Source: Lachnospiraceae bacterium (GTDB lineage Bacteria > Bacillota > Clostridia > Lachnospirales > Lachnospiraceae). From it: 64,000 nt of DNA. Within the stretch, counting starts at the first letter, position 1. Each line of letters begins with the position of its first letter. The stretch is from assembly GCA_022769665.1 (NCBI GenBank), contig JALEIR010000042.1, positions 36,172 through 100,171 on the forward strand, written 5' to 3'. Shown here in pieces: positions 1-64,000 of this stretch. A program made the position numbers and the translations under genes. The notes below the pieces were generated by a model. That model was not told where the DNA came from. It saw only the letters and a list, made by a program, of their open reading frames with translations, and did not search any database.

Positions 1-169
1 CCTCGGTTATGATTCCCCGGACGGTTCCAAGCTCTGTCTCATGTACCAGAACCTTACCCAGAAGGTCTTTCGCTACGGTAATCCCGTCTCGGGCAAAAAA
101 ATTCCGTCCAAGCCGTTTCCCACATTTTACGGTTATTGTATTTTTATGCTCCCGCTCTGTTCTTTTCAT
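1..169 (-). CDS. mpg: 3-methyladenine DNA glycosylase (AAG/MPG family), N-terminal fragment
   Basis: This gene is not in the ORF track. It runs off the left edge of the window, leaving about 56 N-terminal residues on the minus strand. The translation contains LGRNFFARD followed by TVAKDLLGKVLV, which matches the N-terminal block of the AAG/MPG family that excises alkylated purines from DNA. The downstream GIITE reading fits the family's stretch before the catalytic EAY motif, but the catalytic residues lie outside the window. The chosen ATG has GGAGAG and AAGG just upstream. Its promoter-proximal neighbour on the same strand is acylphosphatase. The family call is fairly firm from the motif; specificity cannot be judged from a fragment. 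Confidence 0.72.
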   Translation of the reverse strand, partial: MKRTEREHKNTITVKCGKRLGRNFFARDGITVAKDLLGKVLVHETELGTVRGIITE

Positions 170-245
170 CCTTCATCTCTCCGCAGTGAATCTCTATAAA
201 CAAATCATACTTCATTTTATCACCGATGCAAATAGAATGAAAACA

Positions 246-512
246 CTATCTCACATGAAATCCGCTTTCGTTTTCCAGAAGCGGTATATCTTGGGACTCT
301 ATATTATCAATGACAATATAATCGCCGCTGTTAATCATGATAAGCATCCGGTCTATGGCTTCCTCCGTTCCCTGAACCTCCATCTCCACAGAACCGTCCC
401 ACTCATTTTTTACCCAACCCGTAATGCACATGCCGTTTGCCGCATATTTTGCCCGATACCTGAATCCGACACCCTGTACTCTTCCGGTAAATCGAAAATG
501 TTTTCTTACCAT
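246..512 (-). CDS. acyP: acylphosphatase
   Basis: An 88-residue protein, the normal length for this small cytosolic enzyme that hydrolyses acyl-phosphate bonds. The signature GRVQGVGFR near residue 10 carries the phosphate-binding loop and catalytic Arg. The second signature GWVKNEWDGSVE near residue 33 carries the catalytic Asn. The C-terminus ends FHVR, close to the usual F-x-x-R ending. It lies between the sensor-lipoprotein unit and the DNA glycosylase on the same strand. The Shine-Dalgarno region is weak (GGGGAT at long spacing), so expression may rely on the upstream transcript. The true cellular substrate is unknown for most bacterial members. Confidence 0.93.
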   Translation of the reverse strand: MVRKHFRFTGRVQGVGFRYRAKYAANGMCITGWVKNEWDGSVEMEVQGTEEAIDRMLIMINSGDYIVIDNIESQDIPLLENESGFHVR

Positions 513-576
513 ATCATCTATATCCCCGTAATTCTAATCGCAATTGTTTTCATCCCTTGTGTTTCTAAGATGAGCT

Positions 577-2400
577 TTATTTTAATATAATATAATCAGT
601 GGGCTCCTCCGGCTGATTACCTGCCGCAATATACTCTGCCCAGAGAGTTCTGGCATACTTTTCCGTTCCCAGAAACTGTTCTGCTCCGTCTTCGCCGAAT
701 GCTGCCGTGGCCAAGGCCCTGAAATTGTTGACATGGTCGGCAATTGTTAACGTATATCGTCTGTTTTCCTGCAAAGCCTCTCCGTTTACGGTGATACCCG
801 TCAGGACATAAGTCCCATCTTTCTTTTGTACCTCCATGGAAAACCCGCTGGATACCGGCAGTGTTTCATCCGAAAAAGGATTATTGCATGTATCATAGCC
901 CTCCACCGCAAGCCTGGCCAATTCAAATACCTCAGCGCCTGTAACCTCGCAGGTATACAAATGATTTCCTCCCGACTGCATGGCATACTCCAGCATCCTC
1001 TGTGAATAATCTGCGGCATACAGAGACCCTGTGCAAATGGAAGATGGCGCCAGAAGCAGCTCTGTGCCGCTGATTTTGCGCAGTGTATTGGCAATGACTG
1101 ATGTAGCCGGGCTTCCCCCGTCAGGCTGAAATACAACGGAATATCCGTTTTCCAATGTTGCAACCGTCTCCTCTTCCTTCCCGGCTAACTCTTTCAGAAG
1201 GGTATTCATGTTTTCATATGCACCCTCTGCATCCGTTTCTCCGGCCAGCAGCTTCTGCACAGATACTTTTGATGCCTGTAACAAACTGTCCGAAGTCAGC
1301 AAGGGATACATCCTGTTGGCAGCTATGACATCCTCCAGCTCGCTGAAGGTATCCGGAAAATCCACATCCACGCCACGGTTATAGGGAATCAGACAGGTAG
1401 GAGCCCCGTCAAGATATGCAGCGTATCCTTCCGGAGTGAACATGGCGTTCAGTACCTTTTCCGCCAGTTTCAATTTTTCCGGATTATTTTCCAAATTTCG
1501 GTTCAGAGCCACATGAAAAGCAGGCGTAAGCAAAATCCAGTTGTCTTCCTCGGTCTCTCCAAAGTAAGGCAGCAGTTTACATTTATGGTACTGAGAATAT
1601 GTCTGCAAATCCTCTGCCGTACCTCGTATCATGGCAACCTTCCCATCGGCAAAATCATTCAATGTCATGGTATAGCCTCTGGTAATTGCGTCCTCCGTAA
1701 GCCCTGTATCTTTCATAAAGGCTTCCAGCTTGTCAAATGCCCCTGTCCAAAGTTCCCTGTCCAGGTTATCTGTCGTTTCACTCTCGTAGTCCAGCCGCCA
1801 GGAAGTTCCCTCCAGACTGACCAATTCCGGAATGGAACAGCCTTCCAGTGTGTATAAACAGGTATAATCATATTTATAATCGCTCAGATAAGGCAGAATC
1901 CCTGCTTCTTTGAATTTTTCACAGGCTTCACGAAAGCCGGCATAATCTTCCGGCAATTTCACATTGTACTGTTCGAACAGCTCTACGTTTGCCACAAATC
2001 CGTTGACAACCCCTCCTCCGGGAAGCCAATATATCATACCGTCGCTATCCGTATAGTCATCCAAATAAGCCTTGTAAAATGTGGTCTCCGTTTTGCTCAA
2101 GTCCATCAGAGAGTTGTTCAGCTCCTGTACCTCCCGCACGGGCAGACATCCCACAATGATAATATCGGGAAGTTCACCGTTTTGCCTGCAGAATTCATAG
2201 TAAGCCACTTCACTTCTGCTTGCCACAAATTTGAAATCAACCTCCGGGACCGCCTCTGTCAGATACGGTGCAAAATCATTTAACATTTTTGTATCATATA
2301 AATATACCGTTATTTCATTATTCACAGTGCTTTTTTCTTTACTGCAGCCGGAAAGTGTAAACAGTGCACCGACAGCCAATATGAACAGTATCTTCCTCAT
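577..2400 (-). CDS. extracellular solute-binding lipoprotein with 5'-nucleotidase-like C-terminal domain (paralogue B)
   Basis: A 607-residue lipoprotein. The signal peptide ends in the lipobox LSGC at about residues 16-19, so it should be anchored to the outer face of the membrane. Residues of about 30-400 resemble the family 1 / family 8 sugar-type solute-binding proteins of ABC transporters. Residues of about 420-600 contain SPATSVIANTLRK and LYTCEVTGAEVFELARLA, which resemble the C-terminal domain of 5'-nucleotidases (substrate-specificity half) without the metallophosphatase half. No permease or ATPase gene is adjacent; instead a hybrid sensor kinase and a paralogue lie immediately upstream. 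The start has a clear GGGAGGA. A role as co-receptor for the kinase is my inference; a stand-alone transport binding protein is the alternative. Confidence 0.75.
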   Translation of the reverse strand: MRKILFILAVGALFTLSGCSKEKSTVNNEITVYLYDTKMLNDFAPYLTEAVPEVDFKFVASRSEVAYYEFCRQNGELPDIIIVGCLPVREVQELNNSLMDLSKTETTFYKAYLDDYTDSDGMIYWLPGGGVVNGFVANVELFEQYNVKLPEDYAGFREACEKFKEAGILPYLSDYKYDYTCLYTLEGCSIPELVSLEGTSWRLDYESETTDNLDRELWTGAFDKLEAFMKDTGLTEDAITRGYTMTLNDFADGKVAMIRGTAEDLQTYSQYHKCKLLPYFGETEEDNWILLTPAFHVALNRNLENNPEKLKLAEKVLNAMFTPEGYAAYLDGAPTCLIPYNRGVDVDFPDTFSELEDVIAANRMYPLLTSDSLLQASKVSVQKLLAGETDAEGAYENMNTLLKELAGKEEETVATLENGYSVVFQPDGGSPATSVIANTLRKISGTELLLAPSSICTGSLYAADYSQRMLEYAMQSGGNHLYTCEVTGAEVFELARLAVEGYDTCNNPFSDETLPVSSGFSMEVQKKDGTYVLTGITVNGEALQENRRYTLTIADHVNNFRALATAAFGEDGAEQFLGTEKYARTLWAEYIAAGNQPEEPTDYIILK

Positions 2401-2430
2401 GGTTCTATCCTCCCTAAAGCCTGCATGAAG

Positions 2431-4953
2431 CTATTTCCCAATCAGTTTTGCAACCGTGCTGCGCAGTTTCTCCACACCAATCGGTTTTGCAATATGTGCA
2501 TTCATGCCTGCCTCCATAGCCCTTCGCACATCTTCCTCAAAAGCATTCGCCGTCATGGCAACAATGGGAATCCGGGAAGCATCCGGATGCCCGCAGGAGC
2601 GAATTCGGCGGGCAGCCTCATAACCATCCATCACCGGCATCTGAATATCCATAAAGATTAAATCAAATTCTCCCGGCTTCGAATTGCAAAATGCTTCCAC
2701 TACTTCTTTTCCGTTTACTGTCAGTTTACATTCTGCCCCTTCCATATTGAGGAGTGCCTCCAGGATTTCAGCGTTAAGCACATTGTCCTCCGCTGCCAGG
2801 AAACGCAAGCCTTCCATGAAGCGCTCTTCCGCCACCCCAACATCCTTTTCCTCACTCTCCGAGCTCTCTTCCTGTTTTTTTTCAGGGACCTGCAGCAGCT
2901 CCAGGTTAACGGTGAAAGTACTGCCTTTTCCCGGTGTACTGTCAACCAGAATTGTACCTCCCATTAAGTCCACAATATTTTTCGTAATTGCCATGCCCAA
3001 ACCTGTTCCCTGAATCTCTCTGTTACTTTCAGTGTTCTCTCTGGAAAAAGGTTCAAATATGGTCTTCACATAATTCTCACTCATACCGCATCCGTTGTCC
3101 GCCACAACAAAACGCAGATGAATATGTCTGCGGATTGTGCTTTCCGTTCCCTCCACCTTCAGGAAGATGGTTCCTTCAGGCTGTGTGTACTTGACTGCGT
3201 TGGAAAGCAGATTCAAAAGAATCTGGCTTAGCCTGGTTCTGTCTCCCAGCAGCATCTTCGGAAGTTTTCCCTCTTTGCTTATCCGAAATGTCTGCCTCTT
3301 TGCCCCCGCCTGAGAGAGAACAATGGAACCGGTTTCCTCTAACAGCTCCTCCAAATCGAATTCCGCCACATGCAGGGTAGTCTGTCCGCTTTCAATCTTG
3401 CTCATATCCAGAATATCATTGATTAATCCCAGCAAATGTCGTCCGGAATAATCGATTTTTCTGGTATACTCCCTTGCCTTCTCCGGGAGCTCCACATTTC
3501 TCTCCAACAGTGTAGTAAAACCGATAATCGCATTCATAGGTGTCCTGATGTCATGAGATATGTTGGCAAGGAAATTGCTCTTTGCGGCATTGGCGCTTTT
3601 TGCCATCTCCAGTGCATTTTCCAGCGCCTGATTAGTCGCCTTTTCATCAGTTCGGTCGGATAAAACTACGATATATTTTTCGCTGTCACGAATCATGGTA
3701 CAAAACGCAGTTGCCTGAAACCACAGTGTCGCACCTGTTTTCCGATGAATGTACTCACGCTCCCATTCTTTTTTCTCTCCGGGTATCATCTTCGGCAGCT
3801 CATCCGCAATTCTGGGTGCATCTGAATCCCGCAACAACCCGCTCAAAACATTGATATCATCCCGAATCACTTCCTCCGGAATCCCGACAATCTTGTATAC
3901 ATTGGGACTGATATAGCTCACACGCAGGGTATCTGCGTCAATCATCAGGAAAATATCATCTACGTTACCGGAAAGCATACTGAACAATTCTTCCCGGTAC
4001 AGAATTTCCGTATCCTTTTCTTCCAGGCTTCGTCTGTTTTTTTGAATGACCAGCATCGTCAGCACGATAATAATTATCCCTGCAACGCCGGCAACCAGCA
4101 TCAATGACGCCGTCTGTAATTTGTTCATACTGGCATTTACCACACCGGTAGGGACAACCCCCAGCACCATCCAATCTTCAAACTCCACGGGTTCATAGAT
4201 CAAATAGTACTCGTCAAACTCCGTACGAAAGGATGTCGCTCCAAGGACACCATTCTGAAAATCCTGCCTGATTTTATCAATCCGGTCGTCACTCATATCC
4301 GATTTGCTTTCCAGCATGGCGATAAAGTTAAATATACTGTTTTCTCTGTTCTGGGCATTGTCCGCAAAAACCCGCCCGTCTCCATAGGCAATGTAGCTGT
4401 TGGATTTCCCGTTAAATGCCGATATTTCCAGGTTTGCCATAAGGTCCTTATTGTCAAAACTGATTGCGACTGCTTCATAGGAGAAACCCCTGAAGATTCC
4501 CTGTTCCGCCGGCACGGCAAAAATAATCAGTTCAGGAGACCCAAACAAAACCGCATTTACCACAACCGGCTGTCTTTCCACAATCAGCTTTGTAAGCTGC
4601 CGTTTCATATCCAGATATCCTTTATCTCCGTCAGGAGTCATATAAGCTCCGTCCTTGGAAATAAAGTAAAACTCTGTAAAACCCTCCTTTTCCTGCACTT
4701 CCCTGATAAAGCTTTCCACCAGGGCATCATCCCCCGCATCCCGAAGATATGGAACGCATTCCTCCATATTCTTCCAGTTTCTCTCTACCATACTGTGCAA
4801 TGAACGGTTTGCCTGACTGTATATTTCCAACAGATGGCTGGTACTCTCCTCATAAATCGCTTTGGATACAAAACGGTAATAACCGACGCCTGCCGTTGCA
4901 ACTATCCCAAATACAAAAATGACTGATATGATATGAATAAATCTTTTTCGCAT
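2431..4953 (-). CDS. membrane hybrid sensor histidine kinase with C-terminal receiver domain
   Basis: An 840-residue two-TM sensor. TM1 is at about residues 7-28, followed by an extracytoplasmic Cache-like region of roughly 250 residues and TM2 ([19 protein letters not shown]) near residue 290. Next come a PAS domain (about 325-440) and a HisKA domain with the phospho-acceptor in [17 protein letters not shown]. The ATPase domain has N-box [13 protein letters not shown]1 VADNGCGMS and G2 [14 protein letters not shown] full receiver follows: acidic AEDNVLN, phospho-site [11 protein letters not shown] and Lys in AKPIG. There is no DNA-binding output domain and no separate regulator gene nearby. 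It sits between two paralogous lipoproteins, with 13 and 30 nt gaps, so co-transcription is very likely. Confidence 0.92.
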
Positions 4954-4966
4954 AATCGCCGCCCTC

Positions 4967-6826
4967 TCAACGGATTGTTACATACTCCGTGGGCGCTTCC
5001 GGCTGCCCACCCTCCGCCAGTATCTCCTGAAAATACTCTATGGCGCTTCCTTCCATAGGCTCAAGCTTTTCCTTTATTTCTCCGGGCATAGGGCAATTCC
5101 GGAAAAATGCAGCTTCTATTGCATTGTCATTTCCCAGCATATTAACCCGAAAAAGCGCATTATCCTCAATTTCTTTACCGTTTATCGTCACTTCTTCCAA
5201 CGTGTAGGTTCCGTCTTGGTTGTCCTTTATTTTATATTCCATACCACTGGTCACAGGAATCTGATTCAGGTGGCATATCGGATTGCTGCCGTCCTCCTTC
5301 ACATTGACCAGCCAATCCATCACCTCCCTTATTTGTGCTCCTGTCAACTCAGCCTGCTTTAATGCAACACGGTTATGAATCAGCCATTTCATCTGCTCCT
5401 GCGTATATTCTCCCTCATAAATGGAAGAGGTGATAATTGTGGTGTATCCGATCAGCACATCTGCTCCTGTTGCCTTCCGCAAAGTATTGGCTACTGCCGA
5501 AACCGCTTTACTGCCATGTTCCGTAAAGGTATAATCATATCCTGTCTCCATATAGCAAACCGCTTCTCCCGCAGTTTCTTCACCGGGCATAGAAAGCTGT
5601 CTGTCAAAGTCTTCGTAAGCCTCCCTTGCGTCATACACCCCTCTTATCATATTTTGAACCACGTTTTGGGATATGGAAAAAAACTCTGTTGACGCCAGTC
5701 TTTGATACATATGATTCTGTTCCAGACAACGCTCTGCGCGAAGCAAACTTTTATCCGGTTCAAAGTTCACTGTCTTACTATAGGTAAGCACAGCATTGCC
5801 GGATGCGGCTCTGCGCTGCCCTTCCTCACTGAACATCGCCTCCAACACTTTTATGACATTTTCTTTCTTGACGGTATCCTGTTCCACATCATTGTTTACG
5901 GCAACCTGGAAAACAGGATAGGTCAGAAGCCAATTATCATTCTCGGTTTCTCCAAAATAAGGCAGCATGGTTGTATTGATTCCGTTTTCCGTTTGCAGGA
6001 CAATACAATCACTGACTGTTCCCCGAAACATCGCAAGCCTTCCGTCAACAAATAAGGCTTTTATATCATTAAACGTTCTATTCATATCCTCGGGTTTTAC
6101 ATAAGTATCCGCAAGGAAGCGTTCCAGCTTGTCAAAAACCACCGGCCATACATACTCATCCAGCCCCGTGGCACCGTCTACCGTCTCGCTCTCATACTGC
6201 ATACGCCAGTTTATTCCTTTCAGGCTCATTAATTCAGGAATAGCACACCCCTGCATTACCTCAAGGCAGCTGTAATCCGCCTGATAATCATTATAAAAGC
6301 CTCCAATTCCGTTTTCTTCAAATATTCTGCAGGCATTGGCGAAGTCAGCATAATTGTTGGGTAGCGGTACATCATAGGCCTCGAAGATATCCCGGTTGGC
6401 AATGATTCCGTCTACCTCCGCACACATGGGCAGCCACTGAATCGCTCCATCGGTATCACGATTATTTTCAATATAGGAGGTGTAAAATGTACCCACCAGC
6501 TCTGTCCTGCTTAAATCTAACAGATGATTCTTCAGCTGAGTGGCGTCATTTAACGAAAATCGACGGCAGGTTAGTATATCCGGCAAATCTCCCTTCTCCT
6601 CCAGGTAGCAATAAAAGTCCATGGAATTGTTGCCCACAATAAATTCAAAATCCAACTCCGGAAACTGTTTTTCCAACCACGGAGTTAACTCCTTCGTCAT
6701 AGAAAAATCCCATAAATACATGGTAATCTTATTGCTGTCATTCTCTTCCCGTACTTCCCCTTTACAGGCAGACAACCCGATGAACAGCGTCACCGCAACA
6801 AATACAAAAACAATCCTCTTTTTCAT
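4967..6826 (-). CDS. extracellular solute-binding lipoprotein with 5'-nucleotidase-like C-terminal domain (paralogue A)
   Basis: A 619-residue paralogue of the lipoprotein at 577-2400, with matching landmarks such as [22 protein letters not shown] and [12 protein letters not shown]. The lipobox is LSAC near residue 20. The N-terminal two-thirds resembles a solute-binding protein. The last 180 residues ([38 protein letters not shown]) resemble the 5'-nucleotidase C-terminal domain. It is the first gene of the three-gene unit and the two copies differ clearly in sequence, so they may bind different ligands. No transporter subunits are adjacent. Function beyond extracellular binding is not known from the sequence. 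Confidence 0.75.
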
Positions 6827-6949
6827 ATTTTCCCCTATACCAGTGCAATACTCTCTTCATTCGACAAAACTCTTTCATTAAATATAGCATAAATCCATAA
6901 CCAATAAAACTATATTTCATCGCGCATTCCGTGTGCCGTCACAAACCTC

Positions 6950-6978
6950 TTGCGGTTCCGTCTTTCTGATGCTATACT
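6950..6978 (+). promoter_or_regulatory. predicted sigma-A promoter of the HAD phosphatase gene
   Basis: TTGCGG and TATACT are separated by exactly 17 bases. They lie about 45 bases upstream of the phosphatase start, in the divergent intergenic region shared with the lipoprotein-kinase unit. Confidence 0.5.
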
Positions 6979-7023
6979 TGTTGGCGAAAGTCAGAGCCGT
7001 ACAGACGGCAGACGGGAGATACC

Positions 7024-7839
7024 ATGAAAACACCGGAAAATTTGAAAAAGAAGAAACTGTTTTTGTTCGACATAGACGGCACTCTTGCGGTAGGAGATAC
7101 GCTGTATGAGGGAAGCGCCGAACTTTTGTCCTATATTGAGCGCATCGGTGGGAAGTCCTATTTTATCACCAACAATTCTACCAAAAGCGGATTGGATTAT
7201 GTAAAAAAATTCCGCAATGCCTTCCGTCTGGAAACCACAGAAGAACAATTTATCACCTCCGGTTACATGACTGTCTGCTTTCTGAAAAAGCATTACAGCG
7301 GCAAAAAAATATTTGTGCTGGGAACTGCTTCCTTCATAGCCGAACTAAAGAAAAACGGTCTGAAAGTAACGGAAACCGCAGATGAGAATATCGATTGCGT
7401 AGTTGTAGCTTATGACAGCGAACTCACTTACGAAAAGCTGATTCAGGTATCCAGGGTTCTGCAGACTGCAAATGTCCCCTTTTACGCCACCAATCCCGAT
7501 TTGCGCTGTCCCATCGACTTCGGCTTTATTCCCGACTGCGGCGCAATCTGCGATATGATTACTGCCACCACAGACAAAAAGCCCATATATCTGGGTAAGC
7601 CAAGCAAAGAGGTGGTAGAATTGTGTCTGGAACTCTCGGGCTTTACCAAAGAGGAAACTCTGGTGGTGGGAGACCGGCTCTATACGGACATCGCCTGCGG
7701 CATCAACGGAGGTGTAGATACCTGCGTTGTTTTTACCGGGGAAGCCAAACCTTCCGATATGAAATCTACCCCTTATCCCGCAGACTACGAATTTCAAAAT
7801 ATAAAAGAGCTCCTGAAGCAATGCTCAGAAGCTCAATAG
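7024..7839 (+). CDS. HAD superfamily hydrolase, NagD / p-nitrophenylphosphatase type
   Basis: A 271-residue cytosolic phosphatase of the HAD-IIA type. Motif I is FDIDGTLAVGD near residue 16, with the nucleophile and acid/base aspartates. Motif II is ITNNSTKS near residue 52. The Lys motif and C-terminal motif IV are seen in LGKPSKEVVELCLE and VVGDRLYTDIACG. The C2 cap lies between motifs II and III, as in NagD-like enzymes that act on small phosphorylated metabolites. Length is normal. It is transcribed alone and convergent with the DegV gene 26 bases downstream. The exact substrate cannot be read from sequence. Confidence 0.88.
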   Translation: MKTPENLKKKKLFLFDIDGTLAVGDTLYEGSAELLSYIERIGGKSYFITNNSTKSGLDYVKKFRNAFRLETTEEQFITSGYMTVCFLKKHYSGKKIFVLGTASFIAELKKNGLKVTETADENIDCVVVAYDSELTYEKLIQVSRVLQTANVPFYATNPDLRCPIDFGFIPDCGAICDMITATTDKKPIYLGKPSKEVVELCLELSGFTKEETLVVGDRLYTDIACGINGGVDTCVVFTGEAKPSDMKSTPYPADYEFQNIKELLKQCSEAQ

Positions 7840-7864
7840 CTTGTTCGGATTTTCCCATGAATTC

Positions 7865-8770
7865 TTATTCGTGAATTGCTTTTTCAATAATACCGAAGCC
7901 CAAAGGATAAGGGCCGGTGTGAACGCCGATGGTAGCGCCAATCTGACAGACAGGAATCTCTTTTACATCAATTCCCCTGCCATGCAGTACCTCCAACGCA
8001 TGATCCCTGAGTTCTTTTCCTTCCTCCATATCGTAGCCGTATCCCAACACGATGCTGTAGCAGTCAACCGGCAGATGACTGCTTCCGATGTAGTCCAAAA
8101 GCAGTTCCAAGGCTTTCTCCGTCGTTCTCTTTCTGCTGCGTCCGATACCCGAGGGATAAATCTCTCCGTTCTTCAGCGTGATGACCGGGCGGATACCAAG
8201 CACGCTCCCCGCCACCGCTGTCACCTTACCGATACGTCCGCCATGCTTTAAGTACTCCATATCGCCTATGGTAAAGAAAATTCTTCCCGTCCCCTTTATC
8301 TGCTCCAAACGTGCCACAGCATCCCGGTAGCTTGTTCCGGCATCCCGCAGTTTCACCGCTTCCAGTACATACAATCCCTGCAAAACCGTATTAATGCAGG
8401 AATCAATCACCGTAATCTCCGCACCGGGATATTCCTCCAACACAATCTCTCTGGCATTAACGGCGGACTGCACGGAGCCGCTGAATTTTGTGGTAATGCA
8501 AATACAAATCACAGGTGTACCTTCCTGTGCGTAGGGTAAAAAAACATCCACATAATCCTGGGTGGAAGGCATGGAAGACTTGGGATATACTCCCTTTTTG
8601 TCAACCATCTGCTGATAAAAATCCCTGACACCGATATCTACGTTTTCCTTTAAATAATGCTCATCATCAAAGGACACATAAAAGGGAACCACTGTGATAT
8701 TCTTTTCTTCCGCCAGCTCTGTAGGCAAATCACAGGAACCGTCGCTGATAATATGGAACGTTTCACTCAT
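7865..8770 (-). CDS. DegV family fatty-acid-binding protein
   Basis: The ORF track starts 23 codons earlier, but I choose the internal ATG (MSETFHIISDGS), which has AAAGG about 10 bases upstream and gives the normal family length of about 301 residues. SDGSCDLP at the N-terminus and the central SMPSTQDY block, with FSGSVQSA, are typical of DegV proteins. These bind a fatty acid or acyl-phosphate carrier ligand and often pair with fatty-acid kinase FakA. No fakA is seen next to it, so it may act as a stand-alone FakB-like binding protein. The later residues (GDMEYLKHGGRIG) fit the second domain. Confidence 0.9.
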   Translation of the reverse strand: MSETFHIISDGSCDLPTELAEEKNITVVPFYVSFDDEHYLKENVDIGVRDFYQQMVDKKGVYPKSSMPSTQDYVDVFLPYAQEGTPVICICITTKFSGSVQSAVNAREIVLEEYPGAEITVIDSCINTVLQGLYVLEAVKLRDAGTSYRDAVARLEQIKGTGRIFFTIGDMEYLKHGGRIGKVTAVAGSVLGIRPVITLKNGEIYPSGIGRSRKRTTEKALELLLDYIGSSHLPVDCYSIVLGYGYDMEEGKELRDHALEVLHGRGIDVKEIPVCQIGATIGVHTGPYPLGFGIIEKAIHE

Positions 8771-8908
8771 ATATAAACTTACCTTTCGTAAAAACATTTT
8801 AACCATGTACACGATACCACGTTCCAAATAAAATAGCAACTGATTTAAAGGCTCAAAAACATATTTTATAGTTTTTTAATCTTTTATTCGTGGTTTTGAA
8901 TACTACTT

Positions 8909-9931
8909 TCAATTTAATGTATCATGATAAACACGTAACACATTTTCATAAAAGATTTTATCCAGTTGTTCCTCCGTGAAGCCTGCTCTTTGCAGCGCAC
9001 ACCAAAGCTTTTCCATACTTTGTACTCCGGGCAACTCCTCATGGGTATCAATTCCGTCAAAGTCACTTCCCAGTCCAATTACCTCAATTCCGCCCACATC
9101 CGCGATATACCTTGCATGACGCACCACAGCCTCTATGGTTCCGGGATTCTTCTCTCCAAAAGGAACTTCCTCCAGAAAGTCGGCACAGTAATTAAGTCCC
9201 ATGACACCGCCTCTCTCTGCCAGCTTCCGAATCATATCGTCCGTCAGATTCCGCACACAGGGGCTGACAGCTCTGGCATCAGAGTGACTTGCCACAAAAG
9301 GCTTCTTCGTCACCTCCAGCACATCATAAAAGCCTGCATCCGAGAGATGGGATACATCGGGAATCATGCCCAGTTTTTCCATTTCGGCTACAAACTCCCT
9401 TCCCCGCCCCGTCAGGCCGTTCTTCTCATCCGGTGTGTGAAAATAAGCTTCAAAGGCGCTTTGGGATTCTCTTGCGTGTTTTCCCAGCTCTCTGTCAAAA
9501 TTGGGGTATCCCAGCTCGTTTGGAAAATTCCAGGTCAGCGTAAGCATCCTCACCCCCATATCGTAAAGCTGCCTCAATTTTTGTATATCGCCTCCGCAGA
9601 CAGCTCCCTCCTCCACCGTCAGCATAGCAGAGAGTTTTCCTTCCGAACGGTTTTTTTCAATATCCGAAAACCGAAGCACCGGTGCAATCAAATCGCTGTT
9701 CTTTTTCAGTTCTTCCCGATACAGCCGATACAGTCTGCACACCCGCTCCCAGGGGTCTTGGTCCCGGTCCAGTTCCACAAACAAGGCAAAATTCTGAAGC
9801 AGATAGTCTCCCTGTTTCATGCGAAGCAAATCCAGGTGGCCGGTGTTTTGCCGCAGGGTTTCTTTGCTTCCTTCGTCCTGCAGGTTGAGAAGTCTGCTGA
9901 TGGTATCGCAGTGCATGTCGATGACTTTCAT
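8909..9931 (-). CDS. membrane dipeptidase (peptidase family M19)
   Basis: A 340-residue zinc-dependent dipeptidase of the renal-dipeptidase type. The metal-binding HxD is in VIDMHCDTISRLL at residues 3-15. Further ligands lie in the bridging Glu region TVEEGAVCGGD and in SHLSDAGF and ASHSDARAVSP. The C-terminal LGSDFDGID is the usual family block. Although the family is named after the mammalian membrane enzyme, no signal peptide is seen here and the protein should be cytosolic. No convincing Shine-Dalgarno precedes the ATG. It is likely used for dipeptide (including D-amino-acid dipeptide) turnover. Confidence 0.92.
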   Translation of the reverse strand: MKVIDMHCDTISRLLNLQDEGSKETLRQNTGHLDLLRMKQGDYLLQNFALFVELDRDQDPWERVCRLYRLYREELKKNSDLIAPVLRFSDIEKNRSEGKLSAMLTVEEGAVCGGDIQKLRQLYDMGVRMLTLTWNFPNELGYPNFDRELGKHARESQSAFEAYFHTPDEKNGLTGRGREFVAEMEKLGMIPDVSHLSDAGFYDVLEVTKKPFVASHSDARAVSPCVRNLTDDMIRKLAERGGVMGLNYCADFLEEVPFGEKNPGTIEAVVRHARYIADVGGIEVIGLGSDFDGIDTHEELPGVQSMEKLWCALQRAGFTEEQLDKIFYENVLRVYHDTLN

Positions 9932-10043
9932 TTTATTTTGCAGCAGTTCAGTTAAGTAATTACTGTAAATGAACTGTCACTTTCTCCCTTCTGATATAAT
10001 GATATCTGAGTTTCAGATACACGCCTTGTCATGCGTAGATGCA

Positions 10044-10075
10044 ACAGGAGGAGTACCTTCCGATACTCCTCCTGT
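10044..10075. terminator. 12-bp perfect inverted repeat between dipeptidase and uracil permease
   Basis: The arms ACAGGAGGAGTA and TACTCCTCCTGT are perfectly complementary with an 8-base loop. The hairpin lies just after the permease stop codon on the minus strand, where a terminator is expected, but neither side carries a proper T-run. It may be a weak terminator or an mRNA-stabilising 3' hairpin. Confidence 0.5.
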
Positions 10076-10122
10076 ATTTGTACTAAATATATATTCGCTG
10101 ATTTTTGAATCATTCGAAGGAA

Positions 10123-11487
10123 TTACTGCTCTTTTTCCTTGTTCATCACTGCGAAATTAACGCCGGTGTCATCGGGCTTTTCCTCATCAAAGACATAATC
10201 TTTTCCGGGAAGTACAGCGTTGAGGATAATACCTACCAGAGCACCTACAGCCAGACCGGAGAGGCTGATGGTAACAGAACCGACAGCGAAGGAGATTGCT
10301 CCTGCTGCGCTGAACTTGATACCGATAGCCAGTACCAGAATCAATGCTGCAATGATAACGTTGCGGCTCTTGGAGAAGTCGCAGTGAGATTCTACCAGGT
10401 TACGAACACCGACTGCAGAAATCATACCGTAAAGCACCAGGGATACACCGCCCACGGTTGCGGAAGGCATGCAGCCGATAATTGCCGCAAACTTAGGGCA
10501 GAAAGAAAACAGGATTGCAAAGCAGGCTGCCACACGGATAACCAGAGGATCATATACCTTGGTCAGGGAAAGCACCCCTGTGTTCTCGCCGTAGGTTGTA
10601 TTTGCAGGTGCACCGAACAGAGCAGCCAAAATGGTAGCAAGTCCGTCGCCAAGCAGTGTTCTGTGAAGTCCGGGTTCCTTAATGAAATTCTTTCCGACCG
10701 TAGAGGAGATGGCAGAAACATCACCGATGTGCTCCACAATAGTCGCCAGTGCGATAGGCATAATGGTAATGACTGAGGTAATCAGCAGAGAAACATTTCC
10801 GTCCTTGAATGCCCAGAATACGGTTCTGTCAAAATGAACGGGAAGGCCAACCCATGCCGCATCAGCTACGGATGAGAAATCAACACGTCCCATTATGGCT
10901 GCCAGCAGATAGGAGCCGATTACACCGATAATAATGGGAACAATCTTTATCATGCCCTTGCCCCAGATGTTGCAGATAATAATTAAAACAATGGCAACAA
11001 GCGCAATCAGCCAGTCGGAAGAACAGCTGTCAATAGCAGACTGTGAAAGTGTAAGACCGATGGCAATGATAATGGGGCCTGTTACGATAGGCGGGAAGAA
11101 CTTCATTACCTTTCCGGTACCGAACAGCTTAATCAAAAGAGCAAGCAGCAGATACAACAACCCTGCGCAAGCTACACCGAAGCAGGCATAAGGCAGAAGT
11201 TCAGGTTCTCCATTTGGAGCAATGGCGAAGTAACCGCCTAAGAATGCGAAAGAGGAACCTAAGAATGCAGGTACCTTTCTCTTTGTCAGGAAATGGAACA
11301 GCAGTGTACCCAGACCTGCAAACAACAATGTTGTAGATACGTCAAGTCCCGTCAGAATGGGAACCAGAATCGTGGCACCGAACATTGCAAACATATGCTG
11401 CAGGCCCAGCACCGCTACCTTGGGAGCGCCAAGGGTTTTGGCATCGTAGATGCCGCTCTCGCCGAGAGTTGTCTTTTTCTCGCTCAT
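10123..11487 (-). CDS. uraA: uracil permease, NCS2 (nucleobase:cation symporter-2) family
   Basis: I choose the internal start MSEKKTTLGESG, which has AGGAGG 10 bases upstream; the ORF track's 32 extra codons cross a structured leader. The protein of about 454 residues has many hydrophobic segments consistent with the 14-helix NCS2 fold. Diagnostic residues are the Glu in TIVEHIGD and the Glu in APANTTYGENTGV, the two positions that bind the base in UraA-type transporters. The NTTYGENTG block fits uracil permeases better than xanthine/urate permeases. It imports uracil across the cytoplasmic membrane. No pyrimidine biosynthesis gene is adjacent. A strong promoter and a folded leader precede it. 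Confidence 0.88.
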   Translation of the reverse strand: MSEKKTTLGESGIYDAKTLGAPKVAVLGLQHMFAMFGATILVPILTGLDVSTTLLFAGLGTLLFHFLTKRKVPAFLGSSFAFLGGYFAIAPNGEPELLPYACFGVACAGLLYLLLALLIKLFGTGKVMKFFPPIVTGPIIIAIGLTLSQSAIDSCSSDWLIALVAIVLIIICNIWGKGMIKIVPIIIGVIGSYLLAAIMGRVDFSSVADAAWVGLPVHFDRTVFWAFKDGNVSLLITSVITIMPIALATIVEHIGDVSAISSTVGKNFIKEPGLHRTLLGDGLATILAALFGAPANTTYGENTGVLSLTKVYDPLVIRVAACFAILFSFCPKFAAIIGCMPSATVGGVSLVLYGMISAVGVRNLVESHCDFSKSRNVIIAALILVLAIGIKFSAAGAISFAVGSVTISLSGLAVGALVGIILNAVLPGKDYVFDEEKPDDTGVNFAVMNKEKEQ

Positions 11488-11600
11488 GAACTCGTCCTCC
11501 TGTATTTTCCCCCCGTAAGCCCTGAGGTTATTGTCCCCAAGGTAATTTACAGGTTCTATTTCGCACAATGAGGCCGTATTCACGGCCTCATTACACTTTC
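11488..11600 (-). promoter_or_regulatory. structured 5' leader of the uracil permease gene
   Basis: The transcript expected from the promoter at 11607-11635 carries three helices. The first is a perfect 11-bp hairpin (AATGAGGCCGT with ACGGCCTCATT) at its 5' end. The second is a helix CCTTGGGG/CCTCAGGG. The third is a closing helix CCTGTA/TACAGG, whose 3' arm runs directly into the AGGAGG ribosome-binding site. That arrangement could expose or hide the ribosome-binding site. I could not match it to the PyrR binding loop or to purine riboswitch cores. The regulatory function is inferred from structure only. Confidence 0.5.
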
Positions 11601-11606
11601 TATTTC

Positions 11607-11635
11607 ATAATAGTATGTTCTAAAACCTGAGTCAA
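11607..11635 (-). promoter_or_regulatory. predicted sigma-A promoter of uraA
   Basis: TTGACT and TATTAT separated by 17 bases, a near-consensus promoter, located about 120 bases upstream of the chosen permease start. Confidence 0.72.
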
Positions 11636-11662
11636 GAAAAAATACAGCGTAACAGATGTTTT

Positions 11663-11746
11663 TTATTGAAGGAGATATTCCGGAACAGTATCCACTCCAT
11701 TCTCATAAGTTTCAATCCCTGATTGGAAATCAATCTTTTCCGTCAT
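11663..11746 (-). CDS. possible 27-residue microprotein
   Basis: A short ORF reading MTEKIDFQSGIETYENG and ending before a run of T residues. There is no recognisable Shine-Dalgarno. It is listed because its first 30 bases are repeated, with few changes, at 12717-12746, where the other reading encodes EKTDSQSGIE. The repeat may be the real feature rather than a protein. Confidence 0.2.
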   Translation of the reverse strand: MTEKIDFQSGIETYENGVDTVPEYLLQ

Positions 11747-11775
11747 ATTTGGCTCTCAACTACTTTTATATTTAT

Positions 11776-11889
11776 TTAAAACTCACTTCTTTCAGATAAT
11801 CTTTCGATAAAAAAGCTGGATTTTGGAGTTTTGTACAAAGGCTCGCTGGCTTTCTTAAGCTCCTTAAATCCGTCTGCAAATAAACCCAT
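11776..11889 (-). CDS. small protein of unknown function, 37 residues
   Basis: This ORF is too short for the track. It begins MGLFADGFKELKKASEP and has AAAGGAAG about 10 bases upstream of the ATG, a good ribosome-binding site. The amphipathic, lysine-rich N-terminal half suggests a folded or membrane-associated helix. It lies about 120 bases downstream of another small gene (12008-12154) on the same strand, and a hairpin separates the two. I do not recognise a family. It could also be the start of a decayed longer gene. Confidence 0.45.
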   Translation of the reverse strand: MGLFADGFKELKKASEPLYKTPKSSFFIERLSERSEF

Positions 11890-11981
11890 ATCTTTTCTTA
11901 CTTCCTTTCTGCTTTACGCTTTCCTTATGAATTCACGCACCACACCGGGAACAACCACGGCCGGTGCCCGGATTGCTCCCC

Positions 11982-12006
11982 AAGGAATCTGTCTCACAGA
12001 TTCCTT
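11982..12006. terminator. 11-bp perfect hairpin after the 48-residue small gene
   Basis: The arms AAGGAATCTGT and ACAGATTCCTT are perfectly complementary with a 3-base loop. The hairpin begins two bases after the stop codon of the small minus-strand gene. A T5 run follows it only in the plus direction, so on the minus strand it may protect the 3' end rather than terminate. Confidence 0.55.
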
Positions 12007-12007
12007 T

Positions 12008-12154
12008 TTAATGTGTAGCTTTATATGCAACAACACCTGCCACAGCTGCAATCACAGCCGCAATCATTCCAATCAGAATACCTTTTGTTTTTCTCTTATG
12101 CTCCCCGGCTTCATCCCTTGCCCCCAGAACACCAATCGTTTCCAACTGCTCCAT
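12008..12154 (-). CDS. small single-pass membrane protein, 48 residues
   Basis: Not in the ORF track. The product begins MEQLETIGVLGARDEAG, followed by basic HKRKTKG, one clear membrane segment (ILIGMIAAVIAAVAGVVAY) and a short tail KATH. The composition is that of a genuine small membrane protein and the downstream hairpin starts immediately after the stop. The ribosome-binding site is weak (AAAG). No family was recognised. It is divergent from a 66-residue exported protein at 12360, with two palindromes between them. Confidence 0.55.
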   Translation of the reverse strand: MEQLETIGVLGARDEAGEHKRKTKGILIGMIAAVIAAVAGVVAYKATH

Positions 12155-12190
12155 TTATTCTTTATTTCGTTTTCTGTTAACAACAACGTC

Positions 12191-12204
12191 TGTAACATGT
12201 TACA
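12191..12204. promoter_or_regulatory. perfect 14-bp palindrome, candidate operator
   Basis: TGTAACATGTTACA is a perfect two-fold symmetric site, located upstream of the 48-residue small gene and in the divergent region with the 66-residue gene. Sites of this form are typical of dimeric DNA-binding regulators. No regulator gene lies next to it. Confidence 0.35.
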
Positions 12205-12234
12205 TAATTATTTTATCGTTTTTTACATTTTAAC

Positions 12235-12279
12235 AACATGACGTTTTTGGAAAATAATTCTTTCCGGGAACGTCATGTT
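12235..12279. repeat. long inverted repeat in the divergent region
   Basis: Outer arms AACATGACGTT and AACGTCATGTT are perfect 11-bp complements. An inner stem GGAAA/TTTCC sits inside, so the whole 45 bases fold into one extended hairpin. It is followed on the plus strand by ATTTTG. It could be a terminator, an RNA structure in the leader of the 66-residue gene, or a small miniature element. Confidence 0.5.
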
Positions 12280-12359
12280 ATTTTGTTACATTAATTCATA
12301 CCATGTACTTAGTCACTTTCGGTTTATACACAAAAACTTACTACAAAGGAGAATAATCA

Positions 12360-12560
12360 ATGAAAAGAAAATTTTTCGCTTTCGTAATTGCTGTTTTGTT
12401 TGGCACTTCTGCCATGATTATTTCAATGGGACAAGTTGTATCGACCCACAATTCCAACAGCTTTGCCCATAAAGAAGCTGACTCCCAAATACTCTTCTGC
12501 GCAATCGACAATGAAGACTGGGATGTCAAACAAGAAACGATTGATTATTGGAATGAATAG
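12360..12560 (+). CDS. small exported protein of unknown function, 66 residues
   Basis: The ATG has an excellent ribosome-binding site (AAAGGAG, 7 bases upstream). The N-terminus KRKFFAFVIAVLFGTSAM is a typical signal peptide or anchor. The rest is short and polar, with an acidic end (CAIDNEDWDVKQETIDYW). It is unlike the neighbouring metabolic genes and has no recognised family. It could be a secreted peptide, a peptide precursor or a decayed lipoprotein. Downstream is a GC-rich hairpin at 12654-12684. Confidence 0.55.
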   Translation: MKRKFFAFVIAVLFGTSAMIISMGQVVSTHNSNSFAHKEADSQILFCAIDNEDWDVKQETIDYWNE

Positions 12561-12644
12561 AACGGAAGATTTGAATTGACCGAATTCATTGAACAATGGA
12601 TGCTTCTTCTTGTCCGAAGGAAAGAAATGAGTCCTCACTCCTTG

Positions 12645-12684
12645 AGCAAAAACGCGGCAGGAAGCCGTACCGGTTTCCTGCCGC
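12645..12684 (-). terminator. GC-rich terminator hairpin
   Basis: The arms GCGGCAGGAA and TTCCTGCCGC are perfect complements with an 11-base loop. On the minus strand they are followed by GTTTTTGC, giving a plausible intrinsic terminator for any transcript entering from 12.8 kb. Confidence 0.6.
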
Positions 12685-12732
12685 ATAAACTGTAATTCTG
12701 AAAAGAGAGCGCTTTCAATCCCTGATTGGGAA

Positions 12733-12819
12733 TCAGTCTTCTCCATCCTCTTCCGCATCTTCGATTTCGTCCAGAAGCTCCTCCGGTTCATCCAGTATTT
12801 CTTCTCTGCTGTCACACAT
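12733..12819 (-). CDS. possible 28-residue acidic microprotein or gene end
   Basis: The reading MCDSREEILDEPEELLDEI continues to EDAEEDGED and stops. The regular acidic composition looks like real coding sequence, but the ATG directly follows an in-frame TAA and has no ribosome-binding site. It may be the C-terminal remnant of a larger acidic protein. It precedes the terminator at 12645-12684 on the same strand. The overlapping 134-residue track ORF looks like a shadow. Confidence 0.25.
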   Translation of the reverse strand: MCDSREEILDEPEELLDEIEDAEEDGED

Positions 12820-12883
12820 TTACTCAACGCTGTCTAACTGGGTTTCTAGGAGAGTCCTGGGGACAGTTTCCTTGACTCATTAA

Positions 12884-13060
12884 GGGTTGCAATTGGAACG
12901 ACAATTCCAGCCCTGTATCCTGAAAGATATAGCAGATGCTACATTGGAATCCATGCTATTTGCAAATTTATCACATTTACAGACAAGTATTCCGGAGTAT
13001 GATGATGGAAAACAGATTCTGCTTCTAATCGGCTTATCCCCGGAAAACTTCAGGAATTGA
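12884..13060 (+). pseudogene. possible gene remnant (C-terminal fragment of unknown protein)
   Basis: An open frame without a start codon reads LKDIADATLESMLFANL and later QILLLIGLSPENFRN before a TGA. Its amino-acid composition looks coding, unlike the neighbouring frames, which break or give odd compositions. It is preceded by an in-frame TAA and has no ribosome-binding site. I do not recognise the family. Another frame across the same bases (PGDSFLDSLRVAIGTT) is also open, so the call is weak. Confidence 0.28.
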
Positions 13061-13071
13061 TTGCGTCATGT

Positions 13072-14067
13072 TTATTGAATGGCGTGCTGTTTGAGAAAGT
13101 CCTTCCAAATCTGAATGTACTGTGCCTTCAGATGTACCCCGTCAAAGGTATAGGATTTCTCCATACCTCCCGTCTCGTCACAGATGAGAGGGTTCACATC
13201 CAGATAGAAAATCTTCCGGTTGTCTGCCAGCTTTTCCAACTCTTCGTTGCGGGCAACAATTCCTTCGTTGTTGATGTAATCGCCCTGTTCGGAGCGCTCT
13301 GTCGTCACCTTCATAATTGCCTGGATATAGATGATGGCATCGGGCTGCAGCTCCTGCAAATGTGTCAGTACTTCCTTGTACTTTTCAATGAAGGTTTCCA
13401 CGGTTCCCGTACCCATCTCGTTAATGCCGATCATCAGGTAAATTTTCGTAAAGGAATTCTGCTGCAACGCCTCCTCCACGGTAATCTTCCTTTTCTGTCC
13501 CGGAACCTTAACGATGGCTGAGTCAAACATTTTGTATACCGTCAGCCCTGTGGACGCATAGAAAGTTGATATATTTTCAAGGTCCCCGTATTCATACATT
13601 CCGACGGTTCGGGAATCTCCGATGAATACCGCATCGGCAAAATAATCATCTTCCACCGTGACGTAAACCGGCTCTGCCGCCTCTTCTCCGGGTGCTGTCG
13701 TCTCTTGGTCAGGCTGCCCCGGCATCGTTTCCTGCTGTCCCGGCTCCGTCCCGGACTGCTCCGAATCCGCAACCGGTTGCTCCGGCATACTATCATTGTC
13801 CGCCGGAGCACTGCTTCCCGATTCTGCCGTTTCCTGCGTATCTTCTGCATTTTCTCCGTCTCCGGAGCCGGACGTTCCGGGAGCATCTTCCTGTACAGGT
13901 GTCCCTGCTAAATCCGTTTCCTCATTCTTTCCTGCAAGCTCCATGCAGAAAGCCTTGACCTGCGCCAACGGTTTGGCATATACCTGCCATTTGTCCACAC
14001 AGGCTAAATACAAAAAACCGGCTACCGTCATCAAAATCAAATAAGACCATTTCTTCCAAAATTTCAA
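13072..14067 (-). CDS. membrane-anchored SGNH/GDSL-family hydrolase
   Basis: A 331-residue protein with an N-terminal membrane anchor (YLILMTVAGFLYLACV). A low-complexity Glu/Pro/Gln/Ser linker covers about residues 55-135, and the SGNH domain follows. The catalytic Ser is in FIGDSRTVGM, the Asn block in MIGINEMG and the Asp/His pair in FDGVHL. It should act outside the membrane. The start is TTG with AAAGGAA upstream. The adjacent upstream gene is an MBOAT acyltransferase, as in PatA/PatB-type O-acetylation systems, so it probably transfers or removes acyl groups on a cell-surface polymer. Which polymer is not visible. Confidence 0.85.
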   Translation of the reverse strand: MKFWKKWSYLILMTVAGFLYLACVDKWQVYAKPLAQVKAFCMELAGKNEETDLAGTPVQEDAPGTSGSGDGENAEDTQETAESGSSAPADNDSMPEQPVADSEQSGTEPGQQETMPGQPDQETTAPGEEAAEPVYVTVEDDYFADAVFIGDSRTVGMYEYGDLENISTFYASTGLTVYKMFDSAIVKVPGQKRKITVEEALQQNSFTKIYLMIGINEMGTGTVETFIEKYKEVLTHLQELQPDAIIYIQAIMKVTTERSEQGDYINNEGIVARNEELEKLADNRKIFYLDVNPLICDETGGMEKSYTFDGVHLKAQYIQIWKDFLKQHAIQ

Positions 14068-14111
14068 TTCAAAATCAGTTCCTTTCCGTTTCCGGTCCTG
14101 CTCACATACGG

Positions 14112-15506
14112 TTAATAATTAAAATACATAAAAGGGTTCTGTCCTTCTACCTGTATCCGCCAAATGCACAGCCAGAACAATACCACAAGAATCAGTTTAC
14201 AGAAAAAACTATCTTTAGAGCGTCTAAAAACTTTCTGTAACACAGGCGTACAGGCAACTGCACCGATACCCAGAAGATACCAGTAATTCTGCAATGCTCT
14301 CATCCAGTCTCCGGCACTGACACGGATTCCTTCCATTACGCCAAACATTCTGCCTAAGATAATCTGTAACTGGGACACATCCGTCACGGCAAAGCATACC
14401 CATGTCACCGGTATCACAATCCAGAGATACAGATGCTGTATCGCTTTCAGCGGACCCTTATGAAACACTTTGTCAAACCCAAGAGCGCTCAGCTGTCTTT
14501 CAAACACAATAAGCAGCCACAATAGCATGCCCCATATCAGGAAATTTGCCGTACTTCCATGCCAGATTGCAGTTAAAAGCCAAACCGCCAGAAGATTGCA
14601 GACTGTTCTCAGTTCTCCTCTGCGGTTTCCGCCCAAGGGAATGTAAACATAGCGGCAGAACCATCTTCCCAGAGTAATGTGCCAGCGTCTGTAAAAATCC
14701 CGGACGGAGCAGGCCATATAAGGCATTCTGAAGTTTTCGGGCAACTCAAACCCCAAAGCTTTGCCAAGGCCGATTGCCATGAGAGAATAACCGTAAAAAT
14801 CGAAATAGATTTTCATGGAATACACAATGGCTGCAAGCCATGCCATGGGAGTGGAGATGCTCTCGAACCCGATCACCTGTACATCATGCCACAAAAGTCC
14901 CAATCTGTCCGCCAACAGCACCTTGAAGGCCAATCCCACCGTAAATACCTTCATGCCCTCCTCCAATGTTTCCAGCGAGAACCTTCGCTGCCTGAGACTG
15001 TCACTCACTTCGCCATATCTGACAATGGGACCGGAAATCAGCTGCGGAAACATTGTGACATAAGTGGCAAACCGTATAAAAGATGTCTCTCTTTTTTGTT
15101 CTCCCTGATAAACATCAATCAGATAAGACATCACCTGGAATGTATAAAAACTGATGCCAAGAGGAAGACCGTTTTTCTCTGCCACCACTTTAAAAAATAC
15201 CAATGCTCCGATATTGACTGTAATCGCCGCGACAAACATCCTACGGCGCCTTTTTTCATATTTACTTTTCTTTTGTCTCTTATCCTTGCCCTTCTGCCGT
15301 GAGCTCTTCTCCAGGTGCAGCCCTGCCATGTAATTTAACAGAACGGATACCATAAGCAGCACCAGATATCTCGGTTCCCCCAGCGCATAAAAAATCAGGC
15401 TTCCTGCCAGAAGCACCATATTTTTTATTCTGTCGGGGGAAATTCGATAAAGAAGCAGGAAAAACGGCAGAAACATAAGCAGGAACTCTACACTGCTGAA
15501 TATCAA
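14112..15506 (-). CDS. MBOAT family O-acyltransferase (AlgI/PatA type)
   Basis: A 464-residue polytopic membrane protein. The family block DFYRRWHITLGRWF, followed by YVYIPLGGNRRG, and the catalytic His in LLTAIWHGSTANF are all present. These proteins move acetyl groups from the cytosol to the outer face. The downstream SGNH protein (44 bases away) is the likely extracytoplasmic partner. The start is TTG (L/M-IFSSVEFLLMFLP), because the in-frame upstream codons contain no ATG before a stop; this is the second TTG start in this pair. Good alignment to the usual N-terminus supports it. The acyl acceptor is unknown. Confidence 0.92.
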   Translation of the reverse strand: MIFSSVEFLLMFLPFFLLLYRISPDRIKNMVLLAGSLIFYALGEPRYLVLLMVSVLLNYMAGLHLEKSSRQKGKDKRQKKSKYEKRRRRMFVAAITVNIGALVFFKVVAEKNGLPLGISFYTFQVMSYLIDVYQGEQKRETSFIRFATYVTMFPQLISGPIVRYGEVSDSLRQRRFSLETLEEGMKVFTVGLAFKVLLADRLGLLWHDVQVIGFESISTPMAWLAAIVYSMKIYFDFYGYSLMAIGLGKALGFELPENFRMPYMACSVRDFYRRWHITLGRWFCRYVYIPLGGNRRGELRTVCNLLAVWLLTAIWHGSTANFLIWGMLLWLLIVFERQLSALGFDKVFHKGPLKAIQHLYLWIVIPVTWVCFAVTDVSQLQIILGRMFGVMEGIRVSAGDWMRALQNYWYLLGIGAVACTPVLQKVFRRSKDSFFCKLILVVLFWLCIWRIQVEGQNPFMYFNY

Positions 15507-15720
15507 TAAACATCACATCTTTCATTACTTCTATAACTATATAGTACCCTGAGATTTCCAACATTACAAATTAATATTTATTAATTTTAAGTTCCAAATT
15601 GTTACAAATCGGTAGCAATTCCATAACATTTGCAGTACACTTAAAAAAGTAAACAGCGATATGCAAAACCCTAAAACGCCGTCAGGTTTTATCCGTTTCT
15701 GCGGCAGAATGTGAGGCAAC

Positions 15721-16482
15721 ATGAAAGAACAACTTTACACCATACCCTTAAACGATGCCGTCAATGCAAATGACGAATGTCCTTTTTGCTTTATCGAGCG
15801 AAGTATTGAACAGGACTTAATTGATTTTGTCCTGGGCAGCAGTGCCTCCTACATGGAGGCTGATATCCGCGATATGACTGACAGGGCAGGCTTCTGCCGT
15901 TCCCATTTCAAAAAAATGTTCGACTACGGCAACACTTTGGGCAATGCCTGGATTTTAAAAACCCATTACCGCCGCATCATCGGAGAGATGAAGAAGGAAT
16001 TTGCAGGTTTTAAGCCCGGGAAAAGCTCTCTGAAGGATAAATTCCGCAAAACTGCCGAGAGCGGAAATGCCATCGGTGTGTGGGTACGGGAAAAGGAATC
16101 CTCCTGCTACATCTGCAGCCATTTCAGGGAGACCTACGAGAGATATATGGATACATTCTTCTATCTCTGGAAGCAGGATTCTGATTTTCGGGAAAAAGTC
16201 AGGAAAAGTAAAGGATTCTGTCTGCCGCATTTCGGTGATCTCTGCGAAGCCTCCGACTCCAAGCTTACCGACAGGGAAAAAGAAGATTTCTATGGTTGTA
16301 TGTTCCCTCTGATGGAACAAAACATGGAACGACTCTCCGAGGATGTGTCCTGGATGGTGGAAAAATTTGACTACCGCAACAAGGATGCGGACTGGAAAAC
16401 TTCAAAGGATGCCATTCAGCGCGGCATGCAGAAATTAAAAGGAGGCTATCCGGCGGATGCCCCCTATAAAATGTCAAAATAA
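15721..16482 (+). CDS. DUF6062 family protein with paired cysteines
   Basis: A 253-residue soluble protein. It has CPFCFIERS near residue 20, CRSHF near residue 58, CYICSHF near residue 125 and CLPHF near residue 155. The repeated C-x-x-C and C-x-x-H pattern suggests two metal-binding (probably zinc) modules. The family is common in Clostridia and has no established function. A GTGAGG ribosome-binding site precedes the ATG. The gene is convergent with the hemerythrin gene, only two bases apart, with no terminator between them. Confidence 0.78.
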   Translation: MKEQLYTIPLNDAVNANDECPFCFIERSIEQDLIDFVLGSSASYMEADIRDMTDRAGFCRSHFKKMFDYGNTLGNAWILKTHYRRIIGEMKKEFAGFKPGKSSLKDKFRKTAESGNAIGVWVREKESSCYICSHFRETYERYMDTFFYLWKQDSDFREKVRKSKGFCLPHFGDLCEASDSKLTDREKEDFYGCMFPLMEQNMERLSEDVSWMVEKFDYRNKDADWKTSKDAIQRGMQKLKGGYPADAPYKMSK

Positions 16483-16484
16483 AT

Positions 16485-17291
16485 TTATTTCACCGGTATC
16501 AGTTTGTCGACCTTGAGGATGTGGTTTACAAGCCAGCTGAGCAGAAAATCTACAAGTTCCGTCAGATACTCCTGCTGATTGTCATCCACGTCATCAAGGT
16601 TGACTTCTTTCAGCTTATCCACAAATGCCTGATGCGCTCTCTGCTGAGCCGCCAGACCATCATATCCGATGCGCTCCATATACTCTTCCTCATCATGGAA
16701 ATGATGAATCGTGTATTCTTTTAATCGATCCAGTATTGCCATAATTTTATCATACTTGTCATGCAACAGTTCTTCCCGAATCAGGTCGTTAGCTTCCCGA
16801 ATAATCCGAAACAGAGTCTCATGCTCCTCATCCACCAGCCTGATACCGGTTCGATACTGCTCCGTGAAGGCAAAGGGATCCTTGCTTTCCGCCACCGGAT
16901 GAATCTGACCTATCATAATGTCGCTCCCCAGGATGTGATGATACAGCCAACGGGACAGATATTCCAGCATCTCTTTCAGTATCCGTTTTCCGTCCTCTTC
17001 GTCCAAACTGTCCGGGGAAATCTCCTCCAGCTTCTCCCGGAATGCCTGATGCTCTTTTCTCTGGCGCGGTAATTCCGGGTCATTCATTTTTTCCATGTAT
17101 TCCTCTTCATGGTCAAAATGGATTTCTGCGTACTTTTTCAGGGCTCTCAAAAGACTCTTGGCCCCGGATACGGAAGCAGATTCCTTTTCTGCCAGTTCAA
17201 ATGCTTCATTGATAATGTCAAAAAGTTGACGATGTTCCTCATCAATCTCTAAAATGCCTGTCATGCAATCATCTGTAAATTGATACATCAT
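16485..17291 (-). CDS. tandem bacteriohemerythrin
   Basis: Two hemerythrin domains in one chain of about 268 residues. Domain 1 has GILEIDEEHRQLF and HFDHEEEYMEKM with a following HQAF. Domain 2 has GIRLVDEEHETLF and HFHDEEEYMERI with another HQAF. Each keeps the His/Glu/Asp ligands of a di-iron O2-binding site, so the protein should bind O2 or act in oxygen or iron handling in the cytosol of an anaerobe. The track uses a GTG that overlaps the tetR stop. I prefer the ATG 10 codons later, which has AAAGG upstream, though the GTGA overlap could be real coupling. Confidence 0.9.
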   Translation of the reverse strand: MMYQFTDDCMTGILEIDEEHRQLFDIINEAFELAEKESASVSGAKSLLRALKKYAEIHFDHEEEYMEKMNDPELPRQRKEHQAFREKLEEISPDSLDEEDGKRILKEMLEYLSRWLYHHILGSDIMIGQIHPVAESKDPFAFTEQYRTGIRLVDEEHETLFRIIREANDLIREELLHDKYDKIMAILDRLKEYTIHHFHDEEEYMERIGYDGLAAQQRAHQAFVDKLKEVNLDDVDDNQQEYLTELVDFLLSWLVNHILKVDKLIPVK

Positions 17292-17317
17292 AACCACCAC
17301 GCCTTTCTTTTGTCCGC

Positions 17318-17923
17318 TCACTGTCTGTAAACCAGCTTCTTTACCATATTGAGATAATCGCAGATTTCTCCGTACAGCATCTCCGGCTGGAAAGATGAAT
17401 CCTGAAATCTCTCCGTCATCAGTCCTTTCACGGTAAAATCCAACATCTTGCGCAGCTTCTCACCGTCCACCCCCGACGGAAGCATATTGTAGTCTATCTG
17501 CGCATTTATCCCCTGATAGGTTTCCTCCAACACGCTCCGTTTTTCCTCAATGGCCAGCAAAGCCTCGCTGACATCTTCAGACATGGACCTGTTTAAAAAC
17601 TGCTGCATATACGGATAGCCACGCATGGCATGCATACGTGCACATTCCGTCTGCTTCATCACCTCAAACAAGTCCTTCTCCTTGGAATCCACGGTGGAGC
17701 GAAGTTCCAGATTCATATATCTCACACTGTAATCATAGATAAAACTATATACACCAAGCTTACTTTCAAAATAATGAAACAGGAGCCCCTTGCTGATGGC
17801 TGCTTCCCTGACAATATCATCGGTGCTTGCATGACGATACCCCTGAAGGGCAAACACCTTCAGCGCAGCGTTAATCATTCTGTCCTGTTTCTCCTTTTTC
17901 AAATCAAAGAACTTGCCGTTCAT
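17318..17923 (-). CDS. TetR/AcrR family transcriptional regulator
   Basis: A protein of about 201 residues. The N-terminal helix-turn-helix reads MINAALKVFALQGYRHAST followed by IVREAAISKGLLFHYF, the standard TetR DNA-binding block. The C-terminal ligand domain is unassigned. The start MNGKFFDLKKEKQ has AGGAG eight bases upstream and is preferred to the track start. It is followed closely by the hemerythrin gene, probably as an operon, and is divergent from the acidic anchored protein at 18099. A candidate operator lies in the divergent region. Confidence 0.9.
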   Translation of the reverse strand: MNGKFFDLKKEKQDRMINAALKVFALQGYRHASTDDIVREAAISKGLLFHYFESKLGVYSFIYDYSVRYMNLELRSTVDSKEKDLFEVMKQTECARMHAMRGYPYMQQFLNRSMSEDVSEALLAIEEKRSVLEETYQGINAQIDYNMLPSGVDGEKLRKMLDFTVKGLMTERFQDSSFQPEMLYGEICDYLNMVKKLVYRQ

Positions 17924-18065
17924 ACAACAATCTCCTAATCGTAAGTTCACGAATATGCGCTTATTATATCATGAATTATGTTTAAATAAAATTATAATTC
18001 CTAAAAAATTTGTAAATTTGTACATATTCCCTTTTCAATTTAGCAGAATAGTATTAAAATAATGA

Positions 18066-18082
18066 TTGGTAGAATCAACCAA
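18066..18082. promoter_or_regulatory. candidate TetR operator (TTGGT-N7-ACCAA)
   Basis: An inverted repeat, TTGGT AGAATCA ACCAA, in the divergent region between the TetR gene and the acidic protein gene. It overlaps the leader of the latter, close to its ribosome-binding site GAAAGGAG. The position fits autoregulation, but the arms are short. Confidence 0.4.
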
Positions 18083-18098
18083 CCGAAAGGAGTAACCT

Positions 18099-18443
18099 AT
18101 GGCAAAGAAATTTGGAAAATTCCTGCTGGTCACCGCAGCAATCGGAACAGCCGCAGCAGCTGCTTATTATTATCTTCAAAAAAAGGATACTGTAAATACC
18201 GTACCCGAGGATGACGATTATGATGATTTCAGCGAGGATTTGGATGAGGTTTCCGAAAGTTCCAGAAATTATGTACCCTTAACCCCCGAATCCAAAAGCG
18301 TTGAAGAACCCGAGAAAAAAGAAGAATTCACTCCTCTGAACGAAACCGTTGCCCGTGTGGCGGATAAGGTCGAAGAAACTGTGGAAGAGTTTTTTGATGA
18401 AGAAGATTCCACAGACGAGGAACCTGAAATTTCCGACAATTGA
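18099..18443 (+). CDS. membrane-anchored acidic protein of unknown function
   Basis: A 114-residue protein. It has a single N-terminal hydrophobic segment (FLLVTAAIGTAAAAAYYYL) after a basic start, then a highly acidic tail with runs such as EDDDYDDFSEDLDE and EEFFDEEDSTDEEPE. A middle stretch, ETVARVADKVEETVEEF, is predicted helical. I do not recognise a named family. It has a good ribosome-binding site (GAAAGGAG) and a strong terminator after it. It is divergent from the TetR gene and may be in its regulon. It could be a lipid- or metal-interacting surface protein, but that is speculation. Confidence 0.7.
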   Translation: MAKKFGKFLLVTAAIGTAAAAAYYYLQKKDTVNTVPEDDDYDDFSEDLDEVSESSRNYVPLTPESKSVEEPEKKEEFTPLNETVARVADKVEETVEEFFDEEDSTDEEPEISDN

Positions 18444-18456
18444 CAACAGATATCAG

Positions 18457-18488
18457 AACGCACCGCTTAAAACGGTGCGTTCTTTTTT
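18457..18488 (+). terminator. strong intrinsic terminator after the acidic protein gene
   Basis: The perfect 9-bp arms AACGCACCG and CGGTGCGTT with a 7-base loop are followed by CTTTTTT. The T-run overlaps the final codon of the convergent MocR gene. Confidence 0.88.
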
Positions 18489-19944
18489 ACAGCCAGACTT
18501 TGTGAAGCCGCCCGACCCCTTCTTCAATTTGTTCCCGGTTCAGAGCCCCAAAGCCCAGAAGTATTGTCCCTGCCCTACTGTCTTCATACTCTTTGCAGGC
18601 TTCCGCATCTTTCATACTGTCAATCAGACCGTAAACCCGTACCCCCTGTTCCGCGGCTCTGCGAACCAGCTCCGCCTCAGGCAGATTCTTTTTGGAAGTT
18701 AGCAAAAGATGCAGCCCTGCATTTTCTCCCGAAATCGTAAAATCATTTCGAAACGGCTTCAGACACTCCAGCAACAGCTCATGCTTTGCCCGATACATTT
18801 TCCGCATCTTATTCAAATGCCTTTCAAAGTACCCGTCCCTGATGAAACAGTTGAGAATACTCTGATCAATTCTGGATACGGTACAGGAATAAAAAGAACA
18901 ATCCCTCCTGTATTTTTCCAACAGGGGCTTCGGCAAAACCATAAAGCTGACTCGAATGGCAGGCGCTATGGCTTTGGAAAAACTGCCCAGATATATGACG
19001 CGCCCCTGTTCATCCGATGCCTGCAGTGCAGGAATCGGCTTTCCGTGATAGCGGAATTCACTGTCGTAGTCATCCTCTATCACATATCTGCCGGGTTCTC
19101 TGTACGCCCACTTTAAAAGCTCAAGTCTTCTTCCGATAGGCATGACAACACCGGAAGGGAACTGATGGGACGGCATAACATAGACTGCGCTCACATCCTC
19201 CCTGTCAAGCTGCTTTACCATCATTCCGTTCTCATCCATATCCACCGTAACAATATGATACGCAAAAGACTGAAAAATCTGACGGGATCTTCCGTAAGTC
19301 GGATATTCCATGGCAATTCTCACATGGCGGCCCAAAATCTTTTCCAGCAGCATCAGTAAATAATCGTTTCCCGCGCCAACCACAATCTGCTCCGGTTCAC
19401 AGTTGACTCCTCTTGAGGAATGCAGATATCGGCTGATGGTCAGCCGCAGATCATAGTCCCCCTGAGGTTCCCCCCTGGAAAACAAATCGCGGTTTGCATC
19501 GGTAAGAATGCTTCTGGTTATTTTTTTCCAGACGCTGAACGGAAAACCCGACATATCGATATCGTGGGGTGAAAAATCGTACTCATACAGCATCTTGTTC
19601 TGTTCTGCTTCCTCTTTCGGAAAATGCATATCCGGAGAGACCACTGCTCTTTGCTTCTTAACTGTCCCTTCCCTGTCTTCGATTTGCAGTACTTCCTCCA
19701 AAGGACATACAAAATAACCCTTGCAGGGACGAGACTCAATATATCCTTCATCCAACAATTGACCATACGCATAATCCACGGTACTTCTTGCCACCTGAAG
19801 GTAATCCGCCAAAGAACGCGTGGAGGGAAGCCTCTCCCCTTCAAGAAGCTTCCCGCCCCGGATTTCCCTTTTTATATGTTCGTAAATCTGCTCATACAGG
19901 CAGACACTGCTGTCTGTCTGCAGGCGAATTGTCATATCATACAT
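18487..19944 (-). CDS. MocR/PdxR-type transcriptional regulator with aminotransferase domain
   Basis: A 485-residue fusion. Residues of about 10-80 are a GntR winged helix (LPSTRSLADYLQVARSTVDYAYGQLLDEGYI). Residues of about 130-480 are a class I aminotransferase-like domain with the PLP lysine in YLGSFSKAIAPAIR. Such proteins often sense PLP or an amino acid and control vitamin B6 or amino-acid genes. No pdxST or gabT genes are adjacent, so the target is unknown. The C-terminal gene end lies at the terminator of the convergent gene. Length is normal. Confidence 0.9.
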   Translation of the reverse strand: MYDMTIRLQTDSSVCLYEQIYEHIKREIRGGKLLEGERLPSTRSLADYLQVARSTVDYAYGQLLDEGYIESRPCKGYFVCPLEEVLQIEDREGTVKKQRAVVSPDMHFPKEEAEQNKMLYEYDFSPHDIDMSGFPFSVWKKITRSILTDANRDLFSRGEPQGDYDLRLTISRYLHSSRGVNCEPEQIVVGAGNDYLLMLLEKILGRHVRIAMEYPTYGRSRQIFQSFAYHIVTVDMDENGMMVKQLDREDVSAVYVMPSHQFPSGVVMPIGRRLELLKWAYREPGRYVIEDDYDSEFRYHGKPIPALQASDEQGRVIYLGSFSKAIAPAIRVSFMVLPKPLLEKYRRDCSFYSCTVSRIDQSILNCFIRDGYFERHLNKMRKMYRAKHELLLECLKPFRNDFTISGENAGLHLLLTSKKNLPEAELVRRAAEQGVRVYGLIDSMKDAEACKEYEDSRAGTILLGFGALNREQIEEGVGRLHKVWL

Positions 19945-19974
19945 AGTCTCATCTCAGATTTCACAATACAGGCA

Positions 19975-20814
19975 TTAACCGTTCTTTTTCAATTCTGCAA
20001 GTATCAAATCCTTTAAATCCCTGGTCTTGTCCTTCATACGCGCGTTCGCTGAGGGCGAAGTTAAGATGCCTGCAACAAGGCGGCTTGCCAAATCATATTT
20101 TTTAAACCGGAACGAAAGTACTGCCAATAAATAATCCACGGTAATCTCATCCATGCCGCACATCGGATAATTCTCCGTTTTTCTGGCTTCCACAAACCCT
20201 ATGTAAGCATTCTGCAGGTACTCGTTCTCCTGCTTTTCCAGTTCTGCCGACAATTTGGTATTTCCGCTCTCCGCAAGGGATTCCCGCCAGCCCCTTACCA
20301 GCCAGCCGCTTTTTAAGCAGATATAGGCCTTCTCGCTGGCTTTGGACTTTTTCACCACCGCACAGACAAGCGCTAATTTATAGCGTTCCATCGCCTGCTC
20401 ATAGCTGTAAATCTCGTCATGATACTCGGTTATATGCACATTCATGCTGATTTTTTCCTTAATCAGCTTAGCCTGGGCACTCCCCACATTTGCAAAATAT
20501 CTGCTCAACGCCGCATAACCGCACACAGGACACAGCTCCACGTCATATTTTACCGCGTCGATGCCCTCATATCTTGCACGCAAATCCATGTCGGTTCCTA
20601 TCAGCTTTGCTTTTCCGGTTTTCATAATCTTTGCGGGAAACTCCGTACCACAGACAGGACAGGTAAAATTTTTATCATAAATTAAGTCTTTTTCTTCCAC
20701 TTTGGGAGGTCCGGCAGCCGTTTCAGCTTTCTTTTCGGGCTCTTCCTCCTCAAACACATCCATCCCCTCAAGGCCTCCGAGACCAAGGCCACCAAGTCCT
20801 GATAATATTCCCAT
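19975..20814 (-). CDS. DUF2225 family zinc-ribbon protein
   Basis: A 279-residue protein. Two C-x-x-C pairs (CPVCGTEF near residue 52 and CPVCGYAALSRYF near residue 95) indicate one zinc ribbon. The rest is helical with a TPR-like composition, as in DUF2225 proteins. The N-terminus is an unusual Gly/Leu-rich stretch (SGLGGLGLGGLEG) and then an acidic linker. The start has GGAGGG upstream. It follows glnS by 24 bases and is probably co-transcribed with it. Function is not established. Confidence 0.82.
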   Translation of the reverse strand: MGILSGLGGLGLGGLEGMDVFEEEEPEKKAETAAGPPKVEEKDLIYDKNFTCPVCGTEFPAKIMKTGKAKLIGTDMDLRARYEGIDAVKYDVELCPVCGYAALSRYFANVGSAQAKLIKEKISMNVHITEYHDEIYSYEQAMERYKLALVCAVVKKSKASEKAYICLKSGWLVRGWRESLAESGNTKLSAELEKQENEYLQNAYIGFVEARKTENYPMCGMDEITVDYLLAVLSFRFKKYDLASRLVAGILTSPSANARMKDKTRDLKDLILAELKKNG

Positions 20815-20837
20815 ATTTCCCTCCGTTTCCCCTTCCC

Positions 20838-22511
20838 CTATTTCGGAAGTACAAAAGAACTCTTTAACGACACAATGCGGTTAAAAACAAGCTTTTCCGG
20901 AGTTGAATCCTTTGCATCCACACAGAAGAATCCCTGTCTGACAAACTGGAATCTGTCGTATGCCTTTGCTCCCCCGAAAGTCGGCTCCAAAAAGCACTGC
21001 TTCACCGTGAGGGAATTGGGATTCAGATAAAGCTCTCCCTCTTCGTTGTATATGGAGCCCTTCTCGTTTGCCACATCCTCATCAATCAGATTCTCATAGA
21101 GACGTACTTCAGCAGGAATCGCTGTCTTTGCCGCAACCCAGTGTATGGTACCCTTAACCTTTCTGCCGTCGGGACTGTTTCCACCCTTCGACGCAGGATC
21201 GTAAGTGCAGTGTATCTCCGTCACATTGCCCTGTGCATCCTTCACACATCCTGTACACGTCACAAAATATGCATTCATAAGTCGCACTTCATTTCCGGGG
21301 AACATACGGAAGTATTTCTTGGGCGGCTCCTCCATAAAATCATCGCGCTCAATATAAAGTTCTCTGCCAAAAGGAATTTCTCTGGTACCCAGTTCTTCAT
21401 TTTCCGGGTTATTCACAGCAGTAAGCATTTCTGTCTGCCCTTCCGGGTAATTGTCGATTACCAGCTTCACAGGATCCAGAATTGCCATATAGCGAGGTGC
21501 TTTTGCTTTTAAGTCCTCACGGATACAATACTCCAAAGCCGCATAATCAGCCACAGACTGAGCCTTGGATACGCCGCACATCTCCACAAACATTCTGATG
21601 GATTCGGGCGTAAAACCTCTGCGCCTCAGCGCAGCAATGGAAACCAGTCTGGGATCATCCCAGCCGTCTACGGTCCCGTTCTGAACCAGTTTCTTAATAT
21701 ATCGTTTTCCGGTAACCACATTTTTCAGATACATCTTTGCCTGCTCAATCTGCTTGGGAGGATGCGGGTATTCCAATTCCCTTACCACCCAGTCATAAAG
21801 CGGTCTGTGATCCTCAAATTCCAAAGTACAGATGGAGTGGGTAATTCCCTCAATTGCATCCTCGATGGGATGGGCAAAATCATACATAGGATAAATGCAC
21901 CACCGGTCTCCTGTGTTATGATGGGTCATATGAGCTACACGATAGATTACGGGGTCGCGCATATTGATATTGGGAGATGCCATATCTATGCGGGCGCGAA
22001 GCACTTTCTCTCCGTCTGCATACTTTCCGTCCTTCATCTCCTGAAAAAGTTTTAAATTCTCCTCCACGGAACGGGTACTGTAAGGATCCTCTTTGCCGGG
22101 CTCGGTAAAAGAACCTCTGTACTCCTTAATCTGTTCTGCGGAAAGATCCGAAACGTAAGCTTTTCCCTTCCGAATCAGCTTCAGGGCAGCCTCATACATC
22201 TGTCCGAAATAATTGGACGCAAAGAACAATCTGTCCTCCCAGTCCGCTCCCAGCCAGGCTACATCCTCCTTGATGGACTCAACAAACTCAATGTCCTCCT
22301 TCGTAGGATTGGTGTCATCAAAACGCATATTGAATTTACCGCCGTATTCCTGCGCCAGTCCGTAGTTTGTCAGAATTGCCTTGGCATGTCCGATATGAAG
22401 ATATCCGTTGGGCTCCGGCGGAAAACGGGTATGCACGGTATCGTACACTCCCTCTGCCAGGTCCTTGTCAATAATCATCTCAATAAAATTCCTTGATTCT
22501 GTCTCGCTCAT
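20838..22511 (-). CDS. glnS: glutaminyl-tRNA synthetase
   Basis: A protein of about 557 residues that charges tRNA(Gln) directly. The class I HIGH motif is in [17 protein letters not shown] near residue 40, and a KMSK-like region is expected around the middle. The anticodon-binding beta-barrels follow ([18 protein letters not shown]). It is of bacterial GlnRS type. The start MSETESRNF has AAGGAA eight bases upstream; the ORF track start is 10 codons earlier. Its presence means this organism does not need GatCAB to make Gln-tRNA(Gln), which matters for the aspS-gatCAB operon at 33.7-39 kb. Confidence 0.95.
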
Positions 22512-22564
22512 TTGGTCGTTCCTTGCCTTTCCAAACCACATGGTCTAATTACCAGTTTCCTTTT

Positions 22565-22594
22565 ATAATAGCACATGTGCCGAAGCATTATCAA
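22565..22594 (-). promoter_or_regulatory. predicted sigma-A promoter of glnS
   Basis: TTGATA and TATTAT separated by 18 bases, about 55 bases upstream of the chosen glnS start. Confidence 0.6.
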
Positions 22595-22637
22595 GTAGTT
22601 CTTTCGGTCTCAGACCCGTAAACTCGCAATATAAACA

Positions 22638-22666
22638 TTGACAGGAAACACAAACTATTCTATTAT
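22638..22666 (+). promoter_or_regulatory. predicted sigma-A promoter of the polytopic membrane protein gene
   Basis: TTGACA and TATTAT separated by exactly 17 bases, about 85 bases upstream of the ORF start at 22756. Confidence 0.72.
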
Positions 22667-22755
22667 TTACAATATAACAGTTTAGCCGGACGCAGTGATA
22701 TCTGTTAAGCGGCGGAAACTTCACAAAACAACCTTACAGAGGACTCTATGAAAAA

Positions 22756-24069
22756 ATGATTAAAAAAATCAGGAATAAACTTTCAGTGTATCTCAGAGAA
22801 AATGCAATGGTGCCTCCTCAGGCACATTATGAGGAGAGCTCATCTTCCACGCAATCCTCTCTCGTCATCTGCGCCGGTCTGGCTACGCTGGTTTTTGTCT
22901 TATACTACCGAATTGCTCATGCTTTCTGCACCGCAGATGGTCTTCAGGACATGAAAGCACACGCTGAGTTTGCCCTGAATTTTTATTTAAACCCCAAGGT
23001 TTTTTTTCAGACATGGCTCAAGGTTCCTCACATGCTCTGGCATCTTATTGTCAAGTTCTTTCAGTCCAAGGCGCATATGCCGCTTGCGGAGGCAGCGTCA
23101 TTTACTTTCGCCTTGTTCGGCGTATTTTCCTTTGCTGTTACGGTCTGGTTCCTATATGGACTACTCAAGGCATATACCGGTCAGAAAAAGCTGGCATTGG
23201 CCTCTTTCGGCTCAGCTTTCCTCTCCTTTACGGGTCCCTTGATCATGGAATGGTTTTCCGATGGCTACATGGGGCAGTTTACTCCAAATCCCATGCATAA
23301 CCCGACCCATATGGCAACCAAGGGATTCGGTCTGCTGGCCATGATGGCAGGAATCGACATCATTAGAAAATATCGCGGTCAGGAAACCGTATTTTTCAAG
23401 GGCAGAAGACTGTATCTCTACTTTGGTCTTTTCTCCTTTTGCTCCGCATTGGCAAAACCGACATTTATGTATATGTTGCTGCCCGCCGGTGCAATCATGA
23501 TTCTTCTTGATCTCCTGGAGAGTGCACGGAAAAAGACACCGTCCTTGAGAGTCGTGTGGGACGCCGCTTGGAAACTGGCTGTTGCCACTCTTCCGACCTG
23601 TGCTTATATTCTGGCAGAATATGTAGCCTTGTTTTTCTTCGGCAAAGAACAGGGCATCTCTGTGGTGCTGACAAAACCCTTGGAGGTGTGGCACTTTTTC
23701 TCATTAAATGTGCCAAAAAGCATCCTGCTTGGCATGTGCTTTCCAATCTGGATGCTTTTGACAAACCCCGGCTATTTTTATAAGACCACGGAGGGAAGAC
23801 TTGGGGTATTGGGATATTTGACAGGCGTGTTGGAATTTTCCGTGCTGGCAGAATCCGGCAGTCGAAAGGACGCAGGCAACTTTGCTTGGTGCATGATGGC
23901 GGGTATGACGATATTTTTTGCGGTGAGTGTATGCCGTCTGATACTTTCCACCATGCAGAAGAAGTGCGGTGCGAGACATGCCGCTTATGTAATCTTCAGC
24001 TGGTTCCTGTTATTTTTACATGTCTATTCGGGGTTATCCCTATACGATGTTTTTGCCGGAATACTGTGA
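22756..24069 (+). CDS. polytopic membrane protein, possible GT-C type glycosyltransferase
   Basis: A 437-residue protein with about nine or ten hydrophobic segments. The first extracytoplasmic loop contains TADGLQDMKAHAEFAL, with acidic and histidine residues placed as in GT-C glycosyltransferases that use polyprenyl-phosphate sugars. This is resemblance only; I do not recognise the family. The start is odd: an upstream ATG AAA AAA TGA overlaps the assigned ATGATT. One extra A in that six-A tract would fuse the two starts in frame, giving M-K-K-M-I-K-K. It is transcribed alone from a strong promoter. Confidence 0.6.
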   Translation: MIKKIRNKLSVYLRENAMVPPQAHYEESSSSTQSSLVICAGLATLVFVLYYRIAHAFCTADGLQDMKAHAEFALNFYLNPKVFFQTWLKVPHMLWHLIVKFFQSKAHMPLAEAASFTFALFGVFSFAVTVWFLYGLLKAYTGQKKLALASFGSAFLSFTGPLIMEWFSDGYMGQFTPNPMHNPTHMATKGFGLLAMMAGIDIIRKYRGQETVFFKGRRLYLYFGLFSFCSALAKPTFMYMLLPAGAIMILLDLLESARKKTPSLRVVWDAAWKLAVATLPTCAYILAEYVALFFFGKEQGISVVLTKPLEVWHFFSLNVPKSILLGMCFPIWMLLTNPGYFYKTTEGRLGVLGYLTGVLEFSVLAESGSRKDAGNFAWCMMAGMTIFFAVSVCRLILSTMQKKCGARHAAYVIFSWFLLFLHVYSGLSLYDVFAGIL

Positions 24070-24087
24070 CAAAGTCTGCTTCCTGCG

Positions 24088-25614
24088 CTATTTTTCTTCG
24101 ACATCATAGCTCCTTACAAATATATCCCGTTCCACAACATAGATATCATGAAGGTCATCACAGCGGACTGCCAGATAGTCTCCGGGCTTTCCGAGCATAT
24201 ATTTATTCTTATCCCATTCGGTAAACACTTTAACTCCCTTATCCAGAGGACGGGCGTAAATATGGGTTTCCCCTCTGGGGATACATCCGTGCGCATAATC
24301 CGACAGAAGCATATCCCTGCCGTTCAACCTGTTTTTTATCACCGGAGCATACTCTCTCTTTTGGATATAAGCTTTTTCATCACAGGTTTCTTCCAACGGA
24401 GCATAGGTATCCAGGAATTTCTTTTGTCTGTTGGGGTAGACCTCACCTTTAATCCCGATGATGATATAAAGGTCCTCCTCCACAGTCATATCAATATCTC
24501 CCTCCAGCGTACGGATTGTAATTGGCGTACCGACAGGGAGAATCTCATCTGCCTTTGCATACGCAACGGGAATCTTCCGCTTCACATACTTTTTCATCGC
24601 ACTCACATCGACATCATAGCTGTCCGCATAAATCAGCTCAAAACAGTCGAAATATTGTGTCATCCGATTGTTAAAATATCCTTCCGTATGCAGTGTCGGA
24701 TAATTTTCCTCATATTTTCGCAGACTGATAAAGCCGCCGGCTTTCTCATAATGTCCTCCGCCGGATCCGATTCCCTCTGCCAGGAATTCCGCCAGCTCAC
24801 TGGCATTGACCTCCTTGACACAGCTCCGCACGGAAAATTTATATCCGTCGTTGACTTCATTGAATACAACACAGGTCTTAATTGCATCCACCTGGAGCAG
24901 AAAATCACTGATTAACCCCAGGATATTCGGATCACAGGGCTGCGCCTTGATGACTGCGAATTCGTAATCATCATTATAACTGTAACGAATCAGGGCAATT
25001 CCGGCAATCTCCAGCTCCTTTAAGGATAAATTGGAATTTCGGAATAAGGTAATCAGACTCTTGTCCGTTTTCACTGCTTCCCTCATATCCATATCCAGAG
25101 GATTATACAGCTCCGAGAACTGATTGGTGTCCGTATAGAGTCCGTAATACAGCGCTGTGCCAAGGTACTCTTCACTGTTTACATCAAATTCCTCTTCCCG
25201 CAACAATTTCCACACCAGGGTAGCGCAGCTTCCCAGATTCGGATTGATTACGCTCAGGGGAATAGCATCTTTTTCCAACTGATGATGATCGATAATCGCC
25301 ACATGCTCCGCAGCCAGCCCCGTCACATTGCCCGAACCGTACTGACAGTCCACAGTAATCAGGAGTCCTTCCACCTGTAACGTCTCACCCTTGGCGACAC
25401 GGACATATTCCACAGGCAGATGCAGCTTATCCACCATCAGGCAAAGGTTTGATTTCTGTATCTGATTTCTTCCGCTGTAAACCAATCGAACCGCTTTTCC
25501 CTTACTTTGGAAGTAGCAGTACAGGCCATACCCCGATGCCAATGTATCCGCATCCGGGTTATCATGGCACTGTATCGTTATTTTTTCGTAAATTTCAAGA
25601 TCTGACAGCCTCAT
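24088..25614 (-). CDS. DHH family phosphoesterase
   Basis: A 508-residue protein. The DHH domain motifs are CHDNPDADTLASGYGLYC (motif I, near residue 16), ITVDCQYGSGN (motif II) and AIIDHHQLEKD (the DHH motif, near residue 130). The DHHA1 domain has GSGGGHYEKAGGFI. A C-terminal extension of about 200 residues has no recognised domain. Relatives include NrnA oligoribonucleases, c-di-AMP phosphodiesterases and pyrophosphatases; the long extension sets this one apart. It sits upstream of nothing obviously related, with the AICAR transformylase gene 24 bases before it. Substrate is unassigned. Confidence 0.85.
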   Translation of the reverse strand: MRLSDLEIYEKITIQCHDNPDADTLASGYGLYCYFQSKGKAVRLVYSGRNQIQKSNLCLMVDKLHLPVEYVRVAKGETLQVEGLLITVDCQYGSGNVTGLAAEHVAIIDHHQLEKDAIPLSVINPNLGSCATLVWKLLREEEFDVNSEEYLGTALYYGLYTDTNQFSELYNPLDMDMREAVKTDKSLITLFRNSNLSLKELEIAGIALIRYSYNDDYEFAVIKAQPCDPNILGLISDFLLQVDAIKTCVVFNEVNDGYKFSVRSCVKEVNASELAEFLAEGIGSGGGHYEKAGGFISLRKYEENYPTLHTEGYFNNRMTQYFDCFELIYADSYDVDVSAMKKYVKRKIPVAYAKADEILPVGTPITIRTLEGDIDMTVEEDLYIIIGIKGEVYPNRQKKFLDTYAPLEETCDEKAYIQKREYAPVIKNRLNGRDMLLSDYAHGCIPRGETHIYARPLDKGVKVFTEWDKNKYMLGKPGDYLAVRCDDLHDIYVVERDIFVRSYDVEEK

Positions 25615-25638
25615 AAGATATCCTTCCTCAGCACTAAA

Positions 25639-26817
25639 TTAGTGATGGAACAGTCTGATTCCGGTAAATACCATCACCATATCGTACTTATTGCAGCATT
25701 CTATCACTCCATCGTCACGTACAGAGCCTCCGGGCTGTGCAATATATTTCACACCGCTCTTATGTGCTCTTTCAATATTGTCGGAGAAAGGGAAGAACGC
25801 GTCGGAACCAAGAGTTACATCCTGCATTTTATCCAGCCATGCGCGCTTCTCCTCTCGTGTAAATACAGGGGGTTTTACCTTGAAAATCTGTTCCCATGCC
25901 CCATCGGCCAACACATCCATATATTCATCACCTATATAGACATCAATGGCATTGTCTCTGTTGGCTCTTCCCAGACCTTCCACAAACTGCAGATTCATCA
26001 CCTGAGGAGACTGGCGCAGGAACCAGTTATCCGCCTTCTGACCTGCAAGTCTCGTACAATGGATACGGGACTGCTGTCCTGCACCGATACCGATAGCCTG
26101 ACCGCCCTTAACATAACAAACCGAATTGGACTGGGTGTATTTCAAGGTAATCAGTGCAATCTTCATATCAATGAGGGCACTCTCGGGGATTTCCTTATTT
26201 TCGGTAACGATATTGGACAGTAAATCGCCGTTAATATCCTGCTCGTTTCTTCCCTGCTCAAAGGTAATTCCGTAAACCTGCTTTTTCTCCACAGGTGCGG
26301 GAACATAAGACTCATCTATCTGAATCACATTATAATTCCCGTTCTTCTTGGATTTCAACATGGTAAGCGCTTCCTCGGTATATCCGGGCGCGATAACACC
26401 GTCGGAAACCTCTCTCTTAATCAGTCGTGCAGTATCCGCATCGCATATGTCGGAAAGAGCGATAAAATCGCCGAAGGAAGACATTCTGTCCGCACCTCTT
26501 GCCCTTGCGTATGCACAAGCCAGAGGAGAGAGCTGTCCCAAATCATCCACCCAGTAAATCTTTGCTAGTGTATCTTCCAGCGGCTGACCTACCGCCGCTC
26601 CTGCCGGAGAAACATGCTTAAAAGAAGTTGCGGCGGGAAGCCCTGTAGCTGCTTTCAGTTCCTTCACCAGCTGCCAGCCGTTGAAGGCATCCAGAAAGTT
26701 GATATAACCGGGCTTACCGTTCAGCACGGTAACCGGCAGTTCGCTTCCATCCTCCATATAAATTCTGGAGGGTTTTTGATTCGGGTTACATCCGTATTTC
26801 AACTCGATTTCATTCAT
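25639..26817 (-). CDS. purH: AICAR transformylase (stand-alone, without IMP cyclohydrolase domain)
   Basis: A 392-residue enzyme equivalent to only the formyltransferase half of bifunctional PurH. It transfers a formyl group from 10-formyl-THF to AICAR in the penultimate step of IMP synthesis. Family blocks are YGCNPNQKPSRIY, FKHVSPAGAAVG (with the catalytic Lys-His) and IGIGAGQQSRIHCTRLAG. The cyclohydrolase half is missing; instead the PurO-type protein directly upstream supplies it. The start has AAAGGAA upstream. Length is right for this split type. It is probably co-transcribed with purO behind the ZTP riboswitch. Confidence 0.92.
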   Translation of the reverse strand: MNEIELKYGCNPNQKPSRIYMEDGSELPVTVLNGKPGYINFLDAFNGWQLVKELKAATGLPAATSFKHVSPAGAAVGQPLEDTLAKIYWVDDLGQLSPLACAYARARGADRMSSFGDFIALSDICDADTARLIKREVSDGVIAPGYTEEALTMLKSKKNGNYNVIQIDESYVPAPVEKKQVYGITFEQGRNEQDINGDLLSNIVTENKEIPESALIDMKIALITLKYTQSNSVCYVKGGQAIGIGAGQQSRIHCTRLAGQKADNWFLRQSPQVMNLQFVEGLGRANRDNAIDVYIGDEYMDVLADGAWEQIFKVKPPVFTREEKRAWLDKMQDVTLGSDAFFPFSDNIERAHKSGVKYIAQPGGSVRDDGVIECCNKYDMVMVFTGIRLFHH

Positions 26818-26861
26818 AATAGTATATTCCTTTCTCCGTAATTTATGATATTACACACAGT

Positions 26862-27569
26862 TTACTGATTCTTGTTAACAATTCTGGTTTCATAAGCCCC
26901 GGTGGCAATGTCGATGTATCTCACAAACAGAGATACCTTATTGTCGGGATTTAAACTGCTCCAAACCATTTCGGTAAAGCTGTCGATGTCTCCTGCAATC
27001 TTCACTGTTTTCGGCTCCCCATGAAAACTGGGCAGCGGATTCCCGTCATGCATGTAGGTGTGAATGAAACGACCTGTACCGGCTGCAGGATTATCGTAAG
27101 TATAGGTGTATCTGTTACAACAGGAAGGATCTCCGTCATCACTCTTTAATATCGACATGGAAAAATCATAATCTCCGTTCTCCACATGCATCAGACCGGA
27201 GATTCTGGGCGTATAGTTGGGACCGTCCGGCTCAAACTCCCTGCTTCTCAAAGCCTGTTCAAAAGTCAGTCCCTTTTGAAGGCCATCGTAAACCGTGTCG
27301 GTTTGGTCACCGTTTGTGACAATGGTTTCCTTTCCCAATACTCTCACGGGAGCATAGATAATTAGGCTGGGATCCTCCAATTTGGAAGGATCAAAGGCTT
27401 CTGTACGGATTCCTTCTCCCTCAGTCACAAAGACACGGTTGCGGCTGTTGGAGCTTCTTCCCATAATGAAATAGGCCGTGACTGCATACTTTCCATCTTC
27501 AGAACGCCCAATGACAATACCTCTTCCGGGATATTCGTTGTTTCTCAGTTCCTGATCCAGTTGTAACAT
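26862..27569 (-). CDS. purO: IMP cyclohydrolase, PurO type
   Basis: A protein of about 235 residues that closes the ring of FAICAR to form IMP, the last step of purine synthesis. Typical PurO blocks are EYPGRGIVIGRSEDG near the N-terminus, YFIMGRSSNSRNRVF and PNYTPRISGL. This family is best known from archaea and replaces the cyclohydrolase half of PurH. I start at MLQLDQEL, which has AAGGAGGA upstream; the ORF track runs on through the riboswitch and that part is untranslated. It forms a functional pair with the AICAR transformylase 44 bases downstream. Confidence 0.9.
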   Translation of the reverse strand: MLQLDQELRNNEYPGRGIVIGRSEDGKYAVTAYFIMGRSSNSRNRVFVTEGEGIRTEAFDPSKLEDPSLIIYAPVRVLGKETIVTNGDQTDTVYDGLQKGLTFEQALRSREFEPDGPNYTPRISGLMHVENGDYDFSMSILKSDDGDPSCCNRYTYTYDNPAAGTGRFIHTYMHDGNPLPSFHGEPKTVKIAGDIDSFTEMVWSSLNPDNKVSLFVRYIDIATGAYETRIVNKNQ

Positions 27570-27611
27570 ATATTCCTCCTTGTTTTGCGGAGCAAAATTC
27601 CTCCTTAAATA

Positions 27612-27655
27612 GACAAAAACCACCTGAGCATCACAAAAATAGGTGGTGCCCAGGC
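27612..27655 (-). terminator. riboswitch-controlled attenuator before purO
   Basis: A 9-bp stem pairs GCCTGGGCA with TGCTCAGGT and is followed by GTTTTTGT. The 5' arm is the conserved 3' segment of the ZTP riboswitch, so ligand binding and terminator formation are mutually exclusive. ZTP should therefore favour read-through. Confidence 0.85.
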
Positions 27656-27719
27656 GGTCGGCTATCATACTAGCTGCACTCCCCGTGGGTACTCCCACTT
27701 CCGCCAGTCATGCAGCTGA
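27647..27719 (-). ncRNA. ZTP (pfl) riboswitch controlling purO-purH
   Basis: The leader contains the pfl core: GACTGGCG, GTGGG, CCCACGGGGAG and GCCGACCGCCTGGGC in the usual order, with a P1 helix AGCTGCA/TGCAGCT around the first domain. This class senses ZTP/ZMP, the intermediate that accumulates when 10-formyl-THF is short. That is exactly the substrate position of the AICAR transformylase it controls. The expression platform is a transcription terminator just downstream. Confidence 0.9.
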
Positions 27720-27767
27720 TATATTTATATTACACGCTTTCGCCTGAAAATGCAAGTATTTTTGGGC

Positions 27768-30362
27768 TTACACTCCACCGCTGCAATACTTTGCTTCAAA
27801 GTCCTCTCTCTTCATGGGACGGTCAAAATAAAAGCCCTGGATATACTTAACCTTCATATTTCGTACAACTCTGTACTGTGCCTCTTTTTCGATGCCTTCT
27901 ACACAAATGCTCACACCCAGTGTCTCCGCAAGTTCTGCCACCATCTTGACAAAAGATTGTGAATAACCATCCTCTGCCAGGTCTTTCACAAAGCTCTGAT
28001 CCACCTTAATCATATCAAGCGGAATCTCTCTGATATGATTCAGCGAAGAATATCCCGTTCCAAAATCATCCAATGCAATTTGAACCCCCAGCGCCTTGAT
28101 ACGGTTCAATATTTTCTTCATTCGTCCCATATCGTTGATAGCAAGGCTCTCTGTCACTTCAAGAGTAAGAGACCTAGGCCTGATTCCCGTTTCCGCAAGG
28201 GTTTTTTCAACCATTTCCACCACATCCGCCTGTAACAGTTGGACCACGGAAAGATTGACATTCACCTTGTAGTCATAACCGGCATCATTCCACATTTTAC
28301 AACGCAGGCAGGCTTCCTTTAAAATATGATTACCGATTGGATTAATCAACCCCAGATACTCTGCCAGAGGAATAAACTCCGATGGCGGTATAAAACCGAG
28401 GTTGGTACTGTTCCAGCGGACCAGCGCTTCCGCACCGGCACATTTCCCACCGTCCTGTACATTGATAATGGGCTGATAATACACTTCAAATTCGCTGCAT
28501 CCTTCTGCAGCGGCATCACGCATATTCTTTTCCATATCCAGGCGACGGCCGGAAGAAGTGTTGATTCCCACACTATAGCTGGCCACCCGGTTCTTTCCGC
28601 TCTTCTTGGCCTCATACATGGCTATATCGGCCTTCTTAATCAAATCCGCCACGGAATCGCCCATATTCGGAAAGGTTACAATTCCCATACTCATGGTACA
28701 GTAATAATCTGTATCCTTTAAGAACCAGGGCTTCGCAAAAATCTGCTTGATATCTTCTACAATTCTGTCAAATTCGGAATATTGCTTGGGCGGAATGACT
28801 ATGACGAATTCGTCACCTCCCATACGGTAACAGGTATCCTCAATCCCCTGAATTCTCTGTAATGAATGAGAAATTGCCTTTAAAAGCACATCCCCGTATT
28901 GATGCCCCAGTCCGTCGTTAATATGCTTAAAATCATCCAGATCAAGGTATAACAGCGCACCGATGGTATTTGTTTTCTTTGCATGATCTATCTGCCTTGC
29001 CAAATCCCGCTCACAGCACATTCTGTTATAAAGCCCTGTCAGGAAGTCCGTATATGCCTGTTGCTCAATCTTCCTTTGATACAGCTTCTTATCTGTGATG
29101 TCATACAGGGAATACAAAACAGCAGCCTTCCCGTCAACCCAGGAAATTTCCTTGGATATCAAATCATACCAACGGGCACACTCCTCATGGTGAACCTCAC
29201 AGATACCGTTCTCCTGACCGACCTCAACCCCGGTCTCCAGCAGGTCCACAAAAGTATTATCTTTCAGTTCTTCCGCAAAAGTATTCTGAAGCTTTCGGTT
29301 TGCAAACAGCTTCTCTCCTGTACCCTTATCCCGCACATAGATGGCACATCCCACATTGTCCAGGATTGCCTCCAATGCCTCGTAAGAACTGGCAATGGAA
29401 TTCTTCTGAATACGTCTGGTCAGAATACTCTGCAGCAGCTTTACCGCATCTGCCGTAAACTTAATTTCCGACATAACCCAGCTGTGCTTTTTTCTGCGGT
29501 GATTCAGTGACAAAACCAATCCTGTTCCATCTTCCCGATGCAGTATGGGAAAAACCATCATGGCTTTTGCACCGAAATTTCTGACTTCCTCGCTGAATTC
29601 ATCCTCCGGAGTGTCTCCGGAATAAATCAACGGCTTGTCCGTTACTAAAAATGAATCCATCTTCTGATTGCTTGTCTTGTCAAAGCGCGACACTATCCCC
29701 TGTGCCAGCCATTGCGACAAAACATCCATAATATTCTTTTCCGGATAAATTTGAAAAATCAACGCACTGTCAACTTCCAGATGCTGCGCCAAAATACTCA
29801 GCCACTTATCCATCACCGCTTCAATCCGGTCATCACTGTCCAACAGCTGCACAATTTTGGTGGTGGACTCTATGGTGTGAAGCGTACGACTCATCTCCTG
29901 CTCAGCGAAACGGCTTCTCCGGCTTTCTGCCTCAGCGCTGAAACATGTCATTTTATTACGGAAAAGTGTACTGCTGGTATTCCTCAGCAGATCCAGAATC
30001 TGAAGGAAATGAACCTCGTCTGTCCCTTCATCCTCAAGAGAAAGCACAATCCAGTACAGAAGCGACTCCCCGTCTATCCGCACCGCTACGGCTGCCACGC
30101 AGCCCTCTGAACCATTCAGCTTCTCAACCGCCTGTTCCTCCAGCGAGCCTTCCTCCACTCTCTCTAGTATGGCATTTATCTGTTCTGACGACAAATACTC
30201 CCTGTTCTTTTCCAACCGGTCAGCCGGACCGGACCAGTCGCTTATCCTCTGTTTCTCACTGTCCAGACAACGGGCGCATACTCCCGTAACCAGACAAAAT
30301 TCATCCTGCAGGCGTTGTAATTCCTCCCGGTTAATCAATTCCAAGGATACGTTTGTCTGCAC
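27768..30362 (-). CDS. GGDEF-EAL cyclic-di-GMP turnover protein with GAF and PAS sensing domains
   Basis: An 864-residue protein. The N-terminal 150 residues start ELQRLQDEFCLVTGVCA, resembling PocR-type ligand domains. A GAF-like region lies at about 180-330 and a PAS-like region at about 340-430. The GGDEF domain has an intact active site (YRMGGDEFVIVIP). The EAL domain has GAEALVRWN, DDFGTGYSSL, KVDQSFVKDL and VEGIEKEAQ. Both catalytic motifs are intact, so it could make and break c-di-GMP. No transmembrane segment is seen. The start is GTG with GGAGG upstream. The nearby Tad pilus locus is a possible c-di-GMP target. Confidence 0.9.
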   Translation of the reverse strand: MQTNVSLELINREELQRLQDEFCLVTGVCARCLDSEKQRISDWSGPADRLEKNREYLSSEQINAILERVEEGSLEEQAVEKLNGSEGCVAAVAVRIDGESLLYWIVLSLEDEGTDEVHFLQILDLLRNTSSTLFRNKMTCFSAEAESRRSRFAEQEMSRTLHTIESTTKIVQLLDSDDRIEAVMDKWLSILAQHLEVDSALIFQIYPEKNIMDVLSQWLAQGIVSRFDKTSNQKMDSFLVTDKPLIYSGDTPEDEFSEEVRNFGAKAMMVFPILHREDGTGLVLSLNHRRKKHSWVMSEIKFTADAVKLLQSILTRRIQKNSIASSYEALEAILDNVGCAIYVRDKGTGEKLFANRKLQNTFAEELKDNTFVDLLETGVEVGQENGICEVHHEECARWYDLISKEISWVDGKAAVLYSLYDITDKKLYQRKIEQQAYTDFLTGLYNRMCCERDLARQIDHAKKTNTIGALLYLDLDDFKHINDGLGHQYGDVLLKAISHSLQRIQGIEDTCYRMGGDEFVIVIPPKQYSEFDRIVEDIKQIFAKPWFLKDTDYYCTMSMGIVTFPNMGDSVADLIKKADIAMYEAKKSGKNRVASYSVGINTSSGRRLDMEKNMRDAAAEGCSEFEVYYQPIINVQDGGKCAGAEALVRWNSTNLGFIPPSEFIPLAEYLGLINPIGNHILKEACLRCKMWNDAGYDYKVNVNLSVVQLLQADVVEMVEKTLAETGIRPRSLTLEVTESLAINDMGRMKKILNRIKALGVQIALDDFGTGYSSLNHIREIPLDMIKVDQSFVKDLAEDGYSQSFVKMVAELAETLGVSICVEGIEKEAQYRVVRNMKVKYIQGFYFDRPMKREDFEAKYCSGGV

Positions 30363-30444
30363 AATTTTGCCTCCATCTTATATAATATTATCCCCTGCCA
30401 GGTCATCAAACAGCCACACAACTATTTTTGACCATAACATAGTT

Positions 30445-30474
30445 ATTTTAGCATATTTCACCCTAATTGTGCAA
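30445..30474 (-). promoter_or_regulatory. predicted promoter of the GGDEF-EAL gene
   Basis: TTGCAC and TAAAAT separated by 18 bases, about 80 bases upstream of the GTG start. Confidence 0.5.
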
Positions 30475-30482
30475 CAATTTAT

Positions 30483-30514
30483 AAAAAAAGCATGTATCTT
30501 TTCGACACATGCTT
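30483..30514 (-). terminator. intrinsic terminator after guaB
   Basis: The stem AAGCATGT/ACATGCTT is followed by a run of seven T on the minus strand. It lies nine bases after the guaB stop. Confidence 0.88.
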
Positions 30515-30522
30515 TCTTTTCC

Positions 30523-32019
<1,497 letters not shown>

Positions 32020-32023
32020 TCAT

Positions 32024-32051
32024 AACCCCGGACATCAATCATTCCGGGGTT
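32024..32051 (-). promoter_or_regulatory. 9-bp hairpin in the guaB leader
   Basis: The arms AACCCCGGA and TCCGGGGTT are perfectly complementary, located a few bases after the expected transcription start of guaB. No T-run follows, so it is not a terminator on this strand. It may be a stabilising or regulatory 5' hairpin. Confidence 0.5.
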
Positions 32052-32068
32052 ACTTTGAATTGCATATG

Positions 32069-32097
32069 AGTTTATCAGAGTTTAAAAATATTGTCAA
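32069..32097 (-). promoter_or_regulatory. predicted sigma-A promoter of guaB
   Basis: TTGACA and TAAACT separated by exactly 17 bases, about 90 bases upstream of the guaB start. Confidence 0.7.
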
Positions 32098-32105
32098 TGA
32101 AAAAC

Positions 32106-32606
32106 TTAATCATTAAATACCTTTCTGGGTGCTGCATTCTTCATGACCTTAATCATTTCCGGAGAAGGGCTGAGAATCAGTTTCTCTCCGCCTTCGTAAT
32201 ACATTGCATAGCGCAAATCAGGCTTGTCTTCGTATCCGATGCTAAAATCCTTTTCCTTAACGTTGCGGTTCCTGTAGTTATCCAGGTGATAGCTCTTAAT
32301 CGGTGCAAGGATTTCCATTCTGTCCAGCTGGTAAACGGCAACTCTTTTTCTCTTGGTCTTTGCCATTACCTTGTCGATAGTCAGTTCCTTATCCAGATAA
32401 AGATACTCATATTCCAAATCCGTAAACATATTGACAAAATATGCACCTACACCGGCGGCCACTGCCAGCAGCAAAGCGATGACATTCATGGTCAAAGCCA
32501 TCAGAATCACCATAATGACCGTTACCACAATCAAAAAATACTTGCCGAATTTTCCCAAAGCGGAAGATTTTGCCTTCACAAGACATTCTACATAAGCGTC
32601 ACTCAT
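32106..32606 (-). CDS. two-TM membrane protein, DUF6106-like
   Basis: A 166-residue protein. Two adjacent hydrophobic segments lie at about residues 22-62 (FLIVVTVIMVILMALTMNVI and ALLLAVAAGVGAYFV). After them comes a cytosolic domain resembling a plasma-membrane-tethered, beta-rich module (YEYLYLDKELTIDKV, RKRVAVYQLDRMEIL). It looks like the DUF6106 family that is frequent in Lachnospiraceae, but I have not checked this. The function is unknown. It is transcribed toward guaB, but guaB has its own promoter and leader. Confidence 0.68.
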   Translation of the reverse strand: MSDAYVECLVKAKSSALGKFGKYFLIVVTVIMVILMALTMNVIALLLAVAAGVGAYFVNMFTDLEYEYLYLDKELTIDKVMAKTKRKRVAVYQLDRMEILAPIKSYHLDNYRNRNVKEKDFSIGYEDKPDLRYAMYYEGGEKLILSPSPEMIKVMKNAAPRKVFND

Positions 32607-32789
32607 TTTCGATTTCCTTTTCTTTCCATATACTCGCAGGAAACCTGTGTGCCGCTTTAAAACGCCGCCCGGTTTTCCTTTGCGTTATAATATATTACAT
32701 GATAGCTCAACTTTCGGCAAGTTGCAAGAGCGGCTTGTCAAATCCGACATTTTTTATTCTTTTTTTAGAATCCGGTAAGACAGGGTTCA

Positions 32790-32818
32790 TTGACAAGTTT
32801 TTTCCCCCCTCGTATTAT
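32790..32818 (+). promoter_or_regulatory. predicted sigma-A promoter of the gene at 32890
   Basis: TTGACA and TATTAT separated by exactly 17 bases, about 70 bases upstream of the ATG. Confidence 0.72.
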
Positions 32819-32889
32819 AGAATATATCAGTGCAGTGTGCATAAGAACGGTGCGGGCTGATTGCTACAAACAGAAAGGTGGATATATTC

Positions 32890-33639
32890 ATGCCGGTCAT
32901 GGATGAATTTAAAGAAGAACGGGAAGCTCTGAAACACGGGACTCCAAAACAGAAGCTGGCTTACTTTTGGGATTATTACAAGTGGTATGTCATCGGAGGT
33001 GCGGCAGCTGTCGCATTTATTGTCTCAATGATTTACCAGATGGTAACCAGAAAAGAAACTGCATTTTACGCTTTAATGCTGAACGGAACGGAATATAATT
33101 TTATGGAAGACACTTCTGGTAACACCGCCGCTTTTGCAGAATATGCAGGGATTGACGAAAATAAATATCAGATTTTGTATGATACTTCCGTACAGATTGG
33201 CACAGAGGCCGGTGACGATTACGATTCCAGCCAGAAACTAATGGTCTATATTGCTGCAGGAGAGCTTGATGTCATGGTCTCAGATGCGGACTCCCTGACA
33301 AAATATGCTTACCGGGAAAACTTTAAGGACTTAAGGGATTTTCTTTCGGAAGAGCAGCTGGAAAAATATCAGGACTCCTTCTATTATATCGACAACGCTG
33401 TGGTCAAAGAATTGGACGCAGCAAACGAGGCATATGATTTTGACTACGTTCCCGATTACGGTGATCCTCATCACCCGGAAGAAATGGAAGAGCCCATTCC
33501 CACCGGAATCTTTGTAAATGAGGATTGTCCTCTGCTAAAGGATTATTTCTTCCGTGGAGAGGATGTTGCAGTCAGTGTACTGATTAATACCGAAAGACCT
33601 GAACTTGCATCCTGCTTTATTGATTTTCTCATGCAATAA
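32890..33639 (+). CDS. membrane-anchored extracytoplasmic protein of unknown function
   Basis: I start at MPVMDEFKEERE, which has AAAGGTGG eight bases upstream; the track start (GTG) lies inside that ribosome-binding site. A cytosolic N-terminus (about 45 residues, KHGTPKQKLAYFWDYYKWYV) is followed by one TM segment (IGGAAAVAFIVSMIYQM) and a soluble domain with PDYGDPHHPEEMEEPIPTGIF. The domain has many conserved-looking acidic and aromatic positions, and this type of protein is common in Lachnospiraceae. No named family was recognised. It is transcribed alone and ends in a hairpin. Confidence 0.72.
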   Translation: MPVMDEFKEEREALKHGTPKQKLAYFWDYYKWYVIGGAAAVAFIVSMIYQMVTRKETAFYALMLNGTEYNFMEDTSGNTAAFAEYAGIDENKYQILYDTSVQIGTEAGDDYDSSQKLMVYIAAGELDVMVSDADSLTKYAYRENFKDLRDFLSEEQLEKYQDSFYYIDNAVVKELDAANEAYDFDYVPDYGDPHHPEEMEEPIPTGIFVNEDCPLLKDYFFRGEDVAVSVLINTERPELASCFIDFLMQ

Positions 33640-33647
33640 CAGACGAC

Positions 33648-33677
33648 AAATGGCTTCGGAGTTTTCCGAAGCCATTT
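33648..33677. terminator. 13-bp hairpin between convergent genes
   Basis: The arms AAATGGCTTCGGA and TCCGAAGCCATTT are perfectly complementary with a 4-base loop. It lies between the gene at 32890 and gatB, and probably serves both strands, although the flanking T-runs are short. Confidence 0.75.
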
Positions 33678-33683
33678 CCTTGT

Positions 33684-35114
33684 TTACAACAACTCTTTCA
33701 GTATCTGATTGACACTCGCCGGGTCCGCCTTACCTTTCATAGCCTTCATCGTCTGACCCACCAGGAAACCGATGGCCTTCTCCTTACCGCCCCGGTAGTC
33801 CTCAACGGACTGGGGATTTGCTGCTATAACCTCCTCGACAGTCTTTCGCAGCGCGCCCTCATCGCTCACTGTTTTCAGACCCTTTTCTTCCACATACTTC
33901 TCCGGGTCGACATCCTCTTCAAACATTACCTCAAAAACTTCCTTTGCAACCGTGGAATTAATTGCCTTGCTCTCTGTCAGGGCAATGAGTTTTGCCAGAT
34001 GCTCCGGTGAAAAACGGACATCCTCCGGGTCAAGCTCCTTTTCCTTTAAAATTCTCAGGGTCTCCCCCATCAGCCAGTTGGATACCTTCTTGGGCTGTGC
34101 TCCCAACGCAACAGTCTCCTCAAAAATATCCGCCATATGCTTGGTTCCGGTAATAATGTCAATATCATAGTCGGGTATGTCAAATTCTTCCTTGTACCTT
34201 TTCATCTTCTCGGTACGGAATTCCGGCTGTCTGCTCTTAATCTCCTCAAGGAACTCTTCGCTGATGCTCACCGGCACCAAATCAGGGTCCGGGAAATAAC
34301 GATAGTCCTGAGCGTCCTCCTTGGAACGCATGGCATAAGAAGTTTCCTTCGCATCGTCCCAACGACGCGTTTCCTGTATCACAGCCTCGCCCGATTCCAA
34401 CAGGTCAATCTGACGGTTTTTCTCCCCCTCAATTGCCGCCGCAATGGAACGGAAGGAATTCAGGTTTTTCATTTCGGTCCGAGTACCGAATTCTTTTTCA
34501 CCCACCGGTCTGACAGACAGATTGACATCTGCTCTCATGGATCCTTCCTGCAGTTTACAGTCGCTGGCTCCCAGATACTGTATAATCAGACGCAGCTTCT
34601 CTAAATAAGCAATAACCTCCTCCGCACTTCGCATGTCCGGCTCGGATACAATTTCAATCAACGGTACACCGGAGCGATTGTAATCTACCAGCGTACAGTC
34701 TTCCCATTCATCGTGAATCAGCTTACCGGCATCCTCTTCCATATGAATCTCATGGATACCAACCTTTTTGGAGCCTTCCTTCGTTTCGATCTCTACATAA
34801 CCGTTCCTGCAGATAGGAAGATAGAGCTGTGAAATCTGATAATTTTGAGGATTATCGGGATAAAAATAATTCTTCCTGTCAAATTTACAGTAACGTGTAA
34901 TTTCACAATTTGTAGCAAGTCCCACGGCAACAGCATGCTCCAGTACCTTCTTATTGAGCACGGGAAGCGAGCCCGGCATGCCGGTACATACAGGGCAGGT
35001 ATGAGAATTGGGACGCCCCCCGAAGGCAGTGGAACAGCCGCAGAAAATTTTCGTCTTTGTGGCAAGTTCAACGTGAACCTCCAGACCGATGACGGTTTCA
35101 TATTCTTTTGCCAT
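33684..35114 (-). CDS. gatB: Asp/Glu-tRNA amidotransferase subunit B
   Basis: A 476-residue kinase/tRNA-binding subunit of GatCAB. It activates the misacylated Asp- or Glu-tRNA with ATP for amidation. Typical blocks are VIGLEVHVELATKTKIFC near the N-terminus, PVCTGMPGSLPVLN and the SLR-type RADVNLSVRP. The C-terminal YqeY-like tail (GFLVGQTMKAMKGKA) binds tRNA. It is the last gene of the aspS-gatC-gatA-gatB operon and follows gatA with no gap. Length is normal. Confidence 0.96.
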   Translation of the reverse strand: MAKEYETVIGLEVHVELATKTKIFCGCSTAFGGRPNSHTCPVCTGMPGSLPVLNKKVLEHAVAVGLATNCEITRYCKFDRKNYFYPDNPQNYQISQLYLPICRNGYVEIETKEGSKKVGIHEIHMEEDAGKLIHDEWEDCTLVDYNRSGVPLIEIVSEPDMRSAEEVIAYLEKLRLIIQYLGASDCKLQEGSMRADVNLSVRPVGEKEFGTRTEMKNLNSFRSIAAAIEGEKNRQIDLLESGEAVIQETRRWDDAKETSYAMRSKEDAQDYRYFPDPDLVPVSISEEFLEEIKSRQPEFRTEKMKRYKEEFDIPDYDIDIITGTKHMADIFEETVALGAQPKKVSNWLMGETLRILKEKELDPEDVRFSPEHLAKLIALTESKAINSTVAKEVFEVMFEEDVDPEKYVEEKGLKTVSDEGALRKTVEEVIAANPQSVEDYRGGKEKAIGFLVGQTMKAMKGKADPASVNQILKELL

Positions 35115-36569
35115 CTATTTGCCCTCCTTTGCACATTGCTCGTACGTGTAGGCTGTCTGAATCAGCTTTTTCTCCCGAAAGCAGTCCCCGATCAACTGTA
35201 ATCCGATGGGAAGGCCTTTGCTGTCTGTACCGCAAGGTACGCTGATACCCGGCAATCCTGCCAGATTTACAGAGATTGTATAAATATCTCCCAGATACAT
35301 TTTTATCGGATCAGCCAGACTTTTCCCAAGCTCCGGTGCTGTTGTGGGAGCTACCGGTCCCAGGATGCAGTCATATTTTGCAAAGGCATCGTCAAAAGCT
35401 TTCTTAATCATGGCTTTCACGCGCAGAGCCTTCAGATAGTAGGCATCATAATAGCCGGAACTCAACACAAAACTTCCAAGCATAATACGACGTTTCACTT
35501 CGGGTCCAAAGCCCCGGGAACGTGTCTTTTTATACATCTGATGAAGTCCTTCCGCATCCTTTGCCCTGTATCCGTACTTGATTCCGTCGAACCGCTCCAG
35601 ATTGGAACTGGCTTCCGCAGCTGCGATTGTATAGTAAGTGGGAATTGCATATTCCACAAGGCTTAAGTCAAATTCTTCCACCACGGCGCCGTTTGATCTC
35701 AACAGCTCTGCTGCCGCAAGAACTTTGTCCCGCACCTCGCTGTCAAGCCCTTCTCCGAAATAGTCACGGGGAATACCGATACGCATCCCCTTCACATCCT
35801 TTACCAAAGCGGAAGAAAAATCTGTATCCTTCCTTTCGACAGAAGTAGAATCCTTTTTATCGTGCGAGGAAATGGCTTCCAGAACCACAGCACAATCTTC
35901 CACCGTTTTTGTAAGTGGTCCAATCTGATCCAGCGAGGAACCGTAAGCAATCAATCCGTAGCGGGATACCGTTCCGTAGGTGGGCTTCATCCCCACAACG
36001 CCGCAATAGGAAGCAGGCTGTCTGATAGAACCGCCGGTATCTGACCCAAGTGCGAAATAGCATTCCTCCGCTGCCACGGCTGCCGCAGAACCGCCGGAAG
36101 AACCGCCCGGCACATGCTCCGGATTTCTGGGATTCTTTGTCACTCCATAGGCTGAAGTTTCCGTAGTAGAACCCATGGCAAATTCATCCATGTTGGTTTT
36201 ACCGATAACCACCGCTCCTGCCTTCTCTAACCGTAACACAGCCTCCGCGGAAAATGTCGGCACGAAATTCTCCAGAATTTTTGAGGAACAGGTAGTAAGC
36301 AGTCCTTCGGTACACATATTGTCCTTTATTGCAACGGGAACTCCCGCAAGCGGTCCCGTCAGTTCACCCGTATCTATTTTCAGCTGTACCTCTTTCGCCT
36401 TTGCAAGAGCTTTATCCCGTGCCACAGTGACATAGCAGTTATATAGTTCGTCTGTCTTTTCTATCTGTGCCAGCACGGCTTCCATAGCCTCCACAGCTGT
36501 AGTCTTCCCGGCACGAATGGCCCTGCCCAGTTCAACGGCACTCAAGTGCAAAATTTCAGTCCTATCCAT
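35115..36569 (-). CDS. gatA: Asp/Glu-tRNA amidotransferase subunit A
   Basis: A 484-residue amidase subunit. It makes ammonia from glutamine (or asparagine) for GatB. The Ser-cisSer-Lys triad lies in GVPVAIKDNMCTEG (Lys), GSSGGSAAAVA and DTGGSIRQPASYCG (Ser pair). The start MDRTEILHL has GGAGGAG upstream, whereas the track start is four codons earlier, within the ribosome-binding site. It sits between gatC and gatB in the operon. Length is normal. Confidence 0.96.
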   Translation of the reverse strand: MDRTEILHLSAVELGRAIRAGKTTAVEAMEAVLAQIEKTDELYNCYVTVARDKALAKAKEVQLKIDTGELTGPLAGVPVAIKDNMCTEGLLTTCSSKILENFVPTFSAEAVLRLEKAGAVVIGKTNMDEFAMGSTTETSAYGVTKNPRNPEHVPGGSSGGSAAAVAAEECYFALGSDTGGSIRQPASYCGVVGMKPTYGTVSRYGLIAYGSSLDQIGPLTKTVEDCAVVLEAISSHDKKDSTSVERKDTDFSSALVKDVKGMRIGIPRDYFGEGLDSEVRDKVLAAAELLRSNGAVVEEFDLSLVEYAIPTYYTIAAAEASSNLERFDGIKYGYRAKDAEGLHQMYKKTRSRGFGPEVKRRIMLGSFVLSSGYYDAYYLKALRVKAMIKKAFDDAFAKYDCILGPVAPTTAPELGKSLADPIKMYLGDIYTISVNLAGLPGISVPCGTDSKGLPIGLQLIGDCFREKKLIQTAYTYEQCAKEGK

Positions 36570-36623
36570 ATTCTCCTCCATTAACCCTCGGTATTTGTCC
36601 GGAATGAATGGCTCCTTTTTTAG

Positions 36624-36923
36624 TTATTCTTTATCGAAAGTGCGGGGAACCACAAACATGTTGTCTTTCTCTTCCGGTGCATTCTGCAACGTCTTGTCAC
36701 TCTCATCCCCGTTTGTCACAACATCCTCCCGGAATACATTCTGTACCGGGAAAACATGAGACATGGGTTCTACAGCCGATGTGTCCAGCTCATTGAGCTT
36801 GTCTATATAATCCAGCATCCGGCCCATATCCTTTTTTGCCGCTTCCCGCTCCTCATCGGACAACTCCAGCTTTGCAAGAATACCAACATATTCTATTGTC
36901 TCGTCATCAATGATATTTGCCAT
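36624..36923 (-). CDS. gatC: Asp/Glu-tRNA amidotransferase subunit C
   Basis: A 99-residue small subunit that holds GatA and GatB together. It shows the usual helical start (TIEYVGILAKLELSDEERE) and the proline-rich C-terminal region (VEPMSHVFPVQNVFREDVV). I choose MANIIDDE, which has GGAGGAA upstream, rather than the track's earlier ATG. It directly follows aspS (15 bases) and precedes gatA. Confidence 0.95.
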   Translation of the reverse strand: MANIIDDETIEYVGILAKLELSDEEREAAKKDMGRMLDYIDKLNELDTSAVEPMSHVFPVQNVFREDVVTNGDESDKTLQNAPEEKDNMFVVPRTFDKE

Positions 36924-36937
36924 AAATTCCTCCACTA

Positions 36938-38689
36938 TTAGTCTCTCACTTTAATGTGTACTTCCCTCAGCTGCTGCTCTGTGACATCACCCGGCGCACC
37001 GCACATCAAATCCTGGGCGGAACCGCTCATGGGGAAAGCAATCACCTCACGTATGTTTTCTTCACCCCGAAGAAGCATCAGCATACGGTCCACGCCGGGA
37101 GCCATTCCGGCATGAGGCGGTGCACCGAACTGGAATGCCTGATACAGGGCACCGAACTTCTCCTTCAATGTCTCCTCATCATATCCCGCCAATGCAAAAG
37201 CTTTCACCATAATATTCATGTCATGGTTTCTTACTGCGCCGGAAGACAATTCTATACCGTTGCAGACAATATCATACTGATATGCCAATATATCCAGCGG
37301 GTTTTGGGTTTCCAGGGCTTCCAATCCGCCCTGCGGCATGGAAAAGGGATTATGGGTAAATCCCAACTTCTTTGTCTCCGGATCAATCTCATACATAGGG
37401 AAGTCATTGACATAGCAGAAGCGAAAAGCATTCTTCTCTGTCAGATTCAGTTTCTCACCCAGCTCATTACGAATCTTTCCGGCGTAAAAGCAAGCTCTTT
37501 CCTCCTTGTCGGCAATAAAGAAAATGGTATCGCCCGGCTTAAGTCCCGCAAGCTCACGAAGTTCACTCTTCAACTCCTCAGGAATAAATTTATCAATAGG
37601 TCCCTTATAGGAAAGGTCTTCCGCCACTTCAAGATAACCGAGACCTCCCATGCCCAAGCCTGTAGCAAAGGACAGCAGTTTTTCATGAAATCCCTTGCTC
37701 ATTTCCTCGTGCACTTTAATCGCCCGGACGGTTCTGCCCAGGAAGGGCTTAAAGGTACATTTCTGGAAGAAATCCGTCAAATCCATGATACGCAACGGAT
37801 TTCGCAAATCGGGCTTATCACAACCAAACTCCAGCATTGCCTGCTTATAGCTGATAATAGGATATGGCGCCTGCGTTACTGCTGCTCCCTCCGGCGCAAA
37901 CTTTTCAAAGGTGGCGGAGAGAACCTCCTCCCCAACCCGGAACACATCCTCCTGTGTGGCAAAGCTCATCTCAAAATCCAACTGGTAAAACTCCCCGGGA
38001 GAACGGTCTGCTCTCGCATCTTCATCCCTGAAGCAGGGAGCAATCTGAAAGTACTTATCGATTCCCGAAGCCATCAGCAACTGCTTATACTGCTGAGGGG
38101 CCTGAGGAAGCGCATAAAACTTTCCTTTATATTTTCTGGAAGGCACAATATAGTCTCTCGCACCTTCGGGAGAAGATGCACACAGTATGGGGGTCTGGAT
38201 TTCCACAAAGCCCATCTCGGTCATCTTTTGACGGAGGAATGCAATTACCTGCGAACGAAACAGAATATTGTCTCTAACCTTGGCATTTCTCAAATCCAGA
38301 TAACGGTATTTCAACCGGATATCCTCTCTTGTCTCCTTTGATGTCATAATCTCAAAGGGAAGCTGCTGATATACCTTGCCCAATACGGTAATTTCCCGGG
38401 CATCCAGTTCAATGGTTCCCGTCGGTATCTTTGGATTGTAAGTCTCCTCATCGCGCTTTTCCACTTCCCCAAAAACAGAAATACAGGTTTCCTTTGTCAG
38501 TCCTTTCAGCATTCCCTCTTTCCGGATAACCACCTGAAGAACGCCGTACATATCCCGCAGGTCAACAAAGGAAACTCCTCCGTGATCGCGAATATTCTCC
38601 ACCCAGCCCGCTACCCGCAGGGTCTGTCCGATATACTGCTCTCCGATTTCTTTTACCGTCAGGTCTCTGTAACAGTTTTTCATTTCCAT
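36938..38689 (-). CDS. aspS: aspartyl-tRNA synthetase (probably non-discriminating)
   Basis: A protein of about 583 residues, the bacterial AspRS length, with an N-terminal OB anticodon domain (LRVAGWVENIRDHGGVSF) and class II motifs (FRDEDARADRSPGEFYQLDFE, and motif 3 GMAPGVDRMLMLLRG). The GAD insertion lies in the middle. The first 51 codons of the track ORF are the untranslated T-box leader; I start at MEMKNCYRD, which has AAAGGG upstream. It heads an operon with gatCAB. With GlnRS present, that suggests it also charges tRNA(Asn) with Asp for GatCAB to convert. That specificity is inferred. Confidence 0.95.
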   Translation of the reverse strand: MEMKNCYRDLTVKEIGEQYIGQTLRVAGWVENIRDHGGVSFVDLRDMYGVLQVVIRKEGMLKGLTKETCISVFGEVEKRDEETYNPKIPTGTIELDAREITVLGKVYQQLPFEIMTSKETREDIRLKYRYLDLRNAKVRDNILFRSQVIAFLRQKMTEMGFVEIQTPILCASSPEGARDYIVPSRKYKGKFYALPQAPQQYKQLLMASGIDKYFQIAPCFRDEDARADRSPGEFYQLDFEMSFATQEDVFRVGEEVLSATFEKFAPEGAAVTQAPYPIISYKQAMLEFGCDKPDLRNPLRIMDLTDFFQKCTFKPFLGRTVRAIKVHEEMSKGFHEKLLSFATGLGMGGLGYLEVAEDLSYKGPIDKFIPEELKSELRELAGLKPGDTIFFIADKEERACFYAGKIRNELGEKLNLTEKNAFRFCYVNDFPMYEIDPETKKLGFTHNPFSMPQGGLEALETQNPLDILAYQYDIVCNGIELSSGAVRNHDMNIMVKAFALAGYDEETLKEKFGALYQAFQFGAPPHAGMAPGVDRMLMLLRGEENIREVIAFPMSGSAQDLMCGAPGDVTEQQLREVHIKVRD

Positions 38690-38751
38690 AATGTACCCTT
38701 TCCGTGCCTCCCGCACAACTGTGATGTCTTGCGTTCCGAGAACATAGAAAG

Positions 38752-39033
38752 GTCCCGGAACACAGTTTCCTGCATTCCGGGACGAATAATCATTTATATT
38801 ATCCGCGGTACCACCCGCATTGACAGCCGAGCCTTCCAACAAAGGCTTTCTTCGGCTAGTCCACTCTTGTGCTTAACGCGCACTTACGTGCTGACCTAAT
38901 CAGAATCCCTTTTCAACCAGCCTGCTCCGGAGTGTTCCCTGTGCCGGTTCCCACTGACAGCGCTTTCAGTCGGTGACGCCGTCTTCCTGTTGCTTTTCCC
39001 GGTAAGAGTCTCTTTCATCGCATTTTTAATATG
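38752..39033 (-). ncRNA. T-box riboswitch of the aspS-gatCAB operon, likely Asn-specific
   Basis: The leader has the T-box sequence GGGTGGTACCGCGG followed by a strong terminator (GTCCCGGAA with TTCCGGGAC) that ends in CTTTCT. Stem I and the stem III region (GCCGAAG...CTTCGGC-like) precede it. In stem I the specifier position, before the conserved CTCCGGAGCA, reads AAC followed by A (38934-38936), which is an asparagine codon. T-box RNAs read the uncharged tRNA and prevent termination. A specifier of AAC would mean that uncharged tRNA(Asn) turns on the operon. The specifier is assigned by pattern, not by folding. Confidence 0.86.
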
Positions 39034-39039
39034 GGAGTA

Positions 39040-39068
39040 ATGTTACCATACTCTTTAACACTTTGCAA
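39040..39068 (-). promoter_or_regulatory. predicted promoter of the T-box leader
   Basis: TTGCAA and TAACAT separated by exactly 17 bases. The expected start lies at about 39033, giving a leader of roughly 340 bases before aspS. Confidence 0.5.
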
Positions 39069-39097
39069 TACTAAATTGAAATTTATATTCAATTTCT

Positions 39098-40318
39098 TTA
39101 TAACTGCAGACCCTTTATTCTGTCCACAGCTTCCACCGTATTCTCATAACTTCCGAATGCAGTCAGGCGGAAATAGGTCTCACCGCTGGGGCCGAAACCG
39201 GAACCGGGTGTCCCCACCACATTAACGTTTTCCAGCAAATAATCAAAGAATTCCCAACTGGTCATTCCGTTCGGCGCTTTCAACCAGATATAGGGAGCAT
39301 TTACGCCACCGGAAACCGTAAAGCCTGCCTCTTTCAGTCCGTTACAGATATAGTGGGCATTATTCATATAATATGCCACCTGTGCTTTTAACTGTTCCTT
39401 GCCCGCCTCAGAATAGACAGCCTCTCCGGCCCGCTGTACAATATAAGGTGCTCCGTTGTACTTTGTTCCATGTCTTCTCGCCCAAAGAGAATGCAGCGCA
39501 ACATCTCCGCATTTCAAATCCTTTGGTACAACGGTAAAGCCCAGACGCACACCGGTGAACCCTGCATTTTTTGAGAAGGAACGAAGCTCAATTGCGCAGG
39601 TTCTTGCACCCTCACACTCATAAATGCTGTGAGGTACATTTTCTTCGGATATGTAAGCCTCATACGCCGCATCATAAATAATCACGGCTCCGATCTTATT
39701 GGCATAATCCACCCACTCCTGAAGCTGTGCCTTGGTGATGGTAGCACCGGTAGGATTGTTGGGGAAGCAAAGATAAATCATATCCGGGGTTTCCTTCGGA
39801 AGTTCCGGGGCAAAATTATTTTCTGCCGTACAAGGCATATAAATCACATCGCTCCAGGTCTCCTTTACCTTATCATAGGTTCCCGTTCTGCCTGCCATTA
39901 CGTTGGAATCCACATAAACGGGATAAACAGGGTCGCACACTGCAATTCTGTTATCCAGGCTGAATATCTCCTGAATATTACCGGAATCGCATTTTGCGCC
40001 GTCGGACACAAAAATTTCGTCTGCTGAAATATCACAGCCTCTTGCCTTATAATCATTATCCGCAATTGCATTTCTCAAGAATTCATAACCCAAATCAGGG
40101 GCATATCCTCGGAACGTCTCCGCTTTACCCATCTCATCCACCGCACTGTGCATTGCGTCGATAATTGCCGGTACAAGAGGCTGCGTTACGTCTCCGATAC
40201 CCAGGCGGATGATTTTTTTGTCGGGATGTGCAGCGCTGTAAGCGTTGACCTTCTTTCCGATGGTTGAAAACAAATAGCTTCCGGGAAGTTTTAAATAATT
40301 TTCGTTTATTCTGAACAT
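39098..40318 (-). CDS. dapL: LL-diaminopimelate aminotransferase
   Basis: A 406-residue PLP enzyme that converts tetrahydrodipicolinate directly to LL-diaminopimelate. It bypasses the succinylase and acetylase routes of lysine and peptidoglycan synthesis. Typical blocks are [48 protein letters not shown] and the PLP lysine in [15 protein letters not shown]. Length is normal. It overlaps the end of dapF by 13 bases, which suggests translational coupling. The two genes form the end of the glnA operon region. Confidence 0.97.
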
Positions 40319-41178
40319 AGCTCAATCTCTCCTTCAAATACTGTAGTGGCAGGTCCCGTCATATATACGATATTTTTCTCCCTGTCCCATTCAATCAGCA
40401 GTTCTCCGCCCAGCAGCTTAACCGTAACTTTGCAGTCCGTCAATCCGTTCAGCACACACGCCACTGCTGTGGCACAGCAGCCTGTTCCGCACGCCAGTGT
40501 TTCCCCGGTACCTCTCTCCCAGACGCGCATGAATACATTCTGCCTGTCAATGACTTCCACGAACTCCGTATTAACCCTCTCGGGAAATCTCACGTGATTT
40601 TCAAAAAGCGGTCCTATCTGTTCCAGCTTCATATCCGCCACACCCTCCGCAAAGACCACTGCATGTGGGTTTCCCATGGAGACACAAGTCATCCTGTATT
40701 CCTCATCCTCCACAAAGATAGGCTGATTCACAACCGTTTCGCCTTCCGCCAGCACGGGAATTTTGTCCGGTTCCAGAATCGGGCTTCCCATATTGACCCG
40801 AACCAGTTTCACTTTCCCCCGGTCTCCGGGCAACTGAGGATTCCTTTCCACCGTCAGGTCCAGATACTTGACACTGCCGGCGCTGATAACCGAAATATGC
40901 TCTGCATCCGTCAGACCTTTATCATAAACGAACTTTGCCACGCACCTGATTCCGTTTCCGCACATCTGTGCACGGGTACCGTCTGCATTATACATTTCCA
41001 TCTCAAAATCAGCTTCCTTTGATGGATTGATAAAAATGACACCATCTCCTCCGATACCGAAATGTCTGTCACTCAACCGCCTGACCAGCTCCGGTTTTTG
41101 CTCCGGGGAAATTGTCTCTTGAAAGCCATTGACATAAATATAATCATTCCCACAGCCATGCATTTTTGTAAACTTCAT
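40306..41178 (-). CDS. dapF: diaminopimelate epimerase
   Basis: A 290-residue cofactor-free epimerase that makes meso-DAP from LL-DAP. The two catalytic cysteines are in [12 protein letters not shown] near residue 74 and [13 protein letters not shown] near residue 225. The N-terminal [14 protein letters not shown] is the usual start. I choose the ATG of MKFTKMHG, with GGAGG seven bases upstream; the track uses a GTG two codons earlier. It provides the substrate partner of the downstream dapL gene. Confidence 0.97.
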
Positions 41179-41208
41179 ATACACTCCTCCACCTCCTTGT
41201 CGGTAATA

Positions 41209-41757
41209 TCACTCCCGCATAATGGACAAAACCATCCACGCTGTCTCAACCAGATTCGTTCCGCTGTCCATACTGCACTTCTGCAGATATCTGTGAGCCT
41301 CTTCTTCCGTCATATGATTTCGTCCCATGAGAACCTCTTTTGCTTCCTTGATTGCCGCTTCCTCTTCCGCATTTCTGACCTTGGGCTTCAGTTTTGCCTT
41401 CCTGCGTCTGCGCTCCAGTCCCTCTGTTATCATTCCCACGGTGCTGATTAGGTCACCGACCTTCAAGGGCATGGAAAGGCAGACAATTCCGTTTCTTTCA
41501 CACTGGCTGAGCAGATGATCCGATGCCATCAGAAGCATTTCAAAACCGGCGGGAAGGCAGTCATACAATTCAGTATATACCATATCCATCAACTTGTAGC
41601 TGCAGACAATAATTCCATCATTTAAGCCATCGGATTGGCTGATTGCCTGCGCACCCGTAGTACAGACGCCGGTGACCGAAAAGCCGTTTCGCACCAGAAT
41701 ATTCTTGATATTCTTTGCATCCTCCAGCTTCGGTAATGCAACAATAATGTTTGTCAA
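41209..41757 (-). CDS. ANTAR-domain antiterminator with degenerate receiver
   Basis: A 182-residue protein. The C-terminal 55 residues are an ANTAR RNA-binding domain (AAIKEAKEVLMGRNHMTEEEAHRYLQ, continuing NLVETAWMVL). The N-terminal 120 residues have a receiver-like fold, but the acidic pair and the phospho-Asp are absent (NIIVALPKLEDA, and GIIVCSYKLMD at the acceptor position). It is therefore probably not phosphorylated and may respond to another signal or partner. It lies 44 bases after glnA in the same direction and is likely co-transcribed with it. ANTAR proteins bind RNA hairpins and prevent termination, often in nitrogen-metabolism genes. Confidence 0.9.
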   Translation of the reverse strand: MTNIIVALPKLEDAKNIKNILVRNGFSVTGVCTTGAQAISQSDGLNDGIIVCSYKLMDMVYTELYDCLPAGFEMLLMASDHLLSQCERNGIVCLSMPLKVGDLISTVGMITEGLERRRRKAKLKPKVRNAEEEAAIKEAKEVLMGRNHMTEEEAHRYLQKCSMDSGTNLVETAWMVLSIMRE

Positions 41758-41800
41758 ACGCCCACCTCCTTACTCCGTTATCTTGAAATAAGGAGACAGA

Positions 41801-43132
41801 CTAATATCTGTACAAATATTCCTGAATTTCCCATTCCGATACATGGGCCCGATATTTTTGCCACTCATTTTCCTTTGCGGCAATATAATTATAAGACACA
41901 TGCTCGCCCAATACATCCAAAATAAAGGAATCCTTTTTCAGCTCCTCCACCGCTTCCATTAAAGTTCCGGGAAGGCTTTCAATATGAAGTTCCTTTCTCT
42001 CCGCATCTGTCATATTGTAGATGTTGCAATCCACACTCTTCGGCGGTTCTATCCGGTTCAAAATTCCGTCCAGGCCGGCCTTCAGGCATACTGCAAGTGT
42101 CAGATACGGATTTGCCGCAGAATCCGGGCTTCTCAGTTCAATTCTGGTACCGGCACCACCTTCGGCAGGAATACGAATCAGTGGGCTTCTGTTTGTTGCA
42201 CTCCAGGCAATATATACCGGAGCCGCAAAACCGGGAACCAGTCTTTTATAGGAATTTACCAGCGGATTGGTGATTGCTGCCATTCCTTTGATATGTTTCA
42301 TAATTCCGCCGATAAAATAATATGCCTCCCTGCTTAAGCCGTTGGGATCGTTCCTGTCCTCAAAAATATTTTTTCCGTCCTTTCGCAGTGACATGTTTAT
42401 ATGCATGCCCGAACCGTTGACTCCGGATTTGGGCTTTGGCATAAAGGTCGCATGCAGTCCGTGGCGCTTGGCGATGGTTCGCACAGCAAGCTTAAAGGTC
42501 ATAATGTTATCTGCGGTGGCCAGCGCCTCATCATAGCGGAAATCAATTTCATGCTGGGCGGGAGCCATCTCGTGATGGGAGGCCTCAATAATCAGTCCCA
42601 TATCCTCCAACGTCATAACAATATCACGTCTTGCGTTTTCTCCTCCATCCAAAGGTCCTATGTCAAAATAACCGGCCTGTTCCAGAGTTTCCGTCGTCGG
42701 CATGGCATTTTCGTCTGTGTTAAACAGGAAAAACTCACATTCCGGTCCAACCTCGAAGGTATAACCCAGATCTGCCGCTTCTTTGATTGCTTTTTTCAAC
42801 ACTAATCTGGGATCTCCGTAAAAAGGACTTCCGTCCGGACGATGAACGTCACAAATCATTCTGGCAACCTTTCCCTGCTGAGGTCTCCAGGGAAAAATTT
42901 CCAGTGTTGACAAATCCGGATACAGATACATGTCCGACTCTTCAATTCCGACAAATCCGTCTATGGCGGATCCGTCAAACATACATTTGTTATCCAATGC
43001 CTTTTCCAACTGGTTTGCGGTTATTGCGATGTTTTTCAGGTTACCGAACATATCCGTAAACTGCAGACGGATAAACTCCACGTCCTCTTCTTCCACCAGC
43101 CTGATAACATCCTCTCTCGTATAGCTTTTCAT
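41801..43132 (-). CDS. glnA: glutamine synthetase, type I
   Basis: A 443-residue cytosolic enzyme that makes glutamine from glutamate and ammonia. Family blocks are [34 protein letters not shown], and the metal/ATP blocks [44 protein letters not shown] and [13 protein letters not shown]. No adenylylation-type Tyr region was noted, as usual in Firmicutes GSI-alpha. It is followed by the ANTAR gene. Its leader contains a transcription terminator just after the promoter, so read-through must be regulated. Confidence 0.97.
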
Positions 43133-43158
43133 ATCTTTCCTCCAATCCCTGATACATT

Positions 43159-43195
43159 AAAAAAGGGCAGTCCTATCCCAAAATAGAACGCCCTT
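43159..43195 (-). terminator. terminator hairpin in the glnA 5' leader
   Basis: A 6-bp outer helix (AAGGGC/GCCCTT) and a 7-bp inner helix (GTTCTAT/ATAGGAC) with a single T bulge close on a TTTGGG loop and end in TTTTTT. It lies only a few bases after the expected transcription start of glnA, so it acts on the glnA transcript itself. No upstream gene points this way. Confidence 0.8.
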
Positions 43196-43206
43196 GTCCT
43201 GAACAC

Positions 43207-43236
43207 ATCATAGCAACGGTAATGCCTACTTGTCAA
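43207..43236 (-). promoter_or_regulatory. predicted sigma-A promoter of glnA
   Basis: TTGACA and TATGAT separated by 18 bases. It is the only strong promoter seen in the region between glnA and the divergent gene. Confidence 0.65.
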
Positions 43237-43324
43237 TGACAAATCGTAACAGGACGCATAAACAGTCTTTCTCTCACATACTTATTATAAAGAAAAGTAT
43301 CTTGATGAATCAAGGGGAATATAA

Positions 43325-43792
43325 ATGAGTGCAAAAACAAAAATTGTGGTACTTCACATGAAAGAACTGATTTATACCGCGGTCTTCGTGGTTCTGGGCA
43401 TATTATTCGTGATACTGTTAATCATGATGTTTTTGCCCCGCGGCGAAAAGGTATCTGCTCCGGAGGAAAACGCCGCCCCAACAAGCTCTGCTGCCCTCTA
43501 CATACCCGGCATATACACGACGGAGCTGGTTCTCGGGAATCAGACCATCGACATTGAGGTGATTGTAGACAAAGACACCATAACCTCTATCAGGATGGTA
43601 AACTTAAGCGATGCCGTTACCACCATGTATCCCCTGCTGGAGCCCGCTTTTGACTCCATCTGCAGCCAGATTTATGAACTGCAGACCCCGGAAGGTGTCA
43701 CTTACTCCTCCGACAGCAAATATACCTCGCTGGTATTGTTGGAAGCCATTCAAACCTCTCTGGATAAAGCGGTTGTTTCACAAACCGAATAA
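43325..43792 (+). CDS. membrane-anchored extracytoplasmic protein of unknown function
   Basis: A 155-residue protein. One N-terminal TM segment (LIYTAVFVVLGILFVILLIMM) is followed by a short linker and a soluble domain with the pattern YIPGIYTTELVLGNQTIDIEV and VDKDTITSIRMV. That pattern is reminiscent of the small beta-alpha repeat seen in FMN-binding-domain proteins, but the resemblance is weak and the FMN-attachment motif is absent. It is divergent from glnA. A hairpin terminator follows. Function is unknown. Confidence 0.68.
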   Translation: MSAKTKIVVLHMKELIYTAVFVVLGILFVILLIMMFLPRGEKVSAPEENAAPTSSAALYIPGIYTTELVLGNQTIDIEVIVDKDTITSIRMVNLSDAVTTMYPLLEPAFDSICSQIYELQTPEGVTYSSDSKYTSLVLLEAIQTSLDKAVVSQTE

Positions 43793-43816
43793 TCAAAACA
43801 TATGGGCAGATATTGA

Positions 43817-43842
43817 AAAGGATGTGTCTTAGCACATCCTTT
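43817..43842. terminator. bidirectional hairpin between convergent genes
   Basis: The arms AAAGGATGTG and CACATCCTTT are perfectly complementary. It lies 25 bases after the plus-strand gene and 10 bases after the stop codon of nadE on the opposite strand. Confidence 0.78.
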
Positions 43843-43851
43843 CCTTCCGCT

Positions 43852-45762
43852 TTAAAGCTTTTCCAACTCATCCATCCAAATTCCGGCACAGGCATCGGAA
43901 GGCATACGCAAGTCTCCCCTGGGCGACAATGCCACGCTTCCGACCTTAGGTCCATCCGGCAGACAGGAACGCTTAAACTGCTGTCCGAAAAATCTTCTGT
44001 AAAAATTTTTCAACCACTTTAATATCACTTCGTCCTCGTACTGTCCCCGGAAAGCCAATCGGGCAACACGATATACCTTCTTCGGCGGGAACCCACAGCG
44101 CAACATATAATACAGAAAAAAGTCATGAAGCTCATAGGGACCCACCAAATCCTCCGTCTTTTGTGCAATCTTCCCATCGACGGGAGGCAGAAGTTCAGGA
44201 CTCACCGGAGTATCCAAAACATCCTCCAAGACCTCCGAAAGTTCCCTCACCCCACAGCTATCGGCATAATATCTCACAAGATGGCGAACCAGTGTCTTGG
44301 GGACACCGGCATTCACGCCGTACATAGACATATGATCCCCGTTATAGGTAGCCCATCCCAGTGCCAGCTCGGACATATCACCCGTACCGATTACAAGACC
44401 GTTCAGGCAGTTAGCCAAATCCATCAAAACCTGTGTCCGTTCACGGGCCTGACTGTTTTCATATGTCACGTCATGTTTGTCCAAATCCTGTCCGATATCC
44501 CGGAAATGAATTTTGACAGCCTCCCTGATATCTGTCTCAATCAAGGTAACACCAAGTGTTTTTGCCAACCTGCAGGCATTCTCATAGGTTCTGTCCGTAG
44601 TACCGAAACAAGGCATGGTTACGGCAGTGATTCCTTTTCTGTCTAATCCCAGCATATCAAAAGTCTTTACAGTCACAAGCAGAGCCAATGTGGAATCCAA
44701 CCCGCCCGAAATTCCCAGCACAGCACAGGAAAGACCTGTATGTTCCAATCGCTTCTTCAGGCCATAAGATTGAATCGACAAAATTTCCTCGCAGCGCTGC
44801 TGTCTCTTTTCCTCTTCTGCCGGGACGAAAGGCATGCTGTCAAAACATCTCTCCAGTTTTGTCTCCTCCATCCGGAGAGTAAAGGGGATCACGGCATAAG
44901 TTGCCTGCGGTGCCTTTCCAAAGGTTCCCATCCTGCGCCTCTCGGAAAGTATTCTCTGAATATCCAAATCCCCGAATACGGTTTCACATTGAAATCTCTT
45001 TGCCTGGGCAAGAATCGTTCCGTTTTCCGCAATCAGATTATGTCCTCCGAATACCAGATCCTGTGTGGATTCACCTTCTCCGGATGAGGAGTATATATAT
45101 CCGCAAATCAGTCTTGCGCTGGAGGATTTTACCAGAAGCTCCCTGTATTCGTCTTTTCCCACCGTCTCGTTGGAGGCTGAAAGATTGGCAATCACCGTTG
45201 CTCCCATAAGTGCATGGTTTGTTCCGGGAGGATTGGCAACCCACAAATCCTCACAAATTTCACATCCTACAGTAAGCCCCTTTACACTTTCACACTCAAA
45301 TAAAATATTTGTTCCGAAGGGAACTGTCGTACCGTGAAACTCAAACTCCACAGGTTCCTCATTTCCTTCCGAAAAATGTCTTCCCTCGTAAAACTCTGCA
45401 TAAAAAGGAATATTCGCCTTGGGAACAAATCCCAGAATTTCTCCGTTCTGCAGTACTGCTGCCACATTGTACAGCTTGCCCTCACGCACCATCGGCAGTC
45501 CTACCATAACCAGAGCGTCCTTATCCCCGGTTGCGGCAGCCACCTGAATAAGCTGCTCTTCCGCTTTGTCCAGCAAGAGCTGTTGGAGAAACAAATCTCC
45601 GCAAGTGTAGCCTGTCAGACAAAGCTCGGGAAATACAATTATTTTTGCTCCTTTTGCATAGGCTCTCTCCAATTCCTCGCAGATTACCCCTGCATTATAG
45701 ACCGGATCCGCCACCCTGATTTTGGGAGTGACCGAAGCTACTTTTATAAACCCCTGTTGCAT
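43852..45762 (-). CDS. nadE: glutamine-hydrolysing NAD+ synthetase
   Basis: A 636-residue fusion. The N-terminal half is a nitrilase-type amidohydrolase with Glu in VFPELCLTGYTCGDL, Lys in KANIPFYAEFYEGRHF and Cys in GCEICEDLW. It releases ammonia from glutamine. The C-terminal half is the synthetase with the ATP pyrophosphatase P-loop GISGGLDSTLALL. The last step of NAD synthesis amidates deamido-NAD. Length is normal for the glutamine-dependent form. It is followed immediately by hslO upstream in transcription order; the two are probably separate units. Confidence 0.96.
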   Translation of the reverse strand: MQQGFIKVASVTPKIRVADPVYNAGVICEELERAYAKGAKIIVFPELCLTGYTCGDLFLQQLLLDKAEEQLIQVAAATGDKDALVMVGLPMVREGKLYNVAAVLQNGEILGFVPKANIPFYAEFYEGRHFSEGNEEPVEFEFHGTTVPFGTNILFECESVKGLTVGCEICEDLWVANPPGTNHALMGATVIANLSASNETVGKDEYRELLVKSSSARLICGYIYSSSGEGESTQDLVFGGHNLIAENGTILAQAKRFQCETVFGDLDIQRILSERRRMGTFGKAPQATYAVIPFTLRMEETKLERCFDSMPFVPAEEEKRQQRCEEILSIQSYGLKKRLEHTGLSCAVLGISGGLDSTLALLVTVKTFDMLGLDRKGITAVTMPCFGTTDRTYENACRLAKTLGVTLIETDIREAVKIHFRDIGQDLDKHDVTYENSQARERTQVLMDLANCLNGLVIGTGDMSELALGWATYNGDHMSMYGVNAGVPKTLVRHLVRYYADSCGVRELSEVLEDVLDTPVSPELLPPVDGKIAQKTEDLVGPYELHDFFLYYMLRCGFPPKKVYRVARLAFRGQYEDEVILKWLKNFYRRFFGQQFKRSCLPDGPKVGSVALSPRGDLRMPSDACAGIWMDELEKL

Positions 45763-45809
45763 TACGCTCCTCGTTTCCGCTCAGCCGCCGATTGGAAGGC
45801 TGCCGCTTC

Positions 45810-46691
45810 TTATCTGCTCTTTCTATATAACCCCTTCAGTTCCTCTACACTGAATTTATAATGTGTATTGCAGAAATGGCAGTTGACCTCTATCTCCTGC
45901 CCCTCATCTATCATGTCCTTTATCTCCTGTCTGCCCAGACTGATTAACACCTTTTCAATCTTTTTTCTGTTACAGTTGCAGACAAAAGATACCGGCATGG
46001 TGTCGTTGATTTCCGGATGTAAGCCTTCCAAAAGAATTTTCAACATCTGTTCCGGTGTATTTCCCGCATCCAGGAGAGACGTCACAGAGGTAATTTTGCT
46101 CAGATTCTGCTCCAGTTTATCTATCACCTCATCCGTTGCAAAGGGCATCAGCTGAACAATAAATCCACCCGCCTGCTTTACGGTATTGTCTCTGTTCATC
46201 AGGACTCCCAATCCCACGGAGGAAGGAACCTGTTCTGAAGCGGCAAAATAGTAAGTCAAATCCTCTGCAATTTCGCTTGTCTGCAATAAAGTCTGCCCCA
46301 CATATGGTTCTTTTAACCCCATGTCTTTGATTACGCTAAGACTTCCCTGTCCCAAGGCTCCCGCCACATCCAGCTTTCCCAAAGAATTGGCCGGCAAAAT
46401 AACATCCGGAACATCTGCATAACCCTTAACATTTCCCTGTGAGTCTGCTGTCACTGTCAATCCCCGCATTGGGCCGTTTCCCTTCATCTGCAGGGTCAAC
46501 AAATCTTTTTCACCCTTCAGCATACTGCCCATCATGGCACCGGCGCTTAAAAGCCGGCCCAATGCTGCCGTCACAACAGGACTCGTATTATGAGCCTGTC
46601 TTGCCGCCTCAACCACACCTTGTGTTGTACAGGCAAAAGCCCTGATTTGGGCATCCGCTGCCGTAGCGCGCGCAATATAATCATTCATCAT
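45810..46691 (-). CDS. hslO: redox-regulated chaperone Hsp33
   Basis: A protein of about 293 residues. The C-terminal zinc switch is intact: CNCNRKKIE followed by CHFC, giving the four cysteines that release zinc and form disulphides on oxidation and activate the holdase. The N-terminal domain starts MNDYIARATAADAQIRAF. The start codon is ambiguous between two adjacent ATG codons; I use the first, with GGAAAGG about 10 bases upstream. The presence of an oxidative-stress chaperone in an anaerobe is usual. It lies between nadE and a methyltransferase gene. Confidence 0.96.
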   Translation of the reverse strand: MMNDYIARATAADAQIRAFACTTQGVVEAARQAHNTSPVVTAALGRLLSAGAMMGSMLKGEKDLLTLQMKGNGPMRGLTVTADSQGNVKGYADVPDVILPANSLGKLDVAGALGQGSLSVIKDMGLKEPYVGQTLLQTSEIAEDLTYYFAASEQVPSSVGLGVLMNRDNTVKQAGGFIVQLMPFATDEVIDKLEQNLSKITSVTSLLDAGNTPEQMLKILLEGLHPEINDTMPVSFVCNCNRKKIEKVLISLGRQEIKDMIDEGQEIEVNCHFCNTHYKFSVEELKGLYRKSR

Positions 46692-46718
46692 CAAAACCAT
46701 GCCTTTCCGCCAAAACTC

Positions 46719-47516
46719 TTATGCTGTCTTTCCCTGCTCTCTTGCAACAATATAGACTCTTTCACTCTCCGCCGTAACCTTTTCTCCTGTATCGGCATCC
46801 GTCATTTCAAGCACAATCATTCCAGCCTCTTCCACCAGATGTCTCATCTGCTCCGGTGTATATCCCCTCTGAAAATGAGTTTCTGTAAATCTGCGGAAAT
46901 GTTCTCCTTCTTCCCGCACAAATACAGTCAAATCGTACTCATTAATCTCCTCCTCCGGGTCATAATAATTATCCCAGATAAAGCTGCAATCGTCTCGATT
47001 TTCAGCAATGGTAGTATTTCCTATCACTTCACGGTATTTATACTCTGTGTTAAAGTCAAAGATAAAAAGACCTCCCGGAAACAAATAATTATTTACCAGG
47101 GAAAATACATCCAGAAGCTCCTTCTCCTCCAGAATATAGTTCAGGGAATCACAGACGCTGAACACCGTACCTACCGTGCTGTACAGTTCAAGTTCTCTCA
47201 TATCCTGCAGCAGGTAAAGAATCTCATTGCCGCTTTTTTCCTTTTTCTTCATAGCAATATTCAGCATAGACTCCGACATATCCACACCTATCATATCGTA
47301 GCCCTTTGCATACATCAGCTCTGTCAGCGTACCTGTTCCGCAACCTAAATCAACCACCAGATTTTTCTCAGAATCCAGCAGTCCCTCCGCATCTCTCTCC
47401 GGCTTCGAAACGCCGTATTTCTTTATCAGGCTGTCCAATCTCTCTCCCCACAGTTCATAGGGTGTATTATCCATAAGTTCGTCATAGACAGCCGCAAAAT
47501 CCCGATATACTTCCAT
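46719..47516 (-). CDS. class I SAM-dependent methyltransferase
   Basis: A 265-residue protein. SAM-binding motif I is VVDLGCGTGTLTELMYAKG near residue 73, followed by an acidic GVDMSESML. The N-terminal YEVYRDFAAVYDELMDNT-like start is common in unassigned methyltransferases of Clostridia. It lies between hslO and the DUF368 gene on the same strand. Substrate cannot be deduced. Confidence 0.88.
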   Translation of the reverse strand: MEVYRDFAAVYDELMDNTPYELWGERLDSLIKKYGVSKPERDAEGLLDSEKNLVVDLGCGTGTLTELMYAKGYDMIGVDMSESMLNIAMKKKEKSGNEILYLLQDMRELELYSTVGTVFSVCDSLNYILEEKELLDVFSLVNNYLFPGGLFIFDFNTEYKYREVIGNTTIAENRDDCSFIWDNYYDPEEEINEYDLTVFVREEGEHFRRFTETHFQRGYTPEQMRHLVEEAGMIVLEMTDADTGEKVTAESERVYIVAREQGKTA

Positions 47517-47529
47517 CTTTATACGTTCC

Positions 47530-48375
47530 TTATTCTCCCAGCTTCATGGCAATGATAACGCCCGCTGCCAATGCCACCACGCCTGTCACGGCACTCACCA
47601 CAGTAATCGCAGGAAATGTTCCCATCAGCAGGATTGCAATGGGGGATGCCACAATCAAACCGATAATTGCCCAATATGCATACATAGGAAATTTGTTAAA
47701 TATGATTTCCACCAGTTTTGCAATTCCAAAGACACCGACAACAACGCCGAGTCCGAATGGTACCAGAATACCACATCCGGTCAGGATTCCGCCAAAGTCC
47801 AGATGAATACATGCCGTCACAAAATCTTTGATGGCGTTCAGCACCGGATGATAAAAGCCCATCAGCATCAGAATCATGGAACCGCTGACTCCGGGGATTA
47901 CCATAGTTGCCGCCGCAATCACGCCAACCACAAACAGCATCAGTACACTTCCCAGATTGAAGGATAAATCGGCCGCTGCTCCTTCTGACTCTCCTACCGC
48001 TGCCAAACCGACAACCATGCCAAAAAAGAGCAACGCAGCAATAATATGGCCGACCTTAATGCTGTTGCCTTTTACATTCTTCCAGATAGCCGGAAGTCCT
48101 CCCAGAATGAGGCCGACAAAGAGCAAATTGGTCTGAATCGGGAAATGCTCAAACAACCAGCTGAGCCCCACTGCACTTCCCGCAACAGCCACAACCATTC
48201 CGATTGCAATGGGAAACAGAAAAGCTACACTCTTTTTAAACTCGCTGAACAGATGGGTGATACAGTGAATCAATTTATCATAGATTCCCATGGACACCAT
48301 CATGGTGCCGCCGCTGACACCGGGAACAATGTTTGCAATACCGATTACCATACCTTTGAAAATGCTCTTAATCAT
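47530..48375 (-). CDS. DUF368 family undecaprenyl-phosphate transporter (PopT-like)
   Basis: A 281-residue polytopic membrane protein with about eight to nine hydrophobic segments. The repeated block NIVPGVSGGTMM near the N-terminus and MVIPGVSGSMILMLMG in the second half are the two inverted-repeat signatures of the DUF368 family. Published work identifies DUF368 proteins as undecaprenyl-phosphate translocases. The start MIKSIFKGM has GGAGAG upstream, and I use it rather than the 12-codon longer track ORF. A role in recycling the lipid carrier for cell-wall polymers is therefore likely. Confidence 0.86.
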   Translation of the reverse strand: MIKSIFKGMVIGIANIVPGVSGGTMMVSMGIYDKLIHCITHLFSEFKKSVAFLFPIAIGMVVAVAGSAVGLSWLFEHFPIQTNLLFVGLILGGLPAIWKNVKGNSIKVGHIIAALLFFGMVVGLAAVGESEGAAADLSFNLGSVLMLFVVGVIAAATMVIPGVSGSMILMLMGFYHPVLNAIKDFVTACIHLDFGGILTGCGILVPFGLGVVVGVFGIAKLVEIIFNKFPMYAYWAIIGLIVASPIAILLMGTFPAITVVSAVTGVVALAAGVIIAMKLGE

Positions 48376-48404
48376 ACATACTCTCCATTCCTGATTCTTA
48401 ATTT

Positions 48405-49466
48405 TTAACAATTTTTCTCAACATAATTCTTTAAGAAGGACACTAATTTGTCCATCTGTTCATCGGTTCCCACCGTAATCCGCAAATACTCCGAAATTCT
48501 CGGCTTATCCCAGTGTCTCACATAGATATCCGCCTCACGAAGCGCCTGAAAGATCTGTTTTGCGGGAATCTTTTCATGGGTAGCAAAGATAAAATTGGTC
48601 ATGGAATCCGGGAAAGAAAAACCCAGCTCCTTCAGTTCCTCTTTTACTCTTTCCCTGGTCACAACAATTTTCGCCGTTGTCGATTTAAAATAAGCATCGT
48701 CTCTCACGGCTTCCACCCCAAGTACCTGAGCAGGATAATTCATCGTATAAGAATTAAACGAAAACTTCACATCGTTTAAATATCTTATCAGTTTTTCACT
48801 GCCGATACAAAAGCCGATTCTCATACCTGCCATGGCACGGGATTTGGAAAAAGTCTGAACCACAAGCAGATTGTCATACTTTTCCAGCAGCGGCAGAACA
48901 CTGGTACCGCCGAAATCCACATACGCCTCGTCAACAATGACAATCACGTCCCTGTTTGCAGCGATAATCTCCTCTATCATTTCCGTACTTTCCAATATCC
49001 CCGTGGGAGCATTGGGATTCGGGAAAATAATGCCGCCGTTCGGCTGTCTGTAATCGTCGGGACGAATATGCCAGTTTTCATCCAGCGGACAAGTTTGATA
49101 GGGTATCCGGTATAAATCCGCCCAGACATCATAAAAGGAATAAGTCACGTCCGGAAAAAGAATCGGCTTTCCGCTGTTGAAGAAAGTCATAAATGCCATG
49201 GACAATACATCGTCAGAGCCTACACCGACAAATACCTGCTCAGGCTTTACATGATAATATTCTGCCAGCACATTCACCAGCGGCGTGGTATTGGAATCCG
49301 GATAAAGCCGGAGCGCATTACAGTCCAACGTTGCTGCCAGCTTCTCCACACCGGGTGCCGGAGGATAAGGACATTCATTGGTATTCAGCTTAATCATGCC
49401 GGGTTTATTCGGCTGCTCCCCCGCCACATAAGGTACCACTTTTCGTATGTTTTCTTCCCACTTCAT
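48405..49466 (-). CDS. hisC: histidinol-phosphate aminotransferase
   Basis: A 353-residue PLP enzyme of the histidine pathway (imidazole acetol-phosphate to histidinol phosphate). Typical blocks are IKLNTNECPYPPAPGV near the N-terminus, VGVGSDDVLSMAFMTF, the PLP lysine in VQTFSKSRAMAGMRIGF, and IFPNPNAPTGILES. Length is normal. I start at MKWEENIRK; the longer track start is a GTG right after the Shine-Dalgarno. No other his genes are adjacent, so it may serve as a broad aromatic/imidazole aminotransferase. Confidence 0.93.
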   Translation of the reverse strand: MKWEENIRKVVPYVAGEQPNKPGMIKLNTNECPYPPAPGVEKLAATLDCNALRLYPDSNTTPLVNVLAEYYHVKPEQVFVGVGSDDVLSMAFMTFFNSGKPILFPDVTYSFYDVWADLYRIPYQTCPLDENWHIRPDDYRQPNGGIIFPNPNAPTGILESTEMIEEIIAANRDVIVIVDEAYVDFGGTSVLPLLEKYDNLLVVQTFSKSRAMAGMRIGFCIGSEKLIRYLNDVKFSFNSYTMNYPAQVLGVEAVRDDAYFKSTTAKIVVTRERVKEELKELGFSFPDSMTNFIFATHEKIPAKQIFQALREADIYVRHWDKPRISEYLRITVGTDEQMDKLVSFLKNYVEKNC

Positions 49467-49487
49467 CTCTACAACCACACCTTTCCT

Positions 49488-50528
49488 TTAGCTGTCGGTA
49501 TGTTCGGAATCTCTCCCTGCAATCCACCGGTTCAATTCCTCCCGATAAACTTTTGCCTGCTCTTCACATTCCATACGTTCATAGCATCGTATCAGCCCCT
49601 CCAGGCTTTCTCTGCCTCCGGAGAAAATGTTCAGAATGGGCCGGGTCTCGTAAGCTGCGTTATAATACCAGATTGCCGCCTCCTCCACATCCCCCGTATC
49701 TTCATAAAAATGCCCCATTTCACAGCATATTTCCGAGTTCGCTTTCTCCGCTATCACTTTGGATGCATATTTAAAAAATCTGACCGTATCTCCCTGCAGA
49801 CGGGCCGCATGGGCAACAACGCAGCAGGCTTCCGCAATTTCCTCTCCGCTGCGGGTAACATCCGCTGCCGACGCCGCAAAAATATCTGCAGCTTCGCCGA
49901 AATCTTCCGAATCACCGGCCATCAGCAGTTCTCTGGCGTACATATTATGGAGTCTCGCCGGAAGCCGATAGCCATTGCAACAGTGTTTGTGAAAAACAGC
50001 CAAATCACGCTTTGCATGACTGTTTTCCGGAAGATGCGTAATGACAATATCGCTGTCATAAACAACCGGTTCCAGTCTGACCGTCTCATGGATAGGTTCC
50101 TGCCATACAAACTGCCTCAGACGTTTAAAAAGTTTCGGGCGATATTCCTCATCAAAATTGTATACTGTATGAAAACGAAGCTGTCCTCCGTATTTCATCT
50201 GAACGATTTCCACTTCGGGCAGAAGAGTTCTCTTTAAGATTCGAAATCTCTCCCTGTTCTCCCCGTTCAAAACCTCATCTGCATCCGCAGAGTATATGTA
50301 TTCCTTCGTCGCCTTGGAAAAAGCAAAATTTCTTGCAGCACTGAAATCATCCACCCATTCAAAAGCATATACCTTTTCTGTGTACTCTGCGGCAATGCTT
50401 TTCGTATTGTCCGTGGAACCGGTATCCACAATCACAATCTCATCCACCAGATCGGCCAAGCTGTCCAGACACCTTCTCAGTATTCTCTCTTCGTTTTTCA
50501 CAATCATACACAGAGAAATTGTAATCAT
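49488..50528 (-). CDS. family 2 glycosyltransferase with TPR-like C-terminal region
   Basis: A protein of about 346 residues. The GT-A domain starts ISLCMIVKNEERILRRCLDSL, with EIVIVDTGSTDNTKSIA and a DADEVLNGENR metal-binding region. It uses a nucleotide sugar. The last 130 residues have an alanine-rich helical repeat composition (EACCVVAHAARLQGDTVRF). I choose MITISLCM; the 25-residue longer track start overlaps the prepilin peptidase gene. It is directly downstream of the Tad operon on the same strand, so pilin or surface-protein glycosylation is a reasonable guess only. Confidence 0.87.
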   Translation of the reverse strand: MITISLCMIVKNEERILRRCLDSLADLVDEIVIVDTGSTDNTKSIAAEYTEKVYAFEWVDDFSAARNFAFSKATKEYIYSADADEVLNGENRERFRILKRTLLPEVEIVQMKYGGQLRFHTVYNFDEEYRPKLFKRLRQFVWQEPIHETVRLEPVVYDSDIVITHLPENSHAKRDLAVFHKHCCNGYRLPARLHNMYARELLMAGDSEDFGEAADIFAASAADVTRSGEEIAEACCVVAHAARLQGDTVRFFKYASKVIAEKANSEICCEMGHFYEDTGDVEEAAIWYYNAAYETRPILNIFSGGRESLEGLIRCYERMECEEQAKVYREELNRWIAGRDSEHTDS

Positions 50529-50562
50529 GCCGCCACTCTCTTTCTCAATTTCAAATGCACAA

Positions 50563-51009
50563 TCAACAGGTATAATGATACCAAAGCAGCGCAAAGAAAG
50601 CAAGGGTAATGTAAGGCAGAAAGGGCACCGGATGCTTCAAATTTCCATGTTTATCGATATTTCGACACATCCCCTGAATCAACGCCAAAAGACAGAAAGC
50701 CGCTAACATATGAATAAGGTATCCTTTCAGTCCCAACCCGGATGCTGCTTCTGCCGTTGCGCAGACGCTGAATGCATAACTGTCCGCCTTGCCGTACATC
50801 CGGGAAAAGAAAAACAACTGCAGCAACACAAACGCTCCCAACTCTGCAGCTTCTCCCAAGGTAAAATCCTTACTGCCCGTCATCAGAAGAATCCCTGCTG
50901 CCGTGCCCGAAATCCACCAGGTAAAATTATATACTGTACAGGTCCTGCAGTCTGTGATGCAGGCAAACAACAGGCACAGTACTATTATCCCCCATAAAAC
51001 TTCTCTCAT
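50563..51009 (-). CDS. prepilin peptidase (A24 family, TadV/CpaA type)
   Basis: A 148-residue polytopic membrane aspartic protease. The first catalytic Asp is in LFACITDCRTCTVYN near residue 20. The second is in FSRMYGKADSYAFSV near residue 72, where the usual GxGD motif reads GKAD. No N-terminal methylase domain is present, as in Tad-type peptidases. It should cleave the Flp and pseudopilin leaders. It follows the giant surface protein gene with a 4-base overlap and is the last gene of the Tad operon. Confidence 0.82.
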   Translation of the reverse strand: MREVLWGIIVLCLLFACITDCRTCTVYNFTWWISGTAAGILLMTGSKDFTLGEAAELGAFVLLQLFFFSRMYGKADSYAFSVCATAEAASGLGLKGYLIHMLAAFCLLALIQGMCRNIDKHGNLKHPVPFLPYITLAFFALLWYHYTC

Positions 51010-54000
51010 CTCAATCTCGTCCTTAGCTCGCCCAGAACCGTCCCTGCCACTTCAATGGTACTGAGTGACGGCTGCTTTTTCAGCTCCTTATCTCCCTTGT
51101 AGGCCCGCACCGTCACAACATAATCACGGTTCGCCGGCAAATACAGCGGAATCATAAACTGCAGTTTAGATTCCTGACAGTACATCTGCAAGTCCGTATA
51201 ATCGTAGGTTTGGTTCAGTTCCGGGTTTACCGCAGTTAACTCCGCCGGGAATTCGACCTCCACCCTGTCTGCATAACCGTAAGTTGTAATATACAGGATT
51301 CCGCTCTCTCCGCATTTAAATACCGGCAGATGAGGTTCCAGAATACGTTCGATGCGGGTTTCCAGAGCGAATTCCGTCATCTGACAAGAAACCTCCGTCT
51401 CGTTTCCCACGTTGTCCGCAGCATATCCGATCACAGTGAAATTTCCCGTAAAAAGAGGATTTTCCTCCGTGAGCACAAGCTGTACAATTCCTTGTTCCGG
51501 ATAAAAAATCTTCTCACTGAAGTTATCTTGGTTTTTCACTTTTACATAAAATTCATCCACACCGGAAAGAGTATCGTCTGCCGTTACGGTCAGACAGACC
51601 ATTTCCGTGAGCCTGTCAATTACATCTCGGTTCTGCAATATTTCCAGTCCTCTGATTACAGGTCCCTCCCCGTCTCCGATAACAGTAATACCGTTTTGGT
51701 AATCCAGGGTCAAATCCGAATATTGTATCTCCTTTTTTCCGTTCTTCCAACAATCCGCACCGGTTCTCGGAATGATGTTCACCATCAGGCCGTTTGCTTC
51801 TTTTCCCAATGTAAATTTCTGCTCACTGTCCAGATTTCTGCCACGGTCAGAACGTCTTGTAACATAATAGGGATATTGCCCGAGAAAACTTGTCCCTTCC
51901 ACCGAATAAATCAGCTCCTCCGCCCCGGTCTCAGTGTCATTCTCCGGGTTTACCGCTGAAGGGGTATAGATGGTGTTGCGGGCTGTGGCACTGTTCTGCC
52001 CTGATGCCTTTGTCTCATAAATAGTATAATTCAGTTGATAGTCTTCCGTCGGTCTGCCGTCCATGTAGGCTTCATGTTGCAGCAAAAAAGGGGTGATTCC
52101 GTCACACCTTACGTAATATGTGTTCTCCTGCTTAGTCCGATATACATTCTGCCCGATTTCTATCCGAAGCTGTCCGGTATAGAGATTCCAGTTTACACTC
52201 TCCGTGTCCAGACGTATATGTGTGGTACCGCCTATATTTCCCGCAATGTCTACTGCAGCCAAATGTAAATACTGCACATAATCCTGTATTTGTACAATTA
52301 TCTGCCCGGCTGTTGTAAAACTTCCCGATGTGTCAGCTTCCGTATTCTCTTTCCGATCCAGCCGATAATAATACCCCCTGATTCCGGAAACCAGAGTATT
52401 CTTTGTCACGTTAGACTCACACAGCGGAGACGCCGAACCTTTCAGATAGCTCTCTGTCTTATGATAATAAACAGTTCCGTTGTCCTCCGGCTCATCCCAT
52501 GTAATCAGCACTTTGTTTTCACCAAGCGGCCTTTTTGCCACCTTGTCCTCCGCCACAATATCCGGCGCTTCCAAATCCCGGGCCAATATACCCTGCAGAC
52601 TGAGATTTTCCACAAACCCTATCTGTTTCGCCTGCAGCGCTATATATCCGTTTCCTGCCCGGGTCCCGGGCTGAAAGGAATAACCGAGTACTGCGCCTGT
52701 ATTCACATAGCTGCTTCCTCCATATGCAGGCTTGGAAGATAAAACCTGTCCTTCCTCATAGCCGCAGATATAGCTTTCATCCTTCCCGCAAAGGTAATCC
52801 TCCACTGTCGACGTCGTTTTCCCGCAGGTCAGTTCATAGACGTCTTTTGTCAGCGGATGAATGTTGCTTCCTCCGCATTTTCCGCAGGTTTTTGTATTCC
52901 ACATATAGTGTCCGCCCCAATAGCCGCAGTCGCCGCATTGGACCGAGCTATATATGTAGTCTGTATAAGAGTAGGTATAGCAGCTTCCCCCCACTTCAGA
53001 ATGCTTGTGATAAAGGCAACAGCTCTCCACATGGACGTGCCGACAGGTGTCATCATGAAAGTGACAGATTAGCTCACCCGCCATTCCGCCAAGAAAGCCT
53101 CCGCCTCCCCCGGCATTCCCGTCCTCTCCGGCATATCCCGTATGTAACAATGCTGCCGTGCTTCCTCCTTCGCCGCCGTTCCCGCTCTCGGAAGCGCTGC
53201 CGCCTCCTCCCGCCACGGCAAGAACTCCCTGTCTGTCGGAGCTCACAACGGTGCAGCCACCACCGTTTCCGAACATATCTCCCTTTCCTCCACCGTTGAA
53301 ACCGTTTTGTCCTCCTACGGTACAGGAAAGAACCTCGTCCTTCCGAAGCCATACGGTCGCCTCCACACCGCCGCCTTTTCCTCCGGAAAAGCTTCCGTAT
53401 CCGGCTCCCTGGGCACCGGACAGTTTCAACGAATAGACACCGGTATAGGGCACTGTATACTTTTCCGTTCTTCCCACAAATGAAAACGTATTTTTCACAC
53501 TGCGCTCGCTGCCGATATCGTCCACTGTATTGATTCTGCTCCAGCTTTGAAGGTTTCGACTCTGATAAAGGATGTAAGTTTTATTGTTTCCGTCCGCCTG
53601 ATTCCACGACAGGTTCACAGCTCCGACACCGTTGTGGGAAATATAATTGTCCTCTGCTTTCAGTGTCAAATCCACCCATTGGGCATAAAGAGTCAGATTT
53701 TTTGTGGGTGTGATGCGGTCACCGGCTCCCCCTGCAGGGATTTGCAGAGCCGCATCATAATACCAGCCGCCAAAGGAGTATCCTGTTCTCTCCGGTTTCG
53801 GAAGCGTTATACTGTCTGATTCATAACACGCCTTCAGGACATCCACTGTGCCATGGAGGGCTGTAAACTGATACATTCCATCTCTCCAGGTGCCTCCGAA
53901 AGGCTGCACCATACTCCATTCCGTAAAATGTCTTGTTCCGGTTACCGGTGCACAGGCTGTTCCTCCGTTTGTATGGAAGCTTACCCGATATCCTGACGGA

Positions 54001-55073
54001 GGCAGCAAAAGAGAGCCGTTCGGCCTGCAGACTGTGCCGTATTTGCCGTTCACCACCGTATATCCGTCTTTCCCGTCATAGCTTCCCCCATCGGGATTTA
54101 TCTTTAGAGTGCTCTCTGTCAGCTCCCATTGTGCATAAAGTGTTACAACTCCCGTTCCGCTGTTTCCCATACCGTCCCAGTTTTCCGCTGTGAGATTCAG
54201 AATTCGCGCACCGTCTTCAAAAAAAGTACCGCTGCCGTCCGGTTTTGTATTCCAGCCCAGAAAGCGGTAGCCGATACGATTGTAAGCGTTCGGTGTCAGA
54301 CGTGTCACCGGAGTGACCGTCTGTCCCTCATACACGGAAATATCATTATACATATGGATACTGGGAGGTGTATAACCTCCATATTTCATTTCACCACCCT
54401 GAAAGCTATTCCCCGTAGGATTGGGATCATAAACCACCAGATAACGATTATAGGAAATCTCCTTACAGTAATGCTCAGGTTGATATCCCTGTTCCAGATT
54501 GTTGCAGACAGGGCATAAATAATAGTAATCCAATCCATCCTGCACACGGAAATACTCAATGCTTTTCGCAGCCGCAGCACTCATATAAACAAACCTGTTG
54601 TTTATGGCTTCTCCGCAATCTGCACAGTAGGCGGTCCAGCCTGAGTAATGTTTTGAAAAACAGTTTTGTTTTCCAAAGGTGAGTCCATGATAGTCACCCT
54701 CCGGATAACTGTTATGAATACACTGTCCTTCCGCCCACTCCACACGCCAATACGCTATCGGTATATCTCCGGTCCGTTTTGTTTTATAGTAATGCTGCCC
54801 TGTTTTTAAGGAAGCCAGTTTTGATGCTGTATTTAGTTCAACCGTTTCTCCTTCTTTGTAATGTATCCCCGTTCCGCTTGCGTTACCTTTGTCTCCCGCG
54901 TTGGTCGTCCAGGCCCGTCCATCCGGAGCAAAGGTAACATAAGGGCTGCGAGATATGGTTTTCTCCGCTGCCCGCACAGTCTGTACCGGCATCATCAATA
55001 TCAAAATAAGGCTTCCGCCAAATATTCCCGCCAGAAACGCGGTCAAATGAATCATCCGATTACCGACTCTCAA
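51006..55073 (-). CDS. very large Tad-linked surface protein with InlB-type repeats, Gly-rich and Cys-rich regions
   Basis: About 1355 residues from the TTG I prefer (AAGGAGG upstream), or 1379 as in the track. After a TM/signal segment (LTAFLAGIFGGSLILILMM) come an N-terminal Cys-containing region (CADCGEAINN, CPVCNNLEQG), two Listeria-Bacteroides (InlB B) repeats ending VTLYAQWEL and LTLYAQWVD, and a Gly-rich region near 570-700 (VAGGGGSASESGNGGEGGST) like the ALK/LTK-type Gly-rich domain. A Cys/His-rich stretch near 705-830 and Fn3-like and Ig-like C-terminal segments follow. It is encoded inside the Tad operon between lipoprotein and peptidase genes, so it is probably an adhesin or pilus-associated surface protein. 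Confidence 0.78.
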   Translation of the reverse strand: MRVGNRMIHLTAFLAGIFGGSLILILMMPVQTVRAAEKTISRSPYVTFAPDGRAWTTNAGDKGNASGTGIHYKEGETVELNTASKLASLKTGQHYYKTKRTGDIPIAYWRVEWAEGQCIHNSYPEGDYHGLTFGKQNCFSKHYSGWTAYCADCGEAINNRFVYMSAAAAKSIEYFRVQDGLDYYYLCPVCNNLEQGYQPEHYCKEISYNRYLVVYDPNPTGNSFQGGEMKYGGYTPPSIHMYNDISVYEGQTVTPVTRLTPNAYNRIGYRFLGWNTKPDGSGTFFEDGARILNLTAENWDGMGNSGTGVVTLYAQWELTESTLKINPDGGSYDGKDGYTVVNGKYGTVCRPNGSLLLPPSGYRVSFHTNGGTACAPVTGTRHFTEWSMVQPFGGTWRDGMYQFTALHGTVDVLKACYESDSITLPKPERTGYSFGGWYYDAALQIPAGGAGDRITPTKNLTLYAQWVDLTLKAEDNYISHNGVGAVNLSWNQADGNNKTYILYQSRNLQSWSRINTVDDIGSERSVKNTFSFVGRTEKYTVPYTGVYSLKLSGAQGAGYGSFSGGKGGGVEATVWLRKDEVLSCTVGGQNGFNGGGKGDMFGNGGGCTVVSSDRQGVLAVAGGGGSASESGNGGEGGSTAALLHTGYAGEDGNAGGGGGFLGGMAGELICHFHDDTCRHVHVESCCLYHKHSEVGGSCYTYSYTDYIYSSVQCGDCGYWGGHYMWNTKTCGKCGGSNIHPLTKDVYELTCGKTTSTVEDYLCGKDESYICGYEEGQVLSSKPAYGGSSYVNTGAVLGYSFQPGTRAGNGYIALQAKQIGFVENLSLQGILARDLEAPDIVAEDKVAKRPLGENKVLITWDEPEDNGTVYYHKTESYLKGSASPLCESNVTKNTLVSGIRGYYYRLDRKENTEADTSGSFTTAGQIIVQIQDYVQYLHLAAVDIAGNIGGTTHIRLDTESVNWNLYTGQLRIEIGQNVYRTKQENTYYVRCDGITPFLLQHEAYMDGRPTEDYQLNYTIYETKASGQNSATARNTIYTPSAVNPENDTETGAEELIYSVEGTSFLGQYPYYVTRRSDRGRNLDSEQKFTLGKEANGLMVNIIPRTGADCWKNGKKEIQYSDLTLDYQNGITVIGDGEGPVIRGLEILQNRDVIDRLTEMVCLTVTADDTLSGVDEFYVKVKNQDNFSEKIFYPEQGIVQLVLTEENPLFTGNFTVIGYAADNVGNETEVSCQMTEFALETRIERILEPHLPVFKCGESGILYITTYGYADRVEVEFPAELTAVNPELNQTYDYTDLQMYCQESKLQFMIPLYLPANRDYVVTVRAYKGDKELKKQPSLSTIEVAGTVLGELRTRLR

Positions 55074-55104
55074 TCCTCCACCTCCTTCTATATAGATCCC
55101 GGTC

Positions 55105-56001
55105 TCAATCCGGAAGCGGTTTTGAACCGAGGCCATAACTTTCATTCATGATTTCAGCGGATGTCTCCTGTACCGCACCGCAATAGCACCGGCCTTCTGC
55201 CCATTGATGCTCTATATGCTCTCCGCAAAAGCGACAGTTACCGGAGCCGCAGGTTTCCAATACATGTCCGCATGGCTCGACAGTATTTGTAAAAACTTCG
55301 CCGCATTTTAAGCATGTCTGTGTGGTAAAAATTACCGAGGTGCAGTGGGGGCCTCCTTCGCTTACCGGCTCTCCCAGCACATGTCCGGGCTCAGTGTAAT
55401 CACTGTAGGTGTTCAAAATATATCCGCATTTTGCACACATATCGACAATTCGGTATCTTGTCATACAATTTCCATATCCCAGGTCTTCCTCCAAGTGCCA
55501 TAACCACGCATACGTGTGCTCCGTCTTTTCAATACTCATTGTCCTCGTTGCTCCGCATACAGTACAGGTATAGGTCATCAGGCCCTTTTCCGTGCAGTTG
55601 GCTTCCCGTGTCACAGTTCCTTCATCCCAGCTGCAGATATGCACCGAATCCGGTGATGCGGCAGATGTCTGCTCCGATGCAGGGATATGCACAGGTTCCG
55701 GTGATGCGGCAGGTGCCTGCTCCGGTGCAGGGATATGCACAGGTTCCGGTGATGCAATGGGTGCAGGTGTGGGTGCTGTAACAGCTGCCGGTGTTGGGGC
55801 AGGTGAGGCTTCCGTCTCAGAAATCTGCATCGGTTTCGCCGTTGTTGCAGTCTCCACCTCAATCTCCACCGCAGTCTCCACAGACACAGATATATTATCT
55901 TCCGCCCCCGAAACATCCGTAATTCCGCATCCCGCCAATATGGTCATAACCACCGATAAAATAACAATAATTCTCTTCATGTTCCTCACCGCTTTCAACA
56001 T
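55105..56001 (-). CDS. Cys-rich lipoprotein of the Tad operon
   Basis: A 298-residue protein. The lipobox MTILAGC follows a short signal peptide. Residues of about 60-125 are Pro/Ala/Ser-rich with 16-residue repeats (EPVHIPAPEQAPAASP). The remaining 170 residues hold repeated C-x-x-C pairs with aromatic/His spacing: CTVCGAT, CAKCGYIL, CLKCGEVF, CRFCGEH and CYCGA. That pattern suggests several zinc-ribbon-like or disulphide modules outside the cell. Similar C-x-x-C elements occur in the adjacent giant protein. No named family was recognised. It may be an assembly factor or surface partner of the pilus. Confidence 0.75.
   Translation of the reverse strand: MLKAVRNMKRIIVILSVVMTILAGCGITDVSGAEDNISVSVETAVEIEVETATTAKPMQISETEASPAPTPAAVTAPTPAPIASPEPVHIPAPEQAPAASPEPVHIPASEQTSAASPDSVHICSWDEGTVTREANCTEKGLMTYTCTVCGATRTMSIEKTEHTYAWLWHLEEDLGYGNCMTRYRIVDMCAKCGYILNTYSDYTEPGHVLGEPVSEGGPHCTSVIFTTQTCLKCGEVFTNTVEPCGHVLETCGSGNCRFCGEHIEHQWAEGRCYCGAVQETSAEIMNESYGLGSKPLPD
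55635..55755 (-). repeat. 48-bp tandem repeat within the lipoprotein gene
   Basis: A 48-base unit starting GATATGCAC is repeated at 55636, 55684 and 55732; the third copy is partial. It encodes the 16-residue Pro/Ala repeat. Copy number of such repeats can vary by slippage. Confidence 0.8.
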
Positions 56002-56040
56002 ATTGTCCGTCAGGCTTTTTTAATCAGTGTGTATCGGGAG

Positions 56041-56712
56041 CTATTTGCATACCTTCACTACTCTCAGAGTACCTGCTGCCAGCTCTGCATAAAAAGGCGC
56101 CACATCGGCTTTGTCCAGATATACATTTATGCGTTGTGCCGCTGCATTGGAATTATCACTCTCAATTCTGTTTCCCGTCTGATCAAAAACCTCCGCAACA
56201 TAAACATTTTCCCAAATCAGTACAGCTTCTTTATCTTCATTCACCCTGTAAACATGTATCCTGTCGCCGGGCCGCACCGTGCCTCCCACAACCTGATACA
56301 AATCATCTGCCTTGAATCCCGCAATCACAGGTTCTTCCATCTGCTCCCAGATTTCGTTCAGGCTCTCAAACATTTCTTCTGTCAGTATGACACCGGGTTC
56401 TATGTCAAATTTTGCAGCAAGCCCCGCAAGCTGTTGCGGACTCCGTAGTGCGCTTGCCGCTATACAGGAAATATCCGTCTCCTGTTCCCGGAAATATACA
56501 CTGTAATCATTCTCCGTAACCAACCTTCCTTTGGGGATTTTTTCTGCCGCTACATATACGGTTCCTTTTTCATACTCTGTCAGCACACTTTTTTCTATCT
56601 GCAACATAACAATAAAAACTGCCACTGCCGCTACCAGTGCGGCAATCGTTCCGCCTGCTTTCCATCTGTCCCCCGAAAAGAGTGATGGCGTTTTTCTTCT
56701 TCTCATCTGCAT
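56041..56712 (-). CDS. Flp pilus assembly protein CpaB/RcpC-like (SAF domain)
   Basis: A 223-residue protein. It has one N-terminal TM segment (TIAALVAAVAVFIVMLQI) and a SAF-type domain (AAEKIPKGRLVTENDYSVYF with IEPGVILTEEMFESL). This is the CpaB arrangement found in all Tad systems, thought to act at the pilus base or envelope. Length is normal for Gram-positive members. It sits between the TadE-like genes and the Cys-rich lipoprotein. Confidence 0.82.
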   Translation of the reverse strand: MQMRRRKTPSLFSGDRWKAGGTIAALVAAVAVFIVMLQIEKSVLTEYEKGTVYVAAEKIPKGRLVTENDYSVYFREQETDISCIAASALRSPQQLAGLAAKFDIEPGVILTEEMFESLNEIWEQMEEPVIAGFKADDLYQVVGGTVRPGDRIHVYRVNEDKEAVLIWENVYVAEVFDQTGNRIESDNSNAAAQRINVYLDKADVAPFYAELAAGTLRVVKVCK

Positions 56713-56729
56713 TTTCCTCCGATACTGAT

Positions 56730-57308
56730 TTATTCACACATTACGATATCAACCAATTTCCCCTTATGCGCATCTGTCTCGATACCGGGAAACCCTTTTA
56801 CACGATAGACTATTTCACTGTAAATTCCGGTGGACTCCACCATCACTCCATTGGGTGCCCTGACGCTTCCCAGCGTTCCCGTACCGCTGTACATCACACC
56901 GTTTTCGTCAAAACTGTAAACTTCCACATTCTCCTCATCGACGTTGTAGACTGTAAAATTGACCATATGTACCGGCCCTGAAATCAAGCTCTGATTGGTG
57001 CATTCCCAGTTAGCATCTAACCCTAGATTTGCTTTCATTGCCGCTATGCAACGCAGACGAGCTGTATACACATCCTCAATCTGAATACGATGAGAAACCC
57101 CATACTCTTCTACATCAATGATTGCAGCCGCCAGATTGGAAGCAGCCAGGGCATCTTCCAAGTATTGTGCCGAACTTCGAAATATTTCCATCTGCAAAAG
57201 CGAGCATAGAAGAATTCCCCAGAAAAGAAAAATCCAGAAGCCGGCAGTCCATCCGATTTGCCCTTTCTCAGTACTTCGCAGTAGACACCCTTTTTTCATC
57301 AATCTCAT
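56730..57308 (-). CDS. TadE-like pseudopilin / Tad-associated membrane protein
   Basis: About 192 residues from the start MRLMKKGCLL, which has GGGGGAAAG upstream; the track start is 16 codons earlier. One hydrophobic segment (WTAGFWIFLFWGILLCSLL) follows a basic N-terminus ending GQIG. The rest is an extracytoplasmic domain. In Tad operons this position holds TadE/TadF minor pseudopilins. Similarity is by context and membrane topology, not by a strong motif. It overlaps the preceding gene by about 40 bases. Confidence 0.62.
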   Translation of the reverse strand: MRLMKKGCLLRSTEKGQIGWTAGFWIFLFWGILLCSLLQMEIFRSSAQYLEDALAASNLAAAIIDVEEYGVSHRIQIEDVYTARLRCIAAMKANLGLDANWECTNQSLISGPVHMVNFTVYNVDEENVEVYSFDENGVMYSGTGTLGSVRAPNGVMVESTGIYSEIVYRVKGFPGIETDAHKGKLVDIVMCE

Positions 57309-57624
57309 AGCTTTCCCCCAGCTTTCCCCTAATCCGAAGCACAATTTCTTCCCCATATCCTACCCATTCCATTGTGGTATTTTCGAGACTGATTTCCGTC
57401 ACACCTGCCGCCTCCAGTTCCCGAACCAAGATAATTCTGTCCTCCTCTGTCAGATACCCGGCTGACTCCATACGCAAAATATATTTCCTTGCAATCTGAT
57501 TGACATCCTCCTTTTTTTCAATGACATGCACACTGTTCATATAAGCTGTCATCAATATCGTCATCAAGAGCATACAGATGCAAATCGCCAGGAAATCTCC
57601 CACATTGCCCGACTCTCTTTTCAT
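57268..57624 (-). CDS. TadE/DUF4320-like pseudopilin
   Basis: The real start is at 57624 (MKRESGNVGDFLAICIC), where ATG overlaps the stop of the Flp gene as ATGA; the track's 157-residue version starts upstream in the Flp coding region. The protein is 118 residues with one membrane segment (LAICICMLLMTILMTAYM) and a domain reading NQIARKYILRMESAGYL and EISLENTTMEWVGYGEEIVL. It resembles the DUF4320 group found with Tad loci. It is probably cleaved and assembled as a minor pilin. Confidence 0.7.
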   Translation of the reverse strand: MKRESGNVGDFLAICICMLLMTILMTAYMNSVHVIEKKEDVNQIARKYILRMESAGYLTEEDRIILVRELEAAGVTEISLENTTMEWVGYGEEIVLRIRGKLGESYEIDEKRVSTAKY

Positions 57625-57857
57625 GCCGACACTCCGGTCAGAATCTGCTGAGCCTTCAGGGTCATTGCATCTACCAGTGTGCGGATAAAAGCCGTCAGAC
57701 TGTCCTTCATCACCACGCACAAAAGCAGCGCAATGATACACAAGCCTACCGTAACCAAAATGCCGTCAATTCCGGGTTCTTTCTTCATCATTTCTCTCCG
57801 TATGGTTCGTCCCACCCGGCTTCCCTTTTCCACAACAACATACCAAGCTTTTTTCAT
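57621..57857 (-). CDS. Flp-type major pilin precursor
   Basis: A 78-residue protein with the Flp pattern. A basic, hydrophilic leader ends KKEPG, and the mature part begins IDGILVTVGLCIIALLLCVV, followed by a short C-terminal helix (TAFIRTLVDAMTLKAQQIL). The glycine before ID is the expected cleavage site for the prepilin peptidase. The mature pilin would be about 48 residues. It is the only Flp gene seen here, directly before the pseudopilins. Confidence 0.78.
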   Translation of the reverse strand: MKKAWYVVVEKGSRVGRTIRREMMKKEPGIDGILVTVGLCIIALLLCVVMKDSLTAFIRTLVDAMTLKAQQILTGVSA

Positions 57858-57875
57858 TTCTTTCCTCCTTTTTCT

Positions 57876-58715
57876 CTAAAACAAAGTTACCGCTCCAAAC
57901 ATATAGCTCACACAAGCATACAGTGCCAGTCCCAAAACCACTGTCAGTACACCCAGCTGGCAGAATGTAATTCTTCTGTCCAATGCTGCCTTTTTCCGTT
58001 CAAGCACCGTCTCCTCCATATCCTTGATTTGTTCTCCGATATCCCGCAAAAGCTCCACCGCCTGTCCCGATTCCAAGGCCTGAAAAATTGTAATACACAA
58101 AGAATCAACATAACGGTTATCAAACTTCCCCTGAAACTTTTCCAACGATTCATAAATATCTGCCTTCATGACAATGTCTCCGGCCAGTTCCAAGAGGGCC
58201 TGTCTCAACCGCCTGTCCTGCACACTTCCATAACACTCCGCCAGTGCATCCGTCATATAAATTCCTGCCTTTATTTGTATTTCCAATGCGTGATACATCA
58301 GCTTTAGCTCCGGTAAAAGCCTTTCATTGTCCCGCTTGTTCATATAGTACACCAGCCACGCCGGCAAAAAGAACAGAAGCAGAAATACCGGCAATCCATA
58401 GCCCGCGCCCCATTTTAATCCGATCCATAATCCTGTCAGCCCCAAAATGAGTCGAAACACCAAAAAGCGGATCGGATCAACCCATCTGCCAAAATGGAAA
58501 GCTGCACCCTTTTTCTCAAGCCAGCGTTTATTTTTCCGGTAATATCCGGTCTCCCGGCTTCCTGCCGTAATCAATCCTTCCATCTCCCTGTAAGCTCTCA
58601 ACAGTCTCACATGCCGGTCTTTATCTTTTCCCAAAAGCTGCAGCAGCAAAAATACCATCAGAGCAGCAAGACAGGATGCACATTTCAGCAAAAGATTTAT
58701 CTGAATTTTTTCCAC
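57876..58715 (-). CDS. tadC: Tad pilus inner-membrane platform protein TadC
   Basis: About 279 residues from the GTG I choose at 58715 (GGAGGGG before it); the track ORF is 14 codons longer and overlaps tadB. The T2SSF domain is seen as LLPELKLMYHALEIQIKAGIYMTDALAE and AALDRRITFCQLGVL. Several membrane segments flank it. With TadB it forms the platform that couples the TadA motor to pilin insertion. Position and order match other Tad operons. Confidence 0.85.
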   Translation of the reverse strand: MEKIQINLLLKCASCLAALMVFLLLQLLGKDKDRHVRLLRAYREMEGLITAGSRETGYYRKNKRWLEKKGAAFHFGRWVDPIRFLVFRLILGLTGLWIGLKWGAGYGLPVFLLLFFLPAWLVYYMNKRDNERLLPELKLMYHALEIQIKAGIYMTDALAECYGSVQDRRLRQALLELAGDIVMKADIYESLEKFQGKFDNRYVDSLCITIFQALESGQAVELLRDIGEQIKDMEETVLERKKAALDRRITFCQLGVLTVVLGLALYACVSYMFGAVTLF

Positions 58716-58723
58716 TACCCCTC

Positions 58724-59650
58724 CTACTCCGCTCTGCCAACGCTTCCCCGAAGCCATACAAAAAGAGCAAACAGAATCACCAACCCGGCTCTGCCCGGCC
58801 AGGTCTCCGCAAGCAGCTGTCGCATTCCTACTCCCGTCAGCTTTTCCACTGTCAGGAGCACCACAAAAGACATCCCAAGAAGTATGGTAAGATTCATGAC
58901 AGCCTCTCGTATCATCCCTTTACGTTCCCCTGAAACCCGAAGGTATTCCCTGAGACTTCTTCTGCTGTTATCCGCAAGGATTGAAAAATCAGCACAATAT
59001 CGAATACTGACCTCCATATTCCGTACAAGCTCCTTAAATTTGGGATGCTCTATCCGTTCTGCCATCAGGCGCAGAGCCATGCTCACATCTCCCGTGGTTG
59101 ACGCTTCATGGCAGCACATATCCAAAACACTTTTCACCGGTTCCTCCATGTACCTTCCAACCTGTTTCAGGATAGCAACTACATCTCCGGAAGTCGCACT
59201 GTAGTTTCCCAGAAAATCCATGAGCTTTGTCAGATTTTCTTCCGTCCGCCTCAGGTTTCTTTCTCTCAGTTTTTTCAGGATATACCATTCCGCCAGACTG
59301 CATGCGCCGGTAACCGCAACGGCCGCCTTTATATCCCCGATTGTCGCACAAACCAAAAACACGGTTGCTCCTCCCACGGCATTCCATGTCACCCACCACT
59401 CTGCCGTCAATCCGGGGAATCGTCTCTTTATTCCGCTGTACTGCAACAGCTGTTCCAGAGAATACCAGGCTGAATGTCTTTCCTGCAGTTCCAGCAATTT
59501 CTGTCTGTCTGCCAAACTTCTCTGTCTGGATGCTGCATCCATTTCCTCCCTGGTCTTTCGCAGGGCTGCTGCCATATGTCCCAAAACTCCCATCTCACGG
59601 AAAAGCAAAAAGAATCCCGACAACAGCAAAATCAACAGTAAAACTTTCAT
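58724..59650 (-). CDS. tadB: Tad pilus inner-membrane platform protein TadB
   Basis: A 308-residue protein. The T2SSF domain is seen in TKLMDFLGNYSATSGDVVAILKQV and ELVRNMEVSIRYCADFSIL. Membrane segments are at the N-terminus, in the middle (VTWNAVGGATVFLVCATIG) and at the C-terminus. It starts 4 bases before the end of tadA, a typical coupled overlap. It pairs with TadC. Confidence 0.85.
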   Translation of the reverse strand: MKVLLLILLLSGFFLLFREMGVLGHMAAALRKTREEMDAASRQRSLADRQKLLELQERHSAWYSLEQLLQYSGIKRRFPGLTAEWWVTWNAVGGATVFLVCATIGDIKAAVAVTGACSLAEWYILKKLRERNLRRTEENLTKLMDFLGNYSATSGDVVAILKQVGRYMEEPVKSVLDMCCHEASTTGDVSMALRLMAERIEHPKFKELVRNMEVSIRYCADFSILADNSRRSLREYLRVSGERKGMIREAVMNLTILLGMSFVVLLTVEKLTGVGMRQLLAETWPGRAGLVILFALFVWLRGSVGRAE

Positions 59651-60852
59651 TCTTCTACCCTCCCAAAAATCTTTTCGTATATCAGGTTTTTGTTTCTGTC
59701 ATCCCACCCTTTGCACTCAAAAATCTCTTTTACCCTGTAATGCTCCATAAAAACCAAGGTCTTAAAGCAATCCAGCATTTTCATCAGCTCACTCCTGGAA
59801 TAGCCGGTTTTCCCCATACAATAATCCACCAGCTTATCCGGTGCCCTGTCTGCGGAGGGAGCATGAATGGTTGCGGCACACAGTTGTCCCGTGTAAGCGG
59901 CATTCAGCAGATACACAGCCTCCGCCCCCTTAATCTCTCCCACAATGAAAAAATCCACATCCATGGTCAGCCCCGCTATGCTGATATGTTCCAGGTCATA
60001 ACTGATTTGCTGTTCTCCCGTTCCCGGAAGAGAATGCAAAAACATCATATCCGGATGGCACCGCGTAGTCAGCTCATCCGCCTGCTGAGCCACCAACACC
60101 GCACAATCGTCCGGAAGTGTCTCTTTCAGTGCATTCAAGAGAGTCGTTTTCCCTGAAGAATTCCCCCCACAAATCAATGTGGAATGTTCTCTGAAACGAC
60201 TGATTAAAAGTTCTGCCGTCTCCCGGGTCAACATACCCTGTCCAATCAATTCCTTCATTTGCGGGAAAAATCTGGGGACTTTTCTGATACACAGATAGGG
60301 TTCATTACTCGTATTCAGCAGAGGCATAGATAATGTGAAACGTAAAATGAAATCGGGATGGCTCTCATAATCCGTAAATCTTTGAATTGCATTCAGATTA
60401 GATATGTTGACTTGATTCTTTGTGGCAATGTAATCGATAAACTGTCTGTATTCCCTGCTTGAAGAAAAGGCTACCTCCGCAGGCATACGCCTCCCCCTCT
60501 TTTTAATTCGGATATTGTCGTATCCAAGCACCCTGATATCCGAAATTTCCTTGTCGTCAATTAAGCCGGAGAGCCTGGAATAGCCGAAAATGTACTGTTC
60601 AAACTCCTTGAGAAGCTCTGCATCCTCCTGCTTTGACTTGTGATAATAGGTTTCTATGTGCAGTAAAGCTTCTTTTAAGAAAGCCTCTTTTGACATCAAA
60701 CCCTTTTTCATCTGCATCAGAGACTGCTGCTTTTGCAGTGTGTATTCTTCCACCAGCTGCTGCAAAAGTTCCTCCGATGCATCCTGTTCGGTATGAATAC
60801 TTTTTCCCCCTTTCACCGCAATCCAAAAATACCGTGCACTGTACTTTCTCAC
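59647..60852 (-). CDS. tadA: Tad pilus ATPase TadA/CpaF
   Basis: A 401-residue cytosolic ATPase. Walker A is ICGGNSSGKTTLLNAL near residue 225, the Asp box/Walker B region is MDVDFFIVGEIKGAEA, and a His box is found in QLCAATIHAPSAD. The N-terminal domain has LIDDKEISDIRVLGYDNI. It powers Flp pilus assembly. The start is GTG with no clear ribosome-binding site. No TadZ/CpaE gene precedes it in this window. It is the first gene of the operon, about 90 bases downstream of the promoter. Confidence 0.92.
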   Translation of the reverse strand: MRKYSARYFWIAVKGGKSIHTEQDASEELLQQLVEEYTLQKQQSLMQMKKGLMSKEAFLKEALLHIETYYHKSKQEDAELLKEFEQYIFGYSRLSGLIDDKEISDIRVLGYDNIRIKKRGRRMPAEVAFSSSREYRQFIDYIATKNQVNISNLNAIQRFTDYESHPDFILRFTLSMPLLNTSNEPYLCIRKVPRFFPQMKELIGQGMLTRETAELLISRFREHSTLICGGNSSGKTTLLNALKETLPDDCAVLVAQQADELTTRCHPDMMFLHSLPGTGEQQISYDLEHISIAGLTMDVDFFIVGEIKGAEAVYLLNAAYTGQLCAATIHAPSADRAPDKLVDYCMGKTGYSRSELMKMLDCFKTLVFMEHYRVKEIFECKGWDDRNKNLIYEKIFGRVEE

Positions 60853-60949
60853 TGCGCATTAACTGTGATACCGGCTGATTCAGCCAGAAGTAAATAAGAA
60901 TGAATGATATTGAAAAACGATACCGCCCTGAATTGGTTCGGTAATTGAT

Positions 60950-60978
60950 AAGTTACACCGTTCAAAAAGAAATGTCAA
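60950..60978 (-). promoter_or_regulatory. predicted sigma-A promoter of the Tad operon
   Basis: TTGACA and TAACTT separated by exactly 17 bases. The leader is about 90 bases, with a short GGCTGAATCAGCC hairpin before the tadA start. Confidence 0.65.
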
Positions 60979-60994
60979 TACCTAAATTATTTTG

Positions 60995-61023
60995 TTGTGA
61001 TTTTCCCCTGAAAATGATATAAT
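60995..61023 (+). promoter_or_regulatory. predicted promoter of the 37-residue small protein
   Basis: TTGTGA and the consensus TATAAT separated by 17 bases. It lies back to back with the Tad promoter, 17 bases apart. Confidence 0.6.
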
Positions 61024-61075
61024 ATCCAAGTGTAAAACCTTACGAAAGCAACATTTGCAGAAAAGAGGTATTCCT

Positions 61076-61189
61076 ATGTTCATTCTATTGGCAGGCGGCC
61101 TGTTGGTTATTGTTATTGCCGTTGTTGTAGCGGTAGTAACCGCTATTACTTCAGCGGTTGCGGCAGAAACAGACAGTAACGACGAATAA
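61076..61189 (+). CDS. small membrane protein, 37 residues
   Basis: Not in the ORF track. It reads MFILLAGGLLVIVIAVVVAV and continues with an Ala/Val/Thr-rich segment and an acidic tail (ETDSNDE). AAAGAGG lies 7 bases before the ATG, and a consensus promoter precedes it. The single hydrophobic stretch covers most of the protein, so it should be a membrane peptide. The stop codon is next to the end of the group II intron remnant. No family was recognised. It is divergent from the Tad operon. Confidence 0.55.
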   Translation: MFILLAGGLLVIVIAVVVAVVTAITSAVAAETDSNDE

Positions 61190-61335
61190 TCGAGTAGGAG
61201 AGATTTCCTTCATTGAAGAAATTTCGACCTCTCACACCACCGTGCATACCGTCCGGTACACGGCGGTTCAATCAACTTAACAAGTAACACACCTTTCGGT
61301 GTAGTAAACTAACATTGAGACTAATCCGAACGAGG
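61190..61335 (-). mobile_element. 3' end of a degenerate group II intron
   Basis: Read on the minus strand, this is ACACCGAAAGGTGT (a GNRA-capped hairpin), then GTTAAGTTGATTGAACCGCC, then a domain V hairpin. In it, ACCGCCGTG pairs with CACGGTGGT, a TG bulge follows, and an inner TACC/GGTA helix is capped by GGAC. Next comes GTGAGAGGTC and a domain VI-like helix ending CTCTCCTAC. This is the usual end of bacterial group II introns next to LtrA-type reverse transcriptase genes. The reverse transcriptase is absent, so the intron is a remnant. Its 5' limit is unclear; the hairpin around 61316-61345 and sequence up to about 61420 may belong to it. Confidence 0.72.
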
Positions 61336-61543
61336 TTAGTCTCTCATTGCTTATTGCTACATGAACGTCTCGGCATCATCTCATCCTCATGATCTTTCCT
61401 ATTGGCCTCATCGCCGAATGCTAATGTTCTGTTTTCTGGCACACAAATAATATTTATATCATGCCTTCAAAACTCCCTAAAAATACTGGTTTTTCGTCAC
61501 TTTCTAATGAACAATATCCCGGTCTATAATATTGTACACACAT
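61336..61543. other. AT-rich stretch without recognisable genes
   Basis: It contains a hairpin (GAGACTAA with TTAGTCTC) near 61317-61344 at its edge, and otherwise no convincing ORF or known motif. It is probably the worn interior of the group II intron or flanking sequence. The 88-residue track ORF on the plus strand has no ribosome-binding site and looks spurious. Confidence 0.4.
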
Positions 61544-61690
61544 TCAAAACCTCAAAATTGCTGCCATCATATCAATGCTCTCAAGCAGGACAGTTCTATC
61601 CGGTACCATCTTTTTTCGTATATTCCGAACAAGATTCTTCATTAAAATACACACACGTGCCAGTTTAATTCCACCCGCAGTAGAGCCTAA
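61544..61690 (-). pseudogene. remnant of a TrkH-family potassium transporter, fused to the TPR gene
   Basis: A frame that is not the TPR frame reads GSTAGGIKLARVCILMKNL and RKKMVPDRTVLLESIDMM before TGA. GSTAGGIK is the hallmark of the last pore loop of TrkH/KtrB potassium-uptake proteins. Only about 48 residues remain, without start or upstream domains. Its 5' end overlaps the end of the TPR ORF, so a deletion appears to have joined the two genes out of frame. Confidence 0.66.
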
Positions 61691-61916
61691 TGTTATACCG
61701 TGCAGGAACATAAGTAGGATCTAGTGCATAAGCAGCACGAAAATGCTTCATGGCAAGTACATGGTTGGATTCCTTCTCCAATAAAATCCCCATCAAATTA
61801 TGCGGAATTGCACAATGAGGATTTTCTGCCATAGCTGTTTCTATTTCTTTCTCACATTGTTCAAATTTTCTTTGTATCATCAATTGTCTACATCGTTCTT
61901 CCAATGTATTACTCAT
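61665..61916 (-). pseudogene. TPR-repeat protein with 3' end replaced by deletion
   Basis: An 83-residue ORF with an intact start (AAGGAGG upstream) and two TPR-like helix pairs (IPHNLMGILLEKESNHV and HFRAAYALDPTYVPARY). The last residues, IRLYCGWN, are not TPR-like and come from trkH sequence read in the wrong frame. A short TPR protein following a CorA gene is common in Lachnospiraceae ion-transport loci; I recall this as a general arrangement only. It could still be translated as a shortened protein. Confidence 0.7.
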
Positions 61917-62040
61917 TTAACATTCCTCCTTTGCTTTAGCTGTATTATAATTTGTTCCTTGTCAGAATAGTGTGGGAATTGTTTCGAGCGTTGTGAGAAT
62001 TCTGTGAGCATGATAACCATGTGTAAAAATGATGTGAAAG

Positions 62041-62083
62041 AAGCAGATAATCTTAAAACATACTATTTTAAGATTATCTGCTT
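62041..62083. terminator. 18-bp perfect hairpin downstream of corA
   Basis: The arms AAGCAGATAATCTTAAAA and TTTTAAGATTATCTGCTT are perfectly complementary with a 7-base loop. It lies just after the corA stop. The stronger T-run is on the plus-strand side, so it may be bidirectional. Confidence 0.8.
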
Positions 62084-62090
62084 TTTTAGA

Positions 62091-62963
62091 TTAAAAGAAT
62101 TTTTTCTTTTTAAAATATATAATTTCAGCTATTACAATGACCAGTGATATCATTATCACAGCAAAATATCCATACCGCCATTGCAGCTCCGGCATGTAGA
62201 CAAAATTCATTCCATACCATCCTGTAATCAATGTAAGTGGCAGGAAAATAGTTGTGGCAATGGTAATTACAACCATAATTTTATTTTGACGTGCATCCTG
62301 CATTGATTGATACAGTTCACGTATCTGGAGCACATTTTCACGAAGAAGATGTACATGATTTTGCAAGCGTTCCACACGGTGCATAAATCTGTCCCAACCT
62401 TGTGTATCCTGTTCAGATTGATAAAAATCACAGGTACTGAACAATTCTCCAATGTCTATCAACTGTTCATAATAAATATTAAACTCAGAAAGCTTTTGCC
62501 TATGCTTTGTCAGTGATGTAAAAAAATTATTATTCCTTCCTGCTCCCCTACTTATTTCCTCTTCCAGCTTGTCCAGCTCAGACTCCATATGAGAAAAATA
62601 TAATGTATCCTCTTCTATCATATGCTCCATAATTCGTAATAACAACTGTTTCGGCGTATCAACTTCCTGAATCATCTCCGTCTGCTTTTCTATCCAAGCC
62701 TTCAATTTTCCTTCATCTTCGATAAAAAACACTTTCCTGCCTGTCAAATAGAATCCAAATGAAAGCTGCGCTTTTTTCTGTTCATTCTTTTGTGGAAGCC
62801 GGATTGTACCGAGAACGCAATCTTTGAACAGCTCTGCCTTACAGTATCGAATAGAACCAAGACTGTGCAGCATCTCCTTTTGATAAGCAAATTGCTCTTT
62901 TCTTTCCCGAAATTCTTCTGTGCTCATAACAGCAAAAAAAGATGAATCATCTGTATATTGCAT
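62091..62963 (-). CDS. corA: CorA-family divalent cation transporter
   Basis: A 290-residue protein. The cytosolic N-terminal domain is followed by a long helix (LTKHRQKLSEFNIYYEQL and RLQNHVHLLRENVLQI) and two C-terminal TM segments. The selectivity motif GMN is present in GWYGMNFVYMPEL between them. These channels move Mg2+, Co2+ or Ni2+. It lies between the kdpE remnant and the TPR gene on the same strand and is intact, with ribosome-binding features limited to a weak AAAG region. Confidence 0.9.
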   Translation of the reverse strand: MQYTDDSSFFAVMSTEEFRERKEQFAYQKEMLHSLGSIRYCKAELFKDCVLGTIRLPQKNEQKKAQLSFGFYLTGRKVFFIEDEGKLKAWIEKQTEMIQEVDTPKQLLLRIMEHMIEEDTLYFSHMESELDKLEEEISRGAGRNNNFFTSLTKHRQKLSEFNIYYEQLIDIGELFSTCDFYQSEQDTQGWDRFMHRVERLQNHVHLLRENVLQIRELYQSMQDARQNKIMVVITIATTIFLPLTLITGWYGMNFVYMPELQWRYGYFAVIMISLVIVIAEIIYFKKKKFF

Positions 62964-62982
62964 GAAAATCCCTGCTTTCTCT

Positions 62983-63239
62983 TTATTTGTCTCTTTCCCT
63001 CATCCGGTAACCAATACCGATTTCTGTCAGTATGTACTCCGGTTTTGCAGGATTATTCTCAATCTTTCTTCTGGTGGATGCCATGACAGAACGTAAGACC
63101 TGTGTATCCTCACCATAACCATAGCTTCTTTTCCGCCAGGCACCGCATAGGCTTCAAATCCGGCATTTTCCAGTGTATATACCATAAAATTCTGAATTTG
63201 TATGTCATCCTCTACCACGAGTATTTTTTCCTGAATCAT
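62983..63239 (-). pseudogene. kdpE: KdpE-type response regulator with internal deletion
   Basis: The N-terminal frame gives KILVVEDDIQIQNFMVYTLE, the start of an OmpR-type receiver, for about 40 residues. Then the frame changes, and the next frame gives GYGEDTQVLRSVMASTRRKI and ILTEIGIGYRMRE, the end of the winged-helix DNA-binding domain. A full KdpE is about 230 residues, so roughly 140-150 residues, including the phospho-Asp, are missing and the ends are out of frame. The protein cannot be functional. It lies between kdpD and corA. Confidence 0.88.
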
Positions 63240-63256
63240 TGGCCTTCTTCCTTTCT

Positions 63257-64000
63257 TTATAATGGCAGTGTAAAGATAAACTCAGCACCCTTACCATCTT
63301 CCCTGTTTCTTCCGGTAATCGTTCCTCCGTGAGCATTCACAACTGTTTCGCAGATTGTAAGCCCAAGTCCAATTCCCTTTCTGACACCGGAAGCTCTTGT
63401 TTTTGAGGTATAAAAAATCTGGAAAAGATTTCCTTCATCCTCTTTCGCAATACCTTCCCCTTCGTCCTTGACTGTCACCTGTGCCATGTCAGGCAAATAG
63501 TTTACACAGACTGTAATCGTCTCCTCACAAGTAGTATGCTTTACCGCATTGTCCAGCAAATTGGTGATTACCTGTTCAATCAGTTTTGCATCCATAGGAA
63601 CCATTTTAAAATCTTCCGGTATCTCAACCTGTATTTCCCTGTCAGGATAATTTTTTCTATGTGTGCCACCGCACATGCAATAACCTCTTCCAGTGCCTCC
63701 ATCTCTTTATGTACTAATATCTTTCCATCTTGTAGTCTTGTCAAGCTTAGTATATTTTCCACTAATGATTTCAACCAGTCCGCATCCTGATAGATGCCTT
63801 TTAGAAGTTTCTGGCGATTATCACCCTTTTCGGTCATATCCATTAACATTTCCGCAGAACCCATAATTCCGGAAAGAGGTGTGCGCAAATCATGAGAAAT
63901 TGCTCTGAGAAGATTTGCTCTCTCCCTTTCTCGTTCCATCCGTTGTCTGTCTCTTACTCTTTCAATGGTAATCTCAATACGTTCCAATGCAAGAGAAATA
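63257..64000 (-). pseudogene. kdpD: KdpD-type sensor histidine kinase, C-terminal half, frameshifted
   Basis: The gene continues past the right edge. The visible part holds HisKA (LLRAISHDLRTPLSGIMGSA), N-box LIEQVITNLLDNAVKHT, G1 VKDEGEGIAKEDEG and G2 GIGLGLTICETVV. The two ORFs in the track, 63580-63987 and 63257-63676, are one gene split by a frameshift. At the A6 tract near 63654, one more A would give AHIEKNYPDREIQV in frame. That is the kind of change that real slippage, or a sequencing error, would make. Together with the kdpE deletion, inactivation is likely. Confidence 0.85.

What the first reader, a model, noticed from the sequence alone, without database searches (positions are those of the whole stretch)
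51006..56001. Giant InlB-repeat/Gly-rich/Cys-rich protein and a Cys-rich lipoprotein inside a Tad pilus operon
Seen: two genes of about 4.1 kb and 0.9 kb sit between cpaB and the prepilin peptidase, co-directional and nearly contiguous. Both carry repeated C-x-x-C elements outside the membrane, and one carries InlB B-repeats and an ALK-like Gly-rich region. Most described Tad operons have no such pair. I infer that they may form a pilus-associated adhesin complex or a tip/anchor structure. Disulphide or metal-held modules on the surface of an anaerobe would be unusual in themselves.
Basis: partly seen in the sequence, partly recalled or inferred. Interest (0 to 1): 0.66.

Follow-up and report, generated by a model that had tools for sequence, protein, structure and literature searches.

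The report
Swappable surface protein of Tad pili
A gut-bacterium pilus operon encodes a giant secreted protein whose tail end is nearly unchanged across species while its front end is swapped (adhesin-like, protease or other modules), suggesting that the pilus machinery carries an exchangeable surface tool; the Cys-rich lipoprotein beside it is only an optional extra.

Summary
The genes are real: TadA-TadB-TadC-Flp-TadE-TadF-CpaB, lipoprotein, giant protein, A24 prepilin peptidase, all on the minus strand (Acetatifactor-type Lachnospiraceae). The "pair" is not the unit. The lipoprotein occurs in about 15 of 64 comparable loci. The giant protein is close to universal: 64 of 65 Tad loci readable past cpaB encode it. 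Its constant part is an undescribed C-terminal module, a predicted Ig-like domain plus a flexible helix ending (V/I)LDELRTRLR-stop. Among 48 good genomes of the genus, 41 have both this module and TadA and 7 have neither. Genomes with two or three Tad loci have one copy per locus (7 of 7). The tail is conserved as protein, not as a ribosome-binding site of the next gene. The front end is swapped: InlB repeats with a conserved 7-Cys domain and Gly-rich region (here), vWA, GBS_Bsp-like/DUF4214, Ig repeats, or a subtilase with an apparent complete triad. Most copies look Sec-secreted; none shows pilin or sortase signals. Best explanation: a non-pilin adhesin/effector of the Tad pilus, docked by its C-terminal module, probably at the tip. 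The Tad link is shown by genome comparison; docking and tip position are inferred.

The parts
51006..55073 (-). Giant modular secreted protein (ORF 51006-55145; probable TTG start at 55073): signal peptide, 7-Cys domain, InlB B-repeats, FN3-like and Gly-rich/Cys regions, tandem Ig-like domains, C-terminal module
51009..51374 (-). C-terminal module CT (res ~1258-1379): Ig-like domain plus flexible helix ending TVLGELRTRLR-stop; the constant, Tad-linked part of the family
   Evidence: alignments A1/A2/A5; co-occurrence; AF2 pLDDT 91.7 for res 985-1379
54426..54962 (-). N-terminal 7-Cys domain (res ~62-240), two CxxC plus conserved HxC; no match in PDB
   Evidence: conservation; AF2 model; Foldseek
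53676..54323 (-). InlB-type (Flg_new / List_Bact_rpt) repeats, res ~275-490
   Evidence: Pfam and NCBIfam
52611..53498 (-). Gly-rich, ALK-like region with a poorly conserved Cys/His-rich insert (res ~550-845); missing in short family members of 566-690 aa
55105..56001 (-). Accessory Cys-rich lipoprotein (lipobox LAGC, Pro-rich linker, four CxxC); optional
50563..51009 (-). A24-type prepilin peptidase, short; both catalytic Asp (D20 and G73-x-x-D76) conserved in 65 sequences; start overlaps the giant's stop (ATGA)
56041..56712 (-). CpaB/RcpC-like (SAF domain)
56730..57356 (-). TadF-like minor pilin
57268..57624 (-). TadE-like minor pilin (listed GTG start at 57741 is spurious)
57621..57857 (-). 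Flp-type major prepilin, 78 aa (conserved GIDGILVTVGLCIIALLL)
57876..58757 (-). TadC
   Evidence: T2SSF
58724..59650 (-). TadB
   Evidence: T2SSF
59647..60852 (-). TadA ATPase
   Evidence: T2SSE 9.7e-14 and TIGR03819 2.3e-25

Best explanation
The giant protein is the surface-exposed, exchangeable working part of this monoderm Tad pilus. It is exported by Sec, cleaved by signal peptidase, and held by its C-terminal Ig-like domain and amphipathic, basic C-terminal helix (VLDELRTRLR) to the Tad apparatus, most likely to the TadE/TadF minor-pilin complex at the pilus tip; the variable N-terminal part (here a conserved Cys-rich domain, InlB repeats and Gly-rich modules) binds the target. Shown here: co-occurrence and linkage with Tad genes, constancy of the C-terminal module and tail, swapping of N-terminal modules, absence of pilin or sortase signals. 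Inferred: that the C-terminal module is the docking part, that the partner is TadE/TadF, that the site is the tip, and that this version is an adhesin. Rough odds: functional part of the Tad system 0.9; docked by the C-terminal module 0.7; at the tip rather than along the fibre or at the base 0.5.
For: Genomic linkage: 64 of 65 TadA-centred loci readable past cpaB carry it directly downstream of cpaB (or after an accessory gene) and, where readable, before the A24 gene; all 64 also have TadABC, Flp, TadE, TadF, CpaB and A24. Co-occurrence: 48 good genomes of the genus, 41 both / 7 neither (p about 1.4e-8 if genomes were independent); one genome per genus in the family, 10 shared of 11 CT and 12 TadA genomes among 299 (p about 5e-16). 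Paralogous Tad loci: 7 of 7 CT copies in G642, G645 and G662 lie in their own Tad locus. Tail conserved at protein level: first Arg of RTRLR uses CGN codons in 51 of 64 genes, start of the next gene lies from -57 to more than 100 bases away, some members carry extra residues. Module swapping on the same C-terminus: vWA with a DVSGS MIDAS-like motif (G170), ALK_LTK_GRD with InlB (G116), GBS_Bsp-like + DUF4214 (G110), Big domains (G270), subtilase with D70/H103/S241 (G662). Precedent that Tad tips carry vWA or variable distal domains: CpaL in Caulobacter (PMC12607857), KilN in Myxococcus (PMC12075869).
Against: No experiment. No structure of a complex could be computed; a mirror-tree test gave no preference for TadE or TadF over other Tad proteins (partial r about 0). 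Known Tad tip proteins are pilins, and this one is not. G156 and G255 have Tad and a large secreted protein near the place but lack the full C-terminal domain (G156 keeps only LIRRRLR), and L151 lacks the gene, so the module is not strictly required. G221 has the C-terminus at a contig end but no TadA of this clade. In G042 the protein is encoded away from the Tad genes. The subtilase versions look membrane-anchored at the N-terminus, which fits a tip poorly.
Confidence: 0.55

Rival explanations
1. Cell-surface anchor at the pilus base: the C-terminal module holds the protein to the cell-envelope side of the machine (CpaB, wall or membrane), where it acts as collar, wall-opening part or anchor rather than at the tip.
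For: Nearly always next to cpaB; subtilase versions keep an N-terminal hydrophobic anchor, and one of them neighbours a choline-binding-repeat protein; a basic amphipathic tail could bind membrane or wall polymers.
Against: Large modular N-termini with vWA, InlB and GRD modules are typical of exposed ligand-binding parts; the secretion signal in most members looks cleavable.
Confidence: 0.25
2. Secretion substrate: the Tad machine works like a type II secretion pseudopilus and the C-terminal module is the export signal for diverse secreted proteins.
For: Constant C-terminus with variable cargo including a subtilase; one cargo per machine.
Against: In a monoderm the Sec route already delivers the protein outside; one cargo gene per locus, no dispersed cargo genes except G042 and the unresolved G221.
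Confidence: 0.12
3. The conserved RTRLR ending is a by-product of a ribosome-binding site or overlap with the next gene.
For: In the window LRT is encoded CTAAGGACG and the stop overlaps the A24 start (ATGA); the second Arg favours AGA/AGG (50 of 64).
Against: Codons of the first Arg are CGN in 51 of 64; distances to the next gene vary; tails with extra residues and a locus with another downstream gene keep the motif.
Confidence: 0.02
4. Operon hitch-hiker: an ordinary surface adhesin in the operon with no physical tie to the pilus.
For: InlB-repeat proteins without the C-terminal module are common in the family.
Against: Strict co-occurrence, one copy per Tad locus, and a constant C-terminus not found on other InlB-repeat proteins.
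Confidence: 0.06

Closest known systems
TadG / CpaL / KilN large minor pilins at Tad tips (PMC12607857, PMC12075869)
   Same: Encoded with TadE- and TadF-like minor pilins; variable distal domain, sometimes vWA; thought to sit at the tip and recognise targets.
   Different: Those are pilins with prepilin N-termini; this protein has an ordinary signal peptide and its constant part is the C-terminus.
PilY1/PilC-type non-pilin tip proteins of type IVa pili (own knowledge; PilY1 also discussed in PMC12607857)
   Same: Large secreted non-pilin with a constant C-terminal part and a variable, sometimes vWA, N-terminal part.
   Different: The C-terminal beta-propeller of that family is absent; here an Ig-like domain with a basic tail helix; Tad rather than T4aP.
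InlB B-repeat (Flg_new, PF09479) surface proteins
   Same: Carries such repeats.
   Different: Repeats are absent from some family members (G170, G110, G270); they do not define it.
Sortase-anchored pilus tip adhesins (GBS104, SpaC)
   Same: Modular, vWA and Ig modules; the G170 member has a weak, sub-threshold similarity to the GBS104 Ig domain (E 0.02).
   Different: No LPXTG at the C-terminus; no sign of sortase involvement.

Membership tests
Tad (type IVc) pilus operon | TadA ATPase, TadB and TadC platform, Flp pilin, TadE/TadF, CpaB, A24 peptidase | tested here: met
   a secretin is not expected in a monoderm and was not searched separately
A24 prepilin peptidase | Two catalytic Asp, second in a GxxD-type motif | tested here: met
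   D20 and G73..D76 conserved in 65 sequences; Pfam score below the curated cut-off (E 0.005)
Tad large minor pilin (TadG/CpaL/KilN) | Prepilin leader and alpha1 pilin helix | tested here: not met
   Sec-type signal peptides, no prepilin leader seen on reading the N-termini of the family; judged by eye
PilY1/PilC | C-terminal beta-propeller of the PilC family | tested here: not met
   No Pfam hit; predicted fold is Ig-like
InlB B-repeat protein | PF09479 repeats above cut-off | tested here: met
   61.2 bits against 27
ALK/LTK glycine-rich domain (PF12810) | Profile hit above cut-off | tested here: not met
   No hit in window protein; met in relative G116, 2e-26
Sortase-anchored surface protein | LPXTG plus hydrophobic C-terminus | tested here: not met
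   None of 64 members
Lipoprotein (55105-56001) | Lipobox after signal peptide | tested here: met
   ILAGC near residues 21-25
Zinc-binding domain | Bound Zn at the Cys clusters | not testable with these tools
   Only conservation of seven Cys and a His shown

The most novel reading that the evidence does not exclude
Monoderm Tad pili carry a one-per-machine, non-pilin, polymorphic tip: a near-universal C-terminal docking module (Ig-like domain plus LRTRLR tail) onto which evolution swaps adhesins, vWA domains or an active subtilisin-like protease, making the Tad pilus a general display and delivery device in gut Lachnospiraceae.
Probability: 0.4. Interest if true: 0.78.

Novelty: new variant of a known kind. 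Interest (0 to 1): 0.6.

Why it matters
What sits on Tad pili of Gram-positive gut bacteria is essentially unknown. A short constant C-terminal module that marks the exposed partner would let anyone find the working end of these pili in genomes, test docking with a defined ten-residue tail, and ask what each variant (adhesin, vWA, protease) does in the gut. It would also show a non-pilin solution in the Tad branch, parallel to the pilin-based adaptable tips of Myxococcus.

Tried and rejected
SD-overlap origin of the C-terminal motif (rejected). Giant plus lipoprotein as an obligate pair (rejected). Mirror-tree search for the docking partner (no signal). PDB sequence searches of both conserved ends (no relatives except weak InlB-type repeats). 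Foldseek: C-terminal half gives only generic tandem Ig-like matches; N-terminal Cys domain no match. The search for related loci with the C-terminal alignment could not run (no dense conserved stretch), so the one genome-contig scan used TadA. C-terminal region not found in phages or plasmids, nor outside Lachnospiraceae in a class-wide sample. Literature searches found no description of this family; the library lacks most subscription papers.

Full report
Observation. The two genes exist as described on the minus strand, within an operon TadA-TadB-TadC-Flp-TadE-TadF-CpaB-lipoprotein-giant-A24 peptidase-GT2. The listed ATG start of the giant overlaps the lipoprotein gene, but a perfect AGGAGG seven bases before TTG 55073 points to that start. 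InlB-type repeats are certain (PF09479, 1e-16); the ALK-like label is a resemblance in the window protein (no hit) but a real hit in the relative G116 (2e-26). No family model covers the N-terminal Cys-rich part or the C-terminal part.

What defines the protein. Searching one genome per genus of the family with the whole protein returned many InlB-repeat proteins, but only a handful aligned at both ends. Fetching their surroundings showed that nearly all of these lie in Tad loci, mostly between cpaB and an A24-type gene, and that their C-termini are alike while the middle differs: 480 aa in G198, 1603 aa in G116 (G170 is cut by contig ends). The C-terminal ~120 residues end in (V/I)LDELRTRLR/IR. 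A profile of this module found 11 of 299 genomes; TadA of this clade (E below 1e-70) was in 12; 10 are shared. Exceptions: G221 (truncated at a contig end, no such TadA), G156 (giant present, only the tail LIRRRLR kept) and G255 (large secreted protein downstream of the A24-like gene, without the module). In G042 the module protein is encoded away from its Tad locus, which lacks one in place.

Within the genus (Acetatifactor in many of the record titles; taxonomy) 74 of 101 genomes have the module and 77 have TadA. Among the 48 good genomes 41 have both and 7 neither, because every genome with one but not the other (G577, G578, G590, G594, G600, G643, G663) is below 90% complete. Three genomes hold two or three module genes; all seven copies lie in separate Tad loci.

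A TadA-centred scan of named genomes gave 80 loci. 64 contain the module protein; 15 are cut before its end; one (L151) is a true absence with cpaB followed directly by the A24 gene. All 64 also have TadA, B, C, Flp, TadE, TadF, CpaB and A24. About 15 of the 64 have a Cys-rich small protein between cpaB and the giant (14 counted, plus L100). The lipoprotein is therefore accessory.

Is the C-terminal motif real? In the window the codons of LRT contain AGGA and the stop overlaps the next start, so a ribosome-binding site could fake conservation. Across 64 genes the first Arg is CGN in 51, the next gene starts from -57 to more than 100 bases away, and several members have extra residues after the motif. 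The second Arg does favour AGA/AGG (50 of 64), so a minor DNA-level contribution cannot be excluded there. The motif is kept as protein.

Structure. AlphaFold2 of residues 985-1379 with 45 sequences: pLDDT 91.7, tandem Ig-like beta-sandwiches, then a helix over the last ten residues with low confidence (55-69), as might be expected of a tail that folds on a partner. Foldseek finds only generic Ig-like proteins. Residues 62-500: pLDDT 93.3; only the InlB-repeat part has PDB relatives, so the Cys domain is without a known structure. Seven Cys (142, 162, 174, 177, 211, 214, 227) are Cys in 58-70 of 73 members, and H225 is also conserved. CADCG and CPxC resemble zinc knuckles; this is a lead, not a test.

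Swapped front ends. With the same C-terminus the family carries vWA with a MIDAS-like DVSGS (G170), GBS_Bsp-like plus DUF4214 (G110), Big domains (G270), ALK_LTK_GRD and InlB (G116), and a subtilase with apparent D/H/S triad in all three Tad loci of G662. Short members of 566-690 aa lack the Gly-rich middle. None has a C-terminal LPXTG; most start with what looks like a cleavable signal peptide; no pilin leader was seen.

Mechanism. Tad tips in other bacteria are minor-pilin complexes with a variable distal domain: KilL/M/N in Myxococcus (PMC12075869) and CpaJ/K/L with a vWA domain in Caulobacter (PMC12607857). The present operon has small TadE and TadF and no large pilin; the giant protein is the natural candidate for the missing distal part, held non-covalently through its C-terminus. 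That step is inference. A mirror-tree test found no specific partner, and no complex could be modelled here. Base anchor and secretion substrate remain open as rivals.

Novelty. Tad systems in Clostridia are known from surveys (PMC6668835). I found no description of this protein family or module in the searchable literature, no family model, no occurrence in phage or plasmid collections and none outside Lachnospiraceae in the class sample. I rate it a new variant of a known kind: a Tad pilus with a non-pilin, module-swapping surface partner. Caveats: relatedness makes the p-values too small, most genomes are metagenome assemblies, and all functional statements are untested.

Noticed in passing
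L178:5353-9897, L179:5162-9781, L180:6024-10079 (G662); L140:16639-20694: Tad-linked C-terminal module fused to a subtilase domain with apparent D/H/S triad; three paralogous Tad loci in one genome, each with its own copy.
   Followed up: partly
L178:2871-4637, L179:2808-4574, L180:4505-5863: In the subtilase-type loci a 452-588 aa protein lies between cpaB and the giant, in the slot of the lipoprotein; the L178 copy has choline-binding repeats (Pfam 9e-14).
   Followed up: no
57621-57857: Flp prepilin of this clade has an almost invariant GIDGILVTVGLCIIALLLCVVMKDSL without the usual Glu at +5; TadE and TadF show a similar G-x-x-G near the leader.
   Followed up: partly
L058:4543-8568 (G042): Module protein encoded away from the Tad locus, next to another large InlB-repeat-like protein; the genome's Tad locus lacks one in place.
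   Followed up: partly
L151:185-2467: The only fully readable locus without the giant has a 760-aa repetitive, beta-helix-like protein just upstream of tadA.
   Followed up: no
61000-61920: Upstream of tadA lie short, apparently degenerate ORFs, including an 83-aa TPR fragment similar to PilW-type proteins.
   Followed up: no
L056:3646-7335 (G021): 1229-aa family member with tandem beta-helix-like repeats and no Pfam hit, ending ITSRIRTRIR.
   Followed up: no
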